Positions 1 through 64,000 of a stretch of 64,000 nucleotides of DNA are shown piece after piece (within the stretch, counting starts at the first letter, position 1; each line of letters starts with the position of its first letter). Location: NCBI GenBank assembly GCA_016841525.1, contig JAENYZ010000004.1, forward strand, positions 248,001 through 312,000, given 5' to 3'. A program made the position numbers and the translations under genes. The stretch comes from Anaerolineaceae bacterium. Its GTDB lineage: Bacteria > Chloroflexota > Anaerolineae > Anaerolineales > Anaerolineaceae. The notes under the pieces are model-generated. The model worked only from the letters and a program-made list of their open reading frames with translations, did not search any database and had not been told where the DNA came from.

Positions 1-1309
1 TTTCCGCTCCTAATTGCGAATCCTGGGGCGGCAGGTAAGTTTGCCAAACCTGCCCTAAATCGCCAAAGAAATCTTCATACATGCTTTCACGATCCAGGCA
101 GTACATGAACGCCTGGCGCGTACGGGCGTCCCCGAGAATATCCGGGCGTCCATCCAGCTGCGGGTTGTAAAAATCATCATAGTCAGCCGGTTGTATGCCA
201 AAGACAAGCTGGGTCCATGATTTATCCAAATCAACAATCAACTCAAAGTCACCAAGAAGCCGAGCCTCCCGAATCACATCTTGAGCTTCAGCCCAATTAA
301 ATGAGGAATCCAAAACATCACACTGACCCGCCAGTAATGCTTCCCATGCCTGAGGTGCACCAGGACCGAGCTGGCGGAACACAATTTGATCTAATTTCGG
401 CAAACCCTCGTCAGATCGGAAATAATCCGGGTTTCTCGTTAAGCTCAAGAGACCATCTTCCCACTCAGATACAATAAATGGGCCGTATCCAATTGGAGAA
501 GTGTTAATCCTATCGTCTTGCAGCATATTTTCCCAATCCATACCATCCTGATAAAGATGTGCGGGCATCGGTTTCCAGAAAAACCGTGCCAGGTCTGCGT
601 TGGAAAATCCAGGCAAACCCATCCACTGCACAGTCCTTTGGTCAACAACTGTGTATGATTGCGTCCGGTCATAGACCCACTTTGATTCAAGATCCGCTGC
701 ATCCCGGGCAATATCAAAGCTAAAAACCGAATCCCCTGATCGCACAGGCGTCCCGTCAGACCAGGTCAGATTCTCCCTCAATCGGTAATTCACAAGCATT
801 TGGTCCATTTCGAGCGAGGTTTCGCCATCCCACGCTTTAACACAGTCCCCACTGCGACAGCCAGCAGGACGAACCACAAGCCCAGCTTTGAGGACTGTCA
901 ATTGCCCGGTCGCATCCACGACAGGCTGACCGGCCTGTACGCTCACCGGTACCATAACAAGATCGCCATTTTCCCGATCAGGAACGCTTTCTAAGATTAC
1001 AGGGTCTAATTCGCCATCTACCGCAATAAATGGTGCTTCATAAATCAGGTTCAGAATATTGGCTTTACCCCCCAATCCTGCTGCATGATAAGGTAACAGG
1101 CTTTCGGGGAGTGCTGCTGTACAGATTGTCAGGGATTTCAGCGGGGCTGTTGTAGGTGTAGGCTCTGGTAGATTTGTAGGCAGGGGTGTGTTCGGCGGCA
1201 GGGTTGAAACTGGCGTCGGGATTCCGGTAGAAGGCTGACAGGCTGTAATGATAAACAATACGGATAATAAAAATAATGTGATCGAGAATAGCTTGTTTGG
1301 TTTTTTCAT
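1..1309 (-). CDS. ABC transporter substrate-binding lipoprotein, family 5 (partial)
   Basis: The reading frame is open from an ATG at 1309 to the left edge, so the C-terminus is outside the window; 436 codons are visible. The N-terminus is a lipoprotein signal (MKKPNKL, hydrophobic stretch, then Leu-Phe-Ile-Ile-Thr-Ala-Cys) followed by a Pro/Thr-rich linker of about 30 residues. The rest matches the SBP_bac_5 fold of oligopeptide/nickel-binding proteins: YRLRENLTWSDGTPV, then a GYGPFIVSEW segment, then a 'DARTRQAFMYCLDRE' block. It should capture peptides or similar solutes outside the membrane for an ABC importer, but no permease is in the window. It lies 24 bases after rsgA and is probably co-transcribed with it. 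The ligand cannot be told from sequence. Confidence 0.88.
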   Translation of the reverse strand, partial: MKKPNKLFSITLFLLSVLFIITACQPSTGIPTPVSTLPPNTPLPTNLPEPTPTTAPLKSLTICTAALPESLLPYHAAGLGGKANILNLIYEAPFIAVDGELDPVILESVPDRENGDLVMVPVSVQAGQPVVDATGQLTVLKAGLVVRPAGCRSGDCVKAWDGETSLEMDQMLVNYRLRENLTWSDGTPVRSGDSVFSFDIARDAADLESKWVYDRTQSYTVVDQRTVQWMGLPGFSNADLARFFWKPMPAHLYQDGMDWENMLQDDRINTSPIGYGPFIVSEWEDGLLSLTRNPDYFRSDEGLPKLDQIVFRQLGPGAPQAWEALLAGQCDVLDSSFNWAEAQDVIREARLLGDFELIVDLDKSWTQLVFGIQPADYDDFYNPQLDGRPDILGDARTRQAFMYCLDRESMYEDFFGDLGQVWQTYLPPQDSQLGAE

Positions 1310-1333
1310 AGGCTTGTTGATAAGAAATTCTAT

Positions 1334-2263
1334 TTAATCTTCAAGGTAATCTTCTGAGTCGTCTTCAAAACGCAGACGCAGGTATGAGTTATAACGCTCA
1401 GGCGCAATCTCGCCCCGGGCAACTGCCTCCCTTACCGCGCATCCCGGCTCATGGGTGTGTGTGCAATCGCTAAATTTACAATCAGAAACCAGCGCTCGCA
1501 TCTCAATAAAATAGGCGTCCAGTTCTTCAGGCTCGGTATCCCACAATGCCAGGGTGCGGATGCCAGGCGTATCCGCCACATAACCCCCCACATCCAGCGG
1601 GAAAAGCTCACGCACATGGGTCGTATGCTTGCCTTTTGAAGTCGCTGCACTGACTGTCCGCACATGCAAGCCCAAACCTGGTTGAACTGCATTCAAGAGG
1701 CTGGATTTCCCCACACCAGAAGGACCAGCAAAAGCAGATATCTTCCCCTGTAAATGATCTCGCAGATCATCCACACCTTCGCCTGTATGGGCAGAAGTAA
1801 AAATTACTGAATACCCCAGATCCTCATACATCCCAAATAAAGCTTTGGCTTGTTCTTTTGTGACCAAATCAATTTTGTTAGCAACAATTAAAGCATCGAT
1901 ATCCTGCTTTTCTGCAATCACCAAAAAGCGGTCCAGCATTCGCAAACTCGGTTCGGGACGTGCGCAGGCAAAAACAGCCACAATTTGATCGGGGTTAGCA
2001 AGGATGATCTGGCGAAATTCTCTTTTGATACCGGAGCGCACTCGAGAAAAAACGCTCTTCCGCTCATGTACTTTCTCAATCGTGCCTGTGCTATCCTGAT
2101 TCGGCGTGATGGTGACACGGTCACCCACTGCCACAATGTCGCCTTCAACGGCTTCCTGCTTCAAACGCCCACGAAGCCGGCAGAAGTATTCACCTTCGTC
2201 CGTTTCTACCGTCAGGAAGCCTGACTGTGCGCGAATGACCAGGCCATCCAGCGTTTCACTCAA
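1334..2263 (-). CDS. rsgA: Ribosome small subunit GTPase RsgA
   Basis: This is a circularly permuted GTPase that acts late in 30S subunit maturation. The order of motifs is diagnostic: an N-terminal OB-fold, G4 (NKID, residues 129-132), then G1 (GPSGVGKSS, from residue 180), then G3 (DTPG). A C-terminal zinc knuckle follows, with Cys-x5-Cys-Thr-His-x-His and a final Cys. The length of 309 aa is normal for the family. The start is TTG at 2263, chosen because an AGGAG ribosome-binding site (2273-2277) sits 9 bases upstream; that site overlaps the TAG stop of the upstream PBP gene, which implies translational coupling within an operon. Confidence 0.96.
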   Translation of the reverse strand: MSETLDGLVIRAQSGFLTVETDEGEYFCRLRGRLKQEAVEGDIVAVGDRVTITPNQDSTGTIEKVHERKSVFSRVRSGIKREFRQIILANPDQIVAVFACARPEPSLRMLDRFLVIAEKQDIDALIVANKIDLVTKEQAKALFGMYEDLGYSVIFTSAHTGEGVDDLRDHLQGKISAFAGPSGVGKSSLLNAVQPGLGLHVRTVSAATSKGKHTTHVRELFPLDVGGYVADTPGIRTLALWDTEPEELDAYFIEMRALVSDCKFSDCTHTHEPGCAVREAVARGEIAPERYNSYLRLRFEDDSEDYLED

Positions 2264-2275
2264 AGATTATCACTC

Positions 2276-4549
2276 CTAAGGTTCTTGTGTTGCTTCTTCA
2301 TCAGCAACGGGTGTCTCGGTGAAAATTGGTGTGTTGGTTGGGATGGGCGTATTTGATGGGATAGGCGTCGGGGACGCTACCACATAAGGATAAGCCTCCC
2401 AGGGTAGAGTGTATCCCGGGTTGGTGTAATTTGAAAAATATAATGAAACAGCTCGCCTGAAGACAGGTGCTGCCATCTCAGACCCCTCACCAGCGTTTTC
2501 AAGGATGACAGCCACAGCAATATCCGGGCGGTCCTCATTCCCAACGCCAGTAAAACCGGCAAACCACGCATGGGAATCCCCAAATGGGTTTTGTGCTGTC
2601 CCGGTCTTACCAAACACGGGGTAGGGCATGGTGCCTAATTCGAGGTGGGCAGTACCGCGTCCGTTTTCAATAACGCTTTCCATGGCATCTCGAATAATCG
2701 CAAGGTTCTCTTCGGAAACAGGCAAACTCCCAATGACCTCAGGCTCAAATGTATAAGTCGGCGTCCCATTTTCTGGCGCAATCTGCTCAACCAGTGCAGG
2801 TCGATAAAGTGTGCCGCCATTGCCAACAGCAGCAACGAAATTGGCAACCTGCAGCGGAGTGACCGTCATATCTCCCTGACCAATGGCTAATTGGGTGTTC
2901 TGATCACAGAGGGTGATGCTTTCAGGAATGTTGCCGGGCTGCTCTGATATTTCAATGCCGGTTTTCTGACCCAGGCCAAAATCTTTGGCTAAATCGGCGA
3001 TCGCATTGGGATAGCCTGCGTTAAAAAGCCCCTCGCCAATCGTGTAAAACCAGGGGTTACAAGAGCGCATCAAGCCCTCGGGAAGGGTCAATTGCCCGCT
3101 CGGGGGTTTGTCTTTTTCATAGGTCCAGTCAAAGAGCTCAATACCGCCGCACACGATGACTGAGTGGTCACAATACAGCTCGGATTCCTGCGTATAAACC
3201 CCTGTCTCCAATGCAGCAGCCATGGTGATAATTTTAAAGACAGAACCCAGCGGATATTGACCATTTGTCGCTCGGTTAAAAACAGGGTCATCAGGTTCAA
3301 AATAGGGATTATCCGCATAAACAAAGTTCTGGTTGTTGATATCAAACAAATTCGGGTCAAACTGCGGGTTTGAAACCATGGCAATCACCCTGCCGGTGTC
3401 AATTTCCATCACGACAATGGCGCCGCGATAGTCTCCCAGGGACTGCTGAAGCAAGTATTGCAGTCTCGGGTCAATGGTGGTGGTCAGGGATTGCGCTGCT
3501 GAAGTCCCTTTTTCAGCCAGCTTGCTGAGGATCTGACCATTAGGGTCCTTCACATACAATGAAGCACCACGCTCACCAGACAATTCGTCTTCAAAGCTGT
3601 ATTCCAGGCCTGTACTGCCAAACCGTTCGTTGGGCGCATATCCGAAACGAGAATAGCGGTCCAGTTCCTCTTCAGAAATATATGTCAGGTGTCCAACAGC
3701 CTGGGGGGCGATGCCGCCGTCATAATAAAAGCGCGATGAATAATAATTCAAATAAACGCCGCTCAGCATGCTCAAAGCACTCATGTTCCTGTCAACTTCG
3801 GACTGGGGTGCTTCACCGAGAGCCACATAATCACCCTCAAATGCTAATTCAGCCATTTCCCTGACTTCATCAACCTGGTAAATAGTCAAATCCGCCACGG
3901 TTCTATAAAACAATCCCAATAAATCTTCATCCAGGTAGCCCGGGATAAAACCAATCGCGACCGCTTCTTCCTGGGCTGCAATGGGGAAGCCGTCTCTTGC
4001 ATAAATATTTCCACGAGGTGTTGTTTGACGGACAATTTCAAGGCTGTTGCCGCCCTGCAGTTCAGGCAAGATCAGGCCATCATTCCAGACAAGCCGCCAC
4101 TCACCTGCCTCCCTTATGTAAGGAAGGGCCAGGTCTCGAGTAAATGTGCCAAATAAATTGGTGTTGTAATCTACCTGGACGTTCGAAGAGGCTGAATTCG
4201 GATTGGTGACAGAAGAAAGAATGTCATATTGAATCCCGTCTTCAAAAGCCAGTGTCATTGTGACCGCCGTGTCATTGTACTTTCCCGTAAATTCCTCGAT
4301 CGAAACCTGGCTTTGTGATTCCCCCGACAGCATACTGTACATACTTGCATAATCTTCAGCAATCCAGGCGTCCATATAAGCGCTGACAGCGCCATCAACG
4401 TCAGGTGCACGAGTAACATACACCTGGGGGGCAGGCAATGTCGCAGTAGCTGTTGCACCTTGCTCCGGCTCACCCGTCGATGAATTACCCGAGCAAGCTG
4501 CCGTTACCAGCAATATGAGCAGCATTATTACGGAATACAATTTTTTCAT
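2276..4549 (-). CDS. Class B penicillin-binding protein with MecA_N-like domain, lipoprotein
   Basis: This is a D,D-transpeptidase that cross-links peptidoglycan on the outer face of the membrane. It has 757 residues. A lipoprotein signal ends at Thr-Ala-Ala-Cys (residue 19). Next comes an NTF2-like domain of the MecA_N type (about 45-165), then the PBP dimerisation domain, then a transpeptidase domain with SVFK (Ser436-Lys439), SCN (496-498) and KTGTA (from 648). The last ~40 residues are Pro/Thr repeats. In Firmicutes this architecture (MecA/PBP3-like) includes low-affinity, beta-lactam-tolerant enzymes; whether this one is tolerant is unknown. It is followed closely by rsgA and preceded by a close paralogue, so the pair is a tandem duplication. 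Confidence 0.95.
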   Translation of the reverse strand: MKKLYSVIMLLILLVTAACSGNSSTGEPEQGATATATLPAPQVYVTRAPDVDGAVSAYMDAWIAEDYASMYSMLSGESQSQVSIEEFTGKYNDTAVTMTLAFEDGIQYDILSSVTNPNSASSNVQVDYNTNLFGTFTRDLALPYIREAGEWRLVWNDGLILPELQGGNSLEIVRQTTPRGNIYARDGFPIAAQEEAVAIGFIPGYLDEDLLGLFYRTVADLTIYQVDEVREMAELAFEGDYVALGEAPQSEVDRNMSALSMLSGVYLNYYSSRFYYDGGIAPQAVGHLTYISEEELDRYSRFGYAPNERFGSTGLEYSFEDELSGERGASLYVKDPNGQILSKLAEKGTSAAQSLTTTIDPRLQYLLQQSLGDYRGAIVVMEIDTGRVIAMVSNPQFDPNLFDINNQNFVYADNPYFEPDDPVFNRATNGQYPLGSVFKIITMAAALETGVYTQESELYCDHSVIVCGGIELFDWTYEKDKPPSGQLTLPEGLMRSCNPWFYTIGEGLFNAGYPNAIADLAKDFGLGQKTGIEISEQPGNIPESITLCDQNTQLAIGQGDMTVTPLQVANFVAAVGNGGTLYRPALVEQIAPENGTPTYTFEPEVIGSLPVSEENLAIIRDAMESVIENGRGTAHLELGTMPYPVFGKTGTAQNPFGDSHAWFAGFTGVGNEDRPDIAVAVILENAGEGSEMAAPVFRRAVSLYFSNYTNPGYTLPWEAYPYVVASPTPIPSNTPIPTNTPIFTETPVADEEATQEP

Positions 4550-4619
4550 CAGTCATTAACTCCAAAAATGCAAAAATTGATTTGCATCTTTTTGAACACC
4601 ATCGCTTGATTATACTGTG

Positions 4620-6821
4620 TCAGTCGTCGCTTGTGGAAGTACCCGTAGGCGTCGGCGCCAAGGGGAGATAGGGTTCTTCTTCCCAGGGCATCAAACCGGA
4701 AGGGTCTGTGTAATCAGAAAAATAAAGAGAAACCGCCCTTCGAAATACGGGCGCGGCAACTGCGGAGCCTTCCCCGCCATTCTCAATGAGCACGGCGATG
4801 GCAATGTCGGGACGTTCGGGGTCGTTTTGTCTTGTGAAGCCCGCGAACCAGGCATGAGCATCACCGGTTGGCGTTTGTGCTGTGCCCGTCTTCCCCGACA
4901 CGGGAACATTCAAACCCCGCATCGCCCAATAACCGGTTCCCCGTCCGTCTTCAATGACCAGGCGTAAACCCTCCAAAACAAGCGCCCTCGTTTCCTCGGA
5001 AATTGGGATTTCGCCCAGTATTTCAGGTTCAAAACGGATTGTCTCTTCACCAGAAGGTTTTTCAATGCTGTTGATCAAGGTTGGTTTATACAGGATGCCG
5101 CCGTTGGCAAGAGCACTTACAAAGCTTGCGACTTGCAATGGGGTCACAAGAATCTCTCCCTGCCCAATTGCCATTTGCGCACTGTTAACACAGGTCCCGG
5201 CGGTCTCAGGGATATTTCCAGCTTCCTCAGAAATTTCGATGCCGGTCTCTTTGCCAAGGCCAAAGCCAAATGCCATTTGTGACAATGTATCTTCGTAACC
5301 TTCCTGGTACAAGCCCTGACCAATCCGATAAAACCAGGGATTGCAAGAGCGCATCAGACCTTCAACCAGGGTCAGATCACCGCTGGCACCCGTCCCATGG
5401 GCATAGGTCCAATCATAAAGTGTCACACTGTCACACACCCACATCGACTGCCCGCAGAAAAAGCTTGAATACTGGCTGTATAAATTCTTCTCCAATGCAG
5501 CCGACATTGAGATCATTTTGAAAACAGAGCCTAAAGGATATTGCCCCTGTGTCGCTCGGTTAAAAAGGGGTTGATTTGGATCCGTAAAATAGGACTCCAG
5601 CAGTCCGCCTTCCGTTTCTGATTTATCAAAGGCATTGGGGTCAAAACCCGGGTTGGAAACCATTGCCAAAACCCGCCCGGTGTCGATTTCCATCACAACA
5701 ACAGCCGCTCGAAGGTCACCAAGGGACTCTTGCAGCCGCATTTGCAGTTGTTTATCGATGGTCGTCGTGATGGACTGCCCGGATTCTGGCTGGCTGGCGG
5801 CAAATAAGGATAGTATTTTGCCATCAGAATCCACCAGGTAAAGAGAACCGCCGTGTACCCCAGAAAGCTCTGCTTCATAAACAGCTTCCAGACCAATGGC
5901 ACCAATGCGCTCATCCTGTCGGTACCCCAGGCGTAAATATTCATCCAGTTCTTCTTCCGGGATATACAGCCTGTAGCCCAAAACATGCGGTGCGACGCCG
6001 CCGTCCACATAGTACCGCTCGCGGAACTCATCAATCCGCACCCCACTCAAGCCGCGCAAAGATTCAATATAGGGCGCTGCATCACCACGAGAGAGGGTAA
6101 TGATCGGTAGGTACCAGTCATCCGGTGTTGAGTCAACCATAACCGCCAGTTCTTCAGCATCATATTTACTGAATTCTGCCAGTGTTTCATAAAGCAGCGC
6201 TGCCTGCTGCGGCAAGATTTCTCCAGGCACCAGCCCGATTGCGAGTGCATCTTCATAGGCAGCCATCGGGGCACCCTGACGATCAAGGATTTGCCCTCGA
6301 GAAGGTACCTGATGAACGAATTCAAGGCTTCTGCCATCCTCTAATTCGGGCAAAATCAAAGTGCGAGACCATTGGATTTGCCAGGCATTGTTTTCAAAGG
6401 TGAGCGGCATGACCATTTCTCTTGAATGCACCCCAAAAACCCGGGTGTTAAAATCCACACGGTAGGCAACTTCTGCCTGGTGCGTCTTTGCCATTGTGGA
6501 TAAGACTTGAAAATCAATAAAATCCAGGGTTAAACGGTTTGCCGCATCTTCATAATAGTTCTGAAAATCAGTCTCAGTGACCGCATCATGGCTGAGGGTG
6601 GATAACATGCGATACATGGCGGCATAATCTTCTGCTTGCCAAGCTTCAAGGAAGCGTTCAGCCACAGCCTGGGCCGACGCAGCCGTAGTAATATCAGGAT
6701 TTTCGGAAGACGATACAAATGGATCTACTGCCGAGGTCCTGGGGGTGCAAGCAACGATCAATCCCAAAATTAAAAGGCTGATGATTCCTTTTTGAAATTT
6801 AGCAAACAGGGGGTGTCTCAT
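4620..6821 (-). CDS. Class B penicillin-binding protein, paralogue of the downstream gene, lipoprotein
   Basis: This is the second copy of the MecA_N-type transpeptidase, 733 aa. The signal ends in Leu-Ile-Val-Ala-Cys, followed by an NTF2-like domain, a dimerisation domain and a transpeptidase domain with SVFK (Ser432-Lys435), SCN (492-494) and KTGTA (from 644). All three catalytic motifs are intact, so both copies should be active. The two copies share long identical blocks around the active site (for example RSCNPWFY and QYPLGSVFK) but differ in their membrane-proximal parts. The gene ends about 70 bases before the start of the downstream copy and begins 9 bases after maf, consistent with one transcript from maf to the solute-binding protein. 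Its Pro/Thr tail is shorter. Confidence 0.95.
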   Translation of the reverse strand: MRHPLFAKFQKGIISLLILGLIVACTPRTSAVDPFVSSSENPDITTAASAQAVAERFLEAWQAEDYAAMYRMLSTLSHDAVTETDFQNYYEDAANRLTLDFIDFQVLSTMAKTHQAEVAYRVDFNTRVFGVHSREMVMPLTFENNAWQIQWSRTLILPELEDGRSLEFVHQVPSRGQILDRQGAPMAAYEDALAIGLVPGEILPQQAALLYETLAEFSKYDAEELAVMVDSTPDDWYLPIITLSRGDAAPYIESLRGLSGVRIDEFRERYYVDGGVAPHVLGYRLYIPEEELDEYLRLGYRQDERIGAIGLEAVYEAELSGVHGGSLYLVDSDGKILSLFAASQPESGQSITTTIDKQLQMRLQESLGDLRAAVVVMEIDTGRVLAMVSNPGFDPNAFDKSETEGGLLESYFTDPNQPLFNRATQGQYPLGSVFKMISMSAALEKNLYSQYSSFFCGQSMWVCDSVTLYDWTYAHGTGASGDLTLVEGLMRSCNPWFYRIGQGLYQEGYEDTLSQMAFGFGLGKETGIEISEEAGNIPETAGTCVNSAQMAIGQGEILVTPLQVASFVSALANGGILYKPTLINSIEKPSGEETIRFEPEILGEIPISEETRALVLEGLRLVIEDGRGTGYWAMRGLNVPVSGKTGTAQTPTGDAHAWFAGFTRQNDPERPDIAIAVLIENGGEGSAVAAPVFRRAVSLYFSDYTDPSGLMPWEEEPYLPLAPTPTGTSTSDD

Positions 6822-6830
6822 ATAAGTTGC

Positions 6831-7478
6831 CTAACTTCTGGCCAGAATTTTCTCAAAAACAGGACAGTCATAGTCCAGAGTATCCTGGCACCGCAGGGGA
6901 ATATCACCTGGAATATCAATGTTAAATTTTCTCAAACCAACAAGCAGGTGACAGAGCGGAAGCCCCATAACCGAGGCATAACAGCCTGAAAGGGCTTCAA
7001 CCGGATGAAAACCGGGATGTTGAATGGCATAAGCACCGGCTTTATCCATCGGGTCCTTCGTGGCAATATAGTCGCTAATTTCCTGGTCGGTATAGCCCCG
7101 CATGGGCACATCGGTCTCGCAGACATCATCGTGGGTTTGTCCGGTGGTCGTCTGGATCAATGCGATGCCGGTATACACCTGGTGAGAACGGCCTCGCAAT
7201 TGTTCTAGCATAGCTCGTGCTTCCTTCTCATCACCCGGCTTACCCAAAAGCTGATCCTGGTCCACCACAATCGTATCAGCCGCGATGATCAAATCCTCAT
7301 ATTGAGAGGCAATAACATCAGCCTTACAACGCGCCAGCCGTTCCACGTAATCCTTGGGTGGTTCGCCCGGTAATTGCGCCTCATCAATATCCGCTGGAAT
7401 GACCACAAAAGGCAAATCAAACAGCGAAAAGAGCGTTCTTCTGCGGGGTGAATTTGAAGCAAGAATTATTTTATCCAT
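6831..7478 (-). CDS. maf: Maf-like nucleotide pyrophosphatase
   Basis: Maf/YhdE proteins hydrolyse dTTP, UTP and some modified nucleotides to monophosphates, cleaning the nucleotide pool. The 215-residue product opens with the signature ILASNSPRRR, and has the IIAADTIVV motif with the catalytic Asp and a later conserved Lys-Asp-Pro-Met-Asp-Lys-Ala-Gly-Ala-Tyr segment. The start ATG at 7478 has a TAGAAT hexamer ending 7 bases upstream and no ribosome-binding site, so the message may be leaderless. It is the first gene of the minus-strand group running into the two PBPs. Confidence 0.94.
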   Translation of the reverse strand: MDKIILASNSPRRRTLFSLFDLPFVVIPADIDEAQLPGEPPKDYVERLARCKADVIASQYEDLIIAADTIVVDQDQLLGKPGDEKEARAMLEQLRGRSHQVYTGIALIQTTTGQTHDDVCETDVPMRGYTDQEISDYIATKDPMDKAGAYAIQHPGFHPVEALSGCYASVMGLPLCHLLVGLRKFNIDIPGDIPLRCQDTLDYDCPVFEKILARS

Positions 7479-7800
7479 CCTTGGAATTCTAACACAACAC
7501 GCAAATTTTTAAAAAAATGGTGTACTGAGATGCACGCCAAGCTAATAAAGATGTTTTGTCCACAACGAACATCTTTTGCAAGACGAGTTTTGGAGTGAGG
7601 GCTTCAGCCTGATTGAAAAGTTTGTGTAAGAATAATTCCCTAAACAAGGAGCATTAATTTTTTTGTTGGTTGAATAGTAGTGCATTTTCGAAGTAATAAT
7701 TTCGACCTGAAGGCCTCGCTCCAGGATATTTAAAAGATAATTCCCCTTGATTTCTCTAAGCTATTATCAAATTAATTTCTTCAAGATGAAAGATAAAAAT
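7479..7800. other. Intergenic region, 322 bases
   Basis: There is no convincing coding sequence on either strand. It holds the maf promoter region at its left end and a pair of inverted repeat arms (listed separately), and is AT-rich elsewhere. No terminator with a clear T-tract was found for rnz or maf. Confidence 0.6.
7592..7722. repeat. Imperfect inverted repeat, 16-base arms about 100 bases apart
   Basis: The left arm GGAGTGAGGGCTTCAG (7592-7607) and the reverse complement of the right arm (7707-7722, reading GGAGCGAGGCCTTCAG) agree at 14 of 16 positions. The enclosed ~100 bases are AT-rich and non-coding. This is the shape of a small non-autonomous repeat or its remnant; target-site duplications are not obvious. 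Confidence 0.5.
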
Positions 7801-8724
7801 CTAATCGTTTTCTCGCATAATTTTATAATGGTCAAAATCCCTGGCAACATTTACGGCGGGGAAGATTTCCTGCGCTTCGTCCAGCACATCCCTTTCTCGA
7901 TATCGGCGTGATAGATGGGTTAAATATAGCTGACCCACCCCGGCATCTTTTGCCAAATTGGACGCCTGCGCAGCAGTAATATGGTCAAATCGTTGTGCAA
8001 GATCCGCCTCAGCCTGGGTGTAGGTGGATTCAATGACCAATGCATCAGCATCACGCACATAATCCACCAGTTTATCAGGCCGACCTGTATCGCCAACCAC
8101 AACCAGGGATGTCCCTTTTCTTGATTCTCCCAGGACCTGGTCAGGGTGAATAGACCTTCCATCCGGCAAGGTGACCGTTTTTCCATTGACAAGATCACGC
8201 CGCCATGGGCCCGGTGGGATATTCAGCGCTTCTGCTTTTTCAGGTAAAAACGGTCTTCGGCTGCGTTCTTCAAACCTGTACCCAAGTGAGTGTGAACCGC
8301 GGTGGTCAACCGGAAAAGCCGTGATCGTAAAACCTTCCGTCTCAAAAAAAGTGCCGGGTTCGATTTCATGCAGAACAACCGGCGGTTTTCCGTAGTATCC
8401 TCGAAGTACCACACCAAAAATAAGGTCATACACCCTGTCGAGGGTATGCTGGGTACCGTAGATCTCAATTTCATCCATCACTTCCCAGCGAAGAAATGTC
8501 GATACCAGCCCCCCCAGCCCCAGGATGTGATCCAGGTGTCCATGGGTCAATAAAATTTGATTGAGCCGCTTAAAGCCAACACCAGCGCGCAATATCTGCC
8601 GCTGGGTTCCCTCCCCACAATCAACAAGAAAGCGAAATTCTTCATGCTGAACCATTAAAGAAGATAAGCCGCGATGCACAGAAGGTGCCGAGGCTGAAGT
8701 GCCTAAAAATACAATTTCAAACAA
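7801..8724 (-). CDS. rnz: Ribonuclease Z
   Basis: This endonuclease cuts the 3' trailer from tRNA precursors that lack an encoded CCA. The 307-residue short form fits bacterial RNase Z. It opens with IVFLGTSASAPS, followed by the zinc-binding THGHLDHILG motif, a mid-protein VVGDTGRPD aspartate motif and the late LTHLSRRY histidine. The tRNA-Ser(CGA) gene in this window has no encoded CCA, which fits a need for this enzyme. The start is TTG at 8724; no ATG exists nearby and the upstream ribosome-binding site is weak, so the exact start is somewhat uncertain. Confidence 0.95.
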   Translation of the reverse strand: MFEIVFLGTSASAPSVHRGLSSLMVQHEEFRFLVDCGEGTQRQILRAGVGFKRLNQILLTHGHLDHILGLGGLVSTFLRWEVMDEIEIYGTQHTLDRVYDLIFGVVLRGYYGKPPVVLHEIEPGTFFETEGFTITAFPVDHRGSHSLGYRFEERSRRPFLPEKAEALNIPPGPWRRDLVNGKTVTLPDGRSIHPDQVLGESRKGTSLVVVGDTGRPDKLVDYVRDADALVIESTYTQAEADLAQRFDHITAAQASNLAKDAGVGQLYLTHLSRRYRERDVLDEAQEIFPAVNVARDFDHYKIMREND

Positions 8725-8748
8725 TAGTGTCGCCTATTTCTTCAGTGA

Positions 8749-8949
8749 TTATTCTTTTCCAAAGCCAGCAATCAGACGCATTAAGCCCAAAAGTCCCAAA
8801 CCCACCTGGATGCCTTCCCCTGCGGTAAGCTGTGGGTTTTCGTTCTCTTCTTCAGCCCGACTAATTAACAAATATGCAGAAACAGCCCCTGCAAAAGCAC
8901 CAATGATTGTGCCAAGAACCATTGTTTTTGTCTTTGACTTTTTATCCAT
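8749..8949 (-). CDS. Small single-pass membrane protein (YtxH-like glycine helix)
   Basis: This is a 66-residue protein with a good AAGGA ribosome-binding site before its ATG. A short basic N-terminus (MDKKSKTKT) leads into one glycine/alanine-rich membrane helix (about residues 10-29), then an acidic patch, then a second hydrophobic stretch. The Gly-zipper helix recalls YtxH-type stress proteins, but that likeness is by eye only. It lies 24 bases upstream of rnz on the same strand. No function is assigned. Confidence 0.7.
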   Translation of the reverse strand: MDKKSKTKTMVLGTIIGAFAGAVSAYLLISRAEEENENPQLTAGEGIQVGLGLLGLMRLIAGFGKE

Positions 8950-9031
8950 TTTTAATTCCTTTAAATTTTAATTTTGGTTTTGTTTAATGACAACAATACT
9001 TATTTATAACCCAATGGCCAGAAAATATCGA

Positions 9032-9490
9032 TTATTTACGTTTCAGTCCCAACAATGCTGTGAAAAAGCCGTTCATGCCTGCCCTGACGGACCTAGCAGA
9101 GACAATAGGGCTGACCACCTTTCTCGTCGCAAAATTTATTCGCGCTGTTATCAAACCAGCGTACTGCTGTACCAGGTTTGTATAAAATGGCAGGATGTTT
9201 AGCAGCTTTGCCATCAGGAAAATCATAGCAGCAAGGACCAAAATACCGAACAACGCAAACATGATGACCGGCAATATTAACCAGATGCTCGAGATATCTG
9301 CCCATTGAGACACAGAAGCACCTGAAGTTGTGCCGGAAGCGGTCAGAATCACAAAAACACCCGCAGCAATGATCAACAAGAAACCGAAAACAATAGGAAC
9401 CAATATTTGCCAGGTTCTGTCTCTGTGATGACGGTGTATGCTGGAACTTGTACGGCTTTTTTCTGTAGTTATCGAAATTTCTTCATTCAT
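9032..9490 (-). CDS. Two-helix membrane protein of unknown function
   Basis: This is a 152-residue protein. The N-terminus is polar and His/Arg-rich (a short His-Arg-His-His-Arg run), then there are two clear membrane helices (about residues 30-50 and 70-95), then an amphipathic C-terminal half ending in basic residues. The start is taken at ATG 9490; an in-frame GTG at 9526 is possible but has no ribosome-binding site. It lies upstream of the small membrane protein and rnz on the same strand. The family was not recognised. Confidence 0.65.
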   Translation of the reverse strand: MNEEISITTEKSRTSSSIHRHHRDRTWQILVPIVFGFLLIIAAGVFVILTASGTTSGASVSQWADISSIWLILPVIMFALFGILVLAAMIFLMAKLLNILPFYTNLVQQYAGLITARINFATRKVVSPIVSARSVRAGMNGFFTALLGLKRK

Positions 9491-10047
9491 AATCTTTATT
9501 TTAACATGAGTTGCGCTGTTAACCAAAACATTCCATGGGATTCAACAAAATCAATTAGGAAGTAAATTTTTCTCCGACCTTATACGCACTTTCCACAAAG
9601 GTCTTCATTAATTTAAATTTTATTGTATAATTAGTTTCAAGAATTAAGTCGAAAGACTTATTTGAAAAGAAAATATGTTCATCTGCCGCTCTGTAAATTG
9701 CAGTTGCGGTCAAGATATCAAAAAGAATCGTACGAAAATTTTTCGCCGGCATCCTGCCTGGCATTATTATTACCGATGACATTTATGCTGAAGGGTAAAG
9801 GTAATACTGATATAGAAATAATACCTGAGCTCAATCAAGATCAGTGTCAAACAACGAGTACAGGAAAGAAATGGTCAATTTTTCAACGTAATTTTTCTTC
9901 GACCATTCAAATTTGTTTATCCATTGAACTTTATGGATAAGCAAAGCGATCCTATACATGATTTAAGCCAATAAGGAATTCTTGTAGATATTACGGCCGT
10001 AGCTGCTTGGGCATTGCTACGGCTGTCTTTATTTTAAGGTTAAATTG
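9491..10047. other. Intergenic region upstream of recX
   Basis: This is about 550 bases without a supportable gene. Two overlapping ORFs on opposite strands (9555-9782 and 9662-9940) have no family likeness or ribosome-binding site. The only structured element is the terminator-like hairpin at 9993-10034. Divergent promoters for recX and the minus-strand membrane protein must lie here, but no unambiguous -35/-10 pair was found. Confidence 0.5.
9993..10034 (+). terminator. Terminator-like hairpin just before recX
   Basis: Arms ACGGCCGTAGC (9993-10003) and GCTACGGCTGT (10016-10026) pair at 10 of 11 positions with one wobble, and CTTTATTTT follows. This is a classic intrinsic terminator on the plus strand, but no plus-strand gene precedes it. 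It may end an unseen small RNA or act as an attenuator in the recX leader. Confidence 0.65.
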
Positions 10048-10731
10048 ATGGAACGGGAAATTACAGCCATAAAGGCGCAAAAAAGAAACCCGCAGCGGGT
10101 CAATATTTATCTCGATGGCGAATTCGCCTTCGGACTCTCGCGGTTTGTCGCTGGCTGGTTGGAAACTGGACGCAAATTAAATGAAGTGGATTTAAAAAGA
10201 CTCCAAGAACAGGATACTTACGAGGTGGCTTTTCAAAAGGCTTTGCAGTTTATCAGCCACCGCCCGCGATCCGTTGATGAAACCAGAAAACGCTTGTCGG
10301 AGAAAGGGTTCAGCGATGAGGTGGTCGAATCCACCTTACAAAAATTGCTGGACAAACATTACCTTGATGATCTCGATTTTGCTCGACAATGGATTGAGAA
10401 CAGAAATGAATTCCGACCACGCGGTGACAGGCTGTTAACGTACGAACTCCGTCTCAAAGGGGTGGCAGACAAAGAGATAACACAGGCACTTGATAAATTC
10501 AGCGGCGATGAGAACGACTTAGCATATAAAGCCGGCATAAAAAAAGCTAAGAAATGTCGCCAGGAGACCAAATTCGATTTCCAGAAAAAAGTCGGCGGTT
10601 TCTTAAGTCGCCGGGGATTTCACTACGGTATTGTAAAACCAACAGTGGAACGCCTCTGGGAAGAATTTGGGGCAGCTGAAGGGTCAACGCGCCTGGACGA
10701 TACTGGAAAATGGAGCGAAATTAATGAATAA
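10048..10731 (+). CDS. recX: Regulatory protein RecX
   Basis: RecX binds RecA filaments and modulates recombination. The 227-residue product has the repeated three-helix arrangement of the family, including ALQFISHRPRSVDETRKRL and the later YLDDLDFARQWIENR block, followed by RGDRLLTYELRLKGV. The start is ATG 10048, with AAGG (10036-10039) 8 bases upstream; a TTG one codon earlier is less likely. The gene's stop overlaps the start of rny by 8 bases, so the two are translationally coupled. recA itself is not in the window. Confidence 0.92.
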   Translation: MEREITAIKAQKRNPQRVNIYLDGEFAFGLSRFVAGWLETGRKLNEVDLKRLQEQDTYEVAFQKALQFISHRPRSVDETRKRLSEKGFSDEVVESTLQKLLDKHYLDDLDFARQWIENRNEFRPRGDRLLTYELRLKGVADKEITQALDKFSGDENDLAYKAGIKKAKKCRQETKFDFQKKVGGFLSRRGFHYGIVKPTVERLWEEFGAAEGSTRLDDTGKWSEINE

Positions 10732-12268
10732 CCCAATAAACAACCCAATAATTATAATCGTAATAAGTTTTATCGCGCTGGCACTGGGAGGGGGCATCGG
10801 ATACTTCATCAAACAAACCCTGGTGGAAAACAAACGGAAAGCGCAAAATCTAAAAGCCGACCACATCATTACCGAAGCACAGGAAAAAGCCCGTGAAATC
10901 CAATTAGAGGCAAAGGATGCTGCGCTTCAGATCACACAAAAGGCAGAAGAGGATATTAACCGCCGACGTGCTGAACTCAGCAGAGAGGATGATCGCCTGC
11001 AGAAACGGCGGGAAGAACTGGATCGACGTCTGGAAAAATACGAGGAACGCGAAAGCAGGCTCAATAAACGTCAATCCAGCATCGATAAACGTGCCAATGA
11101 AATCGACCAGAAATACGACGAGATCCTGGAAGAATTACAGCGCGTTGCCCAAATGACCACGGATGAAGCACGTGATGTGCTCCTGGCTGAAACCGAAAAG
11201 GAATCCAGGGCAGATATGGCTCGCATTATTCGACAGATCGAAAGCGAAGCCAGGGAAAAAGGCAATATGCGTGCACGAGAACTGATTGCCGATGCTATTC
11301 AGCGCGTTGCTTCAGAAAGAGTTGCTGAAGTGACCACCTCGGTTGTCAATCTGCCCAATGAAGAAATGAAAGGTCGAATTGTCGGTCGGAACGGTCGAAA
11401 CATCCGGGCATTTGAACAGGTCTCGGGTGTCGATGTGATCGTTGATGACACACCTGAAGCAGTCACCGTATCCTGTTTTGACTCCGTTCGACGTGAAGTC
11501 GCTCGACGAGCCTTGCAGCGGTTGGTAATTGACGGACGAATCCACCCTGCAAACATAGAGAAGATCCTAAATGAAGAAGAGGAACAGGTGATGGAAGATA
11601 TCGAAGAGGCGGGTGAACAGGCTGCCTATGATGCTGGTGTCGCCGGTTTGCACAGAGAGATCTTGAAAAAATTGGGGCGCCTGCAATTCAGGACCTCTTA
11701 CGGACAGAACCAGCTTGCACACGCCGTTGAAACCGCCAAAATTGCCAGCGTGATTGCAGCCGAGCTCGGTGCGAATGTCGAAATCGCAAAGGCGGGTGCG
11801 CTGCTGCACGATCTTGGCAAAGCCATGGATCACAACACCGAGGGAACCCACGCTCAAATCGGTGCAGAATTTGCCGCAAGGCATGGCGTCAACGACAAAG
11901 TTGTCAATATCATCGGATCCCACCATCACGAGGTCGAACAGGAATCTGTTGAGGCTGTGATTGTGGAAGCATCAGATGCAATATCCGGTGCACGACCCGG
12001 TGCTCGCCGGGAAGACCTGGAGCAGTACATCAAACGTCTTCGGTCTCTTGAAAACATCGCCAACAGCTACGAAGGCGTTGATCGCAGTTACGCTATCCAG
12101 GCTGGACGAGAAGTCCGCATCATTGTCAAACCGAACGAGATTGACGATGTGGAAGCCAATCGCATGGCAAAGAATATTGCCCAACAAATCGAAGAGACCA
12201 TGCAATACCCCGGGCAAATCCGCATCACGGTAATCCGCGAAAGCCGGGCGACAGAATACGCAAAATAA
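10724..12268 (+). CDS. rny: Ribonuclease Y
   Basis: This membrane-anchored endoribonuclease starts bulk mRNA decay. The 514-residue product shows all family parts in order: an N-terminal membrane helix (about 6-26), a long charged coiled coil (about 30-190, rich in Glu/Arg/Lys), a KH domain with GRIVGRNGRNIRAFE, and an HD domain with ETAKIASVIAAELGAN followed by ALLHDLGKAMD. The start is taken at ATG 10724, with GGAG upstream at 10712, because this gives the normal N-terminal anchor; a longer ORF from 10667 would put a polar stretch in front of it. It overlaps recX by 8 bases. Confidence 0.96.
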   Translation: MNNPINNPIIIIVISFIALALGGGIGYFIKQTLVENKRKAQNLKADHIITEAQEKAREIQLEAKDAALQITQKAEEDINRRRAELSREDDRLQKRREELDRRLEKYEERESRLNKRQSSIDKRANEIDQKYDEILEELQRVAQMTTDEARDVLLAETEKESRADMARIIRQIESEAREKGNMRARELIADAIQRVASERVAEVTTSVVNLPNEEMKGRIVGRNGRNIRAFEQVSGVDVIVDDTPEAVTVSCFDSVRREVARRALQRLVIDGRIHPANIEKILNEEEEQVMEDIEEAGEQAAYDAGVAGLHREILKKLGRLQFRTSYGQNQLAHAVETAKIASVIAAELGANVEIAKAGALLHDLGKAMDHNTEGTHAQIGAEFAARHGVNDKVVNIIGSHHHEVEQESVEAVIVEASDAISGARPGARREDLEQYIKRLRSLENIANSYEGVDRSYAIQAGREVRIIVKPNEIDDVEANRMAKNIAQQIEETMQYPGQIRITVIRESRATEYAK

Positions 12269-12688
12269 GATCAAAATAAATGACGAACCAACAGGCTGTC
12301 CACGCCGGGCAGCCTGGTTTGGTTAATGAAGGAACCAGGTATTGGAAATTAGGTACTAGGATTAGGTCAAAGTGAGTTGGGCTTGGTGAGTGGTTTTTGG
12401 GTATTTAGAAAATCCGTCATTCCGATAAGCTGAATAGATTCAAAGGTATCAGCTTAGTGCCATACGGCAGTAGCCGTAGTCTTGGAAGCGAAGAACTCTC
12501 AGAGAGTTTTTAATGGCCATCAGGTATGAGATAATAGTAAAAATTTTTCGTCATTGCAAGCGAAGCGAAGCAGTCTCTGAATGGCTAGGAAAAAATCATT
12601 TATAAATTTTGATCCAAGATTGAGTTTACTATTTAACACTCAATTATGAAACTTCCGCACTCACAAACATGCCCCGCAATCAAGAAAT
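12269..12688. repeat. Gene-free region with interspersed repeat fragments
   Basis: This is 420 bases between convergent genes. It contains a degenerate array of GGTATTGG/AATTAGG units (12337-12367), a 'CCGTCATTCC' segment (12413-12422), and a 'CGTCATTGCAAGCGAAGCGA' segment (12549-12568) that resembles a repeat scattered in many bacterial genomes. No ORF here is credible. Read as accumulated intergenic repeats. Confidence 0.5.
12292..12325 (+). terminator. Probable weak terminator of recX-rny
   Basis: CAGGCTG (12292-12298) pairs with CAGCCTG (12310-12316) around an 11-base loop, followed by the T-rich but interrupted GTTTGGTT. It is placed 24 bases after the rny stop. Confidence 0.5.
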
Positions 12689-13336
12689 TTAAGTCCACAA
12701 AAATGGGTTATGCGCTTTTTCGTAAGCTACAGTACTCTCGGGACCATGCCCTGGCAATAATCGTGTGTCATCCGGCAGATCAAAAACCTCCTGGCGAATG
12801 GAATCCATCAAAACTGACATTGCCCCCCCAGGCAAATCTGTCCTGCCAATACTCCCACGAAAGATCACATCGCCACAAAAAAGCACCCCAAGTGCATCAC
12901 AATAAAACATCACATGCCCAGGGCTGTGTCCGGGGGCGTGCCGAACTTCAACGATAGCTTCCCCATCCTTCTCCAAAGCCAGGATCATTCCCTGCTCAAA
13001 ATAGATCGATGCTGGCGGCGGTTGCGAAATCGACAGTCCAAACTTGCCTGCGCCGCCCTCCTGCTGATACCAATCCATATCATCAGGATGTAAGCCTATT
13101 GGCAAAGGTGGATCAAAAGCCCTGGCGAGTTGATTTACCCCACTGATGTGATCAAAATGAGCGTGGGTCAGCCAAATTTGCGTCAGTGCCCAGCCCCGCT
13201 CTTCCGCAGCTTCCAATAAAGCTTCGCTTCCATAACTCGGATCAATTGCGACAGCTTTGGTACTCTCATTATCGCCCAGCAAGTATGAATTATTGTCCAT
13301 CGGACCCAGGCTTACCTGCACAAATTCAAACTTCAT
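12689..13336 (-). CDS. MBL-fold metallo-hydrolase, glyoxalase II-like
   Basis: This 215-residue protein has the full metallo-beta-lactamase ligand set: THAHFDH (His-x-His-x-Asp-His), the GHSPGHV histidine, the CGDVIF aspartate, and LPGHGPEST. The family (YcbL/GloB-like) hydrolyses thioesters such as S-lactoylglutathione or related small-molecule esters; the true substrate is unknown. It is the last gene of a three-gene minus-strand group, with 15 bases to the upstream MFS gene. Confidence 0.9.
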   Translation of the reverse strand: MKFEFVQVSLGPMDNNSYLLGDNESTKAVAIDPSYGSEALLEAAEERGWALTQIWLTHAHFDHISGVNQLARAFDPPLPIGLHPDDMDWYQQEGGAGKFGLSISQPPPASIYFEQGMILALEKDGEAIVEVRHAPGHSPGHVMFYCDALGVLFCGDVIFRGSIGRTDLPGGAMSVLMDSIRQEVFDLPDDTRLLPGHGPESTVAYEKAHNPFLWT

Positions 13337-13351
13337 CTACCATCTCCACGT

Positions 13352-14500
13352 CTATTTTGCTAAATCCTGATTTTCTATGCGCTCAGGGTCAGTTTTTCTC
13401 ATCATTAAATAACTGAGGATCATCACAAAGATTAATACACCCATACTGATTGGATACAGCACAACAGGCCGCCAATTATAAATCCAACCCGCGATGACAG
13501 GTGCAAGCATGAAAGCCAGGGAATTCAAAGACTCAATCACACCAAAGGCAAACCCAACTTCAAACTCCCTTACCAGGGGTCTCGCCAGTGCAAGAGTCAT
13601 TGCCCGGCATAACCGATAACCACCAAGGAAGAAAAAAGCCGCGCCGTACCAAAAAATACCCCCGCCCAACCAGATCAATGACGAGAACAACAAGACCCCA
13701 AACTGCCCAACCATCATCGCCATATCTGCACGCAAATGACCAAAAACCAGCATCAAAACAGCGCTTCCCAATGCGCCCAAAGCCCCAAGTTGGCCAATCC
13801 TATTTATGGAGAGGCCACGTTGATTTTGCAGGAAATTGGCTGTCAGGGGCTGCGGGAGAAGGACAGCAAACATGATCAAAAAAATGATCAGCATCAAACC
13901 CACAAAAGCTTGATTCCGAAGGAAATGGATGTCCTCTGCTGAGCCTTTCTGATTATTTCTTTCTTGTTTACCAGCAAACATCACAATTACTGTTGATATT
14001 GTGAAAATCACTGCTGAGCCGTAATAAACCATCCGCAGGTTGAAGATCTCACCCACAATGCCGCCTACAAGGGGACCTAAAACCCCGCCTATGTTGTAAG
14101 TAGCAGACATGAAACTGACCGCTTTGCCAACAGACCACGATCCACGAGCTTCCTGTACATAGGAATTTAGCGGCGCCATCACTGAAGAAGTCAAACCATA
14201 TAGAAATAAACCGGCGACAAAATAGCCCAATGATGGGGCAAGCGCCATCATCCATGTGGCAGCAACCCCAGAAAACCAGGAAAACCACATTAATGGACGT
14301 CGTCCGAATTTATCCGCAAGTATGCCTGATGGAACCTGTGAGATTGCCATCACAAAACCGTTGATGCCAAGAATCGTACCGATCATAATCGGGTCAGCAC
14401 CAAACTGCTGAATATAGAGAGGTTGAAAAATGTAAAACATCCCCTCACCGAAGCCCCATGTGAGCATCGCTGCTGAGACAATTTTTAAATCACGCGTCAT
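13352..14500 (-). CDS. MFS transporter
   Basis: The 382-residue membrane protein has about twelve predicted helices and the major-facilitator signature between helices 2 and 3 (GILADKFGRRPLMWF). A second-half helix set follows a short polar loop with several Glu/Asn residues. It probably exports or imports a small molecule using a proton gradient. The gene begins 12 bases after the peptidase gene, suggesting one transcript. The substrate cannot be predicted. Confidence 0.9.
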   Translation of the reverse strand: MTRDLKIVSAAMLTWGFGEGMFYIFQPLYIQQFGADPIMIGTILGINGFVMAISQVPSGILADKFGRRPLMWFSWFSGVAATWMMALAPSLGYFVAGLFLYGLTSSVMAPLNSYVQEARGSWSVGKAVSFMSATYNIGGVLGPLVGGIVGEIFNLRMVYYGSAVIFTISTVIVMFAGKQERNNQKGSAEDIHFLRNQAFVGLMLIIFLIMFAVLLPQPLTANFLQNQRGLSINRIGQLGALGALGSAVLMLVFGHLRADMAMMVGQFGVLLFSSLIWLGGGIFWYGAAFFFLGGYRLCRAMTLALARPLVREFEVGFAFGVIESLNSLAFMLAPVIAGWIYNWRPVVLYPISMGVLIFVMILSYLMMRKTDPERIENQDLAK

Positions 14501-14512
14501 ACCTGCACCCGA

Positions 14513-15631
14513 TCAACCAATAAATTTTTCCAGGGGTAAAAGCTCACGCGGTAAATCCGTGAGCGACTCGAGCCCCGTTTCAGTAACAACCACGTCGTCT
14601 TCAATTCTAACGCCGCCTCTACCAGGCAGGTAAATTCCTGGCTCAATGGTAAAGCTCATCCCGATTTCCAGTATAGTTTTATTTTCATCAAATATATAAG
14701 GTGTCTCATGCGCTTCCATCCCCAGGCCATGCCCGGTCCGATGGATAAAGAAGTTACCGTATCCAGCTTCAGTGATCACCAATCGCGCAGCCCGATCTAC
14801 AGCGCCCGCCGCCAGCCCGGGTTTACCGGCACGGCGGCCAGCCCGGTTTGCCAACAGAACAATGTCGCCAATTTTGAGTAATTCTGGTTCTACCTCGCCA
14901 AAGGTGAAGGTACGGGTGATATCTGAAAAATAGCCTTCGAAACTGGCACCCCAATCAATCAACAGCAAATCACCCTTCTGCATCGCCCTGTCCGAGGGTA
15001 CAGCGTGCGGATTAGCAGTGTTTTCGCCGAGAGATACAATGGGTGAAAAAGGTAATTGATCATCGGACCCTGCCCGTAGAAGCTGTACAACAAGCTCATT
15101 GGCAATTTGCTTTTCCGTCATGCCTTCCTTTAGCAATTTCAAGGTTGCCAAAATTGCATTTTGCGCGATCTGCGCCGCCCGTCTCATTCTTGCAATTTCA
15201 CCGGATTCTTTTCTTATGCGCAGCCCATCAATAACTTTTCCGCCATCAACAAATTCAATGCCAGGCATCGCATTTTTTAGATAAGCCAGCTCCAAAAACC
15301 GCATGCGACCCGGTTCCACCCCCACAGGACCCTGGGACAAACCAAGCCATTCCACTGCCTGATCAAAAGCCGCCCGCCATGCTGCCGGGTCATCACCGTA
15401 AGTGAAAGCCTGAAATAACGGCGTCTCGCCTGGCAGCTTTGCTTTTTCGAGCCCGGGTAAAATCATGGCAGACATCCCGGAAACTGACACCAAAAGAACC
15501 GTGGGACGTTCCATCAGGTGAAACTCAAGACCCGTCAAATATCTCAAACTTGGTCCGGGGTTCAATGCCAGCCCTTCCAGGCTATGGATTTTCATCAAAG
15601 AAACCAACTTTTCCATTCGATCAGTATTCAT
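14513..15631 (-). CDS. Xaa-Pro aminopeptidase/dipeptidase, family M24
   Basis: This cytoplasmic metallopeptidase removes N-terminal residues next to proline. It has 372 residues, with a creatinase-like N-terminal domain (about 1-130) and a pita-bread catalytic domain. The five metal ligands are visible: Asp in LLIDWGASF, Asp in YFSDITRTF, His in HRTGHGLGMEAHE, Glu in FTIEPGIYLPG and Glu in VRIEDDVVV. The start ATG has GGAGG 6 bases upstream. It is the first gene of a group with the MFS transporter and the MBL hydrolase, consistent with peptide use. Confidence 0.95.
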   Translation of the reverse strand: MNTDRMEKLVSLMKIHSLEGLALNPGPSLRYLTGLEFHLMERPTVLLVSVSGMSAMILPGLEKAKLPGETPLFQAFTYGDDPAAWRAAFDQAVEWLGLSQGPVGVEPGRMRFLELAYLKNAMPGIEFVDGGKVIDGLRIRKESGEIARMRRAAQIAQNAILATLKLLKEGMTEKQIANELVVQLLRAGSDDQLPFSPIVSLGENTANPHAVPSDRAMQKGDLLLIDWGASFEGYFSDITRTFTFGEVEPELLKIGDIVLLANRAGRRAGKPGLAAGAVDRAARLVITEAGYGNFFIHRTGHGLGMEAHETPYIFDENKTILEIGMSFTIEPGIYLPGRGGVRIEDDVVVTETGLESLTDLPRELLPLEKFIG

Positions 15632-15682
15632 TGCACCTCCAAGGATAAATGATAGAAGAATTATACATGAGAGGATGAATCA

Positions 15683-15749
15683 GGAATTAGGCAATTAGGC
15701 AATTAGGCAATTAGGAAATTAGTGATTGGGCAATTAGGTAATTAGGATT
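15683..15749. repeat. Tandem array of an 8-base unit (GGCAATTA)
   Basis: Three perfect GGCAATTA copies (15690-15713) are flanked by GGAATTA and GGAAATTA, then one more perfect copy (15729-15736) and GGTAATTA (15737-15744). A degenerate array of the same kind on the other strand occupies 15811-15845 and another lies at 12337-12367. Confidence 0.75.
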
Positions 15750-15810
15750 TGTGGATTGCGGTTGTTATTTTGGACACTTTAATGTAAATCAGGACGGGTG
15801 ACGGTTCACT

Positions 15811-15845
15811 AATACCTGCCTCCCAATACCTGATTCCCAATTCCC
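15811..15845. repeat. Reverse-oriented degenerate array of the same repeat
   Basis: Units such as AATACCTG, CCCAATACC and CCCAATTCCC read on the other strand as GGTATTGGGAATCAGG variants, so this is an inverted partner of the array at 15683. The two arms could pair, but they are imperfect. Confidence 0.5.
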
Positions 15846-15861
15846 ATCCTTCCACAAACCC

Positions 15862-15889
15862 TTGACTCATCTCTCATTTATAATATAAT
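15862..15889 (+). promoter_or_regulatory. Sigma-70-type promoter for the cysteine leader and cysKE
   Basis: TTGACT (15862-15867) and TATAAT (15884-15889) are separated by 16 bases, a near-consensus pair. It predicts transcription from about 15896, some 30 bases before the leader-peptide ATG and 250 bases before cysK. Confidence 0.75.
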
Positions 15890-15925
15890 TATGATAGTTA
15901 TTATCTAATTCAATTGGAGAACTTT

Positions 15926-15964
15926 ATGCTTTACATTTGCTTGTGTCTGTGGCGGGGTCGATAG
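15926..15964 (+). CDS. Putative cysteine leader peptide (12 residues)
   Basis: The short frame reads MLYICLCLWRGR and then stops at TAG (15962-15964). It has a proper ribosome-binding site: GGAG at 15916-15919, 6 bases before the ATG. Two of twelve codons are Cys (TGC at 15938-15940 and TGT at 15944-15946), a high density for a rare amino acid, and the next gene makes cysteine. The stop codon falls inside the 5' side of a long hairpin. By analogy with trp/his-type leaders, ribosome stalling at the Cys codons when Cys-tRNA is scarce would change downstream folding. That the peptide is translated is inferred, not shown. Confidence 0.65.
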   Translation: MLYICLCLWRGR

Positions 15965-16043
15965 CCGCCGAACAGACGTCAACTCTTGAAAATTCAAGCC
16001 AGTCGATCTGGGCGGCGGACAGCCCCGCAATCTATTAATGCGG
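15952..16043 (+). promoter_or_regulatory. Leader RNA with mutually exclusive hairpins upstream of cysK
   Basis: A long helix is formed by GCGGGG (15952-15957) with CCCCGC (16023-16028), GCCGCC (15964-15969) with GGCGGC (16011-16016), CAGA (15973-15976) with TCTG (16007-16010), and an inner CTTGAA/TTCAAG hairpin (15985-15998). An alternative pairing, CCGCA (16025-16029) with TGCGG (16039-16043), cannot coexist with either the long helix or the terminator that follows. This is the layout of an antiterminator switch. Confidence 0.6.
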
Positions 16044-16065
16044 TGCGATGGTTTCGCTGCCTTTT
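16042..16065 (+). terminator. Attenuator terminator upstream of cysK
   Basis: GGTGCGA (16042-16048) pairs with TCGC and GCC (16054-16057 and 16059-16061, one bulged T) around a 5-base loop, and TTTT (16062-16065) follows. It lies between the leader peptide and cysK and shares bases 16042-16043 with the alternative antiterminator pairing. Confidence 0.55.
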
Positions 16066-16149
16066 ATGTTAACTCGACTGGCATTATGTTTTAAAACCCA
16101 TCCTCACCCAGTATCAGTAAAGATTTATGATGACCTGAATGGAGAAATA

Positions 16150-17079
16150 ATGAAGATTTATAACGATATTACAGAATTAATTGGGAACACACCGCTGGTT
16201 CGTCTTAACCGGATCAACCAGGGGGGCGCGGATGTCCTCTTAAAACTTGAGTATTTTAACCCTGCCCACAGCGTGAAAGACCGCATTGGTGTTGCGATGA
16301 TTGATGCAGCAGAGAAAGCCGGGAATTTAAAACCGGGCAGCATCATCGTTGAACCGACCAGCGGCAACACGGGCATAGCATTGGCATTTACAGCGGCCGC
16401 TCGCGGTTATGGCTGCGTGATCGTGATGCCTGAAAAAGTCAGCTATGAACGGAAGATGATGATGAAAGCCCTCGGGGCAGAATTGATCCTGACGCCCGGC
16501 GATGAAGGTATGGACGGCGCAATCGCCAGGGCTGAAGCATTGGTAAAATCTGACCCCCGCTATTTTATGCCCAATCAATTCACCAATCCCGCCAACCCTG
16601 AAATCCATCGCAAGACAACCGCCGAAGAAATCTGGCGTGACACCGACGGGAAGGTCGATATCCTCGTTGCCGGCATCGGTACGGGCGGAACGATTACAGG
16701 CACCGGCGAAGGGTTGAAAACACATAACCCCAAAATCCGGGTTGTTGCTGTTGAGCCGCAAGCAGCGCCTGTCCTTTCTGGCGGGGAAAAGGGTCCGCAC
16801 CCGATCATGGGAATTGGCGCAGGATTTATCCCTAAGGTTTTAAATACCAGCATTTACGATGAAATTATTACCGTCACCGGCGAAGATGCCTTTGACACCG
16901 CTCGCCAGCTGGCAGTACAGGAAGGACTGCCGGTTGGAATCTCCTCTGGGGCTGCTGCCTGGGCTGCCTTACAACTTTCAAAACGTCCTGAAAATAATGG
17001 GAAATTAATCGTGGTAATCATTCCCTCCTTTGCAGAACGCTATCTCAGCACGCCGCTCTTCGATGACTTGCGTGGTTAA
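16150..17079 (+). CDS. cysK: Cysteine synthase A (O-acetylserine sulfhydrylase)
   Basis: This PLP enzyme joins sulfide to O-acetylserine to give cysteine. The 309-residue product has [11 protein letters not shown] with the PLP lysine, the [10 protein letters not shown] substrate loop, and [14 protein letters not shown], which cradles the PLP phosphate; the C-terminal half contains the conserved PVGISSGAA motif. The start is ATG 16150 with GGAG 5 bases upstream, and the N-terminus [19 protein letters not shown] is typical. An in-frame ATG at 16048 lies inside the attenuator hairpin and is rejected. It is the first gene of cysKE, behind a long structured leader. Confidence 0.97.
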
Positions 17080-17100
17080 TGGTTTGGAGAAAAAATTATT

Positions 17101-17862
17101 ATGGAACACACATCAAATCTTACTTTGACAAATAAAAGAAGTTACAAATCATCCAAAGAGATTGGATTATTCAAAATGATCCTTGAAGATATTCGCTGCG
17201 CGTTACATCGTGACCCGGCAGCACGCAACTGGTTCGAAGTACTGGTAAATTATGCTGGTTTGCATGCGATCTGGTTTTATCGCATCAGCCATTGGTTATG
17301 GAACAAAAAAATTCATTTGCTTGCACGCTCGTTATCCCAGTTTGCCCGATGGGTCACCGGTGTTGAAATTCATCCCGGGGCTAAAATCGGCAGACGGTTT
17401 TTCATCGATCACGGTATGGGCGTTGTGATCGGTGAGACCACAGAAATTGGTGATGATGTTACTTTTTACCATGGTGTCACCATGGGTGGTGTCAGCCTTG
17501 AAAAAGGCAAACGCCATCCGACCCTTGGGAACAAGGTGGTTGTTGGCGCTGGGGCAAAGGTGCTTGGCGCTATCGAAATCGGTGAAGGCAGCAGAATTGG
17601 TGCGAATGCCGTGGTGGTTAAATCAGTCCCGGCTGAATCCGTGGTTGTTGGCATTCCCGGTCAGATCGTCAAACGCAGTCACAAACGGGTCAGTGACGCA
17701 CCTGACCTGCACCATGACCTCTTACCAGACACGATCGGTTCAGCGCTACAGCAAGTGATGGCTCGACTTGATCGTCTGGAAGACCAGATGCACCTTCACG
17801 AAAATGGTCATATAAATATTGATGAAAATGGATATTGGGTTGGGTCTGATTTCAGTATTTAG
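17101..17862 (+). CDS. cysE: Serine O-acetyltransferase
   Basis: It acetylates serine with acetyl-CoA to make O-acetylserine, the substrate of the adjacent cysK. The protein has 253 residues: an N-terminal helical region ([17 protein letters not shown]), then a left-handed beta-helix of hexapeptide repeats with [28 protein letters not shown] and [18 protein letters not shown]. The C-terminal tail after the beta-helix is longer than in minimal forms and ends in Ile, as needed for binding CysK in the cysteine synthase complex. It starts 21 bases after cysK. The first ~25 residues are poorly conserved and a later start at 17176 is possible. Confidence 0.95.
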
Positions 17863-17877
17863 TTAGATAAAACAAAA

Positions 17878-17910
17878 AGATCCCTGCAAATTTGGATATC
17901 CCAGGGATCT
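17878..17910. terminator. Bidirectional terminator between cysE and the CMD gene
   Basis: AGATCCCTG (17878-17886) and CAGGGATCT (17902-17910) form a perfect 9-base stem. On the minus strand it is followed by TTTTTGTTTT, a strong T-tract that ends the peptidase operon; on the plus strand AATTATTTAATTTT follows and can end cysE. Confidence 0.85.
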
Positions 17911-17940
17911 AATTATTTAATTTTGAAATTGAGCCGAGAA

Positions 17941-18291
17941 TTAAGCCTGCCGTTCCCGGTATAAATCCAGGCTCTCAACAGCATGACGCAGATGCGGAAT
18001 CACAATGCTGCCGCCCACAACCAGCGCGACATTGAAAGCATCATAAATCTCCTCATCGGTCCAACCGGCATCCACACATTGAATAATATGATAATCAATA
18101 CAATCATTGCAGCGTAAAACCAAGGATGCCACCAAACCCAATAATTCTTTCGTCTTTGCGCTGAGCGCTTCATCCTGGTAAGCCTTCGTATCCAGGTTAA
18201 AAAAGCGCTTGATACCCAGATGGTCAATTGAATCAATGCGGTCATTCATCTGGTGCCGGTAATTTTCAAATTCTTCCAATCGATCATTCAT
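17941..18291 (-). CDS. Carboxymuconolactone decarboxylase/AhpD-family protein
   Basis: The 116-residue protein carries the CNDCIDYH motif, the Cys-x-x-Cys-x3-His signature of the AhpD-like branch, with the following helix ending in a DEEIYDAF segment. AhpD-type members act as thiol peroxidase or disulfide reductants; other members are decarboxylases. The two-cysteine motif favours a redox role here. GGAG lies 6 bases before the ATG. It is the last gene of the operon that contains the M42 peptidases and ends at the terminator at 17878-17910. Confidence 0.88.
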   Translation of the reverse strand: MNDRLEEFENYRHQMNDRIDSIDHLGIKRFFNLDTKAYQDEALSAKTKELLGLVASLVLRCNDCIDYHIIQCVDAGWTDEEIYDAFNVALVVGGSIVIPHLRHAVESLDLYRERQA

Positions 18292-18305
18292 CGAAAACTC
18301 CAGTC

Positions 18306-18659
18306 TTACTCACCTTTTCTATGCAAGGTCTCCCTGAGGGTGCCAGCCAGAAGTATAACCACAAGGACCGTTGCCCAGAAGATGATCCCATCCGTATAAC
18401 CAATCTCTTCAGGTGTTGGGGGTTCTAATTCAGGGGTGGGTGTTGTTGTAAGCAAGTTCTCAGCTTCTTGTTGATCTGCTTCAAGAATTGCTTCTGTTGT
18501 TGGTTCAGCTGTTAATCCAAGGGCAGATGGATAAACAGGTCTGACAAATGCAATCAGAAAAAGTAATAAAACCACTGTCGAAAAAACAAAGATCAAATAT
18601 TGCGGTTCAAAATTTGTTTTTATCAAGCTTCGGGGTTTGTTTTGATTTTCTTCACCCAT
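18306..18659 (-). CDS. Two-helix membrane protein, unknown function
   Basis: The 117-residue product has a polar N-terminus, one helix at about residues 20-42, a 40-residue acidic Thr/Pro-rich loop, a second helix (about 88-105) and a short basic tail. A strong GGAGGAAT ribosome-binding site overlaps the stop region of the upstream solute-binding protein gene, implying coupled translation. It may be a partner of that lipoprotein, but no family was recognised. Confidence 0.75.
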   Translation of the reverse strand: MGEENQNKPRSLIKTNFEPQYLIFVFSTVVLLLFLIAFVRPVYPSALGLTAEPTTEAILEADQQEAENLLTTTPTPELEPPTPEEIGYTDGIIFWATVLVVILLAGTLRETLHRKGE

Positions 18660-18664
18660 AAAAG

Positions 18665-19996
18665 CTATTCCTCCAGGCTTTCCACTGCCACTTGCGCCGC
18701 CTGTGAAGGATCAACCAGACCCTGCACGACCTGGCGCGTTTGCTCGCGAATAATGGGTCCTAGGCTGGCAATGATATCGTTTGAGGGCCGTAAGCGTGTC
18801 ATTAAAGCAATTTGACTTAATGACGATTTTAAATTTTGATCCTGCCAGGTATCCAATGCGCTGGGTCTCGGGGGCAAATATCCCGAGGAAAGCGTCCATT
18901 CGGATAGAAATTCTGGTTCTACAAGAAATTCAGCCAGTTCAACAGCAAGCGAGTGACGATTTTCATCAGGAGTCGCTAATGCCCAACCCATACCCGTTCC
19001 CAAAGAAACCGGGCTGTTATTAACTGGTAATAAGGACGCAAGGAGGGCATCTCCTGATGCATCCTGTAAATAATTCGACAACCAGGTCACTACCAAATTT
19101 GCCTGTCCTTCTCGAAATGCCGTCCAAACTTGTGCAGATGTTTGGTATTGGAGAGAGGCTTCGGTGATATTTCCCGCCTCAACTCCTTGCTGGAAAAAGC
19201 GAAAAGTCTCAGTTAACGGTTCAACCTCCAGCATCGGTCGACGTTGATTATCTTGCAAGCTTCCCCCGGAAGCCAGGTAAAGGCTCATCTGAAATAAAGA
19301 TTGATCGCTTTCTGCATCAAAAGCTAGGGCTGTATCCGACTCAAATATTCCCCCCCATGAATCAGGGAACTGTTCAAAACTTTCAGCCCGGTAAACCAGG
19401 ACAAGTGTGTCAGCAGCAAAAGGCAGTCCAAAAGTACTGCCCTGTAACAAAGCCATTTCCCGGGTGAAATCATACCAGTCGCTGTCATCAGGAATTTCAG
19501 TCAGGCTGTCCAGTGGAAAAATCAAACTTTTTAAAGCAGCAGTCTCAATATCCTGGCGCGTAAGGGCGATCAAATCGGGCAGTGCATCTGGTGCTGCAGC
19601 ACTCGCAGCGGTTAGAGCGTCCATCAAGCCTCCAGCACCGCTGGCAGCTTTGACCCGCACATTGATCTCAATACCATCATTTTGATCTGAAAACATTTGA
19701 AACCTTGCCCGCAGCATCTGGCTCGCTTCTGTTTCTAAAGCCGGGTTCATTTCAGGCGGCACCCATAAAGTCAAACTTGTGATCGGGGCAGGTGTTGTCT
19801 CAACAGTTGTTGCCGTTTGTGGCGTGGGTGTTGACGCTTCGTTTTCTCCTGGAGAAAGGGTTGCTGTAGAGGTTTTGTCTGTTAACCAGGGCAGATCAAA
19901 AGGCAATGCCTCGCAAGCAGACATTGCGAAAATCAATATCACGCCCAAAACCAGGATAATTCTGATCTTCTTCAAAAGCCTTCGCCGTCCTTTCAA
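18665..19996 (-). CDS. Extracellular solute-binding lipoprotein, family 1
   Basis: This is a 443-residue protein with a lipoprotein signal ending at Phe-Ala-Met-Ser-Ala-Cys, a Thr/Pro linker, and an SBP_bac_1-type body: LTLWVPPEMNPALE near the N-terminus, a DLIALTRQDIE segment and a C-terminal EFLVEPEFLSEWTLSSGYLP block typical of carbohydrate-binding proteins. It should bind a sugar or oligosaccharide for an ABC importer, yet no permease or ATPase is adjacent. The start is TTG at 19996 (a later TTG at 19975 is also possible); there is no ATG before the signal sequence. It begins 4 bases after the M42 peptidase stop. Confidence 0.88.
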   Translation of the reverse strand: MKGRRRLLKKIRIILVLGVILIFAMSACEALPFDLPWLTDKTSTATLSPGENEASTPTPQTATTVETTPAPITSLTLWVPPEMNPALETEASQMLRARFQMFSDQNDGIEINVRVKAASGAGGLMDALTAASAAAPDALPDLIALTRQDIETAALKSLIFPLDSLTEIPDDSDWYDFTREMALLQGSTFGLPFAADTLVLVYRAESFEQFPDSWGGIFESDTALAFDAESDQSLFQMSLYLASGGSLQDNQRRPMLEVEPLTETFRFFQQGVEAGNITEASLQYQTSAQVWTAFREGQANLVVTWLSNYLQDASGDALLASLLPVNNSPVSLGTGMGWALATPDENRHSLAVELAEFLVEPEFLSEWTLSSGYLPPRPSALDTWQDQNLKSSLSQIALMTRLRPSNDIIASLGPIIREQTRQVVQGLVDPSQAAQVAVESLEE

Positions 19997-20000
19997 AGGA

Positions 20001-20999
20001 TTATTTTAAGACAATCGGCTCACTCAATAATTTAACCAGCAGCTGAACCGCATTTTCCACATCATCCGAGTCTACCATCTCAGAGGGTGAATGGATATAA
20101 CGGCAGGCAATTGAAACACAACCAGCTGGGACACCACCCCGAGTTAATTGTATGGCACGTCCATCGGTACCGCCAGCCTCCAAAACCTCCAGTTGGTATG
20201 GGAGACCGGCTTCTTCTGCGGCTTTGATCATCCAATCAACAAGCCGCGGATCGGCAATAAAGCTCGAATCGCGGACCTTGATTGCAGGTCCATCGCCAAG
20301 GGCGGTTGCCATCTTCGGGCTAAAGCGAGGGGTATCACCGCTTCGTGTGACGTCAATCGCAAAGCCTAAATCCGGGTCAACACCATAAGCCGCAGTAGTA
20401 GCACCGCGCAGGCCAACCTCTTCCTGGGTGCTGAAAACAAAATGAACCTCGTGCGGCGTGCTTTCTAATCGCCTCAATACTTCAATTGCAACTGCAGCTG
20501 CTACTCGATCATCCATGGATTTAGCAACCATTCGTTTGCCAAGGTCAATGAAAGGCCGTTCAAAACCGCAAACATCACCGACTTTAACAGGGCAGTCTTC
20601 TTTGCTGGTCGCGCCAACATCAATAAATAAATCTGTTAACTTGGGTGTCTTTCCCCTTTCAATGCTGTCCATACCGATCACGCCCCGGGTTCCATCCATA
20701 AACAGAACCCGCCCGCCATAACAGGTCATTGGGTTGACGCCGCCAATGTTGGTAAATCGCAGGAAGCCGCTGTCATCAACGTGGGTTACCATCAGACCGA
20801 TCTCATCGATATGTGCCGAGATCATAACACGCTGCCCCTGTTCCGTCTTCACACCTTTTTTAGCAATCAGGCTGCCTAATGCGTCCACGCGCACCTCATC
20901 AGCTGCATCACCAATCGCTTCGCGAATAACATCACGAATTTCATACTCAAAACCTGAAGGTCCTGGGGTTTCAACAAGTTGCTTGATTAAAGATTTCAT
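20001..20999 (-). CDS. M42 family aminopeptidase (first of three paralogues)
   Basis: This 332-residue co-catalytic metallopeptidase belongs to the TET/glutamyl aminopeptidase family, which forms large self-compartmentalising dodecamers that trim peptides. Visible metal and catalytic elements are SAHIDEIGLMV, SMDDRVAAAV, TQEEVGLRGA, the AIDVT aspartate and a late IHSPSEMV histidine. The start is ATG 20999 with AGGAG 7 bases upstream. It is the most downstream of three tandem copies. Confidence 0.94.
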   Translation of the reverse strand: MKSLIKQLVETPGPSGFEYEIRDVIREAIGDAADEVRVDALGSLIAKKGVKTEQGQRVMISAHIDEIGLMVTHVDDSGFLRFTNIGGVNPMTCYGGRVLFMDGTRGVIGMDSIERGKTPKLTDLFIDVGATSKEDCPVKVGDVCGFERPFIDLGKRMVAKSMDDRVAAAVAIEVLRRLESTPHEVHFVFSTQEEVGLRGATTAAYGVDPDLGFAIDVTRSGDTPRFSPKMATALGDGPAIKVRDSSFIADPRLVDWMIKAAEEAGLPYQLEVLEAGGTDGRAIQLTRGGVPAGCVSIACRYIHSPSEMVDSDDVENAVQLLVKLLSEPIVLK

Positions 21000-21055
21000 C
21001 AAAGTGCTCCTAAAAGAAAGTAATAGAATAAATATCCAAAGGGATGGGCATCAAT

Positions 21056-22156
21056 TTAGCCGCGTCTTTCACCTGCCAATAAATCCGGTGTCACACGAAC
21101 CAAAGCAGCATACAGCAAACGCAATGTATTCGCCCAGTCATCAACACGGGCAAGACCGATTGCCGAGTGGGCATATCTGGAAGGTACTGAAACGCTGATG
21201 CTGGGAATTCCTGCTCGTGTTTTGTGAATCACACCGGCATCAGTGCCGCCCCCACCAGGCTGCCTGAATTGATAAGGAATTTCCTCTTCCTGTGCGGCAT
21301 CGGACAAAAGTGTCACCAACCGCCGATCTGCGATTGTGGCGCGATCCATCACATAGATGGCTGGGCCGGCATCCAGTCGTGTATTGTACTGAACGTTCTG
21401 ATCTTCGTCATCCCAATGCGGCAGGTCATAAGCAGGTGTTGAATCAACAGCGATTGCCATGTCAGGATCAAACCGGTAAGCCGCAACTCTTGCACCTCTC
21501 AAGCCCACTTCCTCCTGGACGGTGAAGGCTGCTAATAAATCGATGTTCTCCGGTGCGTGTTTAAGAAGCTCAATCAAGATCGCAACCCCAAACCGGTCGT
21601 CCAGGGCTTTCGCCTGGATGCTGGGTCCAAATCGTTTAAACCGAGTTGCAAAAGTTGCCCGATCACCTGGCTTGACCTTTTCACCGATCTCAGGGCCCAA
21701 ATCAATTCGCAATGCGTCGACCGGGATTTTGTTTTTGCGTTCATCTGCGGTGGTCATGTGAATCGGTTTTGCGCCAATCACGCCCGGTAAATGATCACGT
21801 CCAACAAGAACAGCCTTACCCGGTAATTGACGTTCATCTATCCCACCAATACGCTCAAACTGGAACAGGTTGTCATCATGTTTTTTAACGATCATGAACC
21901 CGATTTCGTCCATATGCGCTGCCAGCATGACACGCACCCGGTTCTCACCATGGCCGAATTTGGTCGCGAGGACATTACCCAATGCATCCACTTTTATCTC
22001 ATCTGCAACTGGCTTGATCTCTTCAAGGACGATGTTCCGCACTTCTTGTTCGTCACCTGAAACAGCGGAGGCATTACATAATTTTTCTAATAATTTAATT
22101 TGACGATTGCCAATTGTCGGTATGTTGCTTGCTTGAATTTTTTGATTTTCAGTCAT
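21056..22156 (-). CDS. M42 family aminopeptidase (second paralogue)
   Basis: At 366 residues it has the same fold as its neighbours: AAHMDEIGFMIVKKH, ALDDRFGVAIL, VQEEVGLRGAR, AVDSTPAYDLP and SRYAHSAIGL. A 25-residue N-terminal extension is not seen in the first copy. Its stop is 53 bases before the start of the 20001-20999 gene and its start is 3 bases after the third copy, so all three share a transcript. The metal ligands are conserved, so it is probably active; the residue preference may differ from the other two. Confidence 0.94.
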   Translation of the reverse strand: MTENQKIQASNIPTIGNRQIKLLEKLCNASAVSGDEQEVRNIVLEEIKPVADEIKVDALGNVLATKFGHGENRVRVMLAAHMDEIGFMIVKKHDDNLFQFERIGGIDERQLPGKAVLVGRDHLPGVIGAKPIHMTTADERKNKIPVDALRIDLGPEIGEKVKPGDRATFATRFKRFGPSIQAKALDDRFGVAILIELLKHAPENIDLLAAFTVQEEVGLRGARVAAYRFDPDMAIAVDSTPAYDLPHWDDEDQNVQYNTRLDAGPAIYVMDRATIADRRLVTLLSDAAQEEEIPYQFRQPGGGGTDAGVIHKTRAGIPSISVSVPSRYAHSAIGLARVDDWANTLRLLYAALVRVTPDLLAGERRG

Positions 22157-22159
22157 AAA

Positions 22160-23218
22160 TCACTCTTCCCAATTAATATGAGCCAATGCATCTGGCTTTA
22201 GATCGGCAATAAATTCTGCCATCAATCGACCAGCGCGCCGAATGTCTTTCAATGAGACCGTCTCAACGGGTGTATGCATGTAACGCAGCGGAATGCCAAT
22301 GACAGCACACGGGATACCTTCTGCAACAATCTGGACAGCCATCGCATCCGTGCCTGACATCTTCGGCATCAGATCACGGTGATAAGGTATTTCCAGTTCT
22401 TTTGCTTTTTTCTCAAAAGCATCGTACAGGGCAGGATGAATATTTGGTCCGTAACCCAACCCAACGCCCTCACCGAAGGGCAGGCTTGACCAATCAGATG
22501 CACCCGGCCCCTTTGCAAAACAAACATCGATCACAATGGCGATATCAGGCTGAATATCAAATGGTGAAGTGAATGCGCCGCCCAGGGTTTCTTCCTCCTG
22601 GGCAGAAGCAACAGCCCAAACATCCCAATCATGGAAGCGGTTTTGCAGTGCCTCAAGGCACAAAGTTGTGGCGGCAACCGAGACTCGATTGTCAAGGGTA
22701 TGCCCTGCCAGAGCTTCGCCGGTTAATTCAAGGGGCTCCTGTGCGTAAGAAACAATATCGCCCACGCGAACCTTTTTTACAAGTTCGTCAGGACCTAAAC
22801 CGACATCCACCAGCAAATACTTCATTTCAACAGGACCATCACCAACTGATTCCGGCAGCAGATGTCCCGGGGGCTGCACGACAACACCTGGCAGTTCCTC
22901 ACGCCCATGAACGATCACGGGTTGTCCGGGAAGGATACGATGGTCAATACCGCCAATCTCAGTGATACGGATAAAACTATCCTGAATGTGCGTCACCATC
23001 ATCCCGATTGCATCCATGTGTGCCGAGATCATTACTTTGCGGCGGGGAGCATCGCCCTGGCCGCGCTTCAAGCCGTGAAGACTGCCAATCTTACTGACAG
23101 AAAGTTCATCCGTCAGCGGCGCCCAGACCTCCTGAAGGATCTCGCGAATGGGGCTTTCATAACCTGAAAGTCCCGGTGCGGTTAACATTTTATTTAGTAA
23201 TTCTGATAAATCAATCAT
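22160..23218 (-). CDS. M42 family aminopeptidase (third paralogue)
   Basis: This 352-residue copy is the first in the transcript. Motifs are SAHMDAIGMMVTH, TLDNRVSVAATT (Asn where the others have Asp-Arg context DDR), SAQEEETLGGAF and IVIDVCFAKG, with MHTPVETV at the end. The DNR and QEEETLGG variants make it the most divergent of the three, so a different substrate class is likely. It starts 29 bases after the Thr/Pro-rich membrane protein gene. Confidence 0.93.
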   Translation of the reverse strand: MIDLSELLNKMLTAPGLSGYESPIREILQEVWAPLTDELSVSKIGSLHGLKRGQGDAPRRKVMISAHMDAIGMMVTHIQDSFIRITEIGGIDHRILPGQPVIVHGREELPGVVVQPPGHLLPESVGDGPVEMKYLLVDVGLGPDELVKKVRVGDIVSYAQEPLELTGEALAGHTLDNRVSVAATTLCLEALQNRFHDWDVWAVASAQEEETLGGAFTSPFDIQPDIAIVIDVCFAKGPGASDWSSLPFGEGVGLGYGPNIHPALYDAFEKKAKELEIPYHRDLMPKMSGTDAMAVQIVAEGIPCAVIGIPLRYMHTPVETVSLKDIRRAGRLMAEFIADLKPDALAHINWEE

Positions 23219-23246
23219 AGAGTTTGTTTACCTCGTTGGATCTAAA

Positions 23247-23684
23247 TTATGGGTTTCCACCTTGTGTTGGTGTCTCCGTCGGCACCTCTGGAGATGTCGG
23301 CGGGGGTGTTTCTGTCGGTGCAGCGGATGTTTCTGTAGGGGTAAAAGTGAGTGTCTCTGATGGAATAGGGGTCTCTGTTGGTGTCAGGGTAGCCGTTTCC
23401 GTCGGTGTGTTTGTTGAGGTCGGCGTTACCGTACTGGTTTGTGTAATAGTCGCCGTAGTTGTGGGGGTCAGACTTCGATAAGGCGTAAGGGTTATCGTCG
23501 CCGTTCGACTCGGGCTTGGTGTCACCGTCGGGGAAACTTCCTGCGGTTGATTTTGATTAATGCGCAGTACTACCAATCCCAAAAAATAACAGGGCAGCGT
23601 GATTAAAATCGTCAGGATCAGTAAATAACGAACGCGCTTTGTACTGCTTAGATTCCTCAATATGCCTCCAACACCTAAAATCAT
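23247..23684 (-). CDS. Membrane-anchored Thr/Pro-rich protein
   Basis: The 145-residue protein has one membrane helix (about residues 20-42) and then roughly 95 residues that are almost all Thr, Pro, Ser and Glu in a TxTPTxT pattern. It looks like an extracytoplasmic stalk without a globular head, possibly O-glycosylated. The start at ATG 23684 is preferred over a TTG at 23747. It is the first gene of the peptidase operon. Similar Thr/Pro tails occur on the PBPs and on the phosphatase in this window, so it may be a lineage habit rather than a specific function. Confidence 0.7.
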   Translation of the reverse strand: MILGVGGILRNLSSTKRVRYLLILTILITLPCYFLGLVVLRINQNQPQEVSPTVTPSPSRTATITLTPYRSLTPTTTATITQTSTVTPTSTNTPTETATLTPTETPIPSETLTFTPTETSAAPTETPPPTSPEVPTETPTQGGNP

Positions 23685-23819
23685 ATCACCAGCCTTTAAG
23701 CTGAGCAAGTTAAGTGTCTTTGAAAAAATTCTATCTGCGTTTAACAAAAAAGAAGCATCTGAGACTTAAAGCGTCAATATTCTGCTTCTTTTCAAGATCT
23801 GCCAAAATGACGTGATATC

Positions 23820-24578
23820 TCATCCAGGCTTATGGGCTGTAAACCATACCCTTGGAGAAGTCGTTTGCACATCGGTGCGGTTCTTCAGGCTTCCATACAT
23901 ACCAGCAATCATAAACCCCGTTTCATTCAATAAGAACTGGATATCAGCAATAGGATACCCACGCTCACGATGGGTTTCATCGATCCGCTCCCAGCATTCT
24001 CCATGCTCTGTAAAAATTGTAACATCCATCGTCGCAATTTGGTTTTCATAATCGTAAGACTGCCTGTGGATTTCGATAAAGTCCTTTGCTTCGTTCTGAA
24101 TATAGGTTTCTTCACGCATCCAGTCAACAGAAAGCCCATAGATTGTGTTCATATCGAAAATGAAGAAACCGCCAGGCTGTAATGCCCGGTAAGCGCATTT
24201 AAATGCATCTTGTAAATCGCGGATGGTCAGCAAATAATTCAGGCTGTCAAAAAAGCAGGTCACCAGGCTGAATTCGCCTTTAAAAGGAAGAGAACGCATG
24301 TCCTCAACAAGAAAAGTCGCATCCACACCAGCTTCATTTGCCCGCGCTTTCGCCAGGTCAATCATCCTATGGGACTGATCAATCCCGGTCGCCTGGTATC
24401 CCAATTTAGCCATCCCAACGGCAAGACTTCCCTCGCCGCAAGCCATATCGAGTAAATTTGATGGCTTCACACCAATTTCATTCAAATAGCCCGGGAGTAC
24501 AGAATCAACCAGGTTCTGTGAAAACCGCAGGTAGGGCCCCCGTTGATAAGCGGATGCAAACCGATCATATATTGTCAT
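23820..24578 (-). CDS. SAM-dependent class I methyltransferase
   Basis: The 252-residue protein has the Rossmann SAM-binding motif LDMACGEGSLAVGMA (about residues 43-57), an acidic strand end GIDQSHRMID, and motif II/III around VEDMRSLPF and SLVTCFFDSLNYLL. The C-terminal part is compatible with the YjhP/UbiE-like group with an added beta-sheet domain. The substrate is unknown. GGGAG precedes the ATG by 4 bases. It lies 18 bases after the DUF368 gene and is probably co-transcribed. Confidence 0.88.
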   Translation of the reverse strand: MTIYDRFASAYQRGPYLRFSQNLVDSVLPGYLNEIGVKPSNLLDMACGEGSLAVGMAKLGYQATGIDQSHRMIDLAKARANEAGVDATFLVEDMRSLPFKGEFSLVTCFFDSLNYLLTIRDLQDAFKCAYRALQPGGFFIFDMNTIYGLSVDWMREETYIQNEAKDFIEIHRQSYDYENQIATMDVTIFTEHGECWERIDETHRERGYPIADIQFLLNETGFMIAGMYGSLKNRTDVQTTSPRVWFTAHKPG

Positions 24579-24596
24579 AACACTCCCTGCTTATGC

Positions 24597-25457
24597 CTAT
24601 CCGAACAATTCCTCACGCTCATATTTCTCATCCAGTTTCGCCAGGAAGAAGGAAGTAAGCGCACCAATGATAAACAAAACTGCACATATTGCAATGGTCC
24701 ACCCGCTGACACCGCCAGGAATGATCACAATTGTCGAACCAACCACAATCCCAAGAATAAAATGATACATAAAACCATATAACTTCTTAAATAACCAGGA
24801 TATCAATTTAGCAAGGACCAAAACGATGAGGGTCACACCTAAAATTAAGGGGATGATCACACCCAGATCTAGCTGTCGAATGCCCGATGCCATCGGCTGG
24901 TATAAACCCAGGTAAATCAAAAAATTTGAGGGGCTCATACCGGGAACAACCACACCCAATCCAATCAGCACGCCGCTTAACAACCAGTTACCAAAAGATG
25001 GTGTCAGCTGCATTGTGCGGATGGTCTCCATCCAGCGCATGAAAAACACGGTCCCAAGAGCTGTTAGCGCCAACAAAATCCAATGGCTAGTTTTTCTACC
25101 CTTTTTGCCGGCAGTCTTGAAAAGGGATGGAAAGGTGCCGGCAATGAATCCAATAAAAAGCCAGGTAAATTGTGCCGCATAATTGCTGAAAGCAAAATCA
25201 ACAACAGCGGAGAAGGCAACCACACCAATTGCGCCACCAATCCCGACCGGGAGGAAAAAACGGAGGTTTTTGACAAAATTGTCCCTCAGGTTGCCCAAAA
25301 ATCCCATTAAGCGTTCATAAATCCCAAACACAACAGCGAGCACACCGCCAGAAAGCCCGGGGGTAATGAATCCGATGCCAACCAGGATGCCTTTTAAAAA
25401 GCGAATGATCCAGTCGATAAAAGATTTCTTATTTTCGTTTTCATTTGTCATCGTCAT
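24597..25457 (-). CDS. DUF368 membrane protein, candidate undecaprenyl phosphate translocase
   Basis: The 286-residue product has about eight to nine membrane helices and the two pseudo-repeated DUF368 signatures: GFITPGLSGGVLAVVFGIYE near the N-terminus and GVVVPGMSPSNFLIYLGLY in the middle. DUF368 proteins (PopT) have been reported to recycle the C55-phosphate carrier across the membrane. A VTT/DedA-like protein, the other family with that reported role, is encoded two genes upstream (27125). The functional assignment is by family. Confidence 0.88.
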   Translation of the reverse strand: MTMTNENENKKSFIDWIIRFLKGILVGIGFITPGLSGGVLAVVFGIYERLMGFLGNLRDNFVKNLRFFLPVGIGGAIGVVAFSAVVDFAFSNYAAQFTWLFIGFIAGTFPSLFKTAGKKGRKTSHWILLALTALGTVFFMRWMETIRTMQLTPSFGNWLLSGVLIGLGVVVPGMSPSNFLIYLGLYQPMASGIRQLDLGVIIPLILGVTLIVLVLAKLISWLFKKLYGFMYHFILGIVVGSTIVIIPGGVSGWTIAICAVLFIIGALTSFFLAKLDEKYEREELFG

Positions 25458-25548
25458 TTTTTCCCAAATCTATTTATTCAACGTGCTCTGGTTTGTGCAC
25501 AAAACTGCCCTATTATAATACATGTCAATAATATTCAAAATGTTTCCA

Positions 25549-25601
25549 GTAGGGGCTCAGCAATGTCTTTGATTCCTCGACACTTCGTGCCTCGCCCCTA
25601 C
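25549..25601. repeat. Hairpin repeat with GTAGGGGC / GCCCCTAC termini
   Basis: The 8-base arms at 25549-25556 and 25594-25601 are perfect inverted repeats enclosing 37 bases. The element sits alone in a 260-base non-coding gap and resembles short GTAGGGG-bounded repeats seen dispersed in many bacterial genomes. A related AGTAGGG-ended element is at 48724. Confidence 0.6.
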
Positions 25602-25716
25602 ATGCGCATTCATATCAATATCCACAACCTCTTCATCATCAATAACGCTAATCCCATGGATGTGATCTAGGATAAAGAAGAAATTTCATTAAAATTTCAT
25701 TCACATCCTCAATGCA

Positions 25717-27081
25717 TTACTTATAATCACGCATCAATTTCAGGATTCGGGCAAAATGCTTCGCCCCTTTGACATATAAATCCAGGCTGATCGACTCATT
25801 TGGTGCGTGGGCACCGCTTTCAGAATCGCCGGCACCTGAACTGATGATCGGTACACCCAGATATGCCTGGAACATGTAATTCGGACCTGACCCACCAATC
25901 ATCGGGATCACCCGTGTTGGCTTTTCATAAACATCCTTTGCAGCCTCAACTGCCAGCTTAACAGCAGGATGGTCAGGGTCCGTTTTTGCCGGTGGATTTC
26001 CGCCCAGGTTCACGATCTCAACATCCTCAAACCCATGGCTGTCCAGGTGCACGCGTAATTTTTTCAGGACCTTTTCCGGTGTTTGGTTCGGCACCAGCCT
26101 GAAATCGACCTTGGCACTGCCTTCAGCTGGCAAGACCGTCTTTGATCCCTTCCCCTGGTAGCCGGAAGTCAAACCACAAATGGTGCAGGTGGGTTGATAA
26201 ACGGCTTCAATGGCTAATTCAAGCTCATCATTAATCCCCTTGAGGAAATGATTCAAGCCGTACTTTTCTTTATAGTAAGCCACCATTTCCGGCTGCTGAG
26301 CTAATAATTCTTTCTCGCGAGCCGTTGGTGGAACGACATCCTCATAATAGTCTGGCAGTAGAATGTTTTCATTCTGATCCTTTAAGCTGCTCAATGCCCA
26401 CACGAGCCGCCAGGCAGCATTAGGGAATATTGACCCGCCGGTACCGGAATGCACGTCCTGGTTTGCGGTTTTTACGCGTAATTCTACGTAACAGATGCCT
26501 CGCAAACCGACCATTTGTATGGGCGTATTCGTATGGTCAACGCCCCCAACCTCCCACAGGCAGACATCTCCCGAAAGCATCTCCCTGTGCTCTTTGATAA
26601 AAGGTTCCAAATGAACGCTGCCGATTTCTTCCTCGCCCTCCACGATGAACTTGACATTACAGGGCAATTCACCTTCCGTCTCGAGAATTGCATCGATAGC
26701 ATGCAGTCGTTCGATAAAATTCCCCTTATTATCCGCCACACCGCGTGCATACATCCTGCCATTGCGGCGGATGGTCAGCTCAAAGGGCGGCGATTCCCAC
26801 AACCCTAAAGGTTCTGGCGGTTGAACATCGTAGTGATCGTAAACAATCAGTGTTGTATCATTTTTTCCCTTTAGCTCCCCAAAAACCACAGGTGAACCAC
26901 CGGTTGGCAGTATTTTCACCTCGAATCCACGCGCTTGCAAACTTTCAGCAACCATATTCGCACAGGCTTCAATGCCCAAATTCTGGGCAGCAACGCTTGG
27001 CTGGCCACATAGTCCAGATAATTCGGAAATACTTTCATCCAGGTGTGACTCAATGTAACGATCAATTTCCTTCATGCTCAT
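25717..27081 (-). CDS. M20 family dipeptidase/carnosinase-like peptidase
   Basis: This 454-residue zinc peptidase removes residues from short peptides in the cytoplasm. Ligand motifs are IVYDHYDVQPPEPL (His and Asp), RGVADNKGNF (bridging Asp), VEGEEEIGS (catalytic and metal Glu) and a late SGAGDSESGAHAPNE segment with the last His. A lid/dimerisation domain lies between about residues 205 and 330. The start is ATG 27081 with AAGGA 9 bases upstream; an upstream TTG/GTG extension is not supported. It fits the peptide-use theme of the neighbouring M42 and M24 genes. Confidence 0.95.
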   Translation of the reverse strand: MSMKEIDRYIESHLDESISELSGLCGQPSVAAQNLGIEACANMVAESLQARGFEVKILPTGGSPVVFGELKGKNDTTLIVYDHYDVQPPEPLGLWESPPFELTIRRNGRMYARGVADNKGNFIERLHAIDAILETEGELPCNVKFIVEGEEEIGSVHLEPFIKEHREMLSGDVCLWEVGGVDHTNTPIQMVGLRGICYVELRVKTANQDVHSGTGGSIFPNAAWRLVWALSSLKDQNENILLPDYYEDVVPPTAREKELLAQQPEMVAYYKEKYGLNHFLKGINDELELAIEAVYQPTCTICGLTSGYQGKGSKTVLPAEGSAKVDFRLVPNQTPEKVLKKLRVHLDSHGFEDVEIVNLGGNPPAKTDPDHPAVKLAVEAAKDVYEKPTRVIPMIGGSGPNYMFQAYLGVPIISSGAGDSESGAHAPNESISLDLYVKGAKHFARILKLMRDYK

Positions 27082-27124
27082 AATGTCAAATCCTTTTGTA
27101 ATAAATTTTCTTGGTTGGACAAAA

Positions 27125-27733
27125 TTAGAAAATACGCTCAAAAGTCATCATCACCCAATTGCCAGCATAAGCAAAGATCATCATTTTGAGGATTTTCCCA
27201 ATAACACAATAGATTAAGAATTTCCAGATGGGCATCTTCAATATTCCTGCGATGATCCCAGCTAGGTCAAACAAGGGATTGGGGATGAATGCAAGCACAA
27301 GAATGGTAATGTCACCATATTTTTCCATCCAGCGGACCACACGCTGATATCTTTCTGAGCCTTCAACCACTGCCTGACCACTAAAACCTGCCAAATAACC
27401 CGACAACTCTCCCAGGGCTGCACCCGCGCCCGCCGCAATCGAAACAAACAGTGGATTAAAAACCGCGCCCATGGCAGATGTAAACATCACGCCTGGCACC
27501 GGGACGAAGATGGTGGCGTTTGCAAGGATTGAGAACAAAAAGATACCCGGGTAACCGTAGCCTTTTAAAGCCTGGAGCTCATCGCGTTTGATCACCAAAA
27601 AGACTGTCAGCGCAATGACAGCCAACAACACGATCACCCTGATGATATTTAATGTCCGTTTAGACAGCTTCTTTTTCGGTAAAAGTGGAAGGGATAATTC
27701 CGATTCCTCGGGTATCTTATTATTGTGATTCAA
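27125..27733 (-). CDS. VTT-domain (DedA/SNARE-associated-like) membrane protein
   Basis: The 202-residue protein has four to five membrane segments with the VTT core: FVPVPGVMFTSAMGAVF, then GAGAALGELSGYLAGF, then a loop FIPNPLFDLAGIIAG and a final amphipathic pair. DedA/VTT proteins scramble or flip lipids, including the C55-phosphate carrier, and need the proton gradient. The start is TTG 27733 with GGGGAG 7 bases upstream; the gene overlaps udk by 14 bases, so it is translationally coupled to it. Confidence 0.87.
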   Translation of the reverse strand: MNHNNKIPEESELSLPLLPKKKLSKRTLNIIRVIVLLAVIALTVFLVIKRDELQALKGYGYPGIFLFSILANATIFVPVPGVMFTSAMGAVFNPLFVSIAAGAGAALGELSGYLAGFSGQAVVEGSERYQRVVRWMEKYGDITILVLAFIPNPLFDLAGIIAGILKMPIWKFLIYCVIGKILKMMIFAYAGNWVMMTFERIF

Positions 27734-28379
27734 CAGAAGGCTCCCCGTTTAACAGGGATTGCAACCTGGCGATGACCATATCCAGTGCCACAACATTCAT
27801 GCCCCCTTCTGGCACAATGATATCTGCATATCGTTTAGAGTTTTCCACAAATTCAAGATGCATCGGGCGCACCGTTTGCAGATACTGGCTGATCACCGAC
27901 TGCACAGATCGCCCGCGCTCGGTCACATCTCTTGTCAGCCGGCGAATAAAGCGGATATCTGCATCAGTGTCCACATAGATCTTCATATCAAAGAGATTAC
28001 GCAGCGCTTTCTCAACAAATATCAGTATGCCCTCAACCAGGATAACCGGTCTGGGATCAACCCTTTGTGTTTCTTCTTTGCGATTATGAATGGTGAAGTC
28101 ATATAAAGGCATCTCAATTGCCTGTCCGCGCTTGAGCAATTCAATATGCTCGATCAACAATTCGGATTCGAGTGAATCAGGGTGGTCATAATTGACCTTT
28201 GCCCGTTCCTCAAGGGGGAGGTGCTTTTGGTCACGATAATAAGCATCATGTGGTAAATAGGCGATTTTGTCACGCCCAATCCTGTTCAGAATTAAGTCTG
28301 AAAGGGTGGTCTTCCCGGATCCCGTGCCACCAGAAATTCCAACAACCATAACTTTTTGTTTTTGCGATTGCGTATTCAT
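27720..28379 (-). CDS. udk: Uridine kinase
   Basis: It phosphorylates uridine and cytidine with ATP or GTP in pyrimidine salvage. The 219-residue product has the P-loop GISGGTGSGKTT (residues 14-25), then PHDAYYRD, the YDHPDSLE nucleoside-contact segment, IVPEGGMN and a C-terminal helical lid. The ATG at 28379 is preceded by TATAAT ending 6 bases upstream with no ribosome-binding site, so the transcript is probably leaderless. Its promoter is back to back with that of folD. Confidence 0.95.
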   Translation of the reverse strand: MNTQSQKQKVMVVGISGGTGSGKTTLSDLILNRIGRDKIAYLPHDAYYRDQKHLPLEERAKVNYDHPDSLESELLIEHIELLKRGQAIEMPLYDFTIHNRKEETQRVDPRPVILVEGILIFVEKALRNLFDMKIYVDTDADIRFIRRLTRDVTERGRSVQSVISQYLQTVRPMHLEFVENSKRYADIIVPEGGMNVVALDMVIARLQSLLNGEPSVESQ

Positions 28380-28385
28380 ACCAGA

Positions 28386-28411
28386 ATTATAACGCTGGTT
28401 TCAGGTATAAT
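28386..28411. promoter_or_regulatory. Divergent -10 elements for udk and folD
   Basis: A minus-strand TATAAT at 28386-28391 serves udk (start 28379) and a plus-strand TATAAT at 28406-28411 serves folD (start 28442). The 61-base gap has room for only one polymerase, so the two promoters probably compete. No good -35 was seen for either. Confidence 0.55.
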
Positions 28412-28441
28412 CCATAAAAATAATCATATTTTGGAGGTTAA

Positions 28442-29326
28442 ATGGGTGCAGAAATTATTGATGGGAAAGCCATCGCCGAATCAATAAGAGAAGAGGTCAA
28501 ACAACAGGTGAGCGAGCGAGCATCCCAGGGACTGTCCGTTCCCGGTTTAGCGACGGTCATTGTTGGTGACAACCCTGCATCCAGAGTTTATGTGCGTATG
28601 AAGCACAAAGCTTGCCAGGAAGCGGGAATTCTCTCCGTTGGACACGAACTGCCAGCGGATGCCTCGCAAGATGAGGTTGAATCCCTGGTAAAGAAATTGA
28701 ATGAGGATCCGAAAATCCACGGCATCCTGGTTCAATTACCCTTGCCCACTGGTTTAGATGAAGAAAGCGTGCTGAACACCATCAAACTTCAAAAAGACGT
28801 GGATGGTTTTCACCCGATCAATATTGGTCGCCTGGCACAAAAAGGTCGCGAGCCCTTGTTCATCCCTGCTACCCCTTCAGGTGTCATGTACTTATTAGAA
28901 AACAGCGGTGCACCCCTTGACGGGGCAAATGCGGTCGTGTTAGGGCGTTCCAACATCGTTGGCATGCCCGTCAGTTTGCTCCTGGTGCGCGCCAATGCCA
29001 CCGTGACCATCTGTCATTCGCATACAAAAGACATCCCTGCGATCACCCGTGAAGCGGATATCTTAGTAGCTGCTGTTGGTGCTGCAGAATACGTGCGCGG
29101 TGACTGGATCAAACCCGGCGCAACTGTGATCGATGTCGGCGTCAACCGGGTGGATGACCCCACGCGAAAAAGCGGTTATAGATTGGTCGGTGATGTTGCT
29201 TATGATGAAGCTAAAGAGGTCGCCGGTGCTATCACACCCGTGCCGGGCGGCGTCGGACCAATGACAATCGCCATGCTTCTTCGAAACACATTACGTGCTG
29301 CCCGCCTGGCAGATGAAAAAGCGTAA
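28442..29326 (+). CDS. folD: Methylenetetrahydrofolate dehydrogenase/cyclohydrolase FolD
   Basis: This bifunctional enzyme converts 5,10-methylene-THF to 10-formyl-THF using NADP. The 294-residue product has ASRVYVRMKHKACQEAGI with the catalytic Lys/Tyr pair, the GILVQLPLP signature, the DVDGFHPINIG motif, the GRSNIVGMP dinucleotide loop and PVPGGVGPMT near the end. GGAGG is well placed before the ATG. The gene stands alone on the plus strand between udk and the convergent dtd. Confidence 0.97.
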   Translation: MGAEIIDGKAIAESIREEVKQQVSERASQGLSVPGLATVIVGDNPASRVYVRMKHKACQEAGILSVGHELPADASQDEVESLVKKLNEDPKIHGILVQLPLPTGLDEESVLNTIKLQKDVDGFHPINIGRLAQKGREPLFIPATPSGVMYLLENSGAPLDGANAVVLGRSNIVGMPVSLLLVRANATVTICHSHTKDIPAITREADILVAAVGAAEYVRGDWIKPGATVIDVGVNRVDDPTRKSGYRLVGDVAYDEAKEVAGAITPVPGGVGPMTIAMLLRNTLRAARLADEKA

Positions 29327-29395
29327 CGTCACGCTTCAATAAAACCCAAAAATCTGATTCCGTCACGAGATCAGCGGGGAATAAATGGCAAAAAT

Positions 29396-29833
29396 TTAAT
29401 ATTCCATTATCAGTGTCACTGGTCCATCATTAATCAGTGACACTTCCATATGCGCCCCAAAAACGCCCTTTTGTGTGGGTACGCCCTTATCCATGAGCAT
29501 GTTCGCAAAGGCTGTAACAAGCGGTTCTGCAAGTTCAGGCTTGGCAGCACCAATAAAAGACGGACGCCGCCCTTTGCTTGTATCTGCATAGAGTGTAAAC
29601 TGCGAGACCACAAGCGCCCTCCCCTCCACATCCAGAATAGAAAGATTCATCTTTTCATCCTGGTCTTCAAAGATTCGCAAAGTGGCAATCTTCTCAGCCA
29701 TTTGCTCTGCAATCGCCATATTGTCTTCAGGACCGATTCCCAAAAGAATAACCAGCCCCTTTTCAATTTCACTAACCAACTCACCGTCCACCCTAACAGC
29801 GCCCTGGCTCACGCGTTGAATAACTGCTCTCAT
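29396..29833 (-). CDS. dtd: D-aminoacyl-tRNA deacylase
   Basis: It hydrolyses D-amino acids mis-attached to tRNA, a translation proofreading step. The 145-residue product starts MRAVIQRV and has both catalytic signatures: [17 protein letters not shown] and, near the C-terminus, NDGPVTL (the Gly-Pro cross-subunit motif). The start is ATG 29833 with GGAGG 10 bases upstream; a longer upstream extension to 29911 is not homologous. It is convergent with folD and divergent from rnd. Confidence 0.96.
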
Positions 29834-29986
29834 AAAATTCAATCCTCCATCCTGAATTTGATTGAAATCATTCAACAAATTATAGCATCCACCACGAACC
29901 ACCAGAGTCAATTTTTATTACAATACTTCTCAATTTCTTCTCACAAGTCACGATTAACCCCGTCCAAATGCGCTATAATCTAGCAT

Positions 29987-31126
29987 ATGCTTGAAACACT
30001 AAAACAAACCAATTTGGTCTGGGTAGACCAACCGCAAGAATTACATAAGGTCATTGACGAGCTTCTATCAGAGGACATTATCGCTGTCGATACCGAATCG
30101 AACAGCCTTTATGCTTACCAGGAACAGGTGTGCCTGATCCAATTCTCCACACGAGAAAAAGACATCCTCGTGGATGCTTTAGCCCTACCCGACTTATCCT
30201 TATTAGGGCCTATCTTCCAATCGGATAAGATCATGAAGGTGTTTCATGCGGCAGAGTATGATCTGATCTGCCTTTTCCGTGATTATGGTTTTCAATTTAA
30301 TTTTCTATTTGACACCATGATCGCTGCACGGACCCTGGGTTACCAGAAGATCGGCCTGGGGTCCCTCCTCGAGAAATATTTTGATGTCCACATGGATAAA
30401 AAATACCAGCGAGCGAACTGGGGAAAAAGGCCATTAAAACCTGAAATGCTTGAATATGCGCGCCTTGACAGCCATTTCCTCATCCCACTGGCAGAAATAC
30501 TCCAAAAAGAACTGCGGGACAGCGGTCGTTGGTCCCTGGCGGTGGAAGATTTCGAGAGACTGACACATGATATTCATGACACAACGGAATCTGACGAGGA
30601 AGATTTCTGGAAGCTTCGTGGTGCGCGTGATCTTAACAGCTGGCAGGCTGCCATCCTCAAGTCGGTTTATCAATTCAGAGAAGCCCAGGCTGAAAAGCAA
30701 GACCGTCCATCGTTTAAAATTCTCAGTCATCAAGCACTGGTTGATATCGCGAGTCAGGCACCTGAAAGCCTGGAAGCGCTAAAAAAGCTGCCTTCACTCA
30801 ATTATCGTTTAGTCGATCGTTATGGGCGAGGTCTGATAAACGCTGTTCAGGAAGGCGAAAAGGCGCCGCCGGAAATTCCACCCCATAATAATCGCCCAAA
30901 AGAGGCAGTCCTTGATCGGATGGATGCCCTGCGTGAGTGGCGAAAGACGGCTGGTCGGGATATTGGTGTCCCTTCTGATGTGATACTGCCTAAAGATGTT
31001 CTCAATCGAATTGCCCGGGAAAATCCCAAAAATGTACAAAGCCTCCAAAAAGTCATGGAAGATGTACCTTATCGCTACCAACACTTCGCAGACGAGATCA
31101 TGAAAACACTGAAACAAGGAGAATAG
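29987..31126 (+). CDS. rnd: Ribonuclease D
   Basis: This 3'-5' exonuclease trims tRNA precursors. The 379-residue product has the DEDDy set: VDTES (Asp35, Glu37), FHAAEYDL, and YARLDSHFL with the Tyr-x3-Asp. An HRDC domain follows (about residues 210-290) and a second HRDC-like segment completes the normal length. TATAAT ends 7 bases before the ATG with no ribosome-binding site, so translation is probably leaderless. It is followed after 5 bases by a second RNase gene. Confidence 0.95.
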   Translation: MLETLKQTNLVWVDQPQELHKVIDELLSEDIIAVDTESNSLYAYQEQVCLIQFSTREKDILVDALALPDLSLLGPIFQSDKIMKVFHAAEYDLICLFRDYGFQFNFLFDTMIAARTLGYQKIGLGSLLEKYFDVHMDKKYQRANWGKRPLKPEMLEYARLDSHFLIPLAEILQKELRDSGRWSLAVEDFERLTHDIHDTTESDEEDFWKLRGARDLNSWQAAILKSVYQFREAQAEKQDRPSFKILSHQALVDIASQAPESLEALKKLPSLNYRLVDRYGRGLINAVQEGEKAPPEIPPHNNRPKEAVLDRMDALREWRKTAGRDIGVPSDVILPKDVLNRIARENPKNVQSLQKVMEDVPYRYQHFADEIMKTLKQGE

Positions 31127-31131
31127 CTCAC

Positions 31132-32535
31132 ATGAAACTCACCATTCATGGCGCTGCACAAACTGTCACAGGTTCTAAATATTTAATCGAAATAAATGGG
31201 CAGCGGTTATTGCTGGAATGCGGCATATTCCAGGGACGACGCGAGAAAACGTATGAATATAACTTAAATTTTGATTTTGACCCTGCAAGCATTAACGCCG
31301 TTATTCTGTCCCATGCGCATATTGATCACAGCGGCAACCTGCCAAACCTGGTTAAAAAAGGTTTCAAAGGTCACATTTACGCCACCGATGCCACACGTGA
31401 CCTGGCAGATATCTTACTCAAAGATTCCGGGCATATCCATGAGTACGATGTAAAGTATCTCAATAAAAAACGAGAAAAAAAAGGCTTGCCGCCTGTTGAG
31501 CCATTGTTCACAATTGTGGATGCCATGCGAACCGTCCCCCATTTCAGACAAATAGCTTTTGGACAGGAATTTCATCCGGTGAAAGGTGTGACAGCACAGT
31601 TCTTAGATGCCGGACATATCCTTGGGTCTGCTGCCGTCTTGCTCGATTTGGAAGAGAACGGGAAGAAAACCCGCTTCTGGTTTTCCGGCGACATCGGCCG
31701 CCCGGATAAGCCATTGCTTCGTGATCCAATTCTGCCTGGTGGTTATGATGTTGATGTCTTAATGATGGAATGCACCTACGGAGACCGCCCCCATGACAAT
31801 ATTAACGAAGCTTTTGAGGAGTTTGAACAGGTTGTCGGGCGCACCATCAAGCGCCGCGGCAAGGTCATTATCCCAGCATTTTCGGTAGGGCGTACACAAA
31901 CCCTGGTTTATTTGCTGAATGAATTGATGTCCTCCGGCAAATTACCAAAGGTGCCCGTATTTGTGGACAGCCCATTAGCTGTGGCAGCATCAGATATCTA
32001 TCGTCGTCATCCGGAATGTTATGACCAGGAAACCTGGGATTTTATTTCCCTATATAAACATCCCGCCCTGGATTTCGATGCTTTAACCTACACGCATTCG
32101 GTTGAAGAATCCAAAGCCTTAAATTATCGCGATGATCCCATGATCATCATCAGTGCATCAGGCATGGTTGAGGCTGGACGCATCCTGCACCATGTTAAGA
32201 ACAATATCCACGATGAACGCAACACCATTTTGATCGTATCCTGGATGGCACCGCACACCCTAGGGCGTCGTCTAGCTGATCGTGAGCGTGAGATACGCAT
32301 CTTTGGCGAGTCCTACTACCGTCGTGCCCAGATCGAAACCATCAATGGGCTCTCAGCACATGCCGGCCAGGGTTTATTGGTGGAATATGCCCTGTCTATT
32401 GCAGGCCAGGCGAAGAAGATCATTCTCGTGCATGGTGAAGAACAAGCCGCGGAAAAGCTTCAAGAAAAATTGGGCCGGTTTGACAATATGCCGCCCATCT
32501 ATTTCCCCAATCGGCTGGACACATTCGAGCTGTGA
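31132..32535 (+). CDS. Beta-CASP metallo-nuclease (RNA exonuclease, MBL fold)
   Basis: The 467-residue protein begins with an MBL domain containing SHAHIDHSGNLP, then a GHILGSAAVLLDLEE histidine motif, and SGDIGRPDKP; the beta-CASP domain follows with MECTYGDRPH, IIPAFSVGRTQ and, at the end, ISASGMVEAGRILHHVK and FGESYYRRAQIETINGLSAHA. This matches the CPSF73/Ysh1-like RNA-processing nucleases of bacteria. It is directly downstream of rnd and directly upstream of a tRNA gene, an arrangement consistent with stable-RNA processing, though the substrate is not known. Confidence 0.93.
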   Translation: MKLTIHGAAQTVTGSKYLIEINGQRLLLECGIFQGRREKTYEYNLNFDFDPASINAVILSHAHIDHSGNLPNLVKKGFKGHIYATDATRDLADILLKDSGHIHEYDVKYLNKKREKKGLPPVEPLFTIVDAMRTVPHFRQIAFGQEFHPVKGVTAQFLDAGHILGSAAVLLDLEENGKKTRFWFSGDIGRPDKPLLRDPILPGGYDVDVLMMECTYGDRPHDNINEAFEEFEQVVGRTIKRRGKVIIPAFSVGRTQTLVYLLNELMSSGKLPKVPVFVDSPLAVAASDIYRRHPECYDQETWDFISLYKHPALDFDALTYTHSVEESKALNYRDDPMIIISASGMVEAGRILHHVKNNIHDERNTILIVSWMAPHTLGRRLADREREIRIFGESYYRRAQIETINGLSAHAGQGLLVEYALSIAGQAKKIILVHGEEQAAEKLQEKLGRFDNMPPIYFPNRLDTFEL

Positions 32536-32542
32536 TCCTTGC

Positions 32543-32571
32543 TTAACTGCTGCATTACTATCGAGTATAAT
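32543..32571 (+). promoter_or_regulatory. Promoter of tRNA-Ser(CGA)
   Basis: TTAACT (32543-32548) and TATAAT (32566-32571) are separated by 17 bases. The predicted start point is about 32578, 7 bases before the mature tRNA 5' end. Confidence 0.7.
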
Positions 32572-32584
32572 GGTGCCTGCTTGT

Positions 32585-32672
32585 GGAGAGGTGCCGGAGT
32601 GGACGATCGGGGCGGTCTCGAAAACCGTTGTAGCCCTTGGGGCTACCGAGGGTTCGAATCCCTCCCTCTCCG
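32585..32672 (+). tRNA. tRNA-Ser(CGA)
   Basis: The 88-base gene has GGAGAGG (32585-32591) pairing with CCTCTCC (32665-32671), discriminator G, a TTCGAATC T-loop, a long type II variable arm and anticodon CGA at 32619-32621 in the loop CTCGAAA. It reads UCG. No CCA is encoded; the CTCTTTTTTT that follows serves as a terminator. RNase Z would be needed for 3' maturation. Confidence 0.96.
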
Positions 32673-32729
32673 CTCTTTTTTTGCCAATTTTAATTCCTCC
32701 GGGGTAAGTCTATAGAGGAGGATAATTCC

Positions 32730-33179
32730 ATGATATCCAAAATTCCAAGAAAATGACCTGCAATTATTACGATTATTGTCTTCATTAATATTATTGGGTG
32801 GATTGCAACTGAAGGCGTTTGGGTTTACTTTCATCTATCGGGACAAATACCCGAAATTAGCTCAACCAATACCTATTGGGAACAAGCATACATTGGCCTA
32901 GTTAATGGCTTTACTGCTGCTGATGCAATTTGGTCAAATTTAACATTATTAATCAGCATCATCGGATTGTGGAAAATAAAACCCTGGGGGTGGACTGCTG
33001 CCATGATGGCAAACACCATCTGGTTATACTCAATGACCTTCACCCTTGTAAGAGATCTTTATACACAGCTCACTGCTGGAACAATTTTCTTCTTGTCCTT
33101 TGCAGGATTTGCAATTTTTTCAACCATTTATCTTTGGATTAAGAGGGATTGGTTCTGGAAGGAATCTGATACAGAATAG
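32730..33179 (+). pseudogene. Small multi-helix membrane protein interrupted by an in-frame TGA
   Basis: The frame opens at ATG 32730 with a strong GAGGAGG ribosome-binding site and reads MISKIPRK, then TGA at 32754-32756, and then continues without a stop for about 140 codons to TAG at 33179. The continuation is plainly membrane-protein-like: roughly four helices starting ITIIVFINIIGWIATEG and ending with a short acidic tail. There is no in-frame ATG between the TGA and the second half of the protein. TGA in place of TGG (Trp) would restore a 149-residue protein. This is best read as a recent nonsense mutation or sequencing error; the ribosome-binding site and coherent helices argue that the gene was functional. 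The family was not recognised. Confidence 0.65.
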
Positions 33180-33248
33180 ATATAAATCCCGACTTCTTGT
33201 CTTGCTTATCCCCTAAGGCTACCTATTTTAATTTAACAGCCAAATCCA

Positions 33249-34160
33249 CTAATTATTCTGCTGATGCTTCAATAGGCTGGCAATCACCTTTAATCCACCC
33301 TTTAGAACCTTGAAAAGAACAGGCGTATCACCTATGATGTCCCCATCAGCCTGGTATTTCACATTGGGGTCCACATCAATTTTCACAGAATCTTTAATTG
33401 CCCAATAGCGAATATTGGGGTCTATTTTCGTCTTTCTAAAAATTCTATAAAACAAACTCAATAACATATCCCCCAAGCCCTTTGATTGAAGCACAAACAA
33501 ATCGAGTAAGCCGTCATCAATGGAAACATCCAAGCCCAGGTGTGAATCAATGACACCAAGCTGGTCAGAGTTGAACAGCAATATTTCATAGGCGTGCAAT
33601 CTTTCAGTTTTCCCATCAATTTCAAGGCTGACCATTATTGGTTCAAGTTTGGCGGATTCTTGAATGGCATTGGATAAATAAGCTAACCACCCTATCTTAT
33701 ATTTTTCTTCTCGATCGATGGCTGCAATGGATTCCGATGAAAGCCCAAGGCTGCAATAAAGCAAATAAAATCGGCCTTCTGACTCTATTACGTCAATGGA
33801 CCGCAGCCGGTGATCTCCTAAAATAATTTCGAGTGCATCTTTGATATTCGCCGGCATTCCCATCTCTTTGGCAAAGGCATTTACTGTGCCACCTGGCAGA
33901 ACCCCTAATGGCACTTCTGAACCTGCTAATCCATCTACCACGCCTGAAACAGTGCCGTCACCGCCGCAAGCCACGACCAAATCATAATCTTCTTCCAGCG
34001 CATTTGAGACAACGGCTTTAAGGTCTTCTTCCCCGGTTGTTTCATACAAATCAAAATCCCACAAACCTTGTTCGTGGGAGCGATTAAACAAGGCACGAAT
34101 TTCATCTGGATTACTTTGACCTGCAATAGGATTTAAAACCACATATGCTTTTACTGACAT
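33249..34160 (-). CDS. Diacylglycerol kinase-like lipid kinase
   Basis: The 303-residue protein has the DAGK catalytic fold: VLNPIAGQSNP at the N-terminus, ACGGDGTVSGVVDGL (the nucleotide loop), then GVLPGGTVNAFAKEMGMP, then SLGLSSE. The family (DgkB/YegS) phosphorylates diacylglycerol or related lipids using ATP at the inner membrane face. Conserved acidic residues of the C-terminal half are present (DGLLDLFVL). It is alone on the minus strand, downstream of the sigma cluster with a 111-base gap. The exact lipid substrate is not known. Confidence 0.92.
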   Translation of the reverse strand: MSVKAYVVLNPIAGQSNPDEIRALFNRSHEQGLWDFDLYETTGEEDLKAVVSNALEEDYDLVVACGGDGTVSGVVDGLAGSEVPLGVLPGGTVNAFAKEMGMPANIKDALEIILGDHRLRSIDVIESEGRFYLLYCSLGLSSESIAAIDREEKYKIGWLAYLSNAIQESAKLEPIMVSLEIDGKTERLHAYEILLFNSDQLGVIDSHLGLDVSIDDGLLDLFVLQSKGLGDMLLSLFYRIFRKTKIDPNIRYWAIKDSVKIDVDPNVKYQADGDIIGDTPVLFKVLKGGLKVIASLLKHQQNN

Positions 34161-34271
34161 GGGACTTTAATATTTCATCCTCTCGGTACAATTAATTAAA
34201 CAAGGATACCAACTTGTTGGAATGTTAATTATTCAGAAAAAGGATTTAAAAGATCAGGATTAATTACAAAC

Positions 34272-34541
34272 TCAGGGCGTACCGTTCAATTCTGCTTTAT
34301 CATACAGCCCATCAATATCCTCCTGATGAGCCTCATCTTCCCCATAAGAAATGCCCGCACATATCAGGCAGGCAAAGATACGATCCACATATTCAAGGTC
34401 CTGTTCCGGAAATGGCACATGATGTAAAATGTCTTCATAAGTAACAAAGGATTTCTCTCGACCTAATTTAAACAAATTGGCAATCGGAGATGTCTCATTC
34501 CCCTCATTTATTTCGTTATCAATCATTGATTGTGAGACCAT
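34272..34541 (-). CDS. Free-standing sigma-70 region 1.1-like protein
   Basis: This is an 89-residue acidic protein encoded immediately downstream of rpoD. Residues 17-69 align without gaps to the N-terminal region 1.1 of the neighbouring sigma factor with 25 of 53 identities by hand count (shared core: TS-IA-L--GR-KSF-T--DIL--P and F--LI-A-I-Y-ED). None of the later sigma regions (1.2 to 4) is present. Region 1.1 in sigma-70 is an acidic module that occupies the RNA-polymerase main channel before promoter binding. A separate copy could compete for that site or for other polymerase contacts. The start is ATG 34541; an internal ATG five codons later is possible. Confidence 0.8.
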   Translation of the reverse strand: MVSQSMIDNEINEGNETSPIANLFKLGREKSFVTYEDILHHVPFPEQDLEYVDRIFACLICAGISYGEDEAHQEDIDGLYDKAELNGTP

Positions 34542-34683
34542 TTCTACAGCCTGTTCTAAGAATAATCTTCGGACCTTTCTAACCGGTTTAAGTTAAGCAT
34601 ATTATTATTTTCGAAAATTTGCAAGGGAAACTTATTAGAAAATTAGGACTGATCAGAAGCAAGAAATATTTAAGTTCAAATGT

Positions 34684-35913
34684 TTACTTGGATAAATAAT
34701 CTCGCAGTCGACGCTTAATCGAGGGATGGCGCAATCGTGACAAAGCCTGTGCCTGGATTTGACGGACCCGTTCTCGGGTTACACCCATCTTGCGCCCCAC
34801 TTCTTCAAGTGTATAAGCCTGACCGTCCAATAAACCAAAGCGCAGCTGTAAGATTCGAACTTCTCTTGAAGGCAGTGAATCAAGCACCGAAAGCAGACTT
34901 TCTTTGAGCAAATGACTGGTTGCCATATCATCCGGTAACGGGATTTCTTGATCCTCAATGAAATCACCCAGGGTTGAATCCCCCTCGTCATCCGTTGGTA
35001 GCTCAAGGGATAAAGGACGCCTGGCGACTTCCATCATATGCTCCACCTTTTCAGGAGAAACCTCTAATGCCTCAGCCAGTTCCTCAATTTTTGGTTTACG
35101 GTCTAAATGTTGGGTCAGTTCATGCTGAACGCGTAATAACTTATTTATCTGATCCCCCATGTGCACGGGAACACGGATCGTCCGGCCCTGGTCTGCCACT
35201 GCCCGCGAGATTGCCTGCCGAATCCACCAGGTGGCGTAAGTGCTGAATTTGTGACCGCGACGGTACTCAAACTTTTTTGTTGCCCGCATCAAGCCTATAT
35301 TGCCCTCCTGGATCAAATCAAGGAAAGGAACCCCCCGGTTCATATATTTTTTGGCGATGCTGATCACAAGCCGAGAATTGGCAGTAATCAGATGTTCTCG
35401 AGCTTTCCATCCATCTTCAACAAGGCGCCGCAGTTCAACCCGCCTACGATCGGAAACATAGCCGCGCGCCAACTCAGCCCGGGCTAAACGGCCACTTTCA
35501 ATTCTCTGGGCAAGGGCAACTTCCTCATCTGCCGTCAACAAAGGCACCCGGCTGACCTCTTTGAAGTATAGGCCAATGGTATCATTAGTTTCTATAGCCG
35601 AAAGGTCATCTGTTGAGGTGTGCTGCATTTTCTGCGTCTTTTCCTCCCTTGCTTTTTCCTCCTCCTTTTTAAGCTCCTCATCAGAAGGTTGGTCAAGGAG
35701 TTCAGCATCTTCAACATAAGGGATGCATGCGCTGATTAAAGCGCTGAACACCATCTCCAGTTTTTGTACGTCCTCTTCTGCTTCCGGGAAAATCTGGAGG
35801 ATATCACTTGTTGTGATAAAGGATTTATTTCTGCCAATTTGGATCAAACGAGCAATGGAGGAAGTGTCCTGCCCGCCGTTTGATTTTGCACTCGTCGTAG
35901 ACTTTATGCCCAT
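34684..35913 (-). CDS. rpoD: Primary RNA polymerase sigma factor (sigma-70/SigA)
   Basis: At 409 residues this is a full primary sigma factor. Region 1.1 is at about 17-72, followed by an acidic Lys/Glu linker (75-100), then region 1.2 (DTIGLYFKEVSRVPLLTADE), region 2 with ANSRLVISIAKKYMNRG, FLDLIQEGNIGLMRA and FSTYATWWIRQAI (-10 recognition), region 3 (IRVPVHMGDQINKLLRVQ), and region 4 with REVRILQLRFGLLDG and VGRKMGVTRERVRQIQAQAL (-35 recognition helix). It recognises the TTGACA/TATAAT promoters seen in this window. It lies next to two tRNA-Ser genes and a solitary region 1.1 paralogue. Confidence 0.97.
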   Translation of the reverse strand: MGIKSTTSAKSNGGQDTSSIARLIQIGRNKSFITTSDILQIFPEAEEDVQKLEMVFSALISACIPYVEDAELLDQPSDEELKKEEEKAREEKTQKMQHTSTDDLSAIETNDTIGLYFKEVSRVPLLTADEEVALAQRIESGRLARAELARGYVSDRRRVELRRLVEDGWKAREHLITANSRLVISIAKKYMNRGVPFLDLIQEGNIGLMRATKKFEYRRGHKFSTYATWWIRQAISRAVADQGRTIRVPVHMGDQINKLLRVQHELTQHLDRKPKIEELAEALEVSPEKVEHMMEVARRPLSLELPTDDEGDSTLGDFIEDQEIPLPDDMATSHLLKESLLSVLDSLPSREVRILQLRFGLLDGQAYTLEEVGRKMGVTRERVRQIQAQALSRLRHPSIKRRLRDYLSK

Positions 35914-36205
35914 AGGCTCTTTCTATTGTATGGAAGGAATGAATAAGCAGCGATTAACCCCAATTGAACCGCCATATCAACATTATTGAACGAACCTTGA
36001 TCTCTATAACCCAACACCCCATAAGTCTAGTATTTTTTAATCAAAATATCAACCTTTTGGGGAAAACGAAAAAAATAAATGAGTCGAGAAAGACCAGTAA
36101 AAGTTACAATAATGAAAAATATCAAATTTTATGCTTACTGTAAAAAAATATACAAATCCGAAACCAAAAACTCGTGCTTAACTGGCACGAGTTTTTTTAC
36201 TTCAG
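35914..36205. other. Region upstream of rpoD
   Basis: This holds the rpoD promoter region (no clear -35/-10 chosen) and, at its right end, the terminator at 36166-36196. It is AT-rich, and the plus-strand frame through here runs into the tRNA genes and is not coding. Confidence 0.5.
36166..36196 (-). terminator. Terminator of the tRNA-Ser pair
   Basis: ACTCGTGC (36170-36177) pairs with GCACGAGT (36185-36192), extended by flanking A/T pairs (36166-36196), followed on the minus strand by TTTTTGG. It sits 9 bases downstream of tRNA-Ser(GCU). The T-run on the other strand (TTTTTTT) makes it potentially bidirectional. Confidence 0.85.
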
Positions 36206-36295
36206 CGGGGAGGGAGGGATTCGAACCCTCGGTTGAGCTAAACACCCAACAACCACTTAGCAGGCGGCCCCATTCAACCACTCTGGCACCTCCCC
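36206..36295 (-). tRNA. tRNA-Ser(GCU)
   Basis: The 90-base gene has GGGGAGG (36295 down to 36289) pairing with CCTCCCC (complement of 36207-36213), discriminator G at 36206, a long variable arm, TTCGAATC T-loop and anticodon GCT at 36259-36261 (minus strand) in the loop CTGCTAA. It reads AGC/AGU. It is the second gene of a two-tRNA transcript, and no CCA is encoded. Confidence 0.96.
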
Positions 36296-36328
36296 AGACA
36301 TAAATAATACCCCACTTATTAATTAAGG

Positions 36329-36415
36329 CGGAGGGAGAGGGATTCGAACCCACGGTGGGCGTGAACCCACACCTGTTTTCAAGACAGGCGCCTTAGTCCA
36401 CTCGGCCATCCCTCC
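36329..36415 (-). tRNA. tRNA-Ser(UGA)
   Basis: The 87-base gene has GGAGGGA at the 5' end (from 36415) pairing with TCCCTCC (complement of 36330-36336), discriminator G, a class II variable arm, and anticodon TGA (36379-36381, minus strand) in the loop CTTGAAA with stem CCTGT/ACAGG. It reads UCA and probably UCG/UCU. It is the first gene of the minus-strand tRNA pair; 33 bases separate it from tRNA-Ser(GCU). Confidence 0.96.
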
Positions 36416-36424
36416 GGATTTGAC

Positions 36425-36453
36425 ATTCTAACATTAAATATCCGCCATCACAA
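36425..36453 (-). promoter_or_regulatory. Promoter of the tRNA-Ser pair
   Basis: On the minus strand TTGTGA (36453-36448) and TAGAAT (36430-36425) are spaced by 17 bases, with a predicted start at about 36418. The -35 lies in the loop of a CCGCC/GGCGG hairpin. Confidence 0.6.
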
Positions 36454-36544
36454 GGCGGAACTTAATTATAGCACCCAGAGCAAAACATGCAACAAAATTC
36501 AGCCAATTTTTGCCGCGAAAAAAACTTTTATCTAATTATGCATA

Positions 36545-37651
36545 TTAAGGGGTATTGGTCGGCCAGGGGGTGATCGATGGTTGGGGTGTCGAAACAGTTG
36601 TTGGTGTTTCAACCGTGAACGTCGGTGATGCCTCAGGAATAGGCGTTTCAGTGTTAACCAAATTCTCAAAACCGGTTGGTGAAACGATCGTCTGTGTCCC
36701 AGATTGGAGTCCCCCAGAATCTAATTTCCCCTGCCACCAGCGCCATCCAAAAAAGACAACCGTTAGAATTGCGCTGATCAAAGCAAGTGTTAGCAGGCAG
36801 CCCAACACAAGTTTTCGCTTCCGAGGTTTTTTAAAAACGCCCCTGGAAGGAATGCGCATCAATATCACTGTGGTGTTATCGTAACCCCCACGCGCATTTG
36901 CCATTTGGATCAAACGATCCACTGCGGAATCAAAATGGTTCTCCTGAATCACCAATTGAATCTCGGGATCTTCCACCAGGTCGGTTAAGCCATCACTGCA
37001 AAGGATCAGCGTGTCACCGGCGATCAAGCGCATGCCCTGGTTATTATGTGCATCCTCATCGCTCTCACCTTCAAAATACCATAACCGGAAATCAGGTTCT
37101 GGTTCGCTCTTAGTTCCTAAATAACGGCGAATAACGTGTGCATTTGGATGATTTTCACGTTCCGATTCCTGGATAAGTCCAGCATCATAGGCTTCCTGTA
37201 CCCAGGTATGGTCCGTGGTTAGCTGAACAATATTCCCTTTACGCAGAAGGTAAATTCTCGAATCCCCCAGGTTGGCGGTGAACAACCTGTCACCAATCGC
37301 CCAGGCAATCGCACAGGTTGCACCCATTCCCGCACGTCCCTGGTCAGATTGTGACGCCTGGTAAATTGCATCACTTGCACGCCGTATTGCCTGCCTCATC
37401 ACATCAAGCGGGTTATTTGGGTCGCTTTCAAGTATCATTTCAGTAATAATAGAAACGCCCATCTGCGCTGCTATTTCACCTGCCCGATGGCCGCCAATAC
37501 CATCGCATAATACAGCCAGCGTTGAAGGCACCTTTTTTTTAGGGCTGACCCAGGAACCTATCACCTGGTAACGATCTTCGTTTTGCTTGCCAGTCATACC
37601 CGGGTGACTGGCTGCGCTGATTTCTAAATGAGGTTTTCTTGCTTCAATCAT
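36545..37651 (-). CDS. PP2C-family Ser/Thr phosphatase with membrane anchor
   Basis: The cytoplasmic PP2C domain (about residues 8-262) has the metal-binding motifs GKQNEDRY, LCDGIGGHRAGEIAA, ATCAIAWAIGDRLFTANLGDSR and GGYDNTTVILM. One membrane helix follows (about 283-303), then a 60-residue Thr/Pro-rich exterior tail. It dephosphorylates phospho-Ser/Thr proteins. Its start codon overlaps the stop of the FHA gene by 4 bases (ATGA), so the two are translated together; FHA domains bind phospho-Thr. The matching kinase is not in the window. Confidence 0.93.
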   Translation of the reverse strand: MIEARKPHLEISAASHPGMTGKQNEDRYQVIGSWVSPKKKVPSTLAVLCDGIGGHRAGEIAAQMGVSIITEMILESDPNNPLDVMRQAIRRASDAIYQASQSDQGRAGMGATCAIAWAIGDRLFTANLGDSRIYLLRKGNIVQLTTDHTWVQEAYDAGLIQESERENHPNAHVIRRYLGTKSEPEPDFRLWYFEGESDEDAHNNQGMRLIAGDTLILCSDGLTDLVEDPEIQLVIQENHFDSAVDRLIQMANARGGYDNTTVILMRIPSRGVFKKPRKRKLVLGCLLTLALISAILTVVFFGWRWWQGKLDSGGLQSGTQTIVSPTGFENLVNTETPIPEASPTFTVETPTTVSTPQPSITPWPTNTP

Positions 37652-39531
37652 AAGGCTGGCTCGTATTTCGAGACGGTCACTTGAGGCTTGTTAGCATTAA
37701 TAATTGTAAATCGAAATCCACAATTTCCAAAGTGAAGGATATCTCCAGCTTGAATTCTAACCGGACGACGATTAATTCGCTCATAATTCACCCATGTGCC
37801 GAAGCTTGAATCCAAATCATTTAGCCAGAAGTTCTCTCCATCGTGATGTAACAAAGCATGTGCATCATCGATGCTTTTATCATCAATTATTAAATCGGCC
37901 TTTTTTGTATCTCGCCCGACATAAACACGGGACCGAGAAAAACCAAGTAAACCATTTAAATCGCCGGGGAAATTATACAAGGGGATTAAGGTCGCAACCG
38001 CTTGATTGTTTACTTCTATGTTCTTTGATAAATCCCACGTTGGGCTGCTTTCCTCTCTAAACTTTGCAGGCAGAAAGCCTTTCACTCGATCTTTCTTCCA
38101 GTACTCTCTGATAATCCGTGGAAGAAATATCGCAAGTGAAAGAAATACAACAAGTCCCAAAACTAAAAATACAATTTGTTTCGAAGTAAGCCCCGTCTCT
38201 GGTTCAGGCAAAATCACCTCAAGCTGCACGGGCGTCAGCATTGTCACAGCTGAAAAACCAAGTGAATCCTCCACTTCAACCTGGATGCTGTGTTCACCAG
38301 CCTCGGTCAATGTGCTCAGATTCCAGTTAAACCTGTCAAAGGGCGGCGAATTTCGTTCATCAACGACCTCGTTATCCACATAAAGCCGGCTTGCGACAAT
38401 TGGCCGTGGGCGACAATCAGGGAATTCCACCATGATCTCGATAGATTGTTTGGTCGGGGAGAGTTCACTCCCTTCACCCTTTGATTGAGTCCGTGTAATG
38501 ACTGCGGGGGGAGCGATCAGGATCGGGTTCGGCGGGGTGACCTCAATATAAAAAGGAACGCTCTCACCACTTATTTCACCCTGCGGCGTCGTCACCACAA
38601 CACGCAAAGGGAATGTGCCCGTTTCTCTAATTTCCGATTGGTATGATATTTTGAAGTAATAGCCCAGATTCGCAAGATAGGTTTCAGGATCTGGAATGGC
38701 TTCGGTTCCCGTAAAATTGAAAAGATTTCCTCCCGTCTTACCTGTTAAATTTATCAAAGCGCCGCCTTGTGCATTGGTCAGAAAATACGAATCATCGACC
38801 AGCCAGACATTAACCTGGATGCCGGCAGACTGTGCATCCATTGATAAAGCTTCTATGGCTTCTATCTGTGCCGGTGAGGGTGCAGGTGTGATGTAGAGTA
38901 ATACTTTATCAACGCCAAAAGGGACCACCCTTCCAATCGCCAGGTCGATGGCTGTTTCAAGGCTGGATAAATCTGGTTCAAGCATGCGAAAATTCGGTTG
39001 ATATGCCTTTATTGCATTAACCCAAAGGGCACGATCGCTTGAACTATTAATCTCAACGCCAGCATCACTCATCAGGGACCACCGGTCAGCGCTGTAAGCG
39101 GTGCGTGTTTGTGACCAATCTACAAGGGCATCTCGTAGTTTTTCATAAGGGGAAACACCATTCGTATCGCGTGTATCCAATTGACTTGCGGGATTCAGTA
39201 CCAATGTAAAATGGACACCGCTTCGTACTTTATCCAGGGATTCTGACGGAAATTGATTGCCATCCTCATACACCATAAGTTGGCTGGACTTAAGATCGGC
39301 ATTCAATTCACTTAGTGACAATGGGAGTTTGAAAGGAACTGTGATCGTCGGAAAAAGGCTGGTATCAGGTGACTGAACAAGCAGGGATTCGTCCCATTGA
39401 GCGTATCCTGGTTGTGTTGTGTTTAACAAAATCAGCAAAACAATCAGCACGACCAAAATGTGAGAAATACCAGGGGAAAAGTCTTTCCCCTGGTATTTTT
39501 TCCAGGCGCTTTTAATACGCAAGATTGTCAT
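37648..39531 (-). CDS. VWA-like extracytoplasmic protein with C-terminal FHA domain
   Basis: The 627-residue protein has an N-terminal signal-anchor helix (about 22-45), a von Willebrand A-like exterior region (VHFTLVLNPASQLD then DKVLLYITPAPS), an Ig-like segment around 330-440, a membrane helix (about 448-472) and a cytoplasmic FHA domain (about 535-612: VYVGRDTKKADLIIDDKSID and DLDSSFGTWVNYERI). FHA domains bind phosphothreonine peptides. It probably senses something outside and recruits phosphorylated partners inside; its 4-base overlap with PP2C supports one pathway. The ATG at 39531 has AGGA 7 bases upstream. Confidence 0.9.
   Translation of the reverse strand: MTILRIKSAWKKYQGKDFSPGISHILVVLIVLLILLNTTQPGYAQWDESLLVQSPDTSLFPTITVPFKLPLSLSELNADLKSSQLMVYEDGNQFPSESLDKVRSGVHFTLVLNPASQLDTRDTNGVSPYEKLRDALVDWSQTRTAYSADRWSLMSDAGVEINSSSDRALWVNAIKAYQPNFRMLEPDLSSLETAIDLAIGRVVPFGVDKVLLYITPAPSPAQIEAIEALSMDAQSAGIQVNVWLVDDSYFLTNAQGGALINLTGKTGGNLFNFTGTEAIPDPETYLANLGYYFKISYQSEIRETGTFPLRVVVTTPQGEISGESVPFYIEVTPPNPILIAPPAVITRTQSKGEGSELSPTKQSIEIMVEFPDCRPRPIVASRLYVDNEVVDERNSPPFDRFNWNLSTLTEAGEHSIQVEVEDSLGFSAVTMLTPVQLEVILPEPETGLTSKQIVFLVLGLVVFLSLAIFLPRIIREYWKKDRVKGFLPAKFREESSPTWDLSKNIEVNNQAVATLIPLYNFPGDLNGLLGFSRSRVYVGRDTKKADLIIDDKSIDDAHALLHHDGENFWLNDLDSSFGTWVNYERINRRPVRIQAGDILHFGNCGFRFTIINANKPQVTVSKYEPAL
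39465..39498. repeat. Perfect 15-base inverted repeat inside the start of the FHA gene
   Basis: The arms at 39465-39479 and 39484-39498 are perfect inverted complements with a 4-base loop. They fall in codons 12-22 of the FHA gene (the segment encoding Lys-Tyr-Gln-Gly-Lys-Asp-Phe-Ser). On the plus strand the helix ends in a T-run; on the minus strand TTTCTCAC follows. Such a strong hairpin within coding sequence is unusual. Confidence 0.8.
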
Positions 39532-39555
39532 CGAAATTCCTAAAGATGCTTTTAC

Positions 39556-40557
39556 TTAATCCTCCTGGACATCATTCAAAGATTTATCTTCAGCTTGCTG
39601 ATTAAGTACGACAGGTTTAAGCGCATCTTCGCCAACAATGGAACGATAGGTCAGGGTCCAGCTCGCCAGTACGTAAGCCTTGACAATGCCTGCTAAGAAT
39701 ATCAAGAAGGGGAGCAAAGCCAATAACATTATTATGCTGAGGAACAATCCGATGGAAGCACTCTGGAATCCAGTCGCGAACAAATTGATCAACAAAGGCA
39801 TCGGTACAATAACCAGGGGAAGTCCAATGATCAGGCTGACAATCAACTGTCCAATTCCTAATATCAGGAACATCACCAAAATGTAACCGATCTTCCGGGT
39901 AATGACCTGCCATGCCCGGCTGATTCCTTCAAATATGTCCTTATCTTCCTCAATGATAGCAATCGTTGTGAAGATGATCATCACTTCAATAAACCAACCG
40001 ATGGGAATCAGTAAAAACAGTCCCAGGAAGCAGGTGCAGACTGTAAAAAGGACAATTGGTATTGCAAATATAAGGAAAGCCACAAATCCCAAAATGCGTA
40101 ATCCCAAATTTAATATGAGCACCTTCCAGTAATAAGGCTTAATTGCCTTGAAGATTTCCCCAAAGGATAAGGGTTTGCCATCTTCAGCAGCGTCATCAGC
40201 CATAGCGGTACCTTTGATCACACCTGCAGTCCCCAAAGTCCCGAGGAATAAAGAAAGGATAGCGATTGCAATTCCCATAAATATCATCAGAAAAACGATC
40301 ATTATCCAAATCCATGGCTCAATGTTTTCGATGGTTCTCATGAAGTTCTCGATCGAATACCGCATCGATGGATTCAGGAAGGGAAAAATGCCGCTCGAAC
40401 TAGAAGGTGCAGGTGCACCACCTGAAGACCCGCCCCCGTGACCCCCGCCGCCCCTGGCACTGTTCATGCCGCAGCTCGCCAACAGCCCAAATAGCCACAA
40501 TATTTTATGCTTCCAAATAATTTTCCATGCTTTTTTCAAAATCTCGCCAAAGTCCAT
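39556..40557 (-). CDS. Multi-pass membrane protein of unknown function
   Basis: The 333-residue protein has an N-terminal re-entrant start MDFGEILKKAWKIIWKHK and a helix LWLFGLLASCG, then a glycine/serine-rich external loop (about residues 34-58), then five to six further helices in pairs separated by short loops and an acidic C-terminus. The repeated AxxxYxWK-type segment before helix pairs recalls the glycerophosphodiesterase membrane-domain family. AAAGGAG precedes the ATG. It sits 24 bases upstream of the FHA gene. Confidence 0.75.
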   Translation of the reverse strand: MDFGEILKKAWKIIWKHKILWLFGLLASCGMNSARGGGGHGGGSSGGAPAPSSSSGIFPFLNPSMRYSIENFMRTIENIEPWIWIMIVFLMIFMGIAIAILSLFLGTLGTAGVIKGTAMADDAAEDGKPLSFGEIFKAIKPYYWKVLILNLGLRILGFVAFLIFAIPIVLFTVCTCFLGLFLLIPIGWFIEVMIIFTTIAIIEEDKDIFEGISRAWQVITRKIGYILVMFLILGIGQLIVSLIIGLPLVIVPMPLLINLFATGFQSASIGLFLSIIMLLALLPFLIFLAGIVKAYVLASWTLTYRSIVGEDALKPVVLNQQAEDKSLNDVQED

Positions 40558-40647
40558 CTCAATCTCCTTTTGACTTGTTTTTCAAGAACCCATTTCAAAG
40601 TATCTCTCATTTATTATTTTATATTAAACCGCTGCTTATGACGAATC

Positions 40648-42213
40648 TCATTCCCATTCAATGGTGCCTGGCGGCTTACTGGTGATATCATATACCACCC
40701 GGTTGACCCCCTGCACCTCATTCACAATTCGACTGGAAACTCGCGAAAGAAGTTCGTTCGGCAATCTTGCCCAATCCGCTGTCATGAAATCGTGGGTCGT
40801 CACAGCCCTGAGCGCAATAACTTCCTGGTAAGTGCGCTGGTCTCCCATCACACCAACCGCCTTCACAGGCAAGAGAACTGCGAAAGCTTGTGCCGTTCCA
40901 GTCTCAAAACCTTGATCATCTTCACTTAAAATAAGAAGATTTGCTTTAGCAAGTTCTTCTGTGAATATTGCATCCGCTTGACGCAATTTTCTAATTCTTG
41001 GTAAGCTCACTTCTCCCAAACATCTGACAGCCAGGCCAGGTCCCGGGAAGGGCTGCCGCCAGATTAATTCCTTTGGCAATCCAAGGGCTTCACCCACTTT
41101 ACGAACCTCATCTTTGAAAAGATACCGCAGCGGCTCAACCAGATCAAAATTCATCCGTTCGGGCAATCCTCCAACATTATGGTGAGTTTTGATGCGATGT
41201 GCTGAAGGCCTTTCCGGTGCACGAGATTCGATGACATCGGGATAAATGGTGCCCTGTACAAGATATTTGGGATCACCCAGTGTGCTGGCTGTTGATTCAA
41301 ACAAACGAATAAAGGTTTCTCCAATGATCCGCCGTTTCTCTTCTGGTGCTGTCACACCTTTTAAGTTTGAAAAGAAAACTTCTTTTGAATCTAATTTTAT
41401 AAAATGACAATTAAGGTTTTCACCAAATACCTTTTCAACCCAATAAGCTTCATCTTTGCGCATCAGCCCGGTTTCAACAAAAACTGCTGTAAGCTGATCG
41501 CCCACCGCTCTTTGAATAAGAGCAGTGGCAACACTCGAATCGACACCGCCGCTCACAGCTGACAGAACTTTTTCACTGCCGACCTGTGCGCGAATAGCAT
41601 CTACTGACTCATCAATAATTGATTGCAATCCCCACCCTGGTTTACACCCACAAACATCAAAAATAAAACGTTTGATCAGCAAATCACCCGAAGACGTATG
41701 CCGAACTTCCGGGTGAAATTGCAAACCATAATAAGCACGGTGTTCATCTCCCATAGCTGCAATTGGGCTGTTGAGGGTTTTTGCCAAAACAGAGAAACCT
41801 TCAGGCAAACTGTCAATCCTGTCACCATGAGACATCCAAACCTGGGGGTCGTCATCCGCTCTCAGTAAAACGGACGGCTTTACAAGGGTCAAATCTGCAG
41901 AACCGTACTCCCGTTTAACAGCCCGGGCAACTTCTCCTCCCAACGAATGCGTAAGCGCTTGCATGCCGTAACAAATACCCAGGACCGGTAAACCACTTTC
42001 GAAGAGATATTCCGGAATTTCAGGGGCATTGGCGTCATAAACTGAACCAGGTCCTCCTGACAGCACAAAACCTTTTGGCTTTACAGCCATCACCCGATCC
42101 CCAGGCGTATCCCATGGGAAAAGCTCAGCATAAACCTGTGCTTCGCGTATGCGGCGCACGATTAGCTGGGCATATTGTGAGCCAAAATCAAGTACTGCGA
42201 TCGTGTCAACCAC
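40648..42213 (-). CDS. guaA: GMP synthase (glutamine-hydrolysing)
   Basis: It aminates XMP to GMP using glutamine and ATP. The 521-residue product has the glutaminase part (nucleophile Cys in GICYGMQ, then QFHPEV), the ATP pyrophosphatase P-loop SGGVDSSVA, and the C-terminal dimerisation domain ending KPPGTIEWE. The start is GTG 42213, with GGAG 6 bases upstream; the longer frame from 42234 is not homologous. It overlaps the end of the HIT gene by 8 bases and is co-transcribed with xpt. Confidence 0.97.
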   Translation of the reverse strand: MVDTIAVLDFGSQYAQLIVRRIREAQVYAELFPWDTPGDRVMAVKPKGFVLSGGPGSVYDANAPEIPEYLFESGLPVLGICYGMQALTHSLGGEVARAVKREYGSADLTLVKPSVLLRADDDPQVWMSHGDRIDSLPEGFSVLAKTLNSPIAAMGDEHRAYYGLQFHPEVRHTSSGDLLIKRFIFDVCGCKPGWGLQSIIDESVDAIRAQVGSEKVLSAVSGGVDSSVATALIQRAVGDQLTAVFVETGLMRKDEAYWVEKVFGENLNCHFIKLDSKEVFFSNLKGVTAPEEKRRIIGETFIRLFESTASTLGDPKYLVQGTIYPDVIESRAPERPSAHRIKTHHNVGGLPERMNFDLVEPLRYLFKDEVRKVGEALGLPKELIWRQPFPGPGLAVRCLGEVSLPRIRKLRQADAIFTEELAKANLLILSEDDQGFETGTAQAFAVLLPVKAVGVMGDQRTYQEVIALRAVTTHDFMTADWARLPNELLSRVSSRIVNEVQGVNRVVYDITSKPPGTIEWE

Positions 42214-42502
42214 TATTTTCTCCAAAACTTTCACTGATAAGGTGCCAATGCCACTGCGGAACAGTTTGATTCGATCCTCCGTTGGTAATTAATCGGTATC
42301 CGCACGCTTCAAGATTAAATTCTTCGACGAGTTTTTTGACAATGACAAAAAGCTCTGAATAAAACGCTTCCGAGTCGTTGGGTGCATCTGACAGTGAAAG
42401 CACGCTGCTTTTGGGTAGGATCAGAATATGTAAAGGGTATAGGGGTTTGGGATGATAAAAAGCTCTCCAATAGGAGCCTTCATATATATTTCTATCTTTC
42501 AT
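42206..42502 (-). CDS. HIT-family protein with altered histidine triad
   Basis: The 98-residue protein matches the C-terminal half of HIT nucleotide hydrolases/transferases: a YPLHILILPKSS segment, an ITNGGSNQTVPQWHWHLISE active-site region, and a helix before it. The triad reads Gln-x-His-x-His instead of His-x-His-x-His: the first His is Gln, while the middle catalytic His is kept. The start is ATG 42502; earlier GTG/TTG codons in frame would give only a short extension. It overlaps guaA and lies 85 bases after xpt, in a purine-linked transcript. Confidence 0.78.
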   Translation of the reverse strand: MKDRNIYEGSYWRAFYHPKPLYPLHILILPKSSVLSLSDAPNDSEAFYSELFVIVKKLVEEFNLEACGYRLITNGGSNQTVPQWHWHLISESFGENSG

Positions 42503-42587
42503 GAATTTACCTGTATGGTTAAACAAAAACACAAAAACGGGCTTTAGAAAACGAGACCTTGCTGCTTGGAACAACAGCGAAAAGAAT

Positions 42588-43166
42588 TCAGTCTTCAGCG
42601 AAAACGATCTTGCCATTTTCAAGGGAGTCGATCGGCACAAGCGCAATAATTGGAACACCAAGATCCGCGAGCAGCTCTCGCCCTCCCTCGAAAGTTTTCT
42701 CAATCAAAGCGCCAATGCCCACCAATTTTGCACCTGCTGTTTGTGCCAGGCGAACAAGGCCAGCAATCGTGGCACCAGATGCGAGAAAGTCGTCAATGAT
42801 CAAAACCCGTTCGCCGTTAGCCAGGTATTCCGGAGAAACAATCAACTCGACCATATGTCCCTTGGTATGAGAAGGCGCAACCGTTAAGTAAACCGTATCG
42901 GGCATGGTCACCGGTTTATGTTTTCGAGCATAAACGACGGGAATATTAAGATACATAGCGGTCATCAGGGCAGGTGCAATGCCAGAAATTTCAGCAGTCA
43001 AGATTTTTGTTGGTTCTGTAGATTTGAAGAGGCGGGCAAATTCCTTGCCGCAGGCATCCATCAAAACAGGATCAACCTGGTGGTTAATAAAGGGATCAAC
43101 CTTTAAAATATCGTTCCCCAGGACCTTTCCCTCTTGCTCAATCCGTTTTCTCAATGGTTCAAACAC
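42588..43166 (-). CDS. xpt: Xanthine phosphoribosyltransferase
   Basis: This salvages xanthine to XMP, the substrate of guaA just downstream. The 192-residue product has the XPRT-specific ILKVDPFINHQVDP near the N-terminus, EISGIAPALMTAMYL, and the PRPP loop VLIIDDFLASGATI. The start is GTG 43166 with GAGG 6 bases upstream. No purine riboswitch-like sequence was found in the short 38-base gap to the GT2 gene, so control may come from a promoter further up or be absent. Confidence 0.95.
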   Translation of the reverse strand: MFEPLRKRIEQEGKVLGNDILKVDPFINHQVDPVLMDACGKEFARLFKSTEPTKILTAEISGIAPALMTAMYLNIPVVYARKHKPVTMPDTVYLTVAPSHTKGHMVELIVSPEYLANGERVLIIDDFLASGATIAGLVRLAQTAGAKLVGIGALIEKTFEGGRELLADLGVPIIALVPIDSLENGKIVFAED

Positions 43167-43204
43167 GCTAACCTCACAAAACCCCGGTACCAGGAATACC
43201 TTCG

Positions 43205-44185
43205 CTAAACCACGCGGATTTCATCCTCTTCAAGGCTTTTATCCACCTTTTCAGCATCCTGCCGCCTCAGACGAACAAGAATCTCTTCAAGAATTTTGCG
43301 GTTAAAACTCACCAAATCGGCAATTAATCCAATCAGGAAGGTGACAAATCCAACAATCAAGAAAACAGCGGCTAATATCAGGGATTGGACCATGCCGCTC
43401 CCTTGCCCCTGGAAGTAATAAACCAAGAAGCGGATGCCGATGGCAGCGCCAATCAGCACTAAGAAAACACTGATCATGGTAAAAATTCTTAAGGAACGAT
43501 ACATTGTAAAAGCTCGCATGATCGTTACTGAAGAATTCAGTAAATAATTGCGAATACTCCGGAACAAACGGGATGGGCGTTCTGGCGGATTGGTTTCGAT
43601 CGGGATAAAGGACACCCGTGTTTTGTTCGAGCCTGCCTGGATTAAGGTTTCAAGGGTATAAGAATAATTGCTCAACACGATGGTTTCCAGGGCAACTTTG
43701 CGCGTGACAGCCCGAAACCCACTTGTAGCATCGGGAATTTCAAACCCGGCTGTCGCTGAGACAACCTTGCTACCAATCCGCTGCAGCAAACGCTTATGCG
43801 GCTCAAAATGATCGATTGTGCGCACGCCCCGATCGCCGATCACCATCTCTGATTGACCTTCAAGAATGGGCTTAACCAATTTAACGATGTCATTCGCCTG
43901 GTACTGGTTATCCGCGTCGGTATTGACGATCACATCTGCCCCCAGGCGTACACAAGCATCCAATCCATGGGTATAAGCTTTTGCCAGGCCAAGGTGTCGG
44001 GAAAGCCGGACAATATGGTTCGCACCGTTCTCCCGGGCAACCCTGGCAGTATCATCTGTGCTGCCGTCGTCTATGACTAAAACCGCCACCTGGTCAAAAC
44101 CCTCAACGGACTCTGGTAACTGGGAAAGTGTACTGGGCAGGATCTGCGCTTCGTTATAACAGGGAATTTGAATGATCAATTTCAT
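43205..44185 (-). CDS. Family 2 glycosyltransferase with C-terminal membrane helices
   Basis: The 326-residue product starts [14 protein letters not shown], has the nucleotide-binding [11 protein letters not shown], a DxD-like NTDADNQYQ, an ISGDRGVR-type acceptor segment (MVIGDRGVR) and two C-terminal membrane helices (about 236-290). It resembles dolichol-phosphate-mannose/undecaprenyl-phosphate glycosyltransferases, which charge lipid carriers. The start is ATG 44185 (an upstream extension to 44233 is rejected). It lies 38 bases upstream of xpt. Confidence 0.9.
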
Positions 44186-44362
44186 GGCATATTTTCTCGC
44201 TCTTCGATTATCATTTAGTATATCATGATGCAAGCCTGTGCTTATCAGGAAGAAAATTTATGTGACTTTCACACAAATGGATGATCCTTAAATTCACAAA
44301 TATTCTTTCGTTCTCAATTGTCAACTACTTAAAAATCTATTGATGACAGGAAAGGCACAACG

Positions 44363-45670
44363 ATGAAATCAGAGAAATTGAAATCATTTAACTACGCCAT
44401 CGGCATGTTTGGCACATCGATTCCTATCAACCTGCTCAAAACCTATGCAGCCATTTTTTATGTCGACCGGCTGGGATTAAAAACCACCCAGTTCGCATTG
44501 ATATTATTTATTTACACCTTCATTGACGTTCTGGACAACCCCGTTTACGGTTTTCTATCCGATCGAACACGCACAAAATGGGGAAGAAGGCGTCCCTGGC
44601 TGATCATTGGCACACCCCTCCTTGTTTTGGGCTTAATTGCCTTCTACAGTCCGCCCGAGTTTCTTGCCGGGCAATCTTTGCTCGCTTATGCCATGCTGTT
44701 TTACATCCTCACAGGCACCCTTGACTCCGTCATCAATGCCAATTATGGCGCGCTTTTTCCGGAATTATTCACCAATGACGCCAGCCGTGCAAAGACGAAC
44801 GCTATGCGGCAAGCTTTTCAATTAGTAGCGATGATCATCAGCATCGCGTTAACCCCCATCGTCACCAATGCCATCGGTTTCAGCACGACCGCTATCTTTT
44901 ATGGAATTTTGGGGGGTGTTGTCATTATTCACATGGCGCTCACCGCACGTGAAAAAGAAATCGAGCCTGATGAAAGTAAGCCAAAGCTGTGGGACAGCAT
45001 TAAAACCATTGTCACCAACCGAAACTTCTGGATTGCGGGGTTTACCAACGCATTTTACAGTGCTGCTATGTCCCTGGTTTTAGCCGGTTTACCCTTCTTT
45101 GTGAAATACACGCTTCAAATCCCCGATGCACAATCGACCTTCTTATTTGCTTCGGTACTGCTGATCGCCATTGCCTGTGTTGTCCTGTGGGCATGGCTGG
45201 TTCGGAAACATCAACTGCTTCCTGTTTGGCGGATTGCATTGGGAGCGCTGGCGATTGCTTTTATTCCGCTGTACTTTGCGCATAACCTGGTCACGGCAAT
45301 TGCAGCAAGCGCACTGGTTGGCTTTGGCTTTGCAGGGGTGATCACAACCATGGATCTGATTGGAGCCAGGATCATGGATGAGGATACCCGAAAGTATAAT
45401 GTCCGGCGAGAAGGGATTTATTCCAACGCCCTCGGTTTTATGAACCGGTTAAGCGGTTTGTTTACAAGCCTGGCTTTTCTGTTGATCTTCCATTTATTTG
45501 GTTTCGAGAGCGGGGACAATCCAGGCAGCCAACCCGGCACAGCAGCACGCTTCTTGTTGACGATATTTCCTTTGGTCTTAATGGTGATCAGCCTTGGATT
45601 TTCCTTTTTCCTGAAATTCAAACAAAATCACGACACAAATATTGAAGCCAAGAATACCTCTGATGATTGA
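44363..45670 (+). CDS. GPH-family sugar:cation symporter
   Basis: The 435-residue protein has twelve predicted helices and the glycoside-pentoside-hexuronide signature GFLSDRTRTKWGRRRPWL plus DNPVYG before it. It should take up glycosides using a proton or sodium gradient. The second half has a large cytoplasmic loop and a terminal helix set consistent with GPH members. It opens a three-gene plus-strand group with a PHP protein and a GH13 enzyme, so a transport-and-hydrolysis role for oligosaccharides fits. Confidence 0.92.
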   Translation: MKSEKLKSFNYAIGMFGTSIPINLLKTYAAIFYVDRLGLKTTQFALILFIYTFIDVLDNPVYGFLSDRTRTKWGRRRPWLIIGTPLLVLGLIAFYSPPEFLAGQSLLAYAMLFYILTGTLDSVINANYGALFPELFTNDASRAKTNAMRQAFQLVAMIISIALTPIVTNAIGFSTTAIFYGILGGVVIIHMALTAREKEIEPDESKPKLWDSIKTIVTNRNFWIAGFTNAFYSAAMSLVLAGLPFFVKYTLQIPDAQSTFLFASVLLIAIACVVLWAWLVRKHQLLPVWRIALGALAIAFIPLYFAHNLVTAIAASALVGFGFAGVITTMDLIGARIMDEDTRKYNVRREGIYSNALGFMNRLSGLFTSLAFLLIFHLFGFESGDNPGSQPGTAARFLLTIFPLVLMVISLGFSFFLKFKQNHDTNIEAKNTSDD

Positions 45671-45743
45671 CATGCTTTAAATTCAGCACCTGTATGAAAG
45701 AGATAAAGCTGATTTTACATAAATCGGTTTACCAGGAGAACAA

Positions 45744-47072
45744 ATGACCCAAACACAAGAACTGGAAATTTTTATCCCCCGCGAAAAAGAAGGTAAATAT
45801 CTCACCCTCCCTTTCCAGATGCCTGAAGATATTGAAACCTTTCATTTGACCTATCACTACCAAACCCACCAGGATCATCCTGAGGAAACACCTTCAGGCA
45901 CCTTTATTTCATCAAAAGCGATTAATACCATTGATCTTGGGTTGCTCAATCCCCAGGGTGAGCAGGTTGGGGTATCAGGTTCCAACAAAACTGAGATCTT
46001 TATCAATGCGATTCAAGCAACACCAGGATACCAGCCACAAGAACTCATGCCAGGCGAATGGAAGATTCTGATTGGCGCTTATAAAGTGGCACCTGAGGGT
46101 GTAACGGTCACATATCGATTAACTTTCACCCCAAAAGAATATCAGCTTTTAATGGGCGATATCCACACCCACACCATTGCATCCGACGGCGTGCTTTCAG
46201 TTGAGGAGCTGGCAACCCACGCAAAAAGGCACGGTCTCGATTTCCTCGCTATCACCGATCATAACCAGATGGTCAGCGCTGAATCTCTACGAAGGGTCAA
46301 AGGTATCACCCTGATCCCTGGGGTTGAATGGACCCATTACCAGGGTCATGCCAATTTCCTGGGTATTGACCGACCTTATGATGAACCTTTCTTCACTCAT
46401 TCGGATGAGGAAGTAAAAGCCCGGTTCAATTCAGCCCGTGCACGCGGCGCATTGATCGTTATCAACCACCCCTTTGACCCGACCTGCGGCTTTCAATTCA
46501 ACATGAATGAATTACCTTTTGACTGTCTTGAGGTTTGGAACGGCCCGATGCGTGAAAGCAATCTGAAAGCAGTAGGTTTATGGCAGTCCCTGCTCGAATC
46601 CGGACAACAAATTCCAGCCGTTGGCGGCAGCGACTACCATAAAGACGGACTTTTCCAAATCCTTGGCGGGCCGTGCATGGGCGTCTATGCCAGAGCAAAC
46701 ACACCCAGCGAGATTCTAAGTGCTTTACGGGCAGGTCACAGCTTCATCCGGTTTTCCCCGCAGGGGCCAACAATTCAACTCAAGGCCGATGAATGCCAGA
46801 TGGGCGATGCAAAGCTCTGGGAAGCGGGACAAATTGTTCACATTGAGGCTGCAGGATTGATCGCTGGCGATATCGTTCAGGTGATCAACCAAAGTGAAGA
46901 AACAGTGCTGTTCCAGGCACACTCAGAAGGCCATGTCAAACTCAATTTTCCAGTGAAAGCGCCAGGGTTTGTCCGTGTTGAGATCCTTCGCACATTCCTG
47001 CCCGGGCTGCCGCCCTTACCCGCATTAATCTCAAACCCGATTTATTTTCTGGAAGAAACCCCTGATCAGTAA
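45744..47072 (+). CDS. PHP-domain phosphoesterase, CehA/McbA-like
   Basis: The 442-residue protein has an N-terminal beta-rich domain (about 1-130) and then a PHP domain with DIHTHTIASDGVLS, FLAITDHNQM, PGVEWTHYQGHANFLG, IVINHPFDP and GGSDYHKDGLF. These carry the metal-binding histidines and aspartates of trinuclear PHP phosphoesterases. A C-terminal Ig-like segment follows. The true substrate is unknown; its location between a sugar symporter and a glucosidase suggests a phosphorylated or esterified sugar. GGAG lies upstream of the ATG. Confidence 0.85.
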   Translation: MTQTQELEIFIPREKEGKYLTLPFQMPEDIETFHLTYHYQTHQDHPEETPSGTFISSKAINTIDLGLLNPQGEQVGVSGSNKTEIFINAIQATPGYQPQELMPGEWKILIGAYKVAPEGVTVTYRLTFTPKEYQLLMGDIHTHTIASDGVLSVEELATHAKRHGLDFLAITDHNQMVSAESLRRVKGITLIPGVEWTHYQGHANFLGIDRPYDEPFFTHSDEEVKARFNSARARGALIVINHPFDPTCGFQFNMNELPFDCLEVWNGPMRESNLKAVGLWQSLLESGQQIPAVGGSDYHKDGLFQILGGPCMGVYARANTPSEILSALRAGHSFIRFSPQGPTIQLKADECQMGDAKLWEAGQIVHIEAAGLIAGDIVQVINQSEETVLFQAHSEGHVKLNFPVKAPGFVRVEILRTFLPGLPPLPALISNPIYFLEETPDQ

Positions 47073-47102
47073 AAGCCGAGTCAAACAAGGGAGAGTATCA
47101 AA

Positions 47103-48716
47103 ATGAAACACACCTTACCTTCCTGGCTTCACGAAGCCGTCTTCTATCAAATCTACCCCCAATCCTTCTACGATTCTAATAATGATGGCGTTGGGGATAT
47201 CCCTGGGATTATTGAAAAATTGGATTACCTTGCGAGCTTAGGGATCAATGCCCTGTGGATCAATCCATGCTTTGTTTCTCCCTTCCAGGATGCCGGCTAC
47301 GATGTCGCGGATTATTACCGTGTTGCCCCAAGATATGGCACCAATCAAGACCTCGAAAGGCTCTTTGCTGAAGCCAAACAACGAGGCATTCGGGTTCTGC
47401 TTGATCTCGTCCCGGGGCACACATCTGTTGAACACTCCTGGTTCAAGGAATCCCAAAAACACGAGAGCAACCGCTTCACAGACTATTATGTATGGAACAA
47501 TTCCATCTGGGATATGTCGCATGAGGATTTGCCGGTTGTTCGGGGCTATGGCGAACGCGATGGGGGTTACATCACTAATTTCTTCTGGTTTCAGCCAGCA
47601 CTCAACTACGGCTTTGCACAAACCGACCCAACTTACACCTGGATGCAGCCCGTGGACGCCCCTGGACCACAGAAGGTTCGCCAGGAAATTAAAAAGATTA
47701 TGGCTTACTGGTTGGACAAAGGCGCCAGTGGTTTCCGTGTAGATATGGCAAACTCCCTGGTCAAGCGAGACCCGGATAAAGCCGAAACATCCCGCTTCTG
47801 GCGCTGGATCCGAGACTGGCTGGAAAAAGACTATCCCGAAGCGGTGATCGTCTCCGAATGGGGATCGCCAGCGCAGGCAATTCCGGCGGGTTTCCATGCC
47901 GATTTCTTGTTAGGTTTTAACAACCCGGGTTGGGTTTCCCTTTTCCGAAAACGTGGCGTGGGTCGTTGGCGTGATTCTTACAGCTGGCCCTTTTTCGATG
48001 AATCGGGACACGGCGACATCCGCCAGTTCTTAGATGAATATCTCCATTACCTTAATGAAATTTCCGACCAGGGATATGTCGCGCTGATTACCGGCAATCA
48101 TGATGAAACACCTCGCCTTGCGAATGGTAAAAGCCAGGCGATGATGAAATTGATCTACTTATTCCTGATGACCATGCCCGGGACACCCTTTATTTATTAC
48201 GGCGATGAAATCGGCATGCAGTATCGTAAGCTGCCCTCAAAAGAAGGCGGTTATGCACGAACAGGTGTCCGAACGCCCATGCAGTGGTCCAAGGAGAGAA
48301 ACGCGGGATTCTCAAATGCTGATGCGGATTCCTTATACCTCCCCGTGGATCTTTCGCCAGAACGCCCCAATGTTGCAGAACAAGAGTCAGACCGTGATTC
48401 ACTTCTCAACCGGGTTAAAGAATTGATCCAATTAAGGCACGCCTTACCAGCACTATCTGCTGATGCAGAATTTGAAGTGGTTTATGCCAAAAGCGGCAAA
48501 TTACCCTTTGTTTACAGCATGCGAAAATCGGACCAAAAATTACTGATTGGCCTCAACCCATCAGGACAAAGGGTCAGCATTGATCTCGCCCCTGACATAA
48601 TTGATACTCTCCACAAATTGATTGACGCGCCGGAAGACGCCGAATTGATAAGGACGGGTTCTGGATGGCACCTCAGCCTGGGACCCGTTTCAGGAGCGAT
48701 ATATCAAATCTCGTAA
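47103..48716 (+). CDS. GH13 alpha-glucosidase/alpha-amylase
   Basis: The 537-residue protein shows the four conserved GH13 regions: DNNDGVGDIPGI-like start segment, DLVPGHTSVEHSW, GFRVDMANSL with the nucleophile Asp214, VSEWGSP with the acid/base Glu252, and GNHDETPR with Asp334. The beta-barrel is followed by a C-terminal beta-sandwich. This is closest in style to oligo-1,6-glucosidase/trehalose-type enzymes, cytoplasmic as no signal peptide is present. It completes the GPH-PHP-GH13 group. Confidence 0.94.
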   Translation: MKHTLPSWLHEAVFYQIYPQSFYDSNNDGVGDIPGIIEKLDYLASLGINALWINPCFVSPFQDAGYDVADYYRVAPRYGTNQDLERLFAEAKQRGIRVLLDLVPGHTSVEHSWFKESQKHESNRFTDYYVWNNSIWDMSHEDLPVVRGYGERDGGYITNFFWFQPALNYGFAQTDPTYTWMQPVDAPGPQKVRQEIKKIMAYWLDKGASGFRVDMANSLVKRDPDKAETSRFWRWIRDWLEKDYPEAVIVSEWGSPAQAIPAGFHADFLLGFNNPGWVSLFRKRGVGRWRDSYSWPFFDESGHGDIRQFLDEYLHYLNEISDQGYVALITGNHDETPRLANGKSQAMMKLIYLFLMTMPGTPFIYYGDEIGMQYRKLPSKEGGYARTGVRTPMQWSKERNAGFSNADADSLYLPVDLSPERPNVAEQESDRDSLLNRVKELIQLRHALPALSADAEFEVVYAKSGKLPFVYSMRKSDQKLLIGLNPSGQRVSIDLAPDIIDTLHKLIDAPEDAELIRTGSGWHLSLGPVSGAIYQIS

Positions 48717-48723
48717 TGTGAAA

Positions 48724-48833
48724 AGTAGGGTGCGTGAACCTTCCCACGCACCATAATAACCAAACACCCAACATCTAATAAAACATTGACAACCGACAAA
48801 AACGGCAGGATAACAAACGCATCCCGCCCTACT
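48724..48833. repeat. Short AGTAGGG-bounded interspersed element
   Basis: AGTAGGG (48724-48730) and CCCTACT (48827-48833) are perfect 7-base inverted ends about 110 bases apart. Inside, GGTGCGTG (48729-48736) and CACGCACC (48745-48752) form a perfect hairpin. It overlaps the HAD terminator at 48798-48828. The ends resemble the element at 25549. Confidence 0.5.
48798..48828 (-). terminator. Terminator of the downstream HAD gene
   Basis: On the minus strand the arms GGCGGGAT (48828-48821) and ATCCTGCC (48811-48804) pair at 7 of 8 positions around a 9-base loop, and after one G there is TTTTT (48802-48798). It lies about 50 bases after the HAD stop. A near-copy follows the upstream HAD gene (49731-49759). 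Confidence 0.75.
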
Positions 48834-48881
48834 GAAAATTTACTTCAGAAGTCTCAGAGAAAATCCAATGCAAATTAGCTC

Positions 48882-49586
48882 TTAAAAATTTTCCAGGATT
48901 TCAAGCACCTGGCTGGAGTTAGATAAGTCTTCCATAAGAAAATCCGGTTCATACGCTGCAAGGTCCTGAGACCTGTACACCCCCGTAGCAACACCGAGGA
49001 CCTTTACGCCGGCATGATGAGCACAGTTGATATCATATGGCGTGTCCCCAATAATCAAAGCCCTTTCAGGTGGAATGGGATCTCTCAATGTTCTATTGAT
49101 TCTATCGAGTGCCAGTTCAGGCAAAACATTGCGATCAATATGATCATCCCCAAAGGCTCCAAAGCTAAACAAGCCCGGATTTATGCCAACCGCTTCTAAT
49201 TTGTGTACTGCCATCTCATGGATATTGCCTGTCACAAGGCCTAAAATAAACCTTGGATCTTCTTTAAGGTGATCGATTAAAGTCCTGACCCCTGGTAATA
49301 GCTGCATCACTGCAGATGGTACCGCCTCTATAAAATGCCGATTAATGGCATCAAGGAGATCGTGTGTTTGTGCTTCAATATGGTCCGCTTCTATGCCGGT
49401 ATGTATTAACAATTCCTGCGCAATGCGCAAATAGGTTTTACCATCCATCTCCACACCAGTATTTGGCGTTGAATAACCCAACACATCTTCCAATGCACGT
49501 TGACAGCTAAGGCGATCGATACTGCCTGCATCTAACAGGGTCCCATCAATATCAAATAACAAAACTTTATGAGCGTTCTTAACCAT
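48882..49586 (-). CDS. HAD-superfamily phosphatase (first of a tandem pair)
   Basis: The 234-residue product has FDIDGTLLDAG (catalytic Asp pair), VTGNIHEMAVHKLE, then IGDTPYDINCAHHAG (motifs III/IV) of phosphoglycolate phosphatase-like HAD enzymes, with a helical cap (about 20-90). The start is ATG 49586, because it gives the same length as the tandem copy; the TAGAAT hexamer 7 bases upstream suggests a leaderless message. Its copy at 49845 is the same length. Confidence 0.92.
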   Translation of the reverse strand: MVKNAHKVLLFDIDGTLLDAGSIDRLSCQRALEDVLGYSTPNTGVEMDGKTYLRIAQELLIHTGIEADHIEAQTHDLLDAINRHFIEAVPSAVMQLLPGVRTLIDHLKEDPRFILGLVTGNIHEMAVHKLEAVGINPGLFSFGAFGDDHIDRNVLPELALDRINRTLRDPIPPERALIIGDTPYDINCAHHAGVKVLGVATGVYRSQDLAAYEPDFLMEDLSNSSQVLEILENF

Positions 49587-49730
49587 GGCTCTTATTCTAA
49601 CCCACAATTTTTTATGAGCTAGTTAGCTGCCGTGGGATGTTTTGCCGGTGTTTGAAGGGCGGTAAGCTTCACTGCGCCATATCAAACGCCGAATTTCCAA
49701 CCCATTTTGAAAAATGATATCAATTGACTG

Positions 49731-49759
49731 AAAAGGCGGGATGACAAACGTATCCCGCC
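49731..49759 (-). terminator. Terminator of the upstream HAD gene
   Basis: On the minus strand a perfect 8-base stem GGCGGGAT/ATCCCGCC (49759-49752 and 49742-49735) encloses a 9-base loop, followed by TTTTCAG (from 49734). It is 86 bases after the 49845 gene's stop and is a near-copy of the terminator at 48798-48828. Confidence 0.8.
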
Positions 49760-49844
49760 CACAAATCAATGAATAAACAAAACTAAACTCATCATGATTA
49801 ATGAAATACTGTAGTTTTAGCTCATCATTAAAACCATGCTCTAT

Positions 49845-50549
49845 CTAGAACTTTTCCAAGATTTCAACAACCTGCGGTGTATCTGACAAATCCTCCAGGA
49901 GAAAATCCGGCTCCAATGCTGCCAGGTTCTGCATCGTAAAAAGCCCTGTTGCAACACTAAGCACCTTCAAGCCCGCATGCTTGGCACAGGTAATATCATG
50001 AGGTGTATCCCCAATCACCAATGCCCGTTCTGGCGGGACCTGAGCCCCAATCATTTGGCTGAGCCGATAAAGTGCCAGGGCTGGCAGGGTATTGCGATCG
50101 ATATGCTCATCTCCAAAGGCCCCAAAGGTGAACAAGCCCGGGTCAATACCAACCGCCGACAATTTGTGAACAACCGTCTTTTGCACATTGCCGGTTACCA
50201 ATCCGAATATAAACCTTGAATCTTTCTCAAGGTAATTTAGCAAGGATATCACCCCGGGTAGAATGTGCATTTTCGAGGATGGCACGGCGGCAGCGATATG
50301 ACGGGAAAGCGCGTCAAAGACTTTCTCGCGCTGCGCTTCAACCTCAGGCTCAGCCAGACCGGCATGCACCAACAAATCATTGACAATACCCCAATCTGTT
50401 CGCCCTGCCATGGCAATGCCATCAGTCGGCACCGAAAATCCCAATACATCTTCCAAGGCGCGTTTACAGCACAGACGCCCGATACCGGCAGGTTCCAGCA
50501 AGGTGCCGTCAATATCAAATAATAAAACCTTATGAGAATTAATGTCCAT
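49845..50549 (-). CDS. HAD-superfamily phosphatase (second of a tandem pair)
   Basis: A 234-residue paralogue of the downstream HAD gene with the same motif set: LLFDIDGTLLEPA, VTGNVQKTVVHKL and VIGDTPHDITCAKHAG, and a similar cap domain. TAAAAT ends 6 bases before the ATG (50549), another leaderless-looking start. It is separated from its paralogue by about 260 bases that include the terminator at 49731-49759. The physiological substrate of either copy is not determined; phosphoglycolate or nucleotide monophosphates are typical for the family. Confidence 0.92.
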   Translation of the reverse strand: MDINSHKVLLFDIDGTLLEPAGIGRLCCKRALEDVLGFSVPTDGIAMAGRTDWGIVNDLLVHAGLAEPEVEAQREKVFDALSRHIAAAVPSSKMHILPGVISLLNYLEKDSRFIFGLVTGNVQKTVVHKLSAVGIDPGLFTFGAFGDEHIDRNTLPALALYRLSQMIGAQVPPERALVIGDTPHDITCAKHAGLKVLSVATGLFTMQNLAALEPDFLLEDLSDTPQVVEILEKF

Positions 50550-50652
50550 GACAATATTTTAACCCACGATTTCATTTCTGCCTTATTTCATGCCAGATTT
50601 CGAGTTTTTGTGGTTAAATATAGGAAACAACTGCTCAAAAAAGGAAAACTTT

Positions 50653-51687
50653 ATGACAAAAAATTATTGCATGTGTTTGGTGGGATTTGGCAACGTTGGC
50701 AAAGCCTTTGCCCGATTATTGATCAAAAAGAAAGAGGAACTGGCATCTCGTTATGGACTATCAGTAACCGTGACAGGCATCATCACCGGGACGCACGGCC
50801 AGGCCATCAATCCAGAAGGGCTGGATTTAGAACAAGCGCTGTCCATTGCCGACTCCGGTCAAAACCTGAACCGCTTGAGTACGGTGGATACGCCCAATAA
50901 AACCCATGCATTCATCAGCGCCTGCCCGGCGGACTTCATGTTTGAAACCACACCGGTCAACCCGCAAAGCGGACAACCCGCCCTGGGCTATCTGAAAACC
51001 GCCCTGGAAAAAGGCATGCATGTCATCACTGCTAATAAAGGCCCTGTGGTTCACGGCTACCAGGAACTCACAGAACTGGCAAAGAAGCAAAACCAGGGAT
51101 TCATGTTTGAATCCGCTGTGATGGATGGCGCCCCAATCTTTGCCCTCTTCCGACAGCCGCTGGTCGGTGCCAACCTGATTTCTTTCAAAGGCATTCTAAA
51201 TTCATGCACCAATATGCTGCTTGCCATGATGGAAGAAGGCAAAAGCTTTGATGAAGCCGTTGCCTACGGCAAATCCATCGGGATTACTGAAACCGACCCC
51301 AGCAACGATATTGACGGCTGGGATGCAGCAATAAAAGTATCTGCCCTTGTCACAGTGCTGATGGGCGTTCCCATGACACCTCAGCAGGTGGACCGCACTG
51401 GCATTCGCGGCATCACCCCGGAGATGATCGCCGACGCCAAAGCCTACGGCGAGCGATGGAAGTTGGTGTGCAGTGCAAAACAAGAAGATGGCTGCATCTT
51501 TGCCAGAGTTGCACCTGAACGTGTGGGAGCAGAATCCCCCCTGTACAGCGTGAACGGCACAAGCTCCTACTGCCAGTTCAAGCTCGACGTGCTGCCCGGC
51601 CTAGGGATATTAGAAAGCGACCCAGGTCCTGAAACAACCGCTTACGGCTTGTTTGCTGATTTCCTCAATATCCTTGAGGTTGCCTGA
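50653..51687 (+). CDS. hom: Homoserine dehydrogenase
   Basis: This NAD(P)-dependent enzyme reduces aspartate semialdehyde to homoserine for threonine and methionine. The 344-residue product has the nucleotide loop VGFGNVGKAF near the N-terminus, KGMHVITANKGPVV and ESAVMDGAPIFAL, then the homoserine dehydrogenase signature NSCTNMLLAMMEEGKSFDEA and ETDPSNDIDGWDAAIK. It lacks the C-terminal ACT domain of longer forms, so it is probably insensitive to threonine by that route. The start is ATG 50653 with AAAGGAAAAC upstream. It is followed by folK after 2 bases. Confidence 0.93.
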   Translation: MTKNYCMCLVGFGNVGKAFARLLIKKKEELASRYGLSVTVTGIITGTHGQAINPEGLDLEQALSIADSGQNLNRLSTVDTPNKTHAFISACPADFMFETTPVNPQSGQPALGYLKTALEKGMHVITANKGPVVHGYQELTELAKKQNQGFMFESAVMDGAPIFALFRQPLVGANLISFKGILNSCTNMLLAMMEEGKSFDEAVAYGKSIGITETDPSNDIDGWDAAIKVSALVTVLMGVPMTPQQVDRTGIRGITPEMIADAKAYGERWKLVCSAKQEDGCIFARVAPERVGAESPLYSVNGTSSYCQFKLDVLPGLGILESDPGPETTAYGLFADFLNILEVA

Positions 51688-51689
51688 TT

Positions 51690-52166
51690 GTGAATGACCA
51701 GGTATTCATTGCCCTTGGAACAAATATCGGTGATCGCGAAGCCAACCTGTGTAAAGCAAGAAAAGAACTGGCACCGAAGGTAACCATCATCAAGGAATCG
51801 CCCATTTATATTACACCGCCCTGGGGTTATGAAGATCAGCCTGAATTTCTAAACCAGGTGCTGGAAGTGCAGACCAAAATGCGCCCCGGACGATTGTTAG
51901 CATATCTAAAAAGAATTGAAAAGAAGATGGGGCGCATGAAAACTTTTCGCAATGGTCCGCGGTTGATTGATTTGGACATCCTTTTCTATGGTCAAAGGGT
52001 GATTGAGCGATCCAAACTGTGCATTCCACATCCACGCCTGCACGAACGCAGTTTCGTTCTCGTCCCATTGAAGGATATCGCGCCTGAATTCAATCACCCG
52101 GTCTTGAACATGACGGTCGAAACAATGCTTGCAAAAATCAATACAGAAGGTGTGCGCCCATTGTGA
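51690..52166 (+). CDS. folK: 2-amino-4-hydroxy-6-hydroxymethyldihydropteridine pyrophosphokinase
   Basis: It transfers pyrophosphate from ATP to the pterin precursor in folate synthesis. The 158-residue product starts ALGTNIGDREANL, has the YEDQPEFLNQVLEV segment, and the GPRLIDLDILFYG motif with metal-binding aspartates, then CIPHPRLHERSFVLVPL. The start is GTG 51690, right after hom. Its stop overlaps the GTG of the next gene by 4 bases. Confidence 0.95.
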   Translation: MNDQVFIALGTNIGDREANLCKARKELAPKVTIIKESPIYITPPWGYEDQPEFLNQVLEVQTKMRPGRLLAYLKRIEKKMGRMKTFRNGPRLIDLDILFYGQRVIERSKLCIPHPRLHERSFVLVPLKDIAPEFNHPVLNMTVETMLAKINTEGVRPL

Positions 52167-54022
52167 CCTTCCTGGCTTTTGCAGCGCTATTGCTGCCAGG
52201 CACAGCCTGGTGGGCATGGATGGGCAAGCGAAAACAGGACCCCATGGTCTCCCTTGCCCAGGTCATTGGGGTCAGCCTGTCGCTGATCATACTGATTGCC
52301 GAGCTTCTCTTCCTGATCAGGGTGAATCTCACAATCGCTGGTCTTATGTTAATCCTCTTGATTTTTATCATCCTGGGAATTCTTGGCTTCATCAAACGTG
52401 GTTTTCGATTTCAAAGGAAGTATCTGCCGCATCTCATCATCAGCCTAGTTTTCTTGAGCCTGACACTCTTTTTACGGTTCTATCAAGCCAGGGAACTGCT
52501 GCTGCCTAACTGGGTGGACTCACAGCACCACTACCTGATCATCCGTGTCATCCTTGAAAACGGCGGCTTGCCAGAGACCCTCTCTCCCTACCTTGAGGGA
52601 CCCTTCTATTACCATTTCGGCTACCACGCAGTCACAGCCTTTTTCACCGCGATAAGCGGCATGCAAATTGGTGATGCCATGCTTCTTTTTGGGCAGGTGC
52701 TGAATGCTGCTGTCAGCCTTTCTATTTATGCCCTGGGGAAAACCCTCTGGCGGGACTGGCGGCCGGCAGCAATTGCGGGCTTGCTGGTCAGCTTTGGCAC
52801 CCGTATGCCGGCATACTATCTCAGTTGGGGGCGCTATACCTTGCTGACCGGGATGATCTTGCTGCCCTTAGCCATGAGCCTCGCCATCACCATGCTCCGA
52901 AAACCCCGCCCATGGCGGCACACAGTCTCACTGGCAGTGCTGACTTCAGGATTGCTGCTTTCACATTACTTCGCCGCAAGTTTGTTGGCGATTTTCCTGG
53001 TCCTGCTGACGACTGCACATATGCTGCCGCGGCTGAAACATTGGGCAAAATCTGCTGCAGCCTTGCTGCCGATCTTTTTAGGTTCCGTGTTAGGACTGCT
53101 GCTGGCGTCCCCCTGGTTCTGGCGAGTCATTCAATTTTATCCCGGGCAGCCAAAGGTGAGCACAGCTCTCCCCGAAACATTGAATGGCTTGATCAACACT
53201 GTTGTTGATGGCAGTTATACCTGGCAGCTGCTGGGACCTACCAGCAACCATTGGCTGCTGCTGGTTGCAGGCATTGGCATCCTCCTCGGGTTGCTTCACA
53301 AGAAAAACTATGGCTTTGTCTTGTGGAGCTTGCTAATCGCCCTGATGAGCATCCCCTGGGGAATCAGTTTCAACCCCTTCCGCCCGGACCACTTTGTTAT
53401 CATCAGCTTTCTGCCGCTGGTACTGTGGGCAGGATACATGGTCTGGCAGGCCGGCCTATTGCTGCGTAAATGGTCAGGTAAGCGCTGGGCTGAGCTTACC
53501 CTGTTCAGCCTGTTCCTGGTGGGATGGATCGCGTGGAGCTTCCCGCTCAGCACGAACATCGTCAACCCGGTTACGGTAATGGTAACAGAAGATGACATCG
53601 CTGCCCTGAATTGGGTCAGGCAGAACGCGCCGGAGGATGCTCGCTTTTTCATCAACACCACCCATTGGCAGAATGGGGTTTATCGAGGCGTGGATGGCGG
53701 CGGGTGGATTTTGCCATATACGGGCAGATGGTCCCTGGTGCCGACGGTGTTTTACGGATTCTCCCCAGATAAGGAAGGAAACTTGCTGCTCAGGGATTGG
53801 GGCGAGACTGCCAGCCAGATCAGCACATGTTCGGATGAATTCTGGTCTGTTGTTGAGGAAGCGGATTTAGACTGGGTATATGTAAGAGAAGGTATAGGGG
53901 GCTTGGAGACGGAGGGGCTGGCAGGGTGTATGGGTGTGGAGAAGGTTTATAAAGGCAAAAGTGTGAGCATTTGGAAACGAACAGATTATAATAACACAAC
54001 TAATTTTTCAAAGGAACCTTAG
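52163..54022 (+). CDS. Large membrane protein, GT-C-like (first paralogue)
   Basis: The 619-residue protein has about eleven to twelve membrane helices and an exterior C-terminal domain of about 150 residues. An acidic-histidine loop after the third or fourth helix (WVDSQHHYLIIRVI then FYYHFGYHAVTAFF) resembles the first-loop motif of GT-C lipid-linked sugar transferases. It starts with a GTG that overlaps the folK stop. The next gene has the same length and architecture. A role in envelope glycan transfer is likely but the donor and acceptor are unknown. Confidence 0.8.
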   Translation: MTFLAFAALLLPGTAWWAWMGKRKQDPMVSLAQVIGVSLSLIILIAELLFLIRVNLTIAGLMLILLIFIILGILGFIKRGFRFQRKYLPHLIISLVFLSLTLFLRFYQARELLLPNWVDSQHHYLIIRVILENGGLPETLSPYLEGPFYYHFGYHAVTAFFTAISGMQIGDAMLLFGQVLNAAVSLSIYALGKTLWRDWRPAAIAGLLVSFGTRMPAYYLSWGRYTLLTGMILLPLAMSLAITMLRKPRPWRHTVSLAVLTSGLLLSHYFAASLLAIFLVLLTTAHMLPRLKHWAKSAAALLPIFLGSVLGLLLASPWFWRVIQFYPGQPKVSTALPETLNGLINTVVDGSYTWQLLGPTSNHWLLLVAGIGILLGLLHKKNYGFVLWSLLIALMSIPWGISFNPFRPDHFVIISFLPLVLWAGYMVWQAGLLLRKWSGKRWAELTLFSLFLVGWIAWSFPLSTNIVNPVTVMVTEDDIAALNWVRQNAPEDARFFINTTHWQNGVYRGVDGGGWILPYTGRWSLVPTVFYGFSPDKEGNLLLRDWGETASQISTCSDEFWSVVEEADLDWVYVREGIGGLETEGLAGCMGVEKVYKGKSVSIWKRTDYNNTTNFSKEP

Positions 54023-54023
54023 C

Positions 54024-55883
54024 ATGATTTCAGAATTATCCCTCTGGCAGTGGCTAAAATTAATTGCAGCATTCATTCTATTCTTCAGCCCAGGAATGCT
54101 AAGCATGATTTTTGCAAAAAGCTTAAGAAAATTATCAATCCCGGTGCAACTGAGCTTTGCTTTCGGATTTTCGCTTGGATTCTGGATCATGCTGCTCATC
54201 TGGTTTCAGTTATTTAATTTCTCAGTCACCTCATGGGGTACAAGAACATTATTCTTGGCCTTGTTTTCTATCCTGAGCGTTATCCTATTTCTAAGTAGAA
54301 AAGAAATTTATAAATGGTTAAAAAATAGAAGGAATTATCTCGAACTGATGTTAATCGGATTTGGGATATTGATCATCATCACATACCTTCATTTCTACAG
54401 AAATCTGGTTGCTGGGATGGGTAGTGACAGTATGCACCATACTTTGATCACTTCACTTTTCATTCAGAATGGTCAAATACCAAAGGACTACGGCCCTTAC
54501 GCCCCCGTCGTTACTTTCTCCTATCATTTTGGATATCATGCTTATACTGCTGCAATGTCATTACTTAGCGGTATAACACCTCGAATAATGGTTGTCATTT
54601 CTGGTGCAATACTGATGGGTTTGGTATCCCTATCAGGGGGGGCTTTAACATATTATTTAACAAAAAACGTACTGGCTAGCATAGTTAGTGAAGCTGTCAT
54701 TGGCTTCATCTATATCTTCCCTGGCTATTCGTTGATTTGGGGTAGATATACCCAGTTGATGGGCACAATCATGCTGACAACTTATCTTTTGGCATTATTC
54801 TATTGGGATTATGAACAGAATTTTTCATTTAAATTTACACCAATATTGACATTAATCACAATTGGGTTAATCTATTCTCATTATCGCATCTGTATAGCGG
54901 GCATAATTTTCACAATTATATACTTGATTGTGCGAAAAAACCCTCTTATAACGCTAAAAAATAATGTCGCTCAATGGATTTTTTATCCGTCGAGTGCTTT
55001 AATTCTCAGCTCCCCCTGGTTGATTCAATTGTTCATAGCAAGAAAAAACGGTTATGAAGCAGTCGGTACTGTAACAAAAGATTCATTTTTCTCATTGAAT
55101 CGCCTGGGGCCACTTTTCGAAAGTGAAACACAAACATGGATCCTTATTGGTATGAGTGTTGCTGTTGTTGTTCTTAGTATCATAAAAAAAGACCGAATTA
55201 TTTTAACAATTTCTGTTTGGATTTTTGTTTTAGCGATCGTTACACAGCCAGCAGTATATGGCTATACAGTAGACCTTGTAACAATGATAGTATCTTCTTA
55301 CGTTCCAATTTCAATATTTAATGGCTGGTTTATATCTTTGATTCTTTCAAAGGGATCAAAAATATTTCTGACTTTAGCTGCACGAATTGTTATCATACTT
55401 GCAATGGCTTTTGGAATATTTTCAGGTGTAAATCGCTGGAATGATTTCGATTATTCAAAACATTCATATGTTACACCTAACGATTTGAAAGCAGCCAATT
55501 GGATAAAAAGAAACATTGATCCAGAATCTATTTTTATGATTAATACATATCAATTTCCAATTAATGACAATCTAATAATTGGATTAGATGGCGGTTATTG
55601 GCTACCGGTTATTGCAGAACGCCAGACCATTGTTCCTCCAATGATTTATCAAGTTGAGAAATTGAGGAATCCAAATGACATATACACATCCCTTTTATTT
55701 CATAGATTACAAGGCAAATTGACCAATAAAGAAGGTTTAAGTTTATTGAGGGATTATGGGGTTGATTATGTCTATATTGGTACCCGAAGGGGAATTGTTG
55801 AAATTGATATCTTAAACGATTCGGAATTTTTTGAACTTATCTATCAACAAAAAGATGTTAGTATTTATAAGATAGTGCCATGA
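54024..55883 (+). CDS. Large membrane protein, GT-C-like (second paralogue)
   Basis: This is 619 residues, again with many helices and an exterior C-terminal domain. It shares with the first copy the loop GSDSMHHTLITSLF and YHFGYHAYTAAMSLLSG, the GRYTQLMGTIMLTTY segment, and C-terminal DGGYWLPV and LLRDYGVDYVYIG. Codon use is markedly more AT-rich than in the first copy, so the pair is probably not a recent duplication but a related gene that arrived with the AT-rich island. It starts one base after the first copy's stop. Confidence 0.8.
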   Translation: MISELSLWQWLKLIAAFILFFSPGMLSMIFAKSLRKLSIPVQLSFAFGFSLGFWIMLLIWFQLFNFSVTSWGTRTLFLALFSILSVILFLSRKEIYKWLKNRRNYLELMLIGFGILIIITYLHFYRNLVAGMGSDSMHHTLITSLFIQNGQIPKDYGPYAPVVTFSYHFGYHAYTAAMSLLSGITPRIMVVISGAILMGLVSLSGGALTYYLTKNVLASIVSEAVIGFIYIFPGYSLIWGRYTQLMGTIMLTTYLLALFYWDYEQNFSFKFTPILTLITIGLIYSHYRICIAGIIFTIIYLIVRKNPLITLKNNVAQWIFYPSSALILSSPWLIQLFIARKNGYEAVGTVTKDSFFSLNRLGPLFESETQTWILIGMSVAVVVLSIIKKDRIILTISVWIFVLAIVTQPAVYGYTVDLVTMIVSSYVPISIFNGWFISLILSKGSKIFLTLAARIVIILAMAFGIFSGVNRWNDFDYSKHSYVTPNDLKAANWIKRNIDPESIFMINTYQFPINDNLIIGLDGGYWLPVIAERQTIVPPMIYQVEKLRNPNDIYTSLLFHRLQGKLTNKEGLSLLRDYGVDYVYIGTRRGIVEIDILNDSEFFELIYQQKDVSIYKIVP

Positions 55884-55907
55884 AAAAGAGAAAGATATAA
55901 TAGATAT

Positions 55908-57071
55908 ATGAAAATTGCAATTGTTACAACAAATTTCCCTCGGTGGAAGGAGGATTTTCGGGCACCCTTCATTTATGAGGCTGCAAGGGCTATACAAGCA
56001 AAAGGACACACGGTTCGAGTGATCACAATGCACCAACCCGGAGCTGCAGAGCATGAGGTGATAGATGGTATTGAGATTTTCAGATCAAGATATCTACCTG
56101 AACGATATGAGACCCTCCAGAAAGACGCTGCAGGAATCCCAGCTGCCTGGGAGCGTGGACTTGGTGGCAAATTGTCAATGATCCCATACTTCTGGCATTT
56201 TTGTTTGGCAGTTGGGAAATTTACAAAGGGTTTTGACATCATCCATGCCAATTTTAGCCTATCTGGATTAGCAGCCCTGTTGAGCAAAATTTATCACAAT
56301 ACCCCTTATGTCGTTACTGTGCAGGGTAGCGATGTGTTTAAAACAGTCAATAAACCTGTTATTAAATTTTTTATTGGAAAAGCTTTAAAGAAGGCATCTA
56401 AAGTTATCGCTTTAAGTAATAGTCTTGCTGAAACTACTAAAAAATTTGGTGTAGCTGGCAATAATATCATCATAATACCAAACGGTATAGACATCAGTAA
56501 ATTTCTAATGGGCTCTTTAGAAAAGAGAGGAAAACGATTGCTTTTTGTTGGTTCTTTAATTGAAAGAAAAGGTGTCAGATTCTTATTGGAAGCTATGATT
56601 GAGGTGCATCAGAAACACCCGGATTATAAACTGGTAATCATTGGCGAGGGAGATCGTAAAGAATTTCTAATCGATTACACTGAAAAGAATGGGTTGTCAA
56701 ATTGTGTGCAATTTTTAGGGACGCAATCTCAAGCTCAAGTGGGTGATTTGATGCGCCATTCAAAGCTCTTAATCCTTCCTTCTACAGAGGAAGGTCAGGG
56801 GGTTGTACTTGTTGAAGCACTTGCAAGTGGTACACCTTGTATTGGAAGTCGAGTCGGCGGTATTCCTGATGTCATTACGGCTGATGTTGGCAATCTGTTT
56901 GAACCAGAGAACAGCAAGGAGTTAACAAAACAAATTAATGAATTTATTGAGGATTTTGACAAATGGAAAAATGCCAGTAATGCAGGAAGATACCGTGCGG
57001 AGAATTTCTATGATTGGAACGTTTTGGCTGGTACAATTATTGACCAATATCATCAAGCATTAAAAAATTAA
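55908..57071 (+). CDS. Family 4 glycosyltransferase
   Basis: The 387-residue GT-B enzyme starts with the usual MKIAIVTTNFPRWK, has TVQGSDVFKT and IALSNSLAE in the N-terminal domain, then FVGSLIERKGVRFLLEAM and the retaining-GT4 motif STEEGQGVVLVEALASGTP (Glu-x7-Glu). It adds a sugar to a lipid-linked or nascent polysaccharide. TATAAT lies 6 bases before the ATG, with no ribosome-binding site. It is part of the AT-rich island. Confidence 0.93.
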   Translation: MKIAIVTTNFPRWKEDFRAPFIYEAARAIQAKGHTVRVITMHQPGAAEHEVIDGIEIFRSRYLPERYETLQKDAAGIPAAWERGLGGKLSMIPYFWHFCLAVGKFTKGFDIIHANFSLSGLAALLSKIYHNTPYVVTVQGSDVFKTVNKPVIKFFIGKALKKASKVIALSNSLAETTKKFGVAGNNIIIIPNGIDISKFLMGSLEKRGKRLLFVGSLIERKGVRFLLEAMIEVHQKHPDYKLVIIGEGDRKEFLIDYTEKNGLSNCVQFLGTQSQAQVGDLMRHSKLLILPSTEEGQGVVLVEALASGTPCIGSRVGGIPDVITADVGNLFEPENSKELTKQINEFIEDFDKWKNASNAGRYRAENFYDWNVLAGTIIDQYHQALKN

Positions 57072-57079
57072 AAGAGATA

Positions 57080-57886
57080 ATGAGAGAATACCAAAAGAAC
57101 TTTTATACATTATATGAACATTTTCAAGACAATGAGATTCGTATCAATAAAGCAGATAAAATTCGTTATGTACTGGAAAAAGTGAATGTCCATAATCCTG
57201 ATGGTATTTGCCTTGATATCGGTTGTTCCAGCGGCATCATTACAAAGAAAATAGCACCTTTGTTTAAAAAGGTAATTGGTGTGGATTTCGATATCATAGC
57301 AATGAAAATGATTGATCAAAATGCTGAGGAAAATCTCAAATATGCCTATGGGGATGCAATGCGCTTGCCTTTCGGGGATGAGAAATTTGATGCAATAATT
57401 TGCTCACAAACATATGAACATGTACCATCGGATATTCAGTTGTTTTCTGAACTAAAACGAGTTCTGAAACCGGGTGGAATTGTTTATTTCAGCGGGCCAA
57501 ATAAAACTTTTCCAGTAGAGCCACATTACTATCTGCCTTTTTTGCAGATGTTGCCAGAAAAATGGGCAAATCGTTATTTACAGTTAACTGGAAAAGGTGA
57601 TGAATTTTACGAGCGCTCTCGCACATACTGGAATTTAAAAAAGATATTTCAACCTTATCAAATTATTGATGCTGTCATCCTCGTACTTGATTTCTTTGCA
57701 AAAACAAAGAAAAAGAAACGTGCCAGATCTCTATACAAAGTTCTTTCAAAAATTCCTGCGCCTCTTTGGAAATTATTATCACCGTTTATCGTCAATTTTA
57801 ATTGGGTTCTGATAAAAAAAGAAAATCCTGGTCATGGAAAAACAAAAATTCGAATCGCAAGCGCCCAATCACCGCAGACAAATTGA
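57080..57886 (+). CDS. SAM-dependent methyltransferase (island, first)
   Basis: The 268-residue protein has a class I SAM fold with LDIGCSSGIITKKIA, VIGVDFDI, YGDAMRLPFGDEKFDAIICS and ELKRVLKPGGIVYFSGPN. A C-terminal helical segment (about 170-268) with a hydrophobic patch may contact a lipid substrate. It sits between a GT4 and a second methyltransferase. Its 3' end overlaps the next gene's start by 53 bases in another frame. Confidence 0.9.
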   Translation: MREYQKNFYTLYEHFQDNEIRINKADKIRYVLEKVNVHNPDGICLDIGCSSGIITKKIAPLFKKVIGVDFDIIAMKMIDQNAEENLKYAYGDAMRLPFGDEKFDAIICSQTYEHVPSDIQLFSELKRVLKPGGIVYFSGPNKTFPVEPHYYLPFLQMLPEKWANRYLQLTGKGDEFYERSRTYWNLKKIFQPYQIIDAVILVLDFFAKTKKKKRARSLYKVLSKIPAPLWKLLSPFIVNFNWVLIKKENPGHGKTKIRIASAQSPQTN

Positions 57887-58562
57887 GCATTATCTTGTTG
57901 GGAAAAAGAGCTGGAAGTTTTACTCATCTGTCATTTACAACCACTGGCAGGCAGTTTTTTGTGAAACGATCCCAAAATACAAATTAGGAAGTGTTCTTGA
58001 TGTAGGATGTGGGAATGCACCCTATCTGAGTGAGATCCAGAAATATTCCGATGAGATTTATTTAATGGATTACATGGAAAAGGATAATCCCATTTCTTTT
58101 TTAGGTAATGTCCAAAAAATGCCGGTAAATAATGCTTGCTTTGATTCTATTCTGTGTTTTCAAGTATTTGAGCATATTTCAGACCCATTTATTGCAATAA
58201 AAGAAATTACTAGAATATTAAAGACCAATGGGCTTTTGTTTTTTTCCGTTCCACATTTAAGCCGATTGCACGAAGTGCCATATGACTTTTATCGCTACAC
58301 AAAGTATGGAATTGAGCACTTATTAATTTCATCGGGGTTTGAAATACTGGAACTAAAAGAAACGGATGGGTTAATATCCTTTCTCGGACATCAAATATCA
58401 TCGACATTCCTTCTTGGCACCTGGAAAATTAAATTTCTGAGGTCAATTTTCTTATTTATTAATAAATATATATTTACATTATTCATATCATATCTGGATA
58501 AGTGGTTGAATACAAAAAAATATTTTCCTCAAGGCTATGTGGTTGTGGCTAGAAAAAAATGA
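57834..58562 (+). CDS. SAM-dependent methyltransferase (island, second)
   Basis: This is a 242-residue class I methyltransferase with VLDVGCGNAPYLSEI, an LMDYMEKDNP loop, CFDSILCFQVFEH and ITRILKTNGLLFFSVPH. It overlaps the upstream methyltransferase by 53 bases and the downstream membrane gene by 4 (ATGA), which is unusually tight. The C-terminal part has two hydrophobic helices that may be membrane-associated. The product probably modifies a sugar or lipid-linked glycan. Confidence 0.88.
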   Translation: MEKQKFESQAPNHRRQIEHYLVGKKSWKFYSSVIYNHWQAVFCETIPKYKLGSVLDVGCGNAPYLSEIQKYSDEIYLMDYMEKDNPISFLGNVQKMPVNNACFDSILCFQVFEHISDPFIAIKEITRILKTNGLLFFSVPHLSRLHEVPYDFYRYTKYGIEHLLISSGFEILELKETDGLISFLGHQISSTFLLGTWKIKFLRSIFLFINKYIFTLFISYLDKWLNTKKYFPQGYVVVARKK

Positions 58563-59497
58563 AAATGAAAAAATCGAGAAGAATTTTACTGCTTATCGGA
58601 ATGCTGATAGGTATTGCCATTTTTTCATTCATGGTTATCGACAGCTTTAAAAACCTCACGGATACTCGTAAAGATTTCACATTTAATTTGATTTATCTGG
58701 GATATGCACTAATGATTTTTATTGTTGTTTATCTGTCACAAATGCTTAACCTCTGGTTGATCATTCGTTCATACCATCCTCAAGCCAGTTTTCATAATAT
58801 TCGCCAGGGTTTTTCTTTAGGTTTAATCCCAAAATACATACCCGGCTACATTTGGGGGTACCTCTCTCGGGGCGAATGGTATTTACAAAATGAGGGAATT
58901 CCTGTTCGAGTATCCTGGATAGCCACGATCATCGAAATTTACATCACATTATTATCAGGACTGATCATCGTTACTTTGAATTACTTTTTTTCAATAAATA
59001 AACAATTACTAATTCTACTGATATTCCTTATCGCACCAATAATTGGGTACCTGATCATAATGCATGCCTTCAAACTCTTACAAAAGCTTATAAAGAAAAA
59101 GAGAGATTGGGATTTGCATTTTAAAATGACTCTAAAAGAATGGTCGGTAATTTTAATTAATTCATCAATCCAATGGTGTTTATTGGGATTTGGCATCTGG
59201 TTAATCCAAAAGAGTTTTTCTGATATCCATGGAAATATTAGCTTTCCTTTGATGCTTAATTATTCCTCAACATTTAGTATGGCATGGTTGAGTGGATTCG
59301 TAATGATATTCATTCCAAATGGACTGGGTGTTCGTGAATTTGTATTAAGAGAATTATTGGCAACACAGATGGGCTTTTTGAATTCTGCCGCTAATTTAAT
59401 TTCTATCTTGTCAAGAATATTATTATTCATCGCGGAAGGCATTTTATTCTTCATTGCTTCGATAATTATCCCTTTTCAAGGAAAACAAAGAAATTAA
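58559..59497 (+). CDS. Membrane protein of the LPG synthase TM/UPF0104 family
   Basis: The 312-residue protein has seven to eight helices with the AglD/MprF-like architecture: SLGLIPKYIPGYIWGYLSRG and the later FIPNGLGVREFVLRELLA segment. Relatives are flippases or lysyl-phosphatidylglycerol synthase membrane domains and are often beside glycosyltransferases in polysaccharide clusters. It overlaps the second methyltransferase by 4 bases. No soluble aminoacyl-transfer domain is attached, so a flippase-like role is more plausible. Confidence 0.85.
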   Translation: MKMKKSRRILLLIGMLIGIAIFSFMVIDSFKNLTDTRKDFTFNLIYLGYALMIFIVVYLSQMLNLWLIIRSYHPQASFHNIRQGFSLGLIPKYIPGYIWGYLSRGEWYLQNEGIPVRVSWIATIIEIYITLLSGLIIVTLNYFFSINKQLLILLIFLIAPIIGYLIIMHAFKLLQKLIKKKRDWDLHFKMTLKEWSVILINSSIQWCLLGFGIWLIQKSFSDIHGNISFPLMLNYSSTFSMAWLSGFVMIFIPNGLGVREFVLRELLATQMGFLNSAANLISILSRILLFIAEGILFFIASIIIPFQGKQRN

Positions 59498-59567
59498 CCT
59501 AAACGTATTATTGCTTTATTCACTAAAAATTTGTAAGATTACAATAAATAATCTATAGGAGGCTCTT

Positions 59568-60986
59568 ATGAAAAAAGCATTTCGTTTAACTGCAATTAGT
59601 ATTATCGTTTTACTCCTGGTGGGGGCACCTGTTTATGCGGCGTCAACCACAAAGACATTTGCCACCAACTATACCCTGGTTAACCTGGGAGATGACCTGG
59701 CGACAGTTTCAGCAGAATACATTGCGCCAGATGGAACAGAATGGGGAGACTCAATTTTTAAAGAATTTTCTATTCCTGTAGGTGCAAATCAGATTGTCCG
59801 ACAGTATGACGACACCGGTCTTCCTGCAGGGCAAGGTTCTGTTAGAATTTCATCATCCCAGCCTTTGGGCGCGTTAGTTCAGGAAATTGTCCGAACCGGA
59901 ACACCAACTTCAGGCGCATATACAGGAATTGAAACACCTAGCGCAACCTGGTTTGTACCAATGGCTGCGAAAGGCGCTTCCTCAGCAAGCGGCATTGCCA
60001 ATACTCAGATTGTTATTCAAAATCTAGGTACTGTTGCCGTCGATTTCACAGTTGAGTTATATGCCTTTGGTGCAACATCACCCACCTACACAAAAGATTA
60101 TACAAATCTTGCTTCTGGCGCATCTGTTCTTTTTGATCTTGCGGATGACACAAATGTCCCGGCTGGTTGGTGGGGTTCTGTGGTGGTTTCAACAACAGCT
60201 GGTGATTTAGGTGTGATTTCACACTTGTTTTTTGGCGCAGATAGTTTGATGGCGTTCAATGGTTTCCAGGAAGAACAGGTTTTTGAAAGCTGGTTTATCC
60301 CGCTGCTTTATGTTCGCTTAGGAAATTCTTTGACCACATCATTAGCAATTCAGAACCTGAGTGGTGTTGAAATTCCAGTTGATGATCTAACGCTTTCCTG
60401 CACCAAAAATCCATCTGCCCCTGGTGCCGACACAATCACCCTTCATAATCACACTGCTGTGCCAGCAAATGGATCATACACCTTCAACACATTAACTGAC
60501 ACAACTCGATTCCCTGACGCAGGTTGGTACGGCAGCTGTAAGGTAGAATCAGCGACCGGCAAAGGCACTGTAACCTTAGTTATGTATCGTTATACATCAA
60601 ATGCTGAGCAAGCAGCATATGGTGCTGTTCCAGGTAATCTTGCAGACACCAATGTTTCTGTCCCCCTTGTAGCAAAACGCTTATCCAATGGATATGCAAA
60701 TGTAATTACTGTTCAAAATCTCGGCACTGCTGATGCAACAGCGACATTAACATATACACCCTCCGGTGGCGGCGATGCAATAATTCGTACAGGCGTCGTA
60801 ATCCCTGCTGGTGAGAGTATCATTCGAAACTTCCGATTAACTGGAACTGAATTACCTGAAATCACAGATGGATGGGTTGGTTCATTAAGTATTGAAGCTG
60901 ATCAACCAATTGCAGCATACGTTGCAAACACCTACCTTTCACCAACGGGTGATCAGTTTATGGCTTACTTGGGCTTCAACTACTAA
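59568..60986 (+). CDS. Secreted protein with four Ig-like repeats
   Basis: The 472-residue product has a cleavable signal (to about Ala24, VYAAS) and then four repeats of roughly 105-115 residues. Each repeat has a QNLG or VNLG element near its start, a PAG or PANGS turn in the middle, and a GWxGS or GSV element followed by a Tyr- or Phe-rich strand. The GGAGG ribosome-binding site is strong. No anchor is visible, so it is probably exported and may be surface-associated. It is followed by a perfect terminator and may be highly expressed. The fold is inferred from repeat pattern only. Confidence 0.8.
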   Translation: MKKAFRLTAISIIVLLLVGAPVYAASTTKTFATNYTLVNLGDDLATVSAEYIAPDGTEWGDSIFKEFSIPVGANQIVRQYDDTGLPAGQGSVRISSSQPLGALVQEIVRTGTPTSGAYTGIETPSATWFVPMAAKGASSASGIANTQIVIQNLGTVAVDFTVELYAFGATSPTYTKDYTNLASGASVLFDLADDTNVPAGWWGSVVVSTTAGDLGVISHLFFGADSLMAFNGFQEEQVFESWFIPLLYVRLGNSLTTSLAIQNLSGVEIPVDDLTLSCTKNPSAPGADTITLHNHTAVPANGSYTFNTLTDTTRFPDAGWYGSCKVESATGKGTVTLVMYRYTSNAEQAAYGAVPGNLADTNVSVPLVAKRLSNGYANVITVQNLGTADATATLTYTPSGGGDAIIRTGVVIPAGESIIRNFRLTGTELPEITDGWVGSLSIEADQPIAAYVANTYLSPTGDQFMAYLGFNY

Positions 60987-61010
60987 ATTTACATTTAGAA
61001 AACTACAATT

Positions 61011-61050
61011 TCTCACGGATAAGGTTGGTATACCTTATCCGTGAGATTTT
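61011..61050 (+). terminator. Strong terminator after the secreted repeat protein
   Basis: TCTCACGGATAAGG (61011-61024) and CCTTATCCGTGAGA (61033-61046) form a perfect 14-base stem with an 8-base loop and TTTT. It comes 25 bases after the stop and only 9 bases before the next gene, so read-through would be needed to express that gene from the same promoter. Confidence 0.93.
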
Positions 61051-61059
61051 AAGGATTGC

Positions 61060-61713
61060 ATGACAAGAAAATCAACAAATTATATCTTACTAATTCTATT
61101 GTTTGTTCTGTTAGGATGTGCTAAAAAACAAAATGAAGATTCAATACAAACGCATGGAACCCCTGAATCAATCTCAACTTCTAGCGAGAATTTTAGTTAT
61201 CCAATAACCAATACACTAGATACAACTTCTTATCCGATTGTTGAAGAATTAGGTAATCCAATAAATTCAACACAAGATACCCAAGCCTATCCTGTAGATT
61301 ACGAAAATTACCAAACGGTAATTGATATTGACGATTTAAGCCCTCCAAAAGATGCCAAACCTCCTGAAGAGGGGAAAGCTTCAATAAGCGGCCTTCTGTA
61401 CCAAACCCAGGGATCTTTGATTTTAAAAAACTTGGATTTCTTTCTTTCACCGGCTGTTGCAAGAGAAGATCAAATGGTGGTTTCTCCAATAATCACCTAT
61501 CCTAATCCCACAAGAGGTGATGTGATTGGAAAAACAGACGCGAACGGGGTATTTTACATTAATAATATTCCTCCAGGTGAATATTTTCTAATAATAATTT
61601 TCCCAGACCGAACCGTTGTTGCAAAACCTGATCAAACATCGGATGTTGAATTCCTGATTTCAATCTCAGAAGCTGATCAGATCCCCCTGGGAGTTTTGTT
61701 TATCAATAATTAA
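61060..61713 (+). CDS. Lipoprotein with a carboxypeptidase regulatory-like domain
   Basis: The 217-residue protein has a lipoprotein signal ending Val-Leu-Leu-Gly-Cys, a Ser/Thr/Tyr-Pro linker with two similar halves (TSYPI and QAYPV elements, about residues 45-85), and a C-terminal Ig-like domain (about 105-217) with GKTDANGVFYINNIPPGEYF, typical of surface beta-sandwiches. It starts 9 bases after a strong terminator. Probably a surface-exposed structural protein. Confidence 0.8.
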   Translation: MTRKSTNYILLILLFVLLGCAKKQNEDSIQTHGTPESISTSSENFSYPITNTLDTTSYPIVEELGNPINSTQDTQAYPVDYENYQTVIDIDDLSPPKDAKPPEEGKASISGLLYQTQGSLILKNLDFFLSPAVAREDQMVVSPIITYPNPTRGDVIGKTDANGVFYINNIPPGEYFLIIIFPDRTVVAKPDQTSDVEFLISISEADQIPLGVLFINN

Positions 61714-61718
61714 ATTAC

Positions 61719-62981
61719 TCATGGATTTTGAATAAATGGAATTACAAGCGAATACATAGCTTGATATCTAAATAGCCGACTTGGTTCTTGGTCTTTATAA
61801 TTACCTCCATCAATTATAAAAATAAAACTATCCAAAGAAGATAACCCAAGCAATGAGTTAAGCTTAAAAGGCGGAGTACCCGCATCGTAATTCCAATAAT
61901 CAGATGTTGAAGTATATTGCCAAATACCACTCTCCCCTATCACAAATATCATATCCGCTATACTCTCGACGCCCACTTTACTATCTGCTGATGGTAGTTT
62001 TCGTAATAATTCCCATGACTCTCCACCCCGAATATCTCTCGAAGGCAAATAACTCTCATTCACTTCCAGAGCCTTTTCCCCATCCCATCCGCCAATCACA
62101 TAAATTTTTCCGCCGGCTTCAGCCGCCCCGGCATATGCTCTTGCGGTAGGCATCGGTGTCACCTCATCCCATTGATCATCCTGGGGGTCATAACGCAGCG
62201 CAGTATCCAGCACTTTCTCGCCATCCCAACCGCCAAAGAGATATATTTGCCCTTCGAAATCAGCCAGGGCATAGCCGCTCACCTTTATCGGCAACAACGC
62301 TTTCTGTTCCCAGGTGTCTCTTCGTGGGTCGTACACTTCCAGGATGTCCGTCGGCTGACCATCAGCCAATCTGCCACCCGGGACATAGATCTTCTCGCCA
62401 ACCAAAACGCCTTTGACATCCGCTACCGGTGTCGGCTTGTCGCTGAGCACTTCCCAGCGATCATCATCGGTGATATACCGAAAAACACCGCCGCTGACGC
62501 CCTCCGGCCCCTCCCCGGCAATGGCGTAGATATCCCCATCATAAGCCGCCGCAGCCATGCTGGATCGCGGCTCTGGCAGCGGTGCCAGTTCTTGCCAGCG
62601 GTCAGGAACTTCGGTAATAAGCCCGGCATTGGATATTCGTTGTGGGAACAAAAGATCCCACCCAAAAGCGATTATAACCAGTAAGACCAATCCAATAATG
62701 CTAACAAATGTCCAGGGGATTTTCTGAACGACAGTCACGGTTTGAACTTGTACCGAATCCCCATTGGCTCCAGGCACATCAACAATGCCGTGTTCAATAC
62801 CGTACAGCGTGGCTTCTGTCCGTGAGGAAACATCGATCTTTTCAAAGATGTTTCTCATATGGACTTTCACCGTATTCGGGCTGATAGTCAGAGCCTGTGC
62901 TATTTCACGGTTCGTCAAACCTGTTGCAGCAAGCTGTAATATTTCTATCTCACGATCACTTAATTGATTAATATCAGACAT
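61719..62981 (-). CDS. Membrane-anchored LuxR-type regulator with Kelch beta-propeller
   Basis: The 420-residue protein joins three parts: an N-terminal LuxR-type HTH (about 5-65: LSDREIEILQLAATGLTNRE and SPNTVKVHMRNIFEKI), one membrane helix (about 90-112), and an exterior Kelch propeller (about 125-415) with repeated GGxxxG/YDPxxDxW units such as YVPGGRLADG, FGGWDGEKVL and VIGGWDGEKAL. The order and topology (cytoplasmic DNA binding, outside sensor) mimic ToxR-type one-component regulators. The start is ATG 62981. It converges with the lipoprotein gene, 5 bases between stops. Confidence 0.88.
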   Translation of the reverse strand: MSDINQLSDREIEILQLAATGLTNREIAQALTISPNTVKVHMRNIFEKIDVSSRTEATLYGIEHGIVDVPGANGDSVQVQTVTVVQKIPWTFVSIIGLVLLVIIAFGWDLLFPQRISNAGLITEVPDRWQELAPLPEPRSSMAAAAYDGDIYAIAGEGPEGVSGGVFRYITDDDRWEVLSDKPTPVADVKGVLVGEKIYVPGGRLADGQPTDILEVYDPRRDTWEQKALLPIKVSGYALADFEGQIYLFGGWDGEKVLDTALRYDPQDDQWDEVTPMPTARAYAGAAEAGGKIYVIGGWDGEKALEVNESYLPSRDIRGGESWELLRKLPSADSKVGVESIADMIFVIGESGIWQYTSTSDYWNYDAGTPPFKLNSLLGLSSLDSFIFIIDGGNYKDQEPSRLFRYQAMYSLVIPFIQNP

Positions 62982-63012
62982 ATTTCTTTCATATAAGTAC
63001 AATATTGTGTCA

Positions 63013-63041
63013 ATTATACTGGCTTACTTATGAATTCATAA
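63013..63041 (-). promoter_or_regulatory. Promoter with overlapping palindromic operator for the LuxR-Kelch gene
   Basis: On the minus strand a TATAAT (63018-63013) is 17 bases after a TTATGA -35-like hexamer (63041-63036). That hexamer is half of TTATGAATTCATAA (63028-63041), a perfect 14-base palindrome. A dimeric LuxR-type protein binding here would block or stimulate polymerase. Confidence 0.6.
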
Positions 63042-63355
63042 TGGAATACGTCTTTATAAAAATATCGATCATGAAGAGTTTGCTTACTACAAAACAAAAT
63101 TGTTTTTAAGTCAACTATAAAAATTCATTTTTCCATGTTAAGTTAACTGAATAAATACAGAAAAATTATCTTTTTCAACGATTGTGACAGATTCTTAATT
63201 CAGTAATAGTAAAGTATACCTTTGGAAATGCGTTCTCTCGAAAAGGATACTTCGTAAAATATCGAGGCTTGCGAAAGCATGTATTTTTATCCTGTGGACT
63301 ATTCAAATAAAAACATTAGCCCAATCACCAATTACAGCTTAGCATATAAAAACTT
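63042..63355. other. AT-rich intergenic region
   Basis: No open frame with a ribosome-binding site is present on either strand; there is a small hairpin-like GCTTGCGAAAGC near 63268. It presumably holds the promoter end of the LuxR-Kelch gene and the 3' flank of the surface protein gene. Confidence 0.5.
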
Positions 63356-64000
63356 TTAATTATCAGAAAAAATCTGCATAAATATATATTGGTAAGGCCA
63401 CTCAAAACCATTAGTGAACATGATGTGTTCCTGGGTGGCTTGATGTCCAGACTTATCATAAGCGGTTATTGATACAACAATAAGCTGGTTTGGCAGCACA
63501 TTTAATCTATACGATGTTGTCGAAGCAGGCAGGTTACCAGCCCGCACCTGGAAATCACCATCGTTCACTTTTACAGACAACGAGTAATGGTCAATGCCAG
63601 ACATATTATCCCCGGCTGACCAGGTAATATTGACCGCATCCGTCATGATAGGCGAAGTCACAGGGTTTATTTCTAACCAGGGTGCAGTTCGATCGACTAC
63701 CCCGATAAACATTATGCCCCCACCCTTGTTCCCGGCAGAATCCGTTGCCAATGAAAATATGATGTAATTATTTGCTTCCGCCCAATTAGTTGTTGAAATC
63801 GGCACTCGCCAGAAATCTTGAGTATAGGTATCCTTACCCAAATAAACCCGGTCATCGGTGAATAAATTCTGGCCTAAGAACCAAAATTCAACAGAAGAGA
63901 TTGGGCTACCGCTGCTGCCCGGCGTCGCACTGACGCTGACCGTCCCCTCCTCAGGTAAATAGCGGCTCGTAAATGTAATATCCGGATTTTTACTGCAATT
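63356..64000 (-). CDS. Secreted Ig/fibronectin-like surface protein (partial, C-terminal part)
   Basis: The frame is open from the right edge (64000) down to the TAA at 63356; 214 residues are visible and the N-terminus is outside the window. The sequence shows two or more beta-sandwich modules: one with GTVSVSATPGSSGSPISSVE, then IIFSLATDSAGNKGG, then NPVTSPIMTDAVNITWSAGD and VVSITAYDKSGHQATQEH, which resembles bacterial Ig-like (Big) domains that recur in large adhesins and polysaccharide-degrading enzymes. A TTG at 63841 is not the start, as the frame continues upstream. Confidence 0.8.
   Translation of the reverse strand, partial: NCSKNPDITFTSRYLPEEGTVSVSATPGSSGSPISSVEFWFLGQNLFTDDRVYLGKDTYTQDFWRVPISTTNWAEANNYIIFSLATDSAGNKGGGIMFIGVVDRTAPWLEINPVTSPIMTDAVNITWSAGDNMSGIDHYSLSVKVNDGDFQVRAGNLPASTTSYRLNVLPNQLIVVSITAYDKSGHQATQEHIMFTNGFEWPYQYIFMQIFSDN

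Follow-up and report, generated by a model that had tools for sequence, protein, structure and literature searches.

Ribosome-mediated transcription attenuators of the trp, his and leu type are known from enterobacteria. The leader described here, upstream of cysK-cysE in an Anaerolineaceae genome, resembles them in its short ORF with control codons, a hairpin over the ORF, a predicted antiterminator and intrinsic terminator, and downstream biosynthesis genes. It differs from them in that the amino acid is cysteine and the two codons are arranged as C-x-C, not as a run. The putative antiterminator has two segments, since the in-ORF strand immediately 3' of the control codons has a second partner in the terminator loop. 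The terminator helices are nested, inner and outer, and the lineage is Chloroflexota. A his attenuator is described in the accessible part of PMC9413887.

The uORFC-8-2 motif found before cysS in Rhodobacterales is, like the window leader, a Cys-codon leader with a terminator, and ribosome-mediated attenuation is proposed for it in the available text of PMC8632094. It is set apart by that description, in which the Cys codons are in tandem, mostly as codons 14-15, and the downstream gene encodes cysteinyl-tRNA synthetase in alphaproteobacteria. This motif was not encountered in the window, where C-x-C before cysK was found instead. Cys leader peptides without conserved terminators are described for Mycobacterium and other Actinobacteria in excerpts of PMC1262725 and PMC4633059. 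Canestrari et al. 2020, as cited in PMC9094748, presents mycobacterial Cys uORFs as cysteine-responsive in its title. These poly-Cys uORFs are likewise Cys-rich leader ORFs before cys operons. They differ in that the Cys runs lie near the stop, the uORFs are leaderless and the excerpts report no conserved terminator hairpins. The window leader does not fall in this class, as C-x-C, a ribosome-binding site and a terminator-like hairpin are present. His leader peptides of Firmicutes share with the window leader the occurrence of attenuation outside Proteobacteria, and differ in amino acid (histidine), genes and phylum (available text of PMC9413887 and PMC2965389). According to the same portion of PMC2965389, a 2010 survey, leader-peptide attenuation had previously been found only in Proteobacteria and Actinobacteria, and the survey added Firmicutes. 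No report of leader-peptide attenuation in Chloroflexota was found in the open-licence literature searched, and an earlier description elsewhere is possible. The mechanism was judged to be of a known kind, with a distinct two-part antiterminator and a wide distribution, and the literature searched gave no description of it for this lineage.

The leader upstream of cysK-cysE

The window is the whole stretch of DNA that was analysed, 64,000 nucleotides in length, and all positions refer to it. The leader region spans 15862-16149, and its features are listed in Table 1. In all likelihood it is a ribosome-mediated, cysteine-responsive transcription attenuator.

Table 1. Positions of the leader features and of the two downstream genes in the window.
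Feature	Position	Strand	Evidence
Sigma-70-type promoter TTGACT-16-TATAAT	15862..15889	+	11/12 consensus positions
Ribosome-binding site GGAGAA of leader ORF	15916..15921	+	Sequence
Leader peptide ORF MLYICLCLWRGR, 12 codons, stop UAG at 15962-15964	15926..15964	+	Sequence; C-x-C ORF conserved among relatives
Control codons UGC-UUG-UGU (Cys-Leu-Cys), Cys codons at 15938 and 15944	15938..15946	+	UGY-N3-UGY conservation
Strand 1: GUCUG and GGCGG, pairing with strand 2 (hairpin 1:2)	15945..15958	+	Cognate vs non-cognate duplex tests; window folds
Part of strand 1, GCGGGGU, pairing with strand 3 (putative antiterminator)	15952-15958	+	Duplex tests; window folds
Strand 2: CCGCCG and CAGACG, partner strand 1 or terminator 5' arm and flank	15965..15978	+	Duplex tests; window folds
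Outer helix 5' arm GCCAGUCGA	15998..16006	+	Window folds; outer-helix duplex test z -6.8
T5, predicted terminator 5' arm GGGCGGCGGA	16010..16019	+	Window folds with ribosome at stop codon or Cys1; terminator arm test
Strand 3: GCCCCGC, partner 15952-15958	16022..16028	+	Window fold; compensatory forms in relatives
Apical hairpin CCGCA/UGCGG within predicted terminator (16025-16029/16039-16043)	16025..16043	+	Folds with ribosome at stop codon and at Cys2
T3, predicted terminator 3' arm, then U-tract UUUUAUGUU	16053..16070	+	Window folds; terminator-like score enrichment
Outer helix 3' arm UCGACUGGC	16074..16082	+	Window folds; relatives; outer-helix duplex test
cysK, cysteine synthase A	16150..17079	+	NCBIfam TIGR01139, 459.9 bits (cut-off 350.95)
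cysE, serine O-acetyltransferase, 21 nt 3' of cysK	17101..17862	+	NCBIfam TIGR01172, 251.8 bits (cut-off 210.65)

A sequence-only reading had placed a Cys-codon leader attenuator here, and the comparative tests below support it. The promoter that it claimed is present at 15862-15889. The 12-codon ORF with its own ribosome-binding site and two Cys codons was also found (15916-15964), and cysK and cysE lie downstream as it had stated, both above the cut-offs of their models. TTGACN-16-TATAAT is kept in 10/10 genus loci examined, the window's included, and ends 41-48 nt upstream of the first Cys codon; this count omits the eleventh genus locus, L011, whose sequence ends too near the leader. About 8 copies of AATTAGGC stand in tandem 5' of the promoter at 15685-15746, and some relatives carry other short repeats upstream.

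The segment 15890-16090 folds better than 200/200 dinucleotide shuffles (z -3.0). Its best ribosome-free fold consists of hairpin 1:2, the terminator and the outer helix and is the proposed OFF state. The long helix 15952-15957/16023-16028 (GCGGGG/CCCCGC) and the hairpin 16025-16029/16039-16043 (CCGCA/UGCGG) of the sequence-only reading can both form. A further hairpin, 15945-15955/15965-15977, was absent from it. Its terminator, drawn at 16042-16065, was right in the 3' arm and U-run, but the 5' arm is not the conserved one. The conserved stem is 16010-16019/16053-16062, followed by UUUUAUGUU, and the outer helix 15998-16006/16074-16082 can enclose it. The local hairpin 16042-16065 forms in some window folds. 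A simple consensus terminator scan gave no site at the leader; its 8-base loop limit shuts out the conserved stem.

The leader most likely turns the cysteine-making genes on only under cysteine shortage. When Cys-tRNA is plentiful the ribosome would reach the leader stop codon and mask strands 1 and 2, which would pair as hairpin 1:2 after it leaves. T5 would then be free for T3 and transcription would stop 5' of cysK. When Cys-tRNA is scarce the ribosome would stall on the Cys-x-Cys codons with its front edge reaching only about the start of GGCGGG, so that hairpin 1:2 would be hindered, strand 1 left free for strand 3 and strand 2 for T5. This two-part antiterminator (1:3 with 2:T5) would block the terminator and cysK-cysE would be transcribed. 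The model predicts that the leader ORF is translated, that ribosomes stall in it, and that termination in vivo responds to Cys limitation.

Conservation of the Cys codons and of the rival pairings

The cysK gene was searched for in 261 genomes of the order, all at least 90% complete, and 236 matched at 1e-40. The survey sample was 125 cysK orthologues that matched at E below about 1e-114 and were intact at the 5' end, a few genomes giving two. A short ORF that stops 1-8 residues after C-x-C was found in 82/125 upstream regions on the sense strand vs 3/125 on the antisense strand. The same survey with Leu, the next residue, instead of Cys gave 50 sense and 33 antisense regions of 125. When as many as 20 residues were allowed after C-x-C, the ORF was found in 99/125 regions, some of them by chance, leaving 26/125 loci without one. 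Several leaderless cysK loci lie, by eye, directly behind a thioredoxin-like coding sequence, and the leader may head thioredoxin-like/cysK operons.

Regions were also selected without regard to Cys codons, by GGCGGG together with a distal exact complement of GCGGGN. This selection took 59/125 cysK regions, and its antisense control gave no qualifying region. All 59 carried UGY-N3-UGY 7-20 nt 5' of GGCGGG, at exactly 13 nt in 58, against a background rate for that interval of 276/7708. In these 59 loci a start codon preceded any stop in 58 for the Cys frame and in 5 and 17 for the other frames. A GGA-type site preceded the in-frame start in 34 for the Cys frame and in 0 and 1 for the others. 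The leader stop falls at a median of 24 nt after the first Cys codon.

The RNA is large, structured and conserved, as would be expected of a T-box or of a riboswitch that binds a ligand, with the ORF being incidental, but the conservation of frame, start, stop and Cys codons with fixed geometry makes this extremely unlikely. The Rfam search of the window returned only three tRNAs at the gathering threshold, and the leader region gave only two matches, both sub-threshold (E 2.2 and 4.8), one of them with a plastid intron family and one with a snoRNA family. Identity with a T-box or a known riboswitch was rejected, no Rfam family being matched.

Strand 1 lies directly 3' of the Cys codons within the ORF, strand 2 just past the stop and strand 3 about 70-110 nt further on. 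Pairing within a leader was compared to pairing between leaders for 59 non-redundant leaders (<72% identity) with 2000 permutations. This permutation test stands in for an R-scape style count of pair changes and corrects only partly for shared ancestry. The 1:3 duplex averaged -20.75 kcal/mol for cognate vs -17.74 kcal/mol for non-cognate strands (z -9.3), the 1:2 duplex -14.72 vs -12.59 kcal/mol (z -8.1) and the 2:T5 duplex -15.48 vs -12.77 kcal/mol (z -7.8), with 0/2000 permutations as good in each case. Two control segment pairs in the same 59 leaders gave z +2.0 and +0.4. Nine leaders without GCGG-like sequence at +14 are probable chance ORFs (L195, L210, L221, L225, L231, L264, L278, L280 and L288), though L225 and L231 may be real. 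These nine were kept in the first duplex test and dropped from the terminator, folding and compensatory tests and from a second duplex test. In the remaining 50 leaders z was -9.0 for 1:3, -6.5 for 1:2 and -8.4 for 2:T5, with -15.8 for the terminator block, -6.8 for the outer helix and +1.2 for the control. The sequence-only reading had named conservation in relatives as a check, and both the Cys codons and the alternative pairings are conserved.

Matched changes were tallied in 90 leaders (the 99 less the nine), related leaders not being fully independent. GCGGAG stood opposite CUCCGC in 4/4 leaders, GCGGAA opposite UUCCGC in 1/1 and GCGGGA opposite UCCCGC in 2/4, and CCCCGC was present in 0/9 of the leaders with these three forms. 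Among GCGGGG leaders 59/77 had exact CCCCGC and 18/77 lacked the exact complement in strand 3. The exact strand 3 complement was missing for CCAGGG (3/3), GCGGGU (1/1) and GCGGGA (2/4). By eye L267 has an 11-bp match of AUGCGGAAUAG with CUAUUCCGCAU. In 12 close relatives no pair had changed on both sides, the 1:3 core was invariant and 1:2 was paired in 94.8% of cells. With so little variation in the core pairs, these counts carry no information on covariation.

The leaders L180, L188 and L190 are divergent and have a third Cys codon (CMCICLGQG). By eye, CCAGGGACGG lies opposite CCGUCUCCUGG with a bulge in L180 and L188, and strand 3 there seems to share bases directly with the terminator arm.

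An R-R-G end is common among the leader peptides, which would suit a nascent-peptide arrest in which C-x-C-x-R-R-G itself stalls the ribosome on cysteine or a sulfur metabolite and not on Cys-tRNA shortage. R-R-G is, however, encoded by the GGCGGGG strand needed for pairing, and where the strand changes the peptide changes with it (CLCPGRR, CTCHMRNS) and the pairing is kept. The residues between and after the Cys codons vary among leaders. Such an arrest is therefore very unlikely, and stalling through Cys-tRNA shortage is the preferred reading.

Terminator and ribosome-constrained folding

A hairpin arm with a U-rich tract at or below -14 kcal/mol was present in 43/50 leaders vs 43/500 shuffles. 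A laxer threshold of -8 kcal/mol separated them less (48/50 vs 282/500). Many relatives have, by eye, nested inner and outer terminator stems, each followed by U's. Taken together, the C-x-C survey, the Cys-blind selection, the duplex tests and the terminator scores make chance very unlikely.

This enrichment also bears on translational control, in which the structures would govern how accessible the cysK ribosome-binding site is, or whether ribosomes reinitiate once past the leader ORF. For mycobacterial Cys uORFs an effect on translation is among the options named in the excerpts of PMC1262725 and PMC4633059, where such Cys-rich uORFs precede cys genes and conserved terminator hairpins are not described. 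In the leaders studied here terminator-like hairpins with U-tracts are strongly enriched, and the pairing strands of the window end at 16082, 5' of the cysK ribosome-binding site at 16141. Translational control is on these grounds distinctly unlikely compared to transcription attenuation.

Folding under ribosome constraint was modelled for 46/50 leaders, those with a stop within 42 nt and a U-rich site. A ribosome footprint ends about 15-16 nt beyond the first base of the P-site codon. Three positions of the front edge were used: +12, which puts the first Cys codon in the A site (Cys1), +18, which does so for the second (Cys2), and 12 nt beyond the first base of the stop codon. With the terminator 3' arm still to be made, the expected antiterminator pairs were 19.1 at Cys1, 17.6 at Cys2, 3.9 at the stop and 17.6 with no ribosome (n=46), and exceeded the stop value in 43/46 leaders at Cys1 and 46/46 at Cys2. 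With the 3' arm present the terminator-arm pairs were 4.4, 5.1, 7.8 and 4.5, respectively (n=46).

The contrast is partly built in, as a mask that reaches the stop codon necessarily takes away some of the antiterminator. Shuffled downstream sequence gave 10.9 antiterminator pairs at Cys1, 9.8 at Cys2 and 4.4 at the stop. The Cys1-minus-stop difference was 15.2 for real and 6.5 for shuffled sequence, so that masking alone accounts for part of it and not for all. The leader's own shuffled mean was exceeded in 38/46 leaders and not in 8/46. Antiterminator pairs exceeded the no-ribosome value in just 23/46 leaders at Cys1 and 17/46 at Cys2. Ribosome-free transcripts that end before the inner terminator or just past it favour the antiterminator (17.6 and 15.4 expected pairs), the window likewise. 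An OFF state without translation would thus depend on hairpin 1:2 being kinetically favoured or on completion of the outer helix. With the outer helix included (15890-16090) the OFF fold wins without a ribosome.

In the window a ribosome at Cys1 gave 15952-15958/16022-16028 together with 15965-15970/16013-16018, strand 2 holding T5 bases in this putative antiterminator, and a ribosome at the stop codon gave the full terminator. A small local hairpin before the U-run persists in the Cys1 fold and could leak termination. From comparison and modelling, the long helix with 15965-15978 paired to T5 would be the antiterminator, formed under a stalled ribosome, and the 16025-16043 hairpin is predicted to be the tip of the terminator and not an antiterminator. 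The sequence-only reading had wired the same parts in the opposite sense, with 1:3 as the OFF helix and stalling, by covering it, freeing the 16025-16043 hairpin as antiterminator. Both pairings are possible in the window, and the Cys2 fold contains the hairpin. The terminator fold contains it too, though, so that it does not exclude the conserved terminator stem. What clashes with that stem is 1:3 with 2:T5, which is seen in the folds with a ribosome placed on the Cys codons. Comparison and ribosome-constrained folding thus swap the helix roles, and the earlier wiring is highly improbable.

The Cys-codon leader is real and conserved, and very probably a transcription attenuator. It has a short ORF with a start and a ribosome-binding site, which is predicted to be translated. 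Its control codons specify the end-product amino acid (59/59 Cys-blind loci) and the downstream genes, cysK-cysE, are in the pathway of that amino acid. Protector, antiterminator and terminator pairings are mutually exclusive in the duplex tests and folds. An intrinsic terminator is predicted before the first gene, though the U-tract of the window is imperfect.

Distribution and downstream genes

A blastn search of 147 genomes of the family gave 14 matches, the window's own included. Among 15 other genomes of the genus 10 matched and G016, G017, G023, G024 and G029 did not; in G024 a leader was found by a later model search. Of the matches in other genera those in G145 and G115 are real and the one in G011 falls elsewhere by eye. 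In 12/12 real relatives the leader stands before cysK and the peptide contains C[LM]CL[RWG]RG. One leader was found in the window's own genome, and its three other loose matches (L290-L292) held no leader by eye.

In the class, 44/396 genomes matched model R1 with E no higher than 0.01. The filters were strict and one helix of the model is off by one column, and the model was used for finding candidates only. A pattern scan of named genomes gave at least 80 loci, and among the matches listed 61 were from Chloroflexota and 19 from other phyla, judged by titles. Also among the matches listed, a sulfur gene of the reference set lay downstream in 54/59 testable Chloroflexota loci vs 0/19 others, and CCCCGC at 50-130 nt in 45/61 vs 1/19. 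L047, labelled Nitrospirae, was rejected as a chance match. An exact-pattern search of the phylum matched 39/400 genomes, 23/55 in the class and 16/345 outside it, and its reversed-pattern control matched 1 in the class and 8 outside; the 16 genomes outside the class were counted neither for nor against the leader. A viral collection gave no match to the leader pattern.

The gene 3' of 106 leader-like places was cysK in 40, cysM in 35, a rhodanese gene in 11, DUF4395 in 4, metY in 1, CBS in 1 and none of these in 14. The 106 include some genomes twice and chance matches, and one example per gene family was checked. The genes downstream of leaders are sulfur and Cys genes, matching the amino acid of the control codons. 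The CBS case and one cysK case come from a MAG labelled Chloroflexus sp., which, if correctly labelled, would not belong to the class. Two leaders occur in some genomes, such as G413 with cysM and rhodanese. The cultured relatives Longilinea arvoryzae and Ornatilinea apprima have leaders before cysK in their genomes.

The 11 leader-bearing rhodanese-domain genes include L046, L055, L060, L085, L111 and L114. The closest NCBIfam model to such a gene is 3-mercaptopyruvate sulfurtransferase, below the model cut-off. The rhodanese gene is predicted, from its leader, to be an unexpected member of a cysteine-starvation regulon. The leader also stands before the gene of a DUF4395 membrane protein (L025, L032, L052 and L110, with Pfam checked for L025), and this placement suggests a sulfur role for DUF4395.

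Six leaderless cysK loci (L205, L211, L213, L243, L259 and L273) have a similar gene upstream, which matched Pfam Rrf2 in the three tested (L205, L211 and L273). This suggests that a protein regulator replaces the attenuator at Rrf2-preceded cysK loci.

The balance tips modestly towards one ancestral attenuator family serving as the cysteine sensor across Anaerolineae and perhaps more Chloroflexota. This family would have spread to six or more kinds of sulfur-related genes, with a rigid 13-nt distance from codons to helix that fits the ribosome front edge, a strand-exchange antiterminator (1:3 with 2:T5) and an Rrf2-type gene before cysK in some lineages without the leader. A Cys attenuator with complete antiterminator and terminator anatomy, occurring in many genera, would define a sulfur regulon for a large group seen mainly through metagenomes and would annotate ORFs too short for gene finders. 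It would also provide natural matched-change data and a fixed geometry with which to test how ribosome position sets the choice of RNA structure.
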